The notes beneath the pieces are model-generated. The model had not been told where the DNA came from, did not search any database, and worked only from the letters and a program-made list of their open reading frames with translations. DNA of 25,310 nt from Chrysochromulina tobinii (taxonomy: Eukaryota; Haptophyta; Prymnesiales; Chrysochromulinaceae). The stretch covers positions 1 through 25,310 of the forward strand of contig JWZX01002259.1 of the NCBI GenBank assembly GCA_001275005.1, written 5' to 3'. The translations under genes were made by a program, and so were the position numbers. Within the stretch, counting starts at the first letter, position 1. Every line of letters begins with the position of its first letter. Of this stretch, positions 1 through 25,310 are shown piece by piece.

Positions 1-866
1 ACCCCGGCGGCTCCGCCTGCGCCTCCGGGCGCGGACCGCGCGCCCGCGCGGCTGTCGTGCGACTGCGAGCCTCCGGGCGGGGTCGCGCCGGCGGGGCGCG
101 GACAAACGAACCGCAAAGCCGGTTAACGTCGTACGACGGAGCGTAAACGGCGAGAAACGGCAAAGCGCGAAAAGCGCGAAAAGCGGTCCCCGCGAGATTT
201 CCCCCCTGGACCCCTGGAGATTACTGGGCCGAGGAGTACAATATATATAACAACATACTCTCGCCCCAGCGTGGACAGGTACAGCGGGCCGCGACACCGA
301 CAAGCCTGACAGGGACAACTTTGGGCTGCGCACAGCCGCACCGAGGCCGACGGCGACACGCGCCGGGCGGGGCGGCAAGCGACATGCGGCAGGCGAAGCA
401 GTGCGTGTTGAACACGGGCCGCCCCGTCGCAGCACCCGCATCTTGAACAAATTGACATGTGCCCAGCAGCGTAGTACGGTAGGGCGTTGTACCCCCCTGC
501 ATGCTCGCACGTCACTTTTGGCCAGTTGGATAACCTCCGACCACACCATTGATGGCTCCCCTCGCGCCCACCATGGCGCCTACTTCGATCCGACGGAACG
601 GAGAAATCATCAGCTCATCTGCCCGACTCCTCAGTGGCCTCACACTCACCTTCATCACCATCTGATGCCGGCCTGCCTATTCGATCGTCATCCCATGCAC
701 CAACCCCTGGTTGGCTGTATGTGCCTCCCACCCCCAGTACACCCCATGCGCCATCTGACCAAGCGCATGTTGCGAAATACTGCGCCACGACGCGGCGTGT
801 CATGCCCAGACGGATGCATCATCTCCGCATGCCCAGGGTCGCGAGCAGAATAGAGCGTCTTGTTCC
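1..866. other. No supported gene; GC-rich edge and TATA-like site
   Basis: The first 100 bases are extremely GC-rich and may be the end of a gene that continues beyond the left edge, but no recognisable protein is readable. Positions 163-186 hold short repeats of AAAGCGCGAA type. A TATATATAA string lies at 242-250 and could be a core promoter in either direction. Open frames on the + strand between about 400 and 870 give low-complexity, His/Pro/Ser-rich peptides with no domain. A short ATG frame at 552 ends after 37 codons. I see nothing here that I would call a gene. Confidence 0.5.
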
Positions 867-1907
867 TTAAGCGGCGACGGCCGTATTGCGGCCACGCGAG
901 CTCACTGGCGAGTTCTCTCGCTCCTCGAAGATGAAGGAGACGGCGCGGCGCACCATCTGCGTCGAGAACGACACGTCCTTCTTAATGCCAAGGGAGGGCT
1001 CGCGCGGGTCCACGGGCGAGTCGACATACTCGATGCGACGCGAGATGGGATCGCAGCGCAGAGGCGACCAGCACGCGTCGTCCTCGGGCAAAGATGCCTC
1101 ATTGGCGATGCTGCGGACGCGACCAAAGATGCCGGCGCCATAGGCGCCAGCGCCAACGCTGCCATTGCCGAGCGAGGGCGTCCCCGAGTGCATCGCGGCG
1201 GAGGGCTGCGCGGCGGCGGCGTCGACGGCGAGGCACTTCATCGCGAGGCATGCGAGCTCGTCGCCAGATGCGAAGCTCGTCTCAAGCTCAACAAAGGGCC
1301 GCGGCGGGCAACGGGGGGGCGTTGGGCGGCGCGACGCGGGGAGCGAGCCTGGCAGTGAGCCGGGCAATGATCCTGGGCGCGATGCGGGCGATGAGCCTGG
1401 TAGCGAGCTCGGCAACGAGCGCGAGCCAGCCGTGAGCAACTCGATGAGCTGCAACTGGCTCGTCTTCGAGGGCAGCGGCGGGGGCGGACCCGGAGGCAGA
1501 GGCGGCGGGCCGCCCGGAAGCCGCAGCGGCTGCTGGTTGAGCATGCCCAACGGCAGCGGCGGATATCTCGGGAGGGGCGGCTGCTGAGATGGCTGATGTT
1601 GCTGCAACTGCTGCACCGGCCATGCCGACGGCGCTTGCGGCATCGGCGCCCCGAGCGAGTGGCTCGAGGATGACGCGACGGGCATAGCCATTGGCAGTGA
1701 CATGGACGGCGGCACCATCCGACCAGTCGCCGCCTCCTCCTGTGGAGGCGACGACTGACCGCACATGGGCGGCCTGTTTCGGAGTTCCTCCTTGCCGTGC
1801 GCGAATTGGCACTTGCGACCGTAGGGGCACGAACCCGTGTTGATCCACGTCGTGCAGAGGACCGTCTTGTATCGTTCAGGATCCTTGATCAGCCGCTTCG
1901 ATGGCAT
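867..1907 (-). CDS. Single CCCH-type zinc-finger protein, Pro/Ser-rich
   Basis: The product is 346 residues when read from the first in-frame ATG (1905-1907); the frame is open further upstream but only from a TTG. Residues 12-37 contain RYKTVLC followed by a C-x8-C-x5-C-x3-H finger (Cys18, Cys27, Cys33, His37). That is the lead-in and spacing of TIS11/tristetraprolin-type fingers, which bind AU-rich mRNA. Tristetraprolin itself has two fingers; here there is one. The rest is low complexity: Gln/Pro-rich, then polyproline, then a run of LPGS/LPAS repeats, and a basic Ser-rich C terminus. A role in mRNA turnover or translation is inferred from the finger only. A TTTAAAT string at about 2044-2050 could be its TATA box. 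It is divergent from the RING gene. Confidence 0.8.
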
Positions 1908-2142
1908 CGTGGCGCTTCCCCCGTGTCGATGTCGTGGGCGTGTGCGCGCCTTTCCGCGGAATGGACGGCCCTTTCGTACCTTTTTGCTGCGTTGGACGAT
2001 CGTCCAGAAAGGGCTCGCTTTTCGGCTCGACGAAACGCTCAAAAATTTAAAGAGGGGGAACGCAATGCTGGACGGTGGCGCGCGTGTCGCGAGAAATATT
2101 CTTCAGTCCTAAGAATAGTTTACTTGACTTGACTTGACCTTC
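1908..2142. promoter_or_regulatory. Divergent promoter region between CCCH and RING genes
   Basis: These 235 bases separate the two start codons of oppositely oriented genes, so both promoters must lie here. A TTTAAAT box (about 2044-2050, either strand) sits about 140 bases before the CCCH start codon. On the RING side there is a short tandem repeat of TTGAC at about 2124-2138, just before its ATG. The assignment is from position and composition only. Confidence 0.45.
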
Positions 2143-2913
2143 ATGAGACTCGACGGAAAGATAGCAACGTCCGGTCGTGTGAAGCTCGCAAAAGCAACGA
2201 CAGCCTTGCAGATGCTGCGCTTGAGCATCGACAGCCTTGCAGAACAGGAGGAGTCGAGCGACCGCGGTGCTGGCCCGCCGCCCGCTCCTAAGCGCTGTCG
2301 CAGCACAGTCTTCGGACGAGCCGAGCGCCTCGCCGCGTTTGCCACTGCCGCGCGCATGCCCAACCAAGGCATGTCGGCCACTCGCATCGAGAGCGTCTAC
2401 CGCGGGCACATCGTCAGGCGGCAATTGCGTGCGCTTCGACCCACGTCGGCCTCCACATCTTCAAACCCCGATGAGACGCTTGAGGAGGTGCCCGAGGAGA
2501 TTTTCGGCGACCAGGAGGGTGAGTGCTTTGGCCTGAGCACTCTGACGCTCAGCAGCGCACCTGTCGACAGCGCCCTCGAGACGAGCGGCGAGCTGGATAT
2601 GATGGATATGATGGAGAGCAGCAGTGATAGCATCGTCACCGTCCCACTGATGGCGACGGTCCACGAGCGCATGTGCTCGATCTGCCTCGGACCGATGCCT
2701 CGCCACTTGCGCAACCGACCTGGCGAAGGTGGCGAAGGGACCATCGAGCCCGCGGTGGAGCAGCTCGCAGTCACGACCCTCGAGTGCGGTCACAAGTTCC
2801 ATCGCCGCTGCATCCTCGCCTGGTGCCGGCAGAAGTCGCCCGGCCTGTGCCCACTTTGCCGCGTGGAGGTGCGAGCTCGCCGCTCGTCTGTCCGCCCGGC
2901 TGTGGGGCCGTAG
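2143..2913 (+). CDS. RING-H2 finger protein with an IQ-like motif
   Basis: The product is 256 residues. I start at the first ATG (2143), since the frame extends upstream only to a TTG. A helix of the form IESVYRGHIVRRQL near residues 80-95 resembles an IQ (calmodulin-binding) motif. The C-terminal third holds a RING-H2 finger: CSIC, a loop of about 33 residues, CGHKFHRRC, then CPLC. This is C-x2-C ... C-x-H-x2-H-x2-C ... C-x2-C, the zinc-binding core of many E3 ubiquitin ligases. The middle is acidic and Met/Ser-rich. Ubiquitin-ligase activity is inferred from the finger; no membrane segment is visible. The long first loop (about 33 residues, Gly/Glu-rich) is within the family's range. No intron is needed. 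Confidence 0.82.
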   Translation: MRLDGKIATSGRVKLAKATTALQMLRLSIDSLAEQEESSDRGAGPPPAPKRCRSTVFGRAERLAAFATAARMPNQGMSATRIESVYRGHIVRRQLRALRPTSASTSSNPDETLEEVPEEIFGDQEGECFGLSTLTLSSAPVDSALETSGELDMMDMMESSSDSIVTVPLMATVHERMCSICLGPMPRHLRNRPGEGGEGTIEPAVEQLAVTTLECGHKFHRRCILAWCRQKSPGLCPLCRVEVRARRSSVRPAVGP

Positions 2914-3004
2914 AGACACACTGCGTAGAAGATCAGCGGTCTTCACGACCGCACTTCCGCTCTGACGATCTTACATACCGTCGTGCAGGACGGGGCACGC
3001 CTCT

Positions 3005-3024
3005 CCTCGAGGCATGCCTCGAGG
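3005..3024. repeat. Perfect 20-bp palindrome
   Basis: CCTCGAGGCATGCCTCGAGG reads identically on both strands. It lies about 90 bases after the RING gene stop codon, so in its RNA it could form a hairpin in the 3' UTR, or act as a dimeric protein site. No function is shown. Confidence 0.8.
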
Positions 3025-3178
3025 GCGAGACCTCTACAGAGGCATATTCGTCAGACTGTACTTGGTCTGGTGTGCGCATGTGGTCGCCTGACCTCATCAT
3101 CGAGGTCTCGACCAGGATGCAGTGGGAGCAGAATCGACCGGAAGCAGGTCGGACTGTTTTTTTTCGCCACACACCGCT

Positions 3179-3186
3179 CATAAATT
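3179..3186 (+). promoter_or_regulatory. TATA-like box before the small helical gene
   Basis: CATAAATT lies about 115 bases before the preferred ATG at 3298. It resembles the TTTAAAT string upstream of the CCCH gene. It also argues against the earlier ATG at 3193, which would lie only a few bases downstream of the box. Confidence 0.35.
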
Positions 3187-3297
3187 TGAAGCATGTTCGT
3201 CAATTTCGTGGTTTCGTCAAATTCGCACGAGATTCTCGAAGTGGAGAGGAAGCGGACCTCGAGGCGTGGACTGACGTCGTCGGCGGGAGCGTGCGCC

Positions 3298-3735
3298 ATG
3301 CCATTGACGCGATACAACTCATACCAAGAGGATATGACGACCAATGCTCTGCCCACAGTCGGCAAGATGGGAAGAAACTCCACATGGAGCCTTGTCGCGG
3401 CGGAGGAGGGTCTGCATGAGCCATCTGAAAATCTCCAAGAAAACGATGTAGAAATGGTGCAACAGCTTCGCGACGCATCGCAGGCTGCGCTGGCAACTGC
3501 CGAAGCGTGTATCGAGTTCGCCCGCCCGCAACTCGAGGTATACCTTACGGAGGCGCACAAGCATCTCGCGGATATCCGCACGAGCATAGCGAATGCACGC
3601 ACGAACGCATACTGGAAGGGCGAACATCATAGCCTCTTGCCCGTTGCTGTCAGGCAGGACATGGCGATGTCCAGCCGCATGCGGCCGCCTGCAGCCACAT
3701 TGTCGTATGCGTTTCACAGGGAGTGCTCGGTCTAG
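3298..3735 (+). CDS. Hypothetical small helical protein
   Basis: The frame encodes 145 residues from the ATG at 3298, which has the favourable context GCGCCATGCC; an in-frame ATG at 3193 would add 35 residues. I do not recognise the family. The N-terminal third is polar. Residues about 45-110 are predicted by eye to be a long helix (Glu/Gln/Ala-rich, with hydrophobic residues at heptad-like spacing). The C terminus is basic. There is no signal peptide or membrane segment. Coding status rests on the open frame, amino-acid composition, and the upstream TATA-like box. It points toward ALG9 (convergent), with about 570 bases between the stop codons. Confidence 0.45.
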   Translation: MPLTRYNSYQEDMTTNALPTVGKMGRNSTWSLVAAEEGLHEPSENLQENDVEMVQQLRDASQAALATAEACIEFARPQLEVYLTEAHKHLADIRTSIANARTNAYWKGEHHSLLPVAVRQDMAMSSRMRPPAATLSYAFHRECSV

Positions 3736-4305
3736 GTGGCAAGCGGCGATGTAGGTCTAGCAGTCCAATCAGACTCACGACCGCCGGCCAGGCGTCAATG
3801 TGGGGCATGTGTGTGCAAGGTGTGCGTGTACTAGGTGGACTAGGTTAGTTGTGGTAAACGATACTGTAAGTGTCGTTCCTATAATTTTCGTGAGTTTCCC
3901 CCCCCATGAGTTCTCTAGTTGCCCCCAATGTACCAGATCGCAAGTCATGCCCGCGGTGCGCGTGCGGGTGTCAGTGCGCGGGCGTCCCGGCTCCCGGCGT
4001 GTCTCGACTGTCGTGTACGTGTGTTGACGCGGTCCCGGGTTGGGACCTGCGGTGGTAAATTGGCCGCGCGGAGGGAGCCGGCCACTCTCGTCGTCTTTCT
4101 TCGAGGCTTTGAGCCAACCCTCCCCGGGCAATCTCAAGCCCGGCCGTCTCCCGAGGCGCAGCTGGGGCGGCGTGGGGTCCTCCCCCGACCCCCATCGCCC
4201 CGCCCCCGCGCACCGGTAACTCTCTCGTCTCGGCTCTCTCTCGTCTCGGGCTCTCGTCCCCCGACGCCCCGACGGGCCCGGAGATCGCGCCAGCCCTTAT
4301 CATCC
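3736..4305. other. Convergent intergenic region
   Basis: This gap separates the stop codons of two convergent genes and should hold both 3' UTRs. It contains a C-rich stretch and, at about 4218-4260, a degenerate CTCTCTCGTCTCGG repeat (about three copies). No RNA gene or convincing reading frame is visible. Confidence 0.5.
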
Positions 4306-6222
4306 TCAGCGCTGCACCGCCTTGTATGTCCGCCTAACTGGCTCTGGGTGCCTCTTTGCCATCAAGCAGTACTCGGCGTACACGTTGCGTCGCGCGGAGA
4401 GCCCGGGGATGAAAAAGGCCCGCGCGAGCGTGCTCGTCGAGCGGCTGGCGTCTAGGAAGGGCGCGCAATACACGCGCTCCCAGTTCGCCGCATCCTGCAC
4501 CACACTGGGCTCCGCCTGCCCCGCCAGATCGAGGTCGACGAAGTACCTACACTGCTCCTTCCCAGCATAGCGCGTCGGCTCCTCTTTGTTCAAGTCGTTC
4601 ATGTTCGCCGGCGTCGTCCACAGACCCTTCGGCCAGGGCGCGTACGGCTGTGGCAGCTGGCCAGTGAAGCCGCCGCGTACCCAGAGCAGCGGCGCCGCCC
4701 CGGGTGCCAAGAAGAAGGTCGACGGGAACCGATACCACTCCTTCCCCACGCACACGTGGGTCGCGCTCGCTGGAAGCTTCGCATACACTTCTAGCGGTGC
4801 GCCGTAGTAGGCGACTAGCGCCGCACTCCGCGCGGCGCACAGCGCCACTGAGACTACGACGACCAGCGCGCAGCCCACGCGCAAGCTGCCCGCGACGGCG
4901 CGCCGCCCTCGCGGAGCCAAAGTGCCCAGACGCGTGGCAGTTACGCCATCGGCGAAGGCGGCGAGGGCGGCGTCGAGGGTGAGCGCGGCGCCCAGGCATA
5001 GGGTGGGGTACACCATCGTGAGGAAGCGCTCCTGGGCACGGCATGCGACGAGGCGCAACATTGCATTCGGTCGCACTCAGTCGCACTCAGTCGCAATCGG
5101 TCGCAATCGGTCGCACTCAGTCGCAATCGGTCGCACTCGGTCGCACTCGGTTGCACTCACCTCCTTGTGTGCCATCGGCTGCAGCACCATAAAAGTGAGG
5201 TACCTGATGAGGGAGGCCATCAGGGGCTCGTCAGTGGCCATCAGTGGTCCTCCTCATCGATCGAGCACTGAGCGGTTCGGTCGCGAGCGGTAGGTCTACA
5301 TGCCCGAGAGCATAAGGGTCGCATGCAACTTTCGAGCGCGTGCGCCCGGCAGCGCGAGGATCGCAAAGAGAGAGCCCAGCCCGAGGAGCGCGAGCACGTT
5401 GAAGTTGAGCAGCAGGTTGCGCGGGTAGAAGCTCCAGGGCTCCTCGCCGTACAGGTTGGCGCCCTGCCCGCCGCCGCCACGGCCGAAGGCGTTGTATGCG
5501 AGGAAGTTGCCTACGGCCCACACTGGGTGCCCAGCGCCGTAGTACAGGTAGCCGTCGATGAGGGCGGGCACGAGGCCGAAGGCAAGCAAGCCAAACACGG
5601 CACAGCCGGCCACCGCCGCCGGTCCAATCGTGAGCAACGCGTGCACGCCCATCGGGATGAACATGGGCGCAACAATGGGCCAGACTAGCACGACGACAAA
5701 GGTGCCGCACAGCAGCCCCGTGCGCGGCCTGTTCGAGAGCCACGCAGCGTAGCCGAGAAGGACGCCGTACATGCATGTCGTGCTCGGCAGTAGCGCCACA
5801 CCGGAGTGGAACATGCCGCTGCTCGCGCCGAGGAAGATGAGGAGCAACGCCGCAGCCCGCGTGCCAAAGGCGCCGGCGACCGCGCGGCAGAAGAGCGCCT
5901 CGCTCGTCGCGCACACGACGGCGAGGCACTGGCGCAGCGCAAAGAAAGCGCTAGTGCCCGAGGCGAGCGAGCCGGGCAGGACGCGCAGCATACGCAGCAC
6001 GACCGCGTGCAGCTCGATGTAGACATAGGAGCGCAGCGCAAACTGCGGTGAGTACTCCCACGTTTGGAAGCCCTTGCCGTTCAGCACATAGTGGAGCGGC
6101 TCCCAGTAGTTGAAAGTCTCGTCACAATCCATGATCGGCGCGCGCGCGGCCGCGAGCAGCCGCACCGCGAGCAGCGCGGTGAAGCCGATGAGGAAGAGCG
6201 CCGTCGTCGGAGGTTCCACCAT
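4306..6222 (-). CDS. ALG9: ALG9-type dolichyl-P-Man alpha-1,2-mannosyltransferase (GT22), 3 exons
   Basis: Spliced exons 6222-5300, 5203-5161 and 5031-4306 give 563 residues, the usual ALG9 length. The enzyme adds alpha-1,2-mannose from dolichol-phosphate mannose to the lipid-linked oligosaccharide in the ER lumen during N-glycan assembly. Evidence: the GT22 signature DETFNYWEP at residues 34-42 just after the first hydrophobic helix; many membrane helices; the conserved HKEERF at residues 320-325, restored exactly across intron 2; and the C-terminal family blocks CVGKEWYRFPS and MNDLNKEEPTRY. The middle exon is only 43 bases but keeps the frame. The ATG at 6222 gives the expected N terminus. 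The gene is strongly recognised; the main uncertainty is the exact exon edges, though they restore family motifs. Confidence 0.93.
5032..5160 (-). other. ALG9 intron 2, made of decamer repeats
   Basis: Donor GTGAGT, acceptor GTGCCCAG. About ten 10-bp units of the GACCGAGTGC / GACTGAGTGC type fill 5061-5160, close to the whole intron. This decamer differs from the TGATGACCTC type in other introns, and the acceptor is not the conserved CTCATCAG module. Its removal joins HKE to ERF, restoring the family motif. Confidence 0.88.
5204..5299 (-). other. ALG9 intron 1, introner-like 3' end
   Basis: Donor GTAGAC; acceptor GCCTCCCTCATCAG, the module shared with introns of unrelated genes in this window. 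The length is 96 bases. No long duplication of exon sequence flanks it, which would fit an older insertion. Splicing restores the frame with the codon AT|G. Confidence 0.85.
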
Positions 6223-6587
6223 TTTATTGCGTATCTCATCAACCTAGACGCCAGTTGCTCTCTTTCTCTCTCTCAGCCTTTCGCACATTCACCGCCACAC
6301 GTTCCACGATCAATTCAACATCAACCACAAAATCAACATCAACATCAACACTCGATGCTTCGATCGTGCATCGTCGTTCGTCGAGTGTTCCTCACTTCCT
6401 CTCGATGCCCCACACGCACCTGCAATAGTACGTGTCGGCGGTTGGGCCATGTCATACATTTCTACTCACAACTGAACTCAGATCTCATCTCACAGACTCT
6501 CTGTGTATCTTCACATGACACGTTGGTAGGCCCGTTTGTACTCAGTGGAGTTGTACTCACTACTCACTACTCAGCAATGCGGAGCAC
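6223..6587. other. Intergenic region with short ATCAAC repeat
   Basis: This region lies upstream of ALG9 and downstream of the Ser-rich gene (both on the minus strand). It holds a pyrimidine-rich tract near 6256-6275 and an imperfect (ATCAAC)n repeat at about 6317-6353. No gene is visible. The ALG9 promoter should be here. Confidence 0.5.
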
Positions 6588-7400
6588 TCAGTCGCACGCG
6601 GATGCCTCGATCGCCTCCAAATCAAGCTCCCCCGACAGCAGATCCTCAACCTCGGTGGGCGAGGGCGGCCGAACCAGCGCGGCAGTTAGCGTCGACGCGC
6701 CGGTCTTCTGACGCAGGGCGGCGACCATCTTCACGGTCATCATCTTCGTCGGCGGCGTTGGGTTCGGTTTCGTGGCGACCAACTCAGGGACCACCAAGCG
6801 AGCAGTGGAACCCCACGCCACCGCACCCGTCGACCTGAGCGTCGAGAGCGAAGCGGCATACGAGGAGACGGGGCATACGAGGAGACGGGGCTGCTGGCTC
6901 TCGCGCCCAGTCGTGGCAAAGGTGCCGTGCTGCTTGAGAGTGAAGCTGCTGCTCTTGGTTAGGTAGCTATGCGTAGGCGCCACGCCGGCCTTGGCAGTAT
7001 CCGGGCGGATGACGCTGCTAAACTTGGTCACGCCCGATGTCTTGAGAGTGCTGCGAGGCTCTGCGTAGTGCGCAGGCGTGGCCTCGAGCGCGCCGGGCAC
7101 GCGGAGCTCGCGCCCAGCCGTGGCAAACGAGGAGGCGCCCGGCTTGGCGGAGAAGGGCTTGAGGCTGGAGTAGCTTGAGACAGGGCAAAGGTCGGGGAGC
7201 TTGTTGCGCTCGAGTTTAGCGCGGCCGAACGTGCCCGAGGACTGTGACCTATGGAGGCTGCGGTGGCGTGCGCGCGGAGACGTAGGAAGCGACATCATGC
7301 GCGGGCTGGACTCGCGCGACGGGCGAAGGGACGCCGGCATGGAGGACGACTTGATGGGAAGGTAGTAGTTGAGCGGCTCGGTGGTGACTATCATCGCCAT
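6588..7400 (-). CDS. Hypothetical Ser-rich protein with internal repeats
   Basis: The product is 270 residues from the first in-frame ATG (7398-7400); a second ATG follows two codons later. I do not recognise the family. The sequence is Ser/Thr/Pro/Arg-rich. It contains about three diverged copies of a module: a segment like GTFATTGRE or SFATAGREL, a spacer, CPVSSY (twice), then S-T-L-R/K-S/T-G. The repeats look like a short linear-motif array in a largely disordered protein. The C terminus (about the last 25 residues) is acidic and helical. There is no signal peptide or membrane segment. Codon-like composition and the repeat conservation support it being a real protein. Confidence 0.6.
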   Translation of the reverse strand: MAMIVTTEPLNYYLPIKSSSMPASLRPSRESSPRMMSLPTSPRARHRSLHRSQSSGTFGRAKLERNKLPDLCPVSSYSSLKPFSAKPGASSFATAGRELRVPGALEATPAHYAEPRSTLKTSGVTKFSSVIRPDTAKAGVAPTHSYLTKSSSFTLKQHGTFATTGRESQQPRLLVCPVSSYAASLSTLRSTGAVAWGSTARLVVPELVATKPNPTPPTKMMTVKMVAALRQKTGASTLTAALVRPPSPTEVEDLLSGELDLEAIEASACD

Positions 7401-7557
7401 GACTTGTTTGTTGTTTGGGTTGCGTGTCGGGCGGGCGATGCGATGCTTTCGGCGGGACGATCGGGTTTGGTGCCGTTGAGTCAACGCTTCCGGGTTGGGA
7501 ACCCGGGCATTTCGTCATTCCGGACAGATCCTCGTTCAGTGCATATTTGCAACGAGA

Positions 7558-8519
7558 TCAAACTCTTGGTCGTTTTGTTCTGGAGCTTTTCGAGCTACCG
7601 TGTACTAGCACACTGTATGTGACGTTGACATTTGACATATTGACGTGTAGCCCACCACGGTACCGGTAGCACAGCACGAGATCCCTGAGCTCAAGATTGT
7701 CGACTTGGTTGCATTCGCGATCAGTGTTGTCAAAGTAGCTCATTGATTTTTTTTGACCTTCGTAGACACTTGATTTCACGTCGCCTCGAGTCATCTTGAC
7801 CGCTGCGAACCGCTCGCGTGATTGGATGTGGTAGTGGTTCAAAACCAAAGGCGGTTGCTGGTCGGGCATCAGCCATTGTTTCGACATGCTGTGCCACATG
7901 AGTGGATGATGGACCCAGAAGGATCTCAAGGCGTTTGTTCGGGCAATGTACTTGGTCAAGCTGTGGGGGGTTGCCGCAGCGCGTGTGAAGTTGATGCGCA
8001 CACTTGGAGGTTGTACAGTGTGGCCGCTGCTGCCGAACACCTGCCAGTGCAGGAGGAGGTATGTGGATAGGCAGTCTGTCTGCTCCACGTGGCGGATGTA
8101 CGCCGGAATGTTTTCGAAGCCAGCACGTGGCGATGCGTATACGAACTCGTCGACATCAATTTGCATCGCCCATCGCGCGCGAGCTTGGATTATAGTCAGC
8201 CATGATGTGACGTGACGCTCCTGCTGGTAAGGAACTGGATCACTTCGCACGGAGACATGCTTGGCGAAAGGAGCCACGGCTCTTTGCCAGTCGTCTGTCG
8301 AGTTGTTGTCGATGAGGAAAAAGTGCTCGACTCCTTGCCACAGATGGTGCTCGACTCCGGCAATATATCGGCCTCATTCTTGAAGATCCCAACCACGACG
8401 AGGAAGAAGCGCTCTGAATCACTCGCAATTGCACACAGCTTCTCCCTCTGAAGCTCAGCGTCACGAGTGCTATTCCAGCCATGAGGATGGTTGCCAAGTA
8501 TCGCGATCAGCGTGGTCAT
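7558..8519 (-). pseudogene. GT2/GT92-like glycosyltransferase with a one-base frame break
   Basis: From ATG 8519, the first 55 residues end in VVVGIFKNEADILPE. From 8352 another frame continues with EHHLWQGVEHFFLIDNNSTDD to a stop at 7558, about 264 residues. The two parts are clearly one protein: KNEAD, DNNSTDD and QIDVDEF are the nucleotide-sugar-binding and metal-binding blocks of GT-A fold enzymes related to GT92 and the glycosyltransferase 2-like (DUF23-type) group. The break lies at about 8350-8357, and the total length is one base short of a multiple of three. No intron can be fitted there. It may be a recent pseudogene or a sequencing error. The frame after the break is otherwise intact, with no further stops. 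It is intronless and less GC-rich than the ALDH and PPR genes. Confidence 0.75.
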
Positions 8520-8551
8520 TGCCCGGGACCCGGAGAAGGCCAAAAGTTCTG

Positions 8552-8929
8552 TAGGAAGGTGTTTCCAAGCTACTGGGCGGGGCTCGGCTACTGGGCGAGC
8601 CGCACTCGCCGCAGTGCGGTCCCGCGCGACCACTGATCGGTCGATTTTCCTTGCGCAGTTGCGGACGCTGCTGCGGTCTAAAGCGGTCGTTTACCGGTAC
8701 CGGTATTTATTTACAGAACCGAATTTGCCGCGCTGCGCGGTCGATTTCCTCCGCACTGCGGTCGATTCCCCCGCAGAGCGGTAGCGTTTTCGGGCGCAGT
8801 GCGGTCCGCAAACACCGCACTGGCGACTGGGGTACCGCAGTGCGGTCGAGTTCCCCCGTGCCCCGACCCCCGCTCCCAGTGCCGAGCCGCGAGCCCCGCC
8901 CAGTTGCTTGGAAACCCCCGCCCTTCCTA
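8552..8929. mobile_element. Imperfect foldback (MITE-like) element
   Basis: The outer about 45 bases form an inverted repeat: TAGGAAGG, a short gap, then TTTCCAAGC(T/A)ACTGGGCGGGG at 8552-8584, matched in reverse complement at 8898-8929. The interior is a cluster of short CCGCAGTGCGG / CCGCACTGCGG palindromes and GCGGTCGATT-type repeats. There is no transposase. It lies directly upstream of the frame-broken glycosyltransferase start codon, and would extend that frame only through non-ATG codons. Target-site duplications are not evident. A non-autonomous DNA transposon or foldback element is the best reading. Confidence 0.5.
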
Positions 8930-9374
8930 TCGCGGTTTTGCGGCTAGACCGGCGCTTCCCCCCTAGTGTCTTCTAAAACCGGTACAGTACAGCAGTATAC
9001 TTCAAGAATCGAACCGAGGCTCACGTCACCGACGCGCGACGCACGCGCGCGCGCGCACGGGCCACGCCAAGAAACCGAACGCCGGTGCCCATACGTCGGC
9101 CGACTCAGAACAAGAGGCCGCCCCCCGCGAACCCGATCCGGCCCCCATCTTCCGCTCCCAGAGCTAAAAGCACCCCGCGCCTGCTCAAAGGCGGTAGGCG
9201 AGATGAAGGCACGCGCCGCTGACGCGTTGCGGCCGGCGGCCCGCGGAACCCCCAAAGAGCTCGAGACGCGAGAGGCGGACGACGGGCGTGCGCCACAGCC
9301 GCGGCGAAGCCGACCACCTGGGAGCGCAACGTCGAGATGCAGATCAATCACTAGCGGTACAGCCCCCCCTCTCG
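8930..9374. other. Intergenic region, no gene seen
   Basis: This is the 3' flank of the aldehyde dehydrogenase gene. It contains an ACCGGTAC string near 8979 and a short (CG)n run near 9045. The open frames give Arg/Pro-rich translations without domains. I see no RNA gene. Confidence 0.5.
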
Positions 9375-11593
9375 CTAACGCGGCCAACCAGACACCGCCT
9401 TCACCTCGAGGAACTCTCTGAGCCCAAACTCGCCGCCCTCGCGCCCGTTACCCGACGCCTTGACGCCGCCAAAAGGCGAGCGCGCGCTGCGCCGCTCGCC
9501 ATTCACCTCAACCATTCCGGCCTTGAGCTGCGGCACGACGCGCCGGATGCGATCGGCTGAGCCAGTCTGGAGGTACGAGGTGAGGCCATACCTGCAAGCA
9601 GCCACAGCAGAGGCGCTCAGCAGCACTCGGTGGCATTCAGAGGCACTGGGCGGCCGTCAGTGGCTGGTCTTACGGCGTGTCGTTGGCAAGGGCGATCGCC
9701 TCCTCCTCCGTATCAAACTTCGTCATCGCGAGGACCGGCCCGAAGATCTCTTCGCGCGAGATTGTCATATGCGGCCTCACATCGGCGAAGAGCGTGGGAC
9801 GGCAGTAAAAGCCGGGCGAGTCCTGTCATCCGAGGGAATCCGAGGAAATCAGCGGCGATCCAATCCGAGGCCACAATCCAAGGCCGAGGCAATCAGAGGC
9901 AATCAGAGGCAATCAGAGGCAATCAGAGGCAATCCGAGGCAATCAGAGGCGATCAGAGGCGATCAGAGGCGATCCGAGGCAGTGAGAGGCCAGTTGCGCA
10001 CGGTGGCACCTGCATGCTATGTGTGAGGTCATCAGAGGTCATCAGAGGTTATCAGAGACAGAGAGAGGCCAGTTGCGCCGGGTGGCACCTGCATGCTGAG
10101 GGGGCGGCCAAGCCCTCCCACAAGCAGACGCGCCCCTTCGGATATGCCCGACGCGATGAGCGACTGCACTTTGTCAAACTGAGCCGCTGAGGCTACAGGT
10201 CCGAGATGCGCGCCGTCCTGGTGAGGTGGTCCCACCTGAACGGCCGCGCATGCCTTGGTCGCCAGGGCCACTGCTTCATCATACACGCTCGCCTCGATCA
10301 GCATGCGAGAAGGCGCATTGCAGCTCTGTCCCGAGTTGCGCATCAAGTGGGAAACTCCGTGCTGGACAGCCTTTCCTAGCCCATCACCAAGGTCGGCAAA
10401 AAGCAGATTGGGGCCCTTTCCACCCAATTCCAATGTGACGCGCTTGACGCTGGCGGCCGCGGCCTTGCTGACCGCTACGCCCGCGCGAGTCGAGCCTGTG
10501 AACGAGACCATGTTGACGTCTCGATGCGCTGCGAGCGCTGCGCCGACGGTCGCGCCCGCGCCGTTGACGAGGTTGAACGAGCCTGTGAGGTCAGGTGAGG
10601 AGGTGAGGTCCTGTGAGGTCATCAGAGGTCCTGTGAGGTCATCAGAGGTCATCAGAGGTCCTGTGAGGTCATCAGAGGTCATCAAAGGTCATCAGAGGTC
10701 ATCAGAAGGTGCCTGAGAGGGAGAGCACCCGGTGGTCATCAGAGGGAGCCACTCCGTGGCACCCAGTGGCATCCGTGGCACTCAGAGGCGCCCAGTGGCT
10801 CCATCAGCCGCCCTACCCTTGGGAAAGTGTGAGGTCATCAGAGGTCATCAGAGGTCATCAGAGGTCATCAGAGGTCATCAGAGGTCATCAGAGGTCATCA
10901 GAGGTCATCAGAGGTCATCAGAGGTCATCAGAGGTCATCAGCCGCCCTACCCTTGGGGAAGCCCGCGGCGTCGATGAGCTCGGCAAAGAGAAGAGACGAG
11001 AGCGGCGCAATCTCGCTCGGCTTGAGGACGACAGTGTTGCCTGCGGCAAGGGCGGGAACCACTTTGAGCATCACTTGGTTCATCGGCCAATTCCACGGCG
11101 TGATGCATGCGCACACGCCGAGCGGCTCCCACAGGAGGGCCTCCTTAGCGCCGAGCGTCGAGAAGTCCTCGAACTCAAAGGCGTCGAGCACGCTGATGAA
11201 GGTCTTCAGGTGGCTGAGCCCCGCCGCTGCCTGCGCGGTCCGAGCGAGTGAGCGAGGCGCTCCCATTTCGGACGAGATGGCGTCTGCCATCTCCGCTGCA
11301 CGGCTCTCATAAAGGCTAGCGAGTCGTTTCATCAGCTCGAGCCGCGTGGCCTTGGTCGTAGCGCGCCAGCTATCGGAGGCCAACCGCGCTGCAGCCACGG
11401 CCGCATCGACGTCCTGAAAGGTGCCGAGTGCCAGCGTGCCAATCGCAGCACCCGTGGCTGGATTAGTGATGTCCATCGATGTAGAACTTGGACGATGGAC
11501 AACACCATCCCAGCCACCGTCGCGCGGTGCGACCCATGAGCCGTCGATGTAGAATTTGGACGTGTGTAGCCGGCGATGGATGGCTTTCAGCAT
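9375..11593 (-). CDS. NAD(P)-dependent aldehyde dehydrogenase, 4 exons
   Basis: Exons 11593-10951, 10582-10089, 9822-9674 and 9591-9375 join in frame to 500 residues, the usual family length. The enzyme oxidises an aldehyde to its acid with NAD(P)+. Visible: PWNWP cofactor-site block, FTGST at 242-246, catalytic Glu266 in ELGGKGPN, catalytic Cys302 in NSGQSCNA, then EEIFGPV and the C-terminal [16 protein letters not shown]. All junctions restore family sequence, e.g. [11 protein letters not shown] and NDTP|YGLTS. The start [13 protein letters not shown] is short and basic, so mitochondrial import is possible but unproven. Substrate cannot be told. The N-terminal linker before NPATG is about 10 residues longer than typical. 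Only 65 bases separate its ATG from the stop of the upstream C2 gene. Confidence 0.93.
9592..9673 (-). other. ALDH intron 3
   Basis: Donor GTAAGA, acceptor GGCTGCTTGCAG, 82 bases. It contains degenerate 10-bp-spaced CACTC/GAGTGC-like units but not the conserved CTCATCAG module. Splicing joins codon CC|G and restores P-Y-G-L. Confidence 0.88.
9823..10088 (-). other. ALDH intron 2 with decamer array and a copied splice donor
   Basis: Donor GTGCCA, acceptor GGATGACAG, 266 bases, phase 0. Positions 9891-9990 hold ten 10-bp units of the AATCAGAGGC type on the + strand (five perfect). A 35-base segment spanning the exon end and donor (10063-10097) is copied inside the intron at 9984-10018 with 33/35 identity, so a second candidate donor exists at about 10009. 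Confidence 0.87.
10583..10950 (-). other. ALDH intron 1 with a perfect decamer array
   Basis: Donor GTAGGG, acceptor GACCTCACAG, 368 bases, the longest intron here. It contains eleven exact tandem copies of GAGGTCATCA (+ strand) at 10831-10940 and a mixed array at about 10600-10706. The exon end plus donor is duplicated inside the intron (10802-10823 copies 10936-10957, 22 bases identical). Confidence 0.88.
10831..10940 (-). repeat. 11 perfect copies of a 10-bp repeat
   Basis: GAGGTCATCA on the + strand (TGATGACCTC in the sense of the gene) occurs eleven times with no mismatch. It lies wholly within ALDH intron 1. Confidence 0.97.
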
Positions 11594-11614
11594 GATTAGG
11601 TCGAGAAACTCCAA

Positions 11615-11635
11615 TTCACACACGCTGTGTGTGAA
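11615..11635. other. Perfect hairpin between the C2 and ALDH genes
   Basis: TTCACACAC, loop GCT, GTGTGTGAA gives a 9-bp perfect stem with a 3-base loop. It sits in the 65-base gap between the stop codon of the C2 gene (11659) and the ATG of ALDH (11593), both on the minus strand. It could act in 3' end formation or simply be a transcription-factor palindrome. Confidence 0.6.
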
Positions 11636-11658
11636 GAAGTGCGTGTTACCTTCACGCT

Positions 11659-14600
11659 TCAGACGAATTCGGCCTTGAACTCGACGTGCACGTGCTTGCC
11701 CATGCCGGAGCCCTTGCGGCCGATGAGCTTCACAGTGTGCACGCCGCCGGCCGCGTTCAGGCGCACGTCCTCAAACGCGAGCGCGTCGTCATCGCTCCTC
11801 GTGTCCTCATCCCAGAGACCAATAGCGAGGAGCGGCGGGCGCGCCGATCCGCGCGGCAGTGCGAGGGTCAGCGTGAGGGTGCCCCAATCCGCCTTGGTCG
11901 CGTTCTGAATGGTGGGCGTGACCACGGAGGTGGAGGTGGCCTCATGGCCCCCAGCATGCGTCGAGTCCAAGTCATCCTCGCCTGTCTCGAGCAGGCTGAA
12001 GCGTATGTAGGGGTCCTGGAGTGCTCCCGCCGCGCCCGGAACGGCGCCCGGGCTCTTGGCGCCGGCACTCTTGCCTCCCAAGCTCTTGCCCCCCGGACTC
12101 TTGCCTCCTTTGCTTTTGGGCTCGGGCAGCCCCGAAACTTTGACCCCGCTGAGGAGGAGCGTCGCCGCGGGTGCGATGGACGTCGATAATTCAAATCGGA
12201 AGCTGACAGTACAGTCCTTGCCCGCGAAGTCGCCGACACCCTTGACGAGCAGCTCGTCGATGGCGCCGTACCGGGCGTCGCCCGTAGGCGGATCGAAGAG
12301 GAGCGTCACCTCAGCCTCACCGAGCAACTCATCCACACCTGTCAGGTCCTTGTCATACACGCGCACACGCAGTTGCGGGGCGCGATCCATGGCGGCAGCG
12401 GTGCCTGCACGCAGCAGCAGCTGGACCTCGTCGACGTACACCGGGTTGAGATTGTTGTACACCGGCCGCGTGCGCGCCGTCGTGGGCGCGACCCCAGGCC
12501 GCCCGTTGAGCAGCGTGAACTGCACGTACGGATCCGACGTCTTTGCCTTGTCGGCCGCGGGCACGCCGTGCGCACTGATGGCACTCACAATCAAGGTGAG
12601 CTCGCGCTCGCGCCGCTCCTTATCCTCTCGCTCCGCCCTTTCACGGGCAGCCCGCTCAGCCTCCAAACGCTCGCGTTCCAAACGCTCCGCCTCCGCCTTC
12701 GCTGCCGCCTCCGCGCGCTCCGCCTCCGCCTCCGCTGCCGCCTCCGCCACTTTGCGCGCCCTCTCGGCCTCAAGCCGCTCAGCCTCAAGCCGCTCAGCCT
12801 CGAGCCTCTCTCTTCTGAGCCGCTCCGCCTCCAAGAGCGCTGCCTCGAGCGCTGCCCGCCTCTCCGCCTCCGCCTTCTCGGCGCTCAGCCGCGCCGCCTC
12901 CGCCGCCAGGCGCGCCGCCTCGAGCGCTTCCCGCCGCGCTCTCTCCGCCTTCGCGCGTCCTTCCTTGCCACGCTGGCGTGCCTGATGAGGGAGGCAATAA
13001 GATTTCATCAGCGGTCATCAGCGGTCTTTAGAGGTCATCAGAGGTCATCAGAGGTCATCAGAGGTCATCAGAGGTCATCAGAGGCCTTCAGAGGCCATCA
13101 GAGGTCATCAGAGGTCATCAGAGGTCTTCCTTGCCACGCTGGCGTGCCTGGATGCGCGTGGCTGCGGCCGCTAGACGCGCCTCGTCGCGAGCTCTCTCCG
13201 CCTTAGCGCGCCCTTGAATGCCGCGCTGGCGTGCCTGGATGCGGCTCGCTGTCGCGTGCAGCCTCGCCATTTGCGCCGCCTCCTCCGCCAGACGCGCTGC
13301 CTCGAGCGCTTCGAGCTTGGCCCTCTCTACCGCCAGTCGTCGCTCCTCCCTCACCTGATGAGGGAGGCAATCAGAGTTCATCAGAGGTCATCAGAGGTCA
13401 TCAGATGCCAGTCGTCGCTCCTCCCTCACCTGATGAGGGAGGCAATCAGAGTTCATCAGTGGTCATCAGAGGTCATCAGATGCCAGTCGTCGCTCCTCTC
13501 TCACCTGAATCTCGGCTTCTCGCACCCTCTTCGCCTCCTCCCTTGCCTCCTCCTCTGCCGCCGCCTTCAACGCGGCCTTTTGTGTGGCCTGTTCTCGCTC
13601 GGCTGCTCTTCTCTCGCCCTCGAGGAAGTCGAGCACCCTGGCCTTCTCGGCGGCAGCGACCTCCTCGGCCACCCTGAGAGTGTAGTAGCGCCCCTCCGCG
13701 CGCATGTTGCGACGCACGATGTTGTGGAACGACTTGAGGGCATCGATCTCGCCCTTGGGGCTCATGGCCATCAACGAGAGAGAATCCGGTCTCCCCGTGA
13801 CTTCCATATTTGGGACACGGCTCGTGAGGGCCAGCTGGCGCCCGCTACGGCGCCCAGGGCTCTCAGAGAGGCCGAACGGAGTGCTGCCGGTAGAGTAAGA
13901 GGAGCCCGGGCGAGCGGTGGCGGCGGCACCTATGGCGGCATGTCGTCTGACGGCTGGCCGGTCCTCCGCGCCATACTCCTCGTCCTGCTGAAGCTGCTTC
14001 ATCGGACCGACGGACGTGTCGGGCGCGACGGCGGAGGGGCGCTTCGGAGGTGCGAGTAAAGGATAGACGCTGCTCAACTCCATCTCACTGAGCCCCCAGT
14101 GATTGGAGCGTGACGCTACGGTGGGCTCGTACAGTCGGCTGGCGACGCTGGCTGCGGGCATGTGTTGACGGGGCGCGGGCGCCGCCGCTGCCGCCGCCGC
14201 TGCCGCAGCTATGTCAGACGCTGCCGCGGTCGCAGGCGCCGCAACTGCAGTGTCGGCAATAGCCTCAGCCGTCTCAGGCACGGCCTCTGAGGGCCCATCG
14301 AAAAGCGATGGGTGCAGCTCGCCAAGACGGCTAGCCTGTGGCGGCATGGTGACCTTCTTGCTGCGAGCCCCTCGACCCTTGGACCTGTCGGAAGGTGGAG
14401 ACTCGCCCTTGAACCCACCGTTGGAAGTGGGAGATCTGACTGGCGACTTGATGGGCGAGGGCGGGGATTTGATGGGCGAAGGTGTGGATTTGATGGGCGG
14501 GCGTGAAGCCCTCTTCTGGAGTGAGCCAGGCGAAGACGAGGGGACTGAGCCAGGCGAAGACGAGGGGGACTGATCCTCCGTGCCATCCGCAGCACCCGTA

Positions 14601-14680
14601 ACAGCTGTGCCTTCATCGGCCTTGGCCTTGGCCTTCTCCTTCGCTATCAAGCGCATTCTTAGGGAGCGGGTGTCGCGCAT
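11659..14680 (-). CDS. Coiled-coil protein with IQ motifs and two C2 domains, 3 exons
   Basis: Exons 14680-13505, 13354-13148 and 12981-11659 give 901 residues. The N-terminal 320 residues are disordered: SPIKSP repeats, poly-Ala, Ser/Pro. From about 325 to 587 comes a charged Glu/Arg/Ala helix, with two IQ motifs (SRIQARQRGIQGRAKAE near 428-444 and TRIQARQRGKEGRAKAE near 457-473, the second rebuilt across intron 2). A C2 domain follows at about 588-710, with SDPYV and VYDKDLTGVDELLG as likely Ca2+ loops. A diverged second C2 lies at about 720-895 (DPYIRF, LWDEDTRSDDD) with a Lys/Gly/Ser-rich insert. This suggests a Ca2+/calmodulin- and membrane-linked scaffold (inference). The start is the first ATG; the frame stays open 37 codons further to a TAG at 14792, so it may continue from the gene upstream. 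Confidence 0.8.
12982..13147 (-). other. C2-gene intron 2: GC-AG introner-like intron with 25-bp flank duplication
   Basis: The acceptor is TTATTGCCTCCCTCATCAG, the shared module. The donor is GC (CAG|GCACGC), needed to rebuild IQARQRGKE. The exon sequence at the acceptor side (12960-12984) is repeated exactly at the donor side (13126-13150), 25 bases. Between them are about twelve decamers (13001-13120), seven of them the exact GAGGTCATCA. Confidence 0.88.
13355..13504 (-). other. C2-gene intron 1: two tandem 75-bp introner-like units
   Basis: Two 75-base units, each made of a 23-base copy of exon sequence (starting GTGAGG or GTGAGA in sense) and a 52-base element ending CATCAG. The 52-base elements differ at one base. 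The exon copy also occurs once after the last acceptor (13332-13354). Splicing from 13504 to 13355 joins ...EIQ to VREERRL. Within the intron, 13430|13429 is an abutting CAG|GTGAGG junction, a zero-length exon. Retention would introduce a TGA. Confidence 0.88.
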
Positions 14681-14845
14681 GCCCCCTGGATTGATCTGAA
14701 TGGACGGGCGGCGTTCGACCGGATTGATGCCGTCGCACGAGTCGGCCCCGGCCCGCACGAGGCCCGAGGCATCGTCGATGTTCGGCGAAAACTAATCAAG
14801 TTTCCAAGTTTTAGCCAATTTGGGGAAATCTCGTATCTCGAGGCC

Positions 14846-17049
14846 CTACACGTGCTGCTGCACTGACAGGGTCGGCACCGCAGCCCCAGACAGATTGCCG
14901 GCGCCAGGTGCAGAAGCAGAGACTTCTCCCACTCTTTCCTTATCCCACCGGGCCGCTTTCGAGGCACATCGGCGTGCCGAGCCCTGGTAGTGGTCGTGAG
15001 AGCCTTTCTCATACGCGGGGCGCTGCTGTACCCGCTCCCACGCGTCCTTGTGAGCGCGCCTCTCCGCGCTTCGACGGGCCGAACTCGAAGCTGAGCCGGG
15101 GTGCTGTGAACGTTCACAGCCGGGGTGCTGCTGCTGATGCTGACCCAGTGGAAGCGCCGGTACGCTCGCTCTGACCGCCGTTCGGCGGAAGCGCTCTCTC
15201 ACTTGATGGACCACGCCCGTAAGCAGCTCGTCCACCTTGAGATGGTCCCCCTCAGGCGTGACCTCTGGCGCACCTAGCAGGCGGCGCACGGCCCGACGCC
15301 TCGACGAGCGAGCTCGCTCGGAGGGTGAGCGCTCCATAATTGGTAAGGGCGAGCCCTCCATGTGTGGCACATCCGACGTGCCGGGCGACGTGCTCGACTC
15401 TCGACCACCCGCCCGCGACGCAGATGCAGGTCCATCTGCTAAAGGTCCTTCAGATGCAGCCGCGGCTGGTGCCGGTGCACCTTTTAAGGCACCTTCGGTA
15501 ACGTCACCTTCGACTCGACCCTTGGGCTTGGCAACCACTGGAGGTGGCTCCACGCCCTCGACCGCGCCCTTCGCCTTCCCCTTGGCATGCGCCTCGGCAT
15601 ACGGCATGCCGCTTTTCATGCCGCTTTCGTCGCTATGATCGCCGGCTCGGGCGTCGTCTCGGGCGTCGGCATCCTTCTCCCGGAGGTCCGCAGCGGCCAT
15701 CGCTTGCAATCGATCTGAGACGCGTAAAGCGACGCGCTGTCTCCCGACGGTCACCTCGGTACGCAACCGCCGTCTCTCCGCCTCGATCAGCAACATGTGC
15801 TTCGGCGGGTCGCTGTTCGTGCACACGCGCTGCATCGCGAGCCCCTCTCGGTACGCGAGGGCGTCCTCCGCCCAGTGCTCCGGGGTGACGGCGATCGATC
15901 CCTTGAGCGCGGCGGGCACGTAACGGTAAGTCCCACGGTCCCAAATCGGGCGGCCCGAGTTCTCCGCGTACACCGCATCCTCCGCCATGCGTCGCCGGAG
16001 CCCATCGGCCACGGAGTGGTTTTGGCCGTCGTCGAGGCGACGTAGGGAGTCGGTCGCGACGTACCTGATGAGGGAGGCAATCATATGTCATCATAGGCAA
16101 TCAACATAGGGCACTCAGAGGCGACGTAGGGAGTCGGTCGCGACGTACCTGATGAGGGAGGCAATCATATATCATCAGAGGCAATCAACATAGGGCACTC
16201 AGAGGGCACTCAGAGGCGACGTAGGGAGTCGGTCGCGACGTACCCGACGCCATAGTACACGTTGCCGCCGAGCCTGCCCACGTCTACCACACTCCGGCTG
16301 AGACCTTCGGTGGGCGGCAGGCTGGCGGCTGGCACGCTGCTCGTGTCCGGGCTCGTGTCCGTCGAGGCGCTCGCTGCGCCACCGCTCGTCGTGCTCGATA
16401 ACGTCGTCGACCGTCCCCGTCCCCGCCGCCGAGGAGTTGTGGTCGTGGAGGTGCGCCCGCCAACGTCGTGCAGCCGGCGGCGCAGCTCCGCGTTCGCGCG
16501 TGCATGCATGCGGCTCTCGCTCTCGCGACGCGCCTTTGCTTCGGCGGCCATCGCCCGGCGAATCTTGGCGACCTCCTCATCGGCCACATCTGAGTCGGTC
16601 CTTGACTTGACCGCGTGCATGGACGTTTGATTGAAGACGCTTGCCGGTGCGGTTGTGGAGCGTCTTAGCGGCGGGCGCGATGGCAGGCCAAACGGGCTCT
16701 CAAGCGGACTAGTGATCCGTGCGTGGCCCTGGTGGCTGAGTGCATCGAGGGCCTTGAGGACCTCGGGCTCGAAGGCAGCATGGTCGTTGGCTTTGCTCGC
16801 ACCCGTCGGCGGACTCGCACTCGTCGCAGCGGCGAGGAATGATGAGCCCATTGGGCTCTGCTGCCATCTCTTGCTCCGAGGATTCGTCGGCACGTCCTGT
16901 GGCAGGATGACCAGCGCATGATTCTCGTGCCACAGGGAGAAGATGTTCCGCCGGCGTCGCGCGCTGCGAGCTCGCGGCGTACTGCCACGAGCGCTCTTGG
17001 GCGGGAGGGGCGCGTAGGCACCAATACGAGTGCCCAGCAGTATCGACAT
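14846..17049 (-). CDS. Hypothetical basic/coiled-coil protein, 2 exons
   Basis: Exons 17049-16244 and 16064-14846 give 674 residues. I do not recognise the family. I choose the ATG at 17049 because a TATA box (17264-17270) predicts transcription starting near the earlier in-frame ATG at 17247; that one would add 66 residues. There is a Ser/Thr/Arg-rich N-terminal region, a helical Ala/Arg/Glu stretch, then a more ordered-looking block around the splice site (YYGVGYVATDSLRR, WDRGTYRYVPAALKG, HWAEDALAYREGLAMQ, PPKHMLLIEAERRRL). The C-terminal half is disordered, with Gln/His-rich segments. It may be the N-terminal part of the C2-domain gene downstream: a 60-base intron (14851-14792) would fuse them in frame. 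Confidence 0.6.
16065..16243 (-). other. Introner-like intron, duplicated, with three 31-bp exon copies
   Basis: Two tandem units of 84 and 95 bases. Each starts with the same 31-base exon copy (GTACGTCGCG... in sense) and ends TGATTGCCTCCCTCATCAG. The three 31-base copies (16034-16064, 16118-16148, 16213-16243) are identical. The elements differ by two substitutions and one extra 11-base repeat in the upstream unit. Splicing 16243 to 16065 joins GVG|YVATDSLRRL in frame. The junction 16149|16148 is CAG|GTACGT, a zero-length exon. Confidence 0.88.
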
Positions 17050-17263
17050 ATTGAGGGGCGCCCACAAGCGCCCAAGAGATGAGCCGATGAGCAAAAGCGC
17101 TCTCAGAGAATTGGACTGAATGGAGGCCGGAGACGTTTCACCTCGTTTAGGAACGTGTTCCCGCTTTCGCACGGCATGCAACGACCGCAAGACCTGTTTC
17201 GGCACAACGGCAAACAAACTGTTCGCAAAAATAGTCAAATACACCATCAGTTCTTATATATCA

Positions 17264-17270
17264 TTATATA
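17264..17270 (-). promoter_or_regulatory. TATA box of the 14846-17049 gene
   Basis: TATATAA on the minus strand, about 215 bases before the preferred ATG (17049), with a second TATATAAG-type string just downstream (17254-17260). It lies in the 330-base gap after the PPR gene stop codon. Confidence 0.5.
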
Positions 17271-17379
17271 CTCCCTCCAGCGCCGGCCAGACTCAATCGA
17301 CAACTTACGCGCGTCCACGTACTAGTAGACGCACGAACATGAGGCGACGAGGTTCACCTTTTGTCGCGTTCTACCGCGG

Positions 17380-20300
17380 TCACCTCGTGACGGCGCCCGG
17401 CGCGTCGATCCCCAGCCCTGCCAGGTCGATGCCATCGAGGGCGCCCTCACCCTCGGCCGCGCCGCCCCCCTCATCCCTGCCGCTCCTCGTACCTGAAGGC
17501 GCTCGAGATGGCCTGTCCTCTCGCATGCCAGCACCCCCGCGGCCGAGACCCTGTCCGCCGCGTCCGCCACCCCGTCCGCCGCCGCCGCGGCCGCCGCGCC
17601 CCCTGCCAGCCGAACGCTCCTGGTCCGTGCCGGTGCCCTCGCGTGAGGCAGGGCGCCACGCGCGCGCCATGACGTCCTCGGTAGTGATGGCGAGCGACCT
17701 GATGAGGGAGGCAATCAAAAGGTCATCAGAGGTCATCCGAGGTCATACGAAGCCATCGGGGGTGATGGCGAGCGACCTTTCCAAAAATGGTCGCTCCTCT
17801 TCCCCACACGACGAGAGGAGCGCGAACTGCACGTGCTCATCCGGAGTGAAGCCCTCCGCCTTCATCTCGTCCAGGAAGCTCACCGCCAGGTCGATATGGC
17901 CGCCCGTGCACGAGCCGTTGATCGCGGCGCGGTAGGTGGAGAACGAGGGCTTCACGTCCCGCTCGCGCATAGTGCCCAGCATGGCGCGCGCCTTTGTCAC
18001 CTCGCCTCCACGGCACAGGGCCCGCAATCCCGTGTTGTAGTTGACGAGGTTGGGCTCCACGCCCAGCATCGGCATCTGCTGGATCAGGCGCTCGATGATG
18101 TCGAACTTGTCCTGCCGCTCACACGCCTGCAGCAGCACATTGTACGTCGCCACATCTGGCAGCACCTCGAGCTTGTACCTAATTTGGGAGGCACTCGCAC
18201 GCAATTAAGGGCAATCAAGGACACTCAGGGGACCATCTGCCCGAGCTCGATGAGCGAGAGCAATTAAGGGCAATTGAGGGCAATTAAGGGCAATCAAGGA
18301 CACTCAGGGGACCATCTGCCCGAGCTCGGCCACGTACATGCGCTCGATGAGCGAGAGCGCGCGGTTGAGCTGGTTCGCGTTTGCGCACGCCATGAGCGCC
18401 GTGGTGAACGTCTTCGCATCCGGCTGCAGCCCGCGCTCCTGCATCTGCGTGAACAGCTTCATGACGAGAACCACGTCGCCCGAGCGGGCGCATGCATCGA
18501 TGACGCACCCATAGTCGAACGCGCTCGGCTCGGCGCCCTTGCGCAGCATTCGCCCTAGGACCTTCTGGGCGGCACGCGGCTGTTCGCCGGCCGCACAAGC
18601 ACGCAAGACCGCCGTGTACGTGTGCTTCGTCGGCGCGAGGGTCGGGTCGGCGAGGCGCACCCCCTCCGCTTCCATGTCGTCCATCAAGTCGATCGCTTGC
18701 AGCCATCGCTTCGCACGCGAGGCGGCGCCGATGGCCGCATTGTAACAAAAGGCATTGGGCTGCAGCCCTTCGGTGCGCATCTGCGCGAGCAGTTGGAGGA
18801 CCGTCTGGACGCGCCCATCGCGCGCGCATGCATTCATGACGTTGCCGTACACGAGCGTATCGGGCGCCAGACCCGCCTCGCGCATCATGCGCAGGATGTT
18901 GAGCGCGCGTCGCCACTCGCCCGAAACGTCGCACGCTCGCAGGGCATGCTTATACCCGGAGTCGTCGAAGATCACGCCGGCGCTGAGGCCCTCGTCAAAG
19001 GCGCGCAGCACCTGCGTGGCGCCCGTGAGCCGATCGGCGGGCCGGCCGCCCTTGTCGCCTCCCTCCGCCAGAGCGCGCATGAGCACATTGTACGTGAACG
19101 CGCCCACCTCCAGAGGCGGTGATTTCGCTTGCTCCTCCTTCATGAGATCCCACAGCATGCCCACCATCGCGGGCTGCTTCGCCTTGGCGCACGTGCGGAG
19201 CACACACTCAAATGTGCGCGCGGTCGGGCGCAGGCCCGAGCGCTTCATGCGATCGAGCAGCCCGAGGCTCTCCTGCCACCGGGTGCGTCGGTCGCATGCA
19301 CGGAGCACCGCGTCGAAATGAACGGCCTGGAGCATCACGCCATAATCCTCGAGCACGTTGAGCAGCTCCGCCCCCTGCTCCCACGCGCCCTCGTGGGCGC
19401 ACGCCACGAGCGCCGCCCGGTACACAGCCTCGTCCACTGGCGCCGAGCGCCGCCGCCATTTGCCGATCATCTCAAGCACCTTCGCGTGCTCGCCTTTGGA
19501 AGAGGCCCCGAAGAGGCTGCGACGTAACCCGTCGTTCGGGTCGTCGTGACGCGTCGTAGCGGGCGCCCGCGGCGGCGCTCCCCGCGGCGCCCGCCAGCCG
19601 CCAGCGTCCTGCTGGCCCGCACCGGCGGCGCCTCCTGCGGCCGGCCTGGGTGCGCCGCCGCCGCCAGCCGCACGTGGCTTGGGCTTTGGCTCCTCGTCCA
19701 CGGGGCCGAAGAGGTCCTGATGAGGGAAGCAATCAGTGGCACTGATCAGAGGCAATCAGAGACACTCAGGACTCCTCCGTGCTCTTCCATGCTCGTCAGT
19801 GGTCATACGAGTAGCACGCGCGCACCTCGAGCCACGCCTCATCGAAGCCGTCGGTGGCGAGCGGCGCGCCAGTGTCGCCCTCCGATGCATCTGCCGCGCT
19901 CGCGAGACTCGCGATCGTGTCGGCGAAGGGGTCGGGCGCTCCGCGTCGAGGAGCCGGCGAACCGAGCGGCCCGTCGAGGTCATCGAGGCTTGCCAAGGCG
20001 TCCGCGAGGCTTTCGTCCATGCCGTACGACTCGTACCTCCTACCCGGTGGCAGAGGCCCTGACGGGTCGTCCAGATCGCTCTCGAGATCGCTCAGCAGCT
20101 CGTCGAGCAGGCTGTCATCGCCGAGGGCGGCAGCGGCGCTGGCGTCGCGCCCGATAGCGCCCGCGTTGCCTGCGGAGGTGCCGTCGCCCATGGGCAGGTC
20201 ATCGTCCAGGGCGAGCGATCCGAGGAGCTCCGCATCATCGGCTGATGACGGCACAGGCCACGTATCGACGACGGCCTTGGGCGCGGGCGGCGTTGGAGCT

Positions 20301-20587
20301 GCTGGCTTACTGACGGGCGCGGTTTCGGATGGGAGGGCTTGCATGAGCCGTTCACGCAGCTCGTCGGCCTTGCCGGAAGCGCGCAGGCCTCGCTCCTTGC
20401 ACGCTTGCTGCAACTCACGGTAGCTCATCGCTGACAGGTCGCCAGACATCGTGGGCGTCCGTGCGCGCATGGCGGGTCGAACCCGAAGGTGATGAACGCT
20501 CGGGGCCGAGTCGGTGCGTGCATCGAACCGCGCTACAGGGGAATGGTACCCGCACAGCACCAGCAGCGCGCAGGCCGCGATGGCCAT
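17380..20587 (-). CDS. SAP-PPR-RGG protein, probably plastid-targeted, 4 exons
   Basis: Exons 20587-19826, 19716-18338, 18178-17777 and 17698-17380 give 953 residues. The start is a hydrophobic signal peptide (AIAACALLVLCGY) followed by an Arg-rich stretch, the two-part leader of secondary-plastid import. A SAP motif (SYRELQQACKERGLRASGKADELRERL, about 55-81) suggests nucleic-acid binding. After an acidic linker come about 12 pentatricopeptide repeats (about 310-840), e.g. LPDVATYNVLLQAC and GLQPNAFCYNAAIGAASRAKRW. Exon 4 adds an RGG-rich tail. PPR proteins bind organelle RNA, so the likely role is plastid RNA processing, stability or transcription; the target is unknown. Introns 2 and 3 fall within the repeat region and its end, and splicing restores PPR spacing exactly. 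Confidence 0.9.
17699..17776 (-). other. PPR intron 3: introner-like with 15-17 bp flank duplication
   Basis: 78 bases, sense donor GTCGCTCGCC, acceptor TTGATTGCCTCCCTCATCAG. The 15 bases after the acceptor (GTCGCTCGCCATCAC) are also the first 15 bases of the intron. Therefore the 5' splice site lies in the duplicated exon sequence, and the 3' splice site in the element. Splicing gives ERSLAITTED and opens the RGG tail. Confidence 0.9.
18179..18337 (-). other. PPR intron 2: diverged element with copied exon end
   Basis: 159 bases, donor GTACGT, acceptor GTGCCTCCCAAATTAG, a diverged version of the shared module. The intron holds a 48-base exact copy (18202-18249) of 18281-18328, plus the next 12 bases, but lacks the 18 bases (18329-18346) that contain the donor. 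Splicing restores the PPR ERMYKLEVLPDVATYN. Confidence 0.87.
19717..19825 (-). other. PPR intron 1: introner-like 3' end
   Basis: 109 bases, donor GTGCGC, acceptor TGATTGCTTCCCTCATCAG, one base from the shared module. Interior units are of the CTGATTGCCT / GAGTGTCTCTG type. No long flank duplication is visible. It joins FDEAWLE to DLFGPVDEE in phase 0, linking the leader/SAP exon to the PPR exons. Confidence 0.85.
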
Positions 20588-20826
20588 GCTCTCACGCGGC
20601 TCGACACATCTCGTCGTGATGATGTGGGGAATGCTGGGAAAGGTGCTTCCACTGTCTTCACGCTACCACCCGCAAGCTAGCAAGCAAACGTACCGAGAAG
20701 AACGACATGTCGCCGGTGTCTTTTTACCGGTACTGTATGTCCACATGTCGTCAAAGCCTCACGCACTCCGACGTCTGGCACTGACTGAGCAAACGTCTGC
20801 TCGGCTCTCGGAGAGCCGAGTGCCGC
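20588..20826. promoter_or_regulatory. Divergent promoter region (PPR and GT-like genes)
   Basis: The 239 bases separate the ATGs of oppositely oriented genes. They contain AAGCTAGCAAGCAAACG and a TTTACCGGTACTGTA string (about 20726-20740) resembling strings at 8693 and 8976. No TATA box is clear. Assignment is by position. Confidence 0.4.
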
Positions 20827-21711
20827 ATGCTGGCCAAACAGAAGGTACAGCTCACCCCGTCTTTGGCCAGCGTAAAGAGAAACTGCTCACTCCTGGTGAT
20901 TGCAAGCCTCTCCAACTGGACAAATATGAGCTTCATCGATGATAATCTACGTTGCTTCCCACCAGACGCGTGGAAGTGCCTCGTGTTAGGGAATGCGCTG
21001 CGGTCGGACTATCCAACATCACGCTGTGACGTGAGTGTACATCCACACACAAGGTGGGGCGAAATATTGCATATAAACTCGCTTCGAATCAGAGAATACG
21101 ATTGTGAGCGCATCATGCTTGTTCTGGACGATGTCAACCTCCAAAGTTTGAACGTGACCAAGCTGGTTCACTTCGCAGAGCAAATGAAAGCAGACATGGT
21201 GTCGCCAAAGGTTCTGGGTGCCACACACAAATGGATGTACGATACCAATGCAATACAGCTCTTCAACATACGAAACTCGAATCGCACCGCGACCTCGCCG
21301 CCGACTTCACAGCCGCCGCCCGAGCTGCCCCCGCCCTCGCTCTCGCCCTCGCCGCCGCCGCCGCTTTCGCCGCCCTCACCACACTCCACTGCATTACGGT
21401 TGTCCAACACTCGACAATTGTGGAAAGCTCATGTGCTCGATACTCTGTACATCGAGATATACGCTACTCTGTTCAATAGCCGCCTGGCATGGCGAGCATT
21501 TGAAAACTTACTTGCAATAATCAGACCAGGATATGGGTGGGGCTATGACCACTGCATGGGCAGGCACGTGAAGCAATTCATAGATGCAAGCCAAAACGTG
21601 TTGCACCTGGGGCACAGAACGTTGGAAGGTCCAGGGTCACAGATCGAGTACAAGGCAATCCTCGCGGAGGCCCAATTCATCATGGCGGCTTGCGACAGCG
21701 CCGTCGCGTAG
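20827..21711 (+). CDS. Putative glycosyltransferase-like protein with Pro-rich insert
   Basis: A single open frame of 294 residues from ATG 20827 (another in-frame ATG at 20926). The block HTRWGEILHINSLRI...RIMLVLDDVNLQSL (about 74-108) followed by MKADMVSPKVL and later GYGWGYDHCMGR resembles the D-x-D-like core and acceptor-side Gly/Trp motif of DUF707-type, nucleotide-sugar-transferase-like proteins. This match is from memory of the family shape and is weak. A Pro/Ser-rich tract (about residues 158-188) encoded by GC-rich DNA (21296-21384) interrupts the domain. There is no clear membrane anchor in this model, so an upstream exon is possible. Gene and frame are convincing; function is tentative. 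Confidence 0.6.
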   Translation: MLAKQKVQLTPSLASVKRNCSLLVIASLSNWTNMSFIDDNLRCFPPDAWKCLVLGNALRSDYPTSRCDVSVHPHTRWGEILHINSLRIREYDCERIMLVLDDVNLQSLNVTKLVHFAEQMKADMVSPKVLGATHKWMYDTNAIQLFNIRNSNRTATSPPTSQPPPELPPPSLSPSPPPPLSPPSPHSTALRLSNTRQLWKAHVLDTLYIEIYATLFNSRLAWRAFENLLAIIRPGYGWGYDHCMGRHVKQFIDASQNVLHLGHRTLEGPGSQIEYKAILAEAQFIMAACDSAVA

Positions 21712-22087
21712 CAATCATCATGGTATGTGATGGTGCGGGTGGCGGTCTTGCGTGCCCAGCACCCCCAGCTCCATCTTGAATACATCACACATGTGACATG
21801 AGGCTGTTAGGCTGCGTCCGAACCGGACAATCGCGCGCGTCTATGCGTATGGTACATAATTCACTCACAGAAACTCTTGGAATAATTACGTCATTTTGGG
21901 CGTGAGCTGAGTGTTCTCACACCTGCGGGACTGACATTTCTCATGTTACCAACCTCCAACGGCCGGCGGGAAGCGCGGAACAGCCGGGCATTAGGAAAAC
22001 TTACGGGTATGAACACGGCTTAGCGGTTCGGAGATCGCGCGAGATTGAGGTGTGAATATTCACATTCCGGGTTCGCCACATTTCCTC
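21712..22087. other. Intergenic region with a 12-bp palindrome
   Basis: No gene is seen. GTGAATATTCAC at 22052-22063 is a perfect 12-base palindrome just upstream of the next ATG (22088). It could be a transcription-factor site or a 5' UTR hairpin. Confidence 0.5.
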
Positions 22088-22573
22088 ATGGAGGATGACG
22101 AGCCGCAGCCGTACGAGGACACCCCACAGCCAGCGTTCGGCTCCGAAATATTTACGTGGGTCGTTCTTGGCATTGGCGCCTGTCCCGTGAGCATCGTGTG
22201 TGGTGCGATGCTGTGCTCATTCTGGCTCAGGCTGTGTGCAATTTTGACAGAGCGCCATCGAGCACGCCGCGCGCGGACGAAACCAACCGACTCGACCTTG
22301 CAAGAGGAGGTTCCACTGACGGCAAGGGGACGACGGGGTTCACGAGCGCCTTCTCCTCCTCCGCCGCCGCCTCCAGACGATGAACCTCCTCCATTTTATG
22401 ACCCTCTCCTACGCGATCGCGTGCATGCACGAGAAGTCGATGCTTCCTCGATTACTGTCTGCCCGCGGCCAATCGCAGCCCAACTGCCCCACTGCCGGGC
22501 CCAAGTTCACCCTAGCATCAGCGTGTATCGGCTCTCGGATCGGGGCCCTCAATCTCGCGGAGTCACAATATGA
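22088..22573 (+). CDS. Small single-pass membrane protein with PPFY motif
   Basis: 161 residues from ATG 22088 (the frame extends only to a GTG upstream). It has an acidic N terminus (MEDDEPQPYEDTPQP), one hydrophobic segment at about 21-52 (IFTWVVLGIGACPVSIVCGAMLCSFWL), a basic stretch (RHRARRARTK) and a Pro-rich region with DDEPPPFYDPLL. The charge pattern suggests an extracellular or lumenal N terminus and cytosolic C terminus. PPFY is a PY motif that WW domains, such as those of NEDD4-type ubiquitin ligases, can bind. No family is recognised; a membrane adaptor is an inference. Confidence 0.5.
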   Translation: MEDDEPQPYEDTPQPAFGSEIFTWVVLGIGACPVSIVCGAMLCSFWLRLCAILTERHRARRARTKPTDSTLQEEVPLTARGRRGSRAPSPPPPPPPDDEPPPFYDPLLRDRVHAREVDASSITVCPRPIAAQLPHCRAQVHPSISVYRLSDRGPQSRGVTI

Positions 22574-22652
22574 GCCCGATCCTCCTTTGTAGCTATGGAG
22601 GCTCTGACTCGAATTTGCTCGGCATCAAGAAGAACCCACATTCGCCACCGTA

Positions 22653-22727
22653 CTAGCTTGAGGTGTGCAGCCTTCTGATCTCCCCGTCTAGCTTGAGGTA
22701 TGCCGTGCGGACTTCTGGCTTCCCCAT
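22653..22727. repeat. Two-copy degenerate tandem repeat (about 35-40 bp)
   Basis: CTAGCTTGAGGT starts both copies (22653 and 22688), and each ends in a pyrimidine-rich stretch (TTCTGATCTCCCC, TTCTGGCTTCCCC). It lies in the intergenic region after the small membrane-protein gene. Confidence 0.6.
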
Positions 22728-23037
22728 GGGATACACTTTTCCCACAGGGCGGTTGAGTTGGGGGCGGGACCGAGCACTGTGACGTGATGCGAAATGAAAA
22801 AAGGCGGATGAGCGAAAGGGTATACAGCGAACACCTCAGATGGACTAAAGACGGCCTGCGCATACATGAGGACATCTATAATGGCCGAGACGACTCCACC
22901 GATTGGGCTACTGAGGCCGAGGCGCACAGGTCTCGCCCGAGATAGGGCCTCATTTCGTTCGCCTCTCCAACATGCTGCACATTAGGGCCTCAGCGCGCTC
23001 CGGCCTCCGCGAATAATCGTTCGCACTCCGACGAGAG

Positions 23038-23460
23038 ATGCAGCAAATGCCAAATCTCTGCAACGCACTCGCGTGCGCTCGCTGCCAGAGTAAGCCTATT
23101 CGTGCATGCCCCCACCGACCACCTGGCTCGGTACCGCACCGATCCGCCATACAAAAGTCTGGAATAGGCGAGTTTGCCCTCCAGAACCATGGCAGCTACA
23201 CTCGCCGGCATGGGTATTTGCACCTGACGCAGGCGAATCTCTCAACGCTGAAGGCCAGACAGTATGTTGCGATGATTTACGAGTACCCGCCATCTTGGGC
23301 AAAACTCTGGCTGTTTATTGAGCTGTTCACTGATGAGCGGTTCTCATCGGTGGGCATGGCTGGATGCAGACCTTATCCATGAACCGACGGTCTATCAGAA
23401 GTGGTATTCGTACGTCTTCGTATTCGACGTCGTCCGCACACGGTCTGGCGTCCCTTCTCG
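23038..23460 (+). pseudogene. Possible decayed reading frame
   Basis: Two overlapping + frames look coding one after the other. An ATG frame at 23038-23382 contains KARQYVAMIYEYPPSWAKLWLFIELFTD. Another frame (about 23330-23440) reads HRWAWLDADLIHEPTVYQKWYSYVFVFD. Together they resemble a glycosyltransferase-type fragment (WLDAD) broken by a frameshift. The evidence is only composition and the WLDAD-like motif; this may be chance. It runs into the convergent GT61 gene. Confidence 0.25.
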
Positions 23461-23478
23461 AACCAACATATGCCAACT

Positions 23479-25044
23479 TCATCCAAAGGTTCCCAGGTGG
23501 GAATCCTCAACCAAGTGTGGCACTAGCTCCTTCAGAGCGCTGTGTATGAGGCCATGAAGGCGAGTCAAATTAATGTGCACGTTGGCGTCACGTTGGCCAT
23601 GGTAGCCGTCTGACCCTGTATTGTCGATCGCGCCAGCCCCTGTCGTGAGTCTCGGAACTGGCACATCACTTGCGTCGAGGATTCGATAATAGTGCATATG
23701 CACGTGGCGTACGTGACGCCATAGTTCAGCCTCCATGGTCCACGAGCAATTCTGTGCAGCGCGACAGTAGAGAGGCACATGAGCTCGCAGAATGTGCACC
23801 GGCACATATGCTACTACGGTGTGCAGGACTGCACTTTGAGGTGGTGTGATACTCACCGCACACTCTCCATGAGGCCCCTCGTAATTTGGATTGGCAGATC
23901 GGATGATGTAGTTGATCAGCATAGCGTATGCGCCATGCCGCAGGAAGGGCAAAATCATCGAGATGCCGCCACATGGCGAGAAAGCGACGCTTGTCGACGT
24001 TACGAGCGCGAGCTGCTCTGCCAAGGGCATGCTTGCGAAGCCGGTCACTTGTATGTCAGCATGCGCGCCAAAGCGTGTTCGCACGTAATGAGACACCTCA
24101 TCAAAATTCAGGATGATGCGCACTAGCCTGTTGGAGTTCACAGACGTTTTGTTTACGAGTAGTATGCGTGGACGTTCTGCTGGCCGCAATGCGCGCGGGT
24201 TCAGCCCGTGCCAATGGAGCACGCGATGGCGAAAAAGTGCGATGAGGCCTTCGCGGCCCACGTTGAGGGCCTCGCTGTCGAAGACGTTGTACGCGCCGCC
24301 AGCCTGCAATTCTTCAAAGCAAATGAGATGGCTCGACGAGTAGGCCTTACGTAGCTGATCGAGCGTCCGCACCCAACCACGCGTCGAGGCGTTGAAACTG
24401 TGGCCGGTGAGTGGGGCAAGGAATGCATCGGAAAATGCGGCGAACAGCCTTGGGTCTTTGGCGGCCCGCGCAGAGGTCCGAAGCACATTGAGATTGCCTG
24501 TATACACTCCAAGCTGCGACATCGATGTGAGCAGCGCAAACGCTCCTTCCCAAACAAAATGGCCAAGATTAGGAGCAATACGCTCTCCCATGACAGCGGT
24601 GAGTCCGCGGATCTTTGCCACGTGTGCGCTGTTAGGTATTCGGTGACTGACCACACGCAGGGACAGCTTATCTCCATGTCTCCCGCCGGCATTCGATGTT
24701 GAAAGTGAGAACCCATTCTGCAGAATGTGCGTGGCGTCTGATGAGAAGTAGTTCCACTGGCTTGTCGTTGGCACCCAGCATACATGGCTTAGGACGCACG
24801 CACGAGTAAATCCGCCATAGTAAGGGTACTTTGTCTCGAGTGCCACAAGATCCGAATCCAAGTTGCCGATGCAATAATGGCCACTCCAGCCCTGGTTGGC
24901 GTCACGGTGCAGATTATGCATCGGCGGTTGCCCCAGCACAATGGCGCCATGCTCTGCAAGGAGCGAGGAGACATCCTTGACTGCGCCCGCGCCAGTGCGG
25001 TTGTCAAGCCCGTACGAATTTGAGACCCTGATCCCCGCGAACAT
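23479..25044 (-). CDS. GT61 (DUF563)-type glycosyltransferase
   Basis: A single open frame of 521 residues from ATG 25044. The first about 140 residues are Cys- and aromatic-rich (GHYCIGN, YPYYGGFTRACVLSHVCW). The GT61 region begins at NLGHFVWEGAFALL (about 159-172), continues with RILLVNKTSVNSNRLVRIILNFDEV, and ends in PLAEQLALVTSTSVAFSPCGGISMILPFL, the family's G-G-rich nucleotide-sugar-binding end, with HGAYAMLINY. GT61 enzymes transfer sugars such as xylose, arabinose or GlcNAc in the secretory pathway. No signal anchor is in this frame; a hydrophobic stretch (ALVLALPHLAC) lies just upstream in another frame (about 25060-25100), so an unseen splice or frameshift could supply it. The substrate is unknown. 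It has no introns. Confidence 0.82.
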   Translation of the reverse strand: MFAGIRVSNSYGLDNRTGAGAVKDVSSLLAEHGAIVLGQPPMHNLHRDANQGWSGHYCIGNLDSDLVALETKYPYYGGFTRACVLSHVCWVPTTSQWNYFSSDATHILQNGFSLSTSNAGGRHGDKLSLRVVSHRIPNSAHVAKIRGLTAVMGERIAPNLGHFVWEGAFALLTSMSQLGVYTGNLNVLRTSARAAKDPRLFAAFSDAFLAPLTGHSFNASTRGWVRTLDQLRKAYSSSHLICFEELQAGGAYNVFDSEALNVGREGLIALFRHRVLHWHGLNPRALRPAERPRILLVNKTSVNSNRLVRIILNFDEVSHYVRTRFGAHADIQVTGFASMPLAEQLALVTSTSVAFSPCGGISMILPFLRHGAYAMLINYIIRSANPNYEGPHGECAVSITPPQSAVLHTVVAYVPVHILRAHVPLYCRAAQNCSWTMEAELWRHVRHVHMHYYRILDASDVPVPRLTTGAGAIDNTGSDGYHGQRDANVHINLTRLHGLIHSALKELVPHLVEDSHLGTFG

Positions 25045-25310
25045 GCGAGGTGTGGGAGAGCAAGCACCAACGCCGCCGCGCCTCTATGTTTTAGAGAGCT
25101 GTCGCCGGCTTCCCCACCCCCGTTTGTCGTTTTTTGTCGAGTGTCGTTTCGGTGGCGAGGAGCTCTTACTTTAGTCACCTTAGTTCTCTAGTCTCAGTCA
25201 TGTACGGGACATGTACATACAGTGTCTCCTTACCACATGTGACGATGGTCCGGTCAAAGTACGGACTCCGGTCCACCTGCCGTGCTCGGCCGGGCGGAAC
25301 TCCGAGCCGG
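25045..25310. other. Upstream flank of the GT61 gene
   Basis: No gene is seen. It contains CATGTACGGGACATGTACAT near 25199-25218 (imperfect palindrome with repeated ACATGTAC) and repeated CCGGTC strings near the end. The GT61 promoter or an additional 5' exon may lie here. Confidence 0.4.

Follow-up and report, generated by a model that had tools for sequence, protein, structure and literature searches.

Introns with a shared tail in the window

The window, by which we mean the whole stretch of Chrysochromulina tobinii DNA analysed here (25,310 nt of contig JWZX01002259.1), carries an ALG9-like gene, a C2-domain gene, an unnamed gene and a PPR gene. The first-pass annotation had noted that eight introns of these unrelated genes share a tail running up to the exon, and we found all eight where it had placed them with 0-1 mismatch to the 19-base sequence TGATTGCCTCCCTCATCAG (five tails exact, three with 1 mismatch); its intron boundaries also held on inspection. 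The 19-mers start at 5204, 12982, 13355, 13430, 16065, 16149, 17699 and 19717, all on the minus strand, which is the strand of their genes, and 100 shuffles yielded no copy of TGATTGCCTCCCTCATCAG. The features are listed below, a slash marking a splice junction here and throughout.

5204-5299, minus strand: ALG9-like gene intron, GT-AG, 96 nt, GTAGAC...CATCAG; 19-mer at 5204-5222 with 1 mismatch
12982-13147, minus strand: C2-domain gene intron, GC-AG, 166 nt; decamer array at 13005-13126 plus the 19-mer
13355-13429, minus strand: C2-domain gene, tandem unit 2 (repeat plus insert), 75 nt; exact 19-mer at 13355-13373
13430-13504, minus strand: C2-domain gene, tandem unit 1, 75 nt; CAG/GTGAGAGAGGAGCGACGACTGGC repeat; exact 19-mer at 13430-13448
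16065-16148, minus strand: unnamed gene, tandem unit 2, 84 nt; exact 19-mer at 16065-16083, then a 31-bp repeat as exon
16149-16243, minus strand: unnamed gene, tandem unit 1, 95 nt; exact 19-mer at 16149-16167
17699-17776, minus strand: PPR gene, last intron, 78 nt; 21-bp repeat (2 changes), decamers, exact 19-mer at 17699-17717
18179-18192, minus strand: candidate diverged tail GCCTCCCAAATTAG named by the first-pass annotation, present at that place
19717-19825, minus strand: SAP/PPR gene intron, 109 nt; 19-mer at 19717-19735 with 1 mismatch

Both exons around intron 5204-5299 match Pfam Glyco_transf_22, and the exons around intron 19717-19825 match Pfam SAP and PPR. Direct repeats in the window, a feature absent from the first-pass annotation, begin exactly at the junction: they measure 15 bp exact, or 21 bp with 2 changes, at 17699-17776, 23 bp at the pair 13355-13504 and 31 bp at the pair 16065-16243, and intron 12982-13147 has GCACGCCAGCGTGGCAAGGAAG, an exact 22-bp direct repeat, at either end. 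A flanking repeat was also sought at introns 5204-5299 and 19717-19825, where none was found.

Splicing of the TGATTGCCTCCCTCATCAG segments as introns is predicted from protein continuity: joining at the repeat-derived 5' sites gives a gap-free Lon domain of 192 residues across six junctions. As to orientation, hand-picked sense open reading frames matched a Pfam family in 3 of 10 cases, and the antisense of the same 10 gave one sub-threshold match. A reading-frame test on short flanks was undiagnostic because frame-shifted controls were equally open (39/52 joined flanks open; 39/52 and 37/52 for the frame-shifted joins).

Abundance and anatomy of the intron family

Searching the whole genome for TGATTGCCTCCCTCATCAG with at most 2 mismatches, as the first-pass annotation had proposed, returned 3,713 places (1,815 + 1,898), and the reversed pattern, in the same search, 0 and 0. 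Contrary to the refuting outcomes named by the first-pass annotation, the motif is not rare and, wherever a gene is recognisable, appears to lie at predicted splice junctions in gene sense. From these thousands we sampled 105 loci with 284 motif copies; many loci were picked for holding the motif and L055-L110 for GTRCG after it, so that base frequencies were taken from a set not picked by the following bases, of 50 clean copies (41 once those preceded by another copy were removed). In the sample not picked by downstream bases, GT or GC comes next in 143 of 196 AG-ending copies (at most 3 mismatches). A single exact-match scan of viral contigs, which diverged copies could escape, showed no copy carried by viruses.

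A direct repeat scoring at least 14 flanks 141 of the 284 sampled copies, compared with 1.9% of 1,395 mismatched pairs. We call a copy clean when it reaches this score, its repeat stays clear of the last 19 bases and the motif does not recur inside, which holds for 75 of the 141; one clean row (in the window, length 253) is a wrong program choice, the real intron being 12982-13147. In the clean cases the repeat measures 14-58 bp, with one of 77 and a median of 28. In 62 of 80 repeat-flanked copies the offset between CATCAG and the start of the repeat is 0; the remaining 18 offsets have no in-frame bias (5 in frame, 13 not). Because these long repeats begin at the splice junction, the upstream repeat is predicted to supply the 5' splice site. 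The first-pass annotation had noted neither this target-derived 5' splice site nor the apparent nature of the copied unit, an existing intron that has lost 5' sequence.

Similar introns at unrelated positions of unrelated genes are what qualifies a family as introner-like, and this is what we found, with an unusual predicted anatomy: a fixed 3' end, CATCAG/exon, and a varying 5' end. The resemblance to both intron boundaries by which introners were screened in PMC9860276 is absent here, the 3' end being always alike and the 5' end target-derived in repeat-flanked copies (the pair L043/L057 is the single full-length exception); that criterion is a detection rule and not a biological definition.

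Intron length varies little: its standard deviation is 10.7 over 71 clean copies, whereas shuffling the repeat and insert lengths 5,000 times gave 19.4 (lowest 15.0). So narrow a distribution could also result if selection favours introns of workable length, although introns of 48 nt and of 51 nt (L103) occur. At targets without GT, the preceding base is G in 13 of 14 rows placed by eye, the other rows being set aside because the copy was nested or followed a further one, and four such sites keep, by eye, a duplicate whose length is a multiple of three (33, 24, 24 and 21 nt).

Parent and daughter introns

Six copies could be traced to a parent intron. The last 56 nt of a 68-nt intron at L079 recur identically at L121 beside a 17-bp perfect repeat (L065 holds this site in near-identical form); at L123, an 88-nt intron has 68-70 nt that recur identically in an FtsZ gene at L017; L059 gave rise to L002, its parent being either of two tandem copies, so that its length of 80 is one of two choices; the third site of L028, in a Lon gene, is the source of two further sites of that gene; and L043 and L057 share 113 nt, from GT to CAG, with one base different and unrelated flanks. 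All six run up to the 3' splice site of the parent, and in no case does the copy extend beyond the parent's 5' splice site, which argues that introns were copied tail-first between genes. Scraps of the parent gene's exon are present in five of the six inserts, and the sixth is a whole-intron copy holding a diverged exon copy. The common descent by copying that the first-pass annotation had proposed is thus borne out by thousands of copies, by exact placement at junctions and by parent-daughter pairs between unrelated genes, and the element itself does bear the AG and pyrimidine stretch, as had been claimed, the TGAT being a putative branch site.

The numbers of 5' bases lost from the parent and the lengths of the new repeat go together (12/17, 20/21, 32/28, 32/32 and 18/22). 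Parent and daughter introns differ in length by 2.8 nt on average, which 0.7% of random draws reach, and the junction bases common to both are longer than in random pairs (p 0.003); both tests were made after the fact on five pairs, two of them with a common parent and gene. In these two, the shared GTGCTC may simply be a Val-Leu codon pair. Junction microhomologies were judged by eye. Inserts that lie on one contig resemble each other more closely, to a degree matched in 5 of 2,000 permutations.

Blind searches by exon scrap found the parent in one of six cases; three found no parent, one matched a common coding repeat, and one gave two places with 2 mismatches. An all-against-all scrap search was swamped by the motif itself and was redone with the motif masked. 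A stricter pair search gave 14 rows, including four of the six traced daughters and one more plausible pair, L107 to L106; nine rows resting on decamers or tandem copies were not counted, and the search missed L123/L017 and L043/L057 through its own thresholds.

Possible mechanisms of intron copying

We tentatively favour the reading that these spliceosomal introns spread by tail-first copying of existing introns via template switching. As far as can be read from the letters, the copy always ends at the parent's predicted 3' splice site, CATCAG/, and starts anywhere within the parent intron, never upstream of its predicted 5' splice site. The insertion point lies in a presumed exon, mostly after G or AG, and the downstream 14-58 bp are then present on both sides of the insert; the upstream repeat copy starts with GT or GC as the putative new 5' splice site, and exact splicing would therefore restore the old coding sequence. 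A polymerase or reverse transcriptase would switch template between the target and an existing intron, perhaps guided by a few bases common to both junctions, (A)G/GTRCG-like, and would switch back at about equal distance from the junction in target and parent, so that the daughter would inherit the parent's intron length. A template switch alone would leave unexplained the precision with which the copy stops at the 3' splice site. A more specific form of the proposal, which we regard as plausible with considerable reserve, is in-register homology-guided copying, where a 5'-splice-site-like junction in an exon would pair with its counterpart in an existing intron, whose 3' part the polymerase would take up while keeping the target's first 15-35 bases.

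A LINE-like retroposition is possible too, with rather more doubt: the free 3' end of an excised intron RNA would be used, at a nick after (A)G, for target-primed reverse transcription, a second nick 14-58 bp away would create the repeat, and a frequent early stop of the reverse transcriptase the 5' truncation. A fixed 3' end, a 5' end that varies and target repeats of differing length are the classical marks of LINE-type retroposition, and all three are seen here; an excised intron would by nature end exactly at the 3' splice site, as the copies do, and of the 26 RVT_1 matches in the genome 22 exceed the cut-off. One of these loci, L053, is LINE-like by eye; the 3' end of this putative element lies beyond the contig end. 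What this route does not predict is a repeat length that tracks the lost 5' part, a near-constant sum of repeat and insert, or the clustering of related inserts on a contig. Classical intron transposition, in which an excised intron is reverse-spliced into another transcript that is then reverse-transcribed and recombined with the gene, is unlikely: it predicts precise insertion without a target repeat, whereas such a repeat flanks half of the sampled copies, and 5' truncation marks five of the six traced daughters. The boundary-to-boundary copy of a 113-nt intron from L043 to L057 would suit it, as the one such case of six traced, and the GTGCGC shared there is also compatible with a 6-bp duplication; the insertion point of some copies, such as L042 and one site in the Lon gene, coincides exactly with an existing exon-exon junction.

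Local exon duplication with expansion of the TGATNNCCTC decamer, without transfer between genes, would account for the tandem repeat-plus-insert units at 13355-13504 and 16065-16243 and for the decamer arrays common in introns, but it leaves parent exon scraps in unrelated genes on other contigs unexplained, and a lone insert with a repeat on each side does not amount to a tandem duplication. We consider such tandem or minisatellite growth very unlikely to be the whole explanation, being contradicted as the sole process, and likely to act as a secondary one. Many described introners are cut-and-paste DNA transposons (PMC9860276), MITE-like elements that are bounded by terminal inverted repeats and make a target duplication of fixed size; here the target repeats of 14-58 bp, with one of 77, have no fixed short length, and the lack of a fixed 5' end leaves nothing to serve as a terminal inverted repeat, which makes this origin highly improbable. 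Chance or convergence of strong 3' splice sites, suggested by a shared pyrimidine stretch and AG and by nothing else, can practically be dismissed in view of the 3,713 places against 0 for the reversed pattern.

Comparison with known introners

The introners of Gozashti et al. 2022 (PMC9860276) are, like those found here, introns copied into many genes, but the families described there have terminal inverted repeats and duplications of 3-9 bp, unlike the 14-58 bp duplications, the lack of a fixed 5' end and the traceable parents of the present family. Among them, Symbiodinium introners take one splice site from a 4 bp target duplication, and those of Chrysochromulina sp. from Tara assemblies, likewise from a marine environmental algal genome and likewise owing one splice site to the target duplication, are described with a 4-bp duplication and with an element that bears the 5' splice site rather than the 3' one. 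Near-identical gene-sense introns in unrelated genes are also described as introner elements in Micromonas (PMC3879977), where the authors proposed spread by reverse splicing, and as introner-like elements in fungi (PMC4457414); the accounts consulted mention neither long target repeats nor 5'-truncated chimeric copies. Amoebophrya introners (PMC7789003) share direct repeats at exon-intron borders and a low family resemblance, and differ in the reported 3-5 nt direct repeats, 8-20 nt inverted repeats and non-canonical splice sites. As in the AGGT tandem-duplication and break-repair routes of intron gain reviewed in PMC3443670, a duplicated exon piece gives a splice site at AG/GT, but here, unlike in the routes set out there, the repeats enclose foreign intron sequence that has a conserved tail. 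A literature search did not find tail-first intron copying with long target repeats in print. A 2025 study by Gozashti and colleagues reportedly derives introners from diverse transposons, including retrotransposons, and may overlap with the present finding.

The 2022 survey, by the rules it gives, required similarity near both intron ends and removed low-complexity families (PMC9860276); a family of the TGATTGCCTCCCTCATCAG type would probably be lost under these rules, and intron gain of the tail-first kind may therefore be under-counted. How spliceosomal introns arise has long been asked, and the review PMC3443670 calls the molecular route of intron transposition unknown. For individual introns, the sequence here reveals the copied stretch, its exact 3' limit, where it was truncated and the gene it came from, so that rival mechanisms can be tested by counting. 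If in-register copying is correct, each new intron would be a chimera with its parent's length and a scrap of the parent's exon, and intron genealogies would be readable from one genome, with no transposase or dedicated mobile element.

The shared 3' tail in the window and across the genome

The first-pass annotation had claimed that introns of unrelated genes end in the same 19 or so bases, finishing CATCAG directly at the exon. With up to three mismatches allowed, we found this 19-mer at the end of the window introns in eight copies with at most one mismatch, all on the minus strand, and shuffled sequences gave none; the limits proposed there for the introns hold. A genome-wide search, suggested there as a check, covered 53.15 Mb with up to two mismatches allowed and located the pattern 1,815 times in forward and 1,898 times in reverse orientation; the reversed pattern gave no place in the same genome at this threshold. 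Two further stretches of the window carry decamers without the tail:

10600-10960, minus strand: aldehyde dehydrogenase gene; its decamer array contains 11 perfect units (10831-10941), and a direct repeat some 20 bp long (TTYCCCAAGGGTAGGGCGGC) stands on both sides of the array.
5063-5158: the ALG9 intron that follows, built of a different decamer (GCACTCGGTC on the plus strand).

The pattern CGCCCACCACAGCGCTC has 138 places in the genome when up to one mismatch is allowed (0 and 1 for the reversed pattern) and is often clustered, for example at C44:9642, C992:9037 and C2161:2028 (contigs of genome G000).

Anatomy and predicted splicing of the introns

We considered 284 copies of the 19-mer (at most three mismatches, ending in AG) from 105 loci covering 269 kb. 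Such an intron opens with the same bases as the exon downstream of it; next comes an insert of variable length, made largely of decamers of type TGATNNCCTC, and then the 19-mer and the exon. A junction-anchored direct repeat scoring at least 14 was present in 141 of the 284 copies versus 1.9% of 1,395 mismatched pairs. It measures 14-58 bp (median 28) in 75 clean single insertions, those whose repeat does not reach the last 19 bases and which hold no second motif; one clean repeat reads 77 bp and extends into the decamers. Intron length is 68 to 114 nt in 71 clean insertions and longer in four.

In 62 of 80 cases no base separates CATCAG from the repeat; the other 18 offsets look like noise, since they have no in-frame preference (5 in frame versus 13). 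In a set of 50 targets for which downstream sequence played no part in the choice, G lies immediately ahead of the repeat in 84% and A one position further back in 56%, and the bases that follow are G (86%) and T (82%); with targets preceded by another copy excluded (n = 41), G and A stand at 80% and 46%. For targets not starting with GT or GC, the preceding base is still G in 13 of the 14 rows placeable by eye. Some copies at locus L011 finish in CATC plus target bases such as ACAGG rather than CATCAG, and have long repeats.

Six introns were taken out of the Lon protease gene (locus L028) at predicted sites; five of them finish with the 19-mer or a closely similar sequence, and the sixth, 48 nt long, with CTCATCAG; the joined protein aligned with the solved Lon structure 3m6a over 192 residues with no gap (E 1.8e-76). 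Intron lengths modulo 3 are spread as 14, 16 and 22 of 52. The reading frame stays open in 39 of 52 cases once joined and in 6 of 52 left unspliced, yet frame-shifted joins are open in 39 and 37 of 52, so that the reading-frame test alone says little. The Lon gene also has two successive introns at one exon junction, and both here and at L042 insertions lie exactly 3' of an existing intron. Several tail copies lie in a gene resembling, by eye, a spliceosomal DEAH helicase (L012, about 7786-8123).

Parent and daughter introns

Comparison of inserts across contigs and the lookup of one exon scrap, a piece of parental exon inside an insert, gave six daughters with a parent; blind searches with five other scraps gave no usable parent.

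Source introns (parents) and their copies at sampled loci
L079 to L121: identical over the 3'-terminal 56 nt of the parent intron (68 nt)
L123 to L017: identical over 68-70 nt of the parent intron, which is 88 nt long
L059 to L002: traced from the insert comparison across contigs
L028 to L028: one Lon-gene intron to two further sites in the same gene, carrying CCGATTAC
L043 to L057: 113 nt, from 5' to 3' splice site, one substitution, flanks unrelated
L107 to L106: seventh pair, weaker than the other six

The L121 insert, flanked by perfect 17-bp repeats, contains sequence of the GCTCCAGATGGACGGGC type, which in L079 belongs to the exon, and the FtsZ gene at L017 received the exon scrap GAACTCCG of L123. 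The intron common to L043 and L057 includes a diverged version of exon sequence from L043 itself, and this identifies L043 as the parent. The L121 insertion site recurs in L065, a near-identical copy on a different contig; these stretches may be alleles or recent duplicates, and one of them differs by two bases in the repeat and has lost one base of the insert.

All six copies end at the parent's CATCAG, the few further matching bases being due to the similar starts of the two exons, and no copy begins before the parent's 5' splice site. The traced pairs show that the introns were copied leftwards from the 3' splice site.

Possible routes of copying

The five truncated daughters lost 12, 20, 32, 32 and 18 parental bases and gained repeats of 17, 21, 28, 32 and 22, respectively; daughter introns thereby differ from their parents in length by a mean of 2.8 nt, a value that 0.7% of random draws reach. 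In the 71 clean copies the standard deviation of intron length is 10.7 versus 19.4 for shuffled repeat-insert combinations (lowest of 5,000, 15.0), and none is below 68 nt versus 16 expected. This constancy can be put down either to selection on intron length or to in-register copying; introns of 48 and 51 nt do occur. At their leading ends, the targets of parents and daughters agree over more bases than those of random pairs do (p 0.003, five pairs), but two of these pairs come from one gene, in which GTGCTC may be a frequent pair of codons. Inserts are more similar within contigs than between them (mean 0.26 versus 0.12; 5 of 2,000 permutations reach this).

The enzyme and the template we infer. 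In one route, the junction that target and parent have in common would guide template switching and so give rise to the new intron. This would explain the related lengths and the shared bases as well as the clustering of similar inserts and the presence of tandem units; we consider the route quite possible, if somewhat short of an even chance. Target-primed reverse transcription of excised introns best explains the exact 3' end of the copies, and we regard it, with greater doubt, as a serious candidate. The genome has 26 RVT_1 matches, and reverse transcriptase reading frames were typed by eye in L053 (LINE-like, the 3' end of the element falling past the contig end), L049 (Ty3-like) and L052 (another retroelement type).

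Relation to described introners

In the introners described by a survey (PMC9860276), target duplications are 3-9 bp, inverted repeats are frequent and some elements obtain one splice site from the duplication. A Chrysochromulina sp. family shown there has 4-bp duplications and bears the 5' splice site, unlike the present family, which would probably be excluded by the survey's rules because similarity near both intron ends was required and low-complexity families were discarded. Literature searches that covered a minor share of subscription papers turned up no description of long target repeats together with traceable parents. A review of intron gain (PMC3443670) treats intron transposition, the tandem duplication of AGGT and break repair as separate routes; the 19-mer family joins traits of all three.
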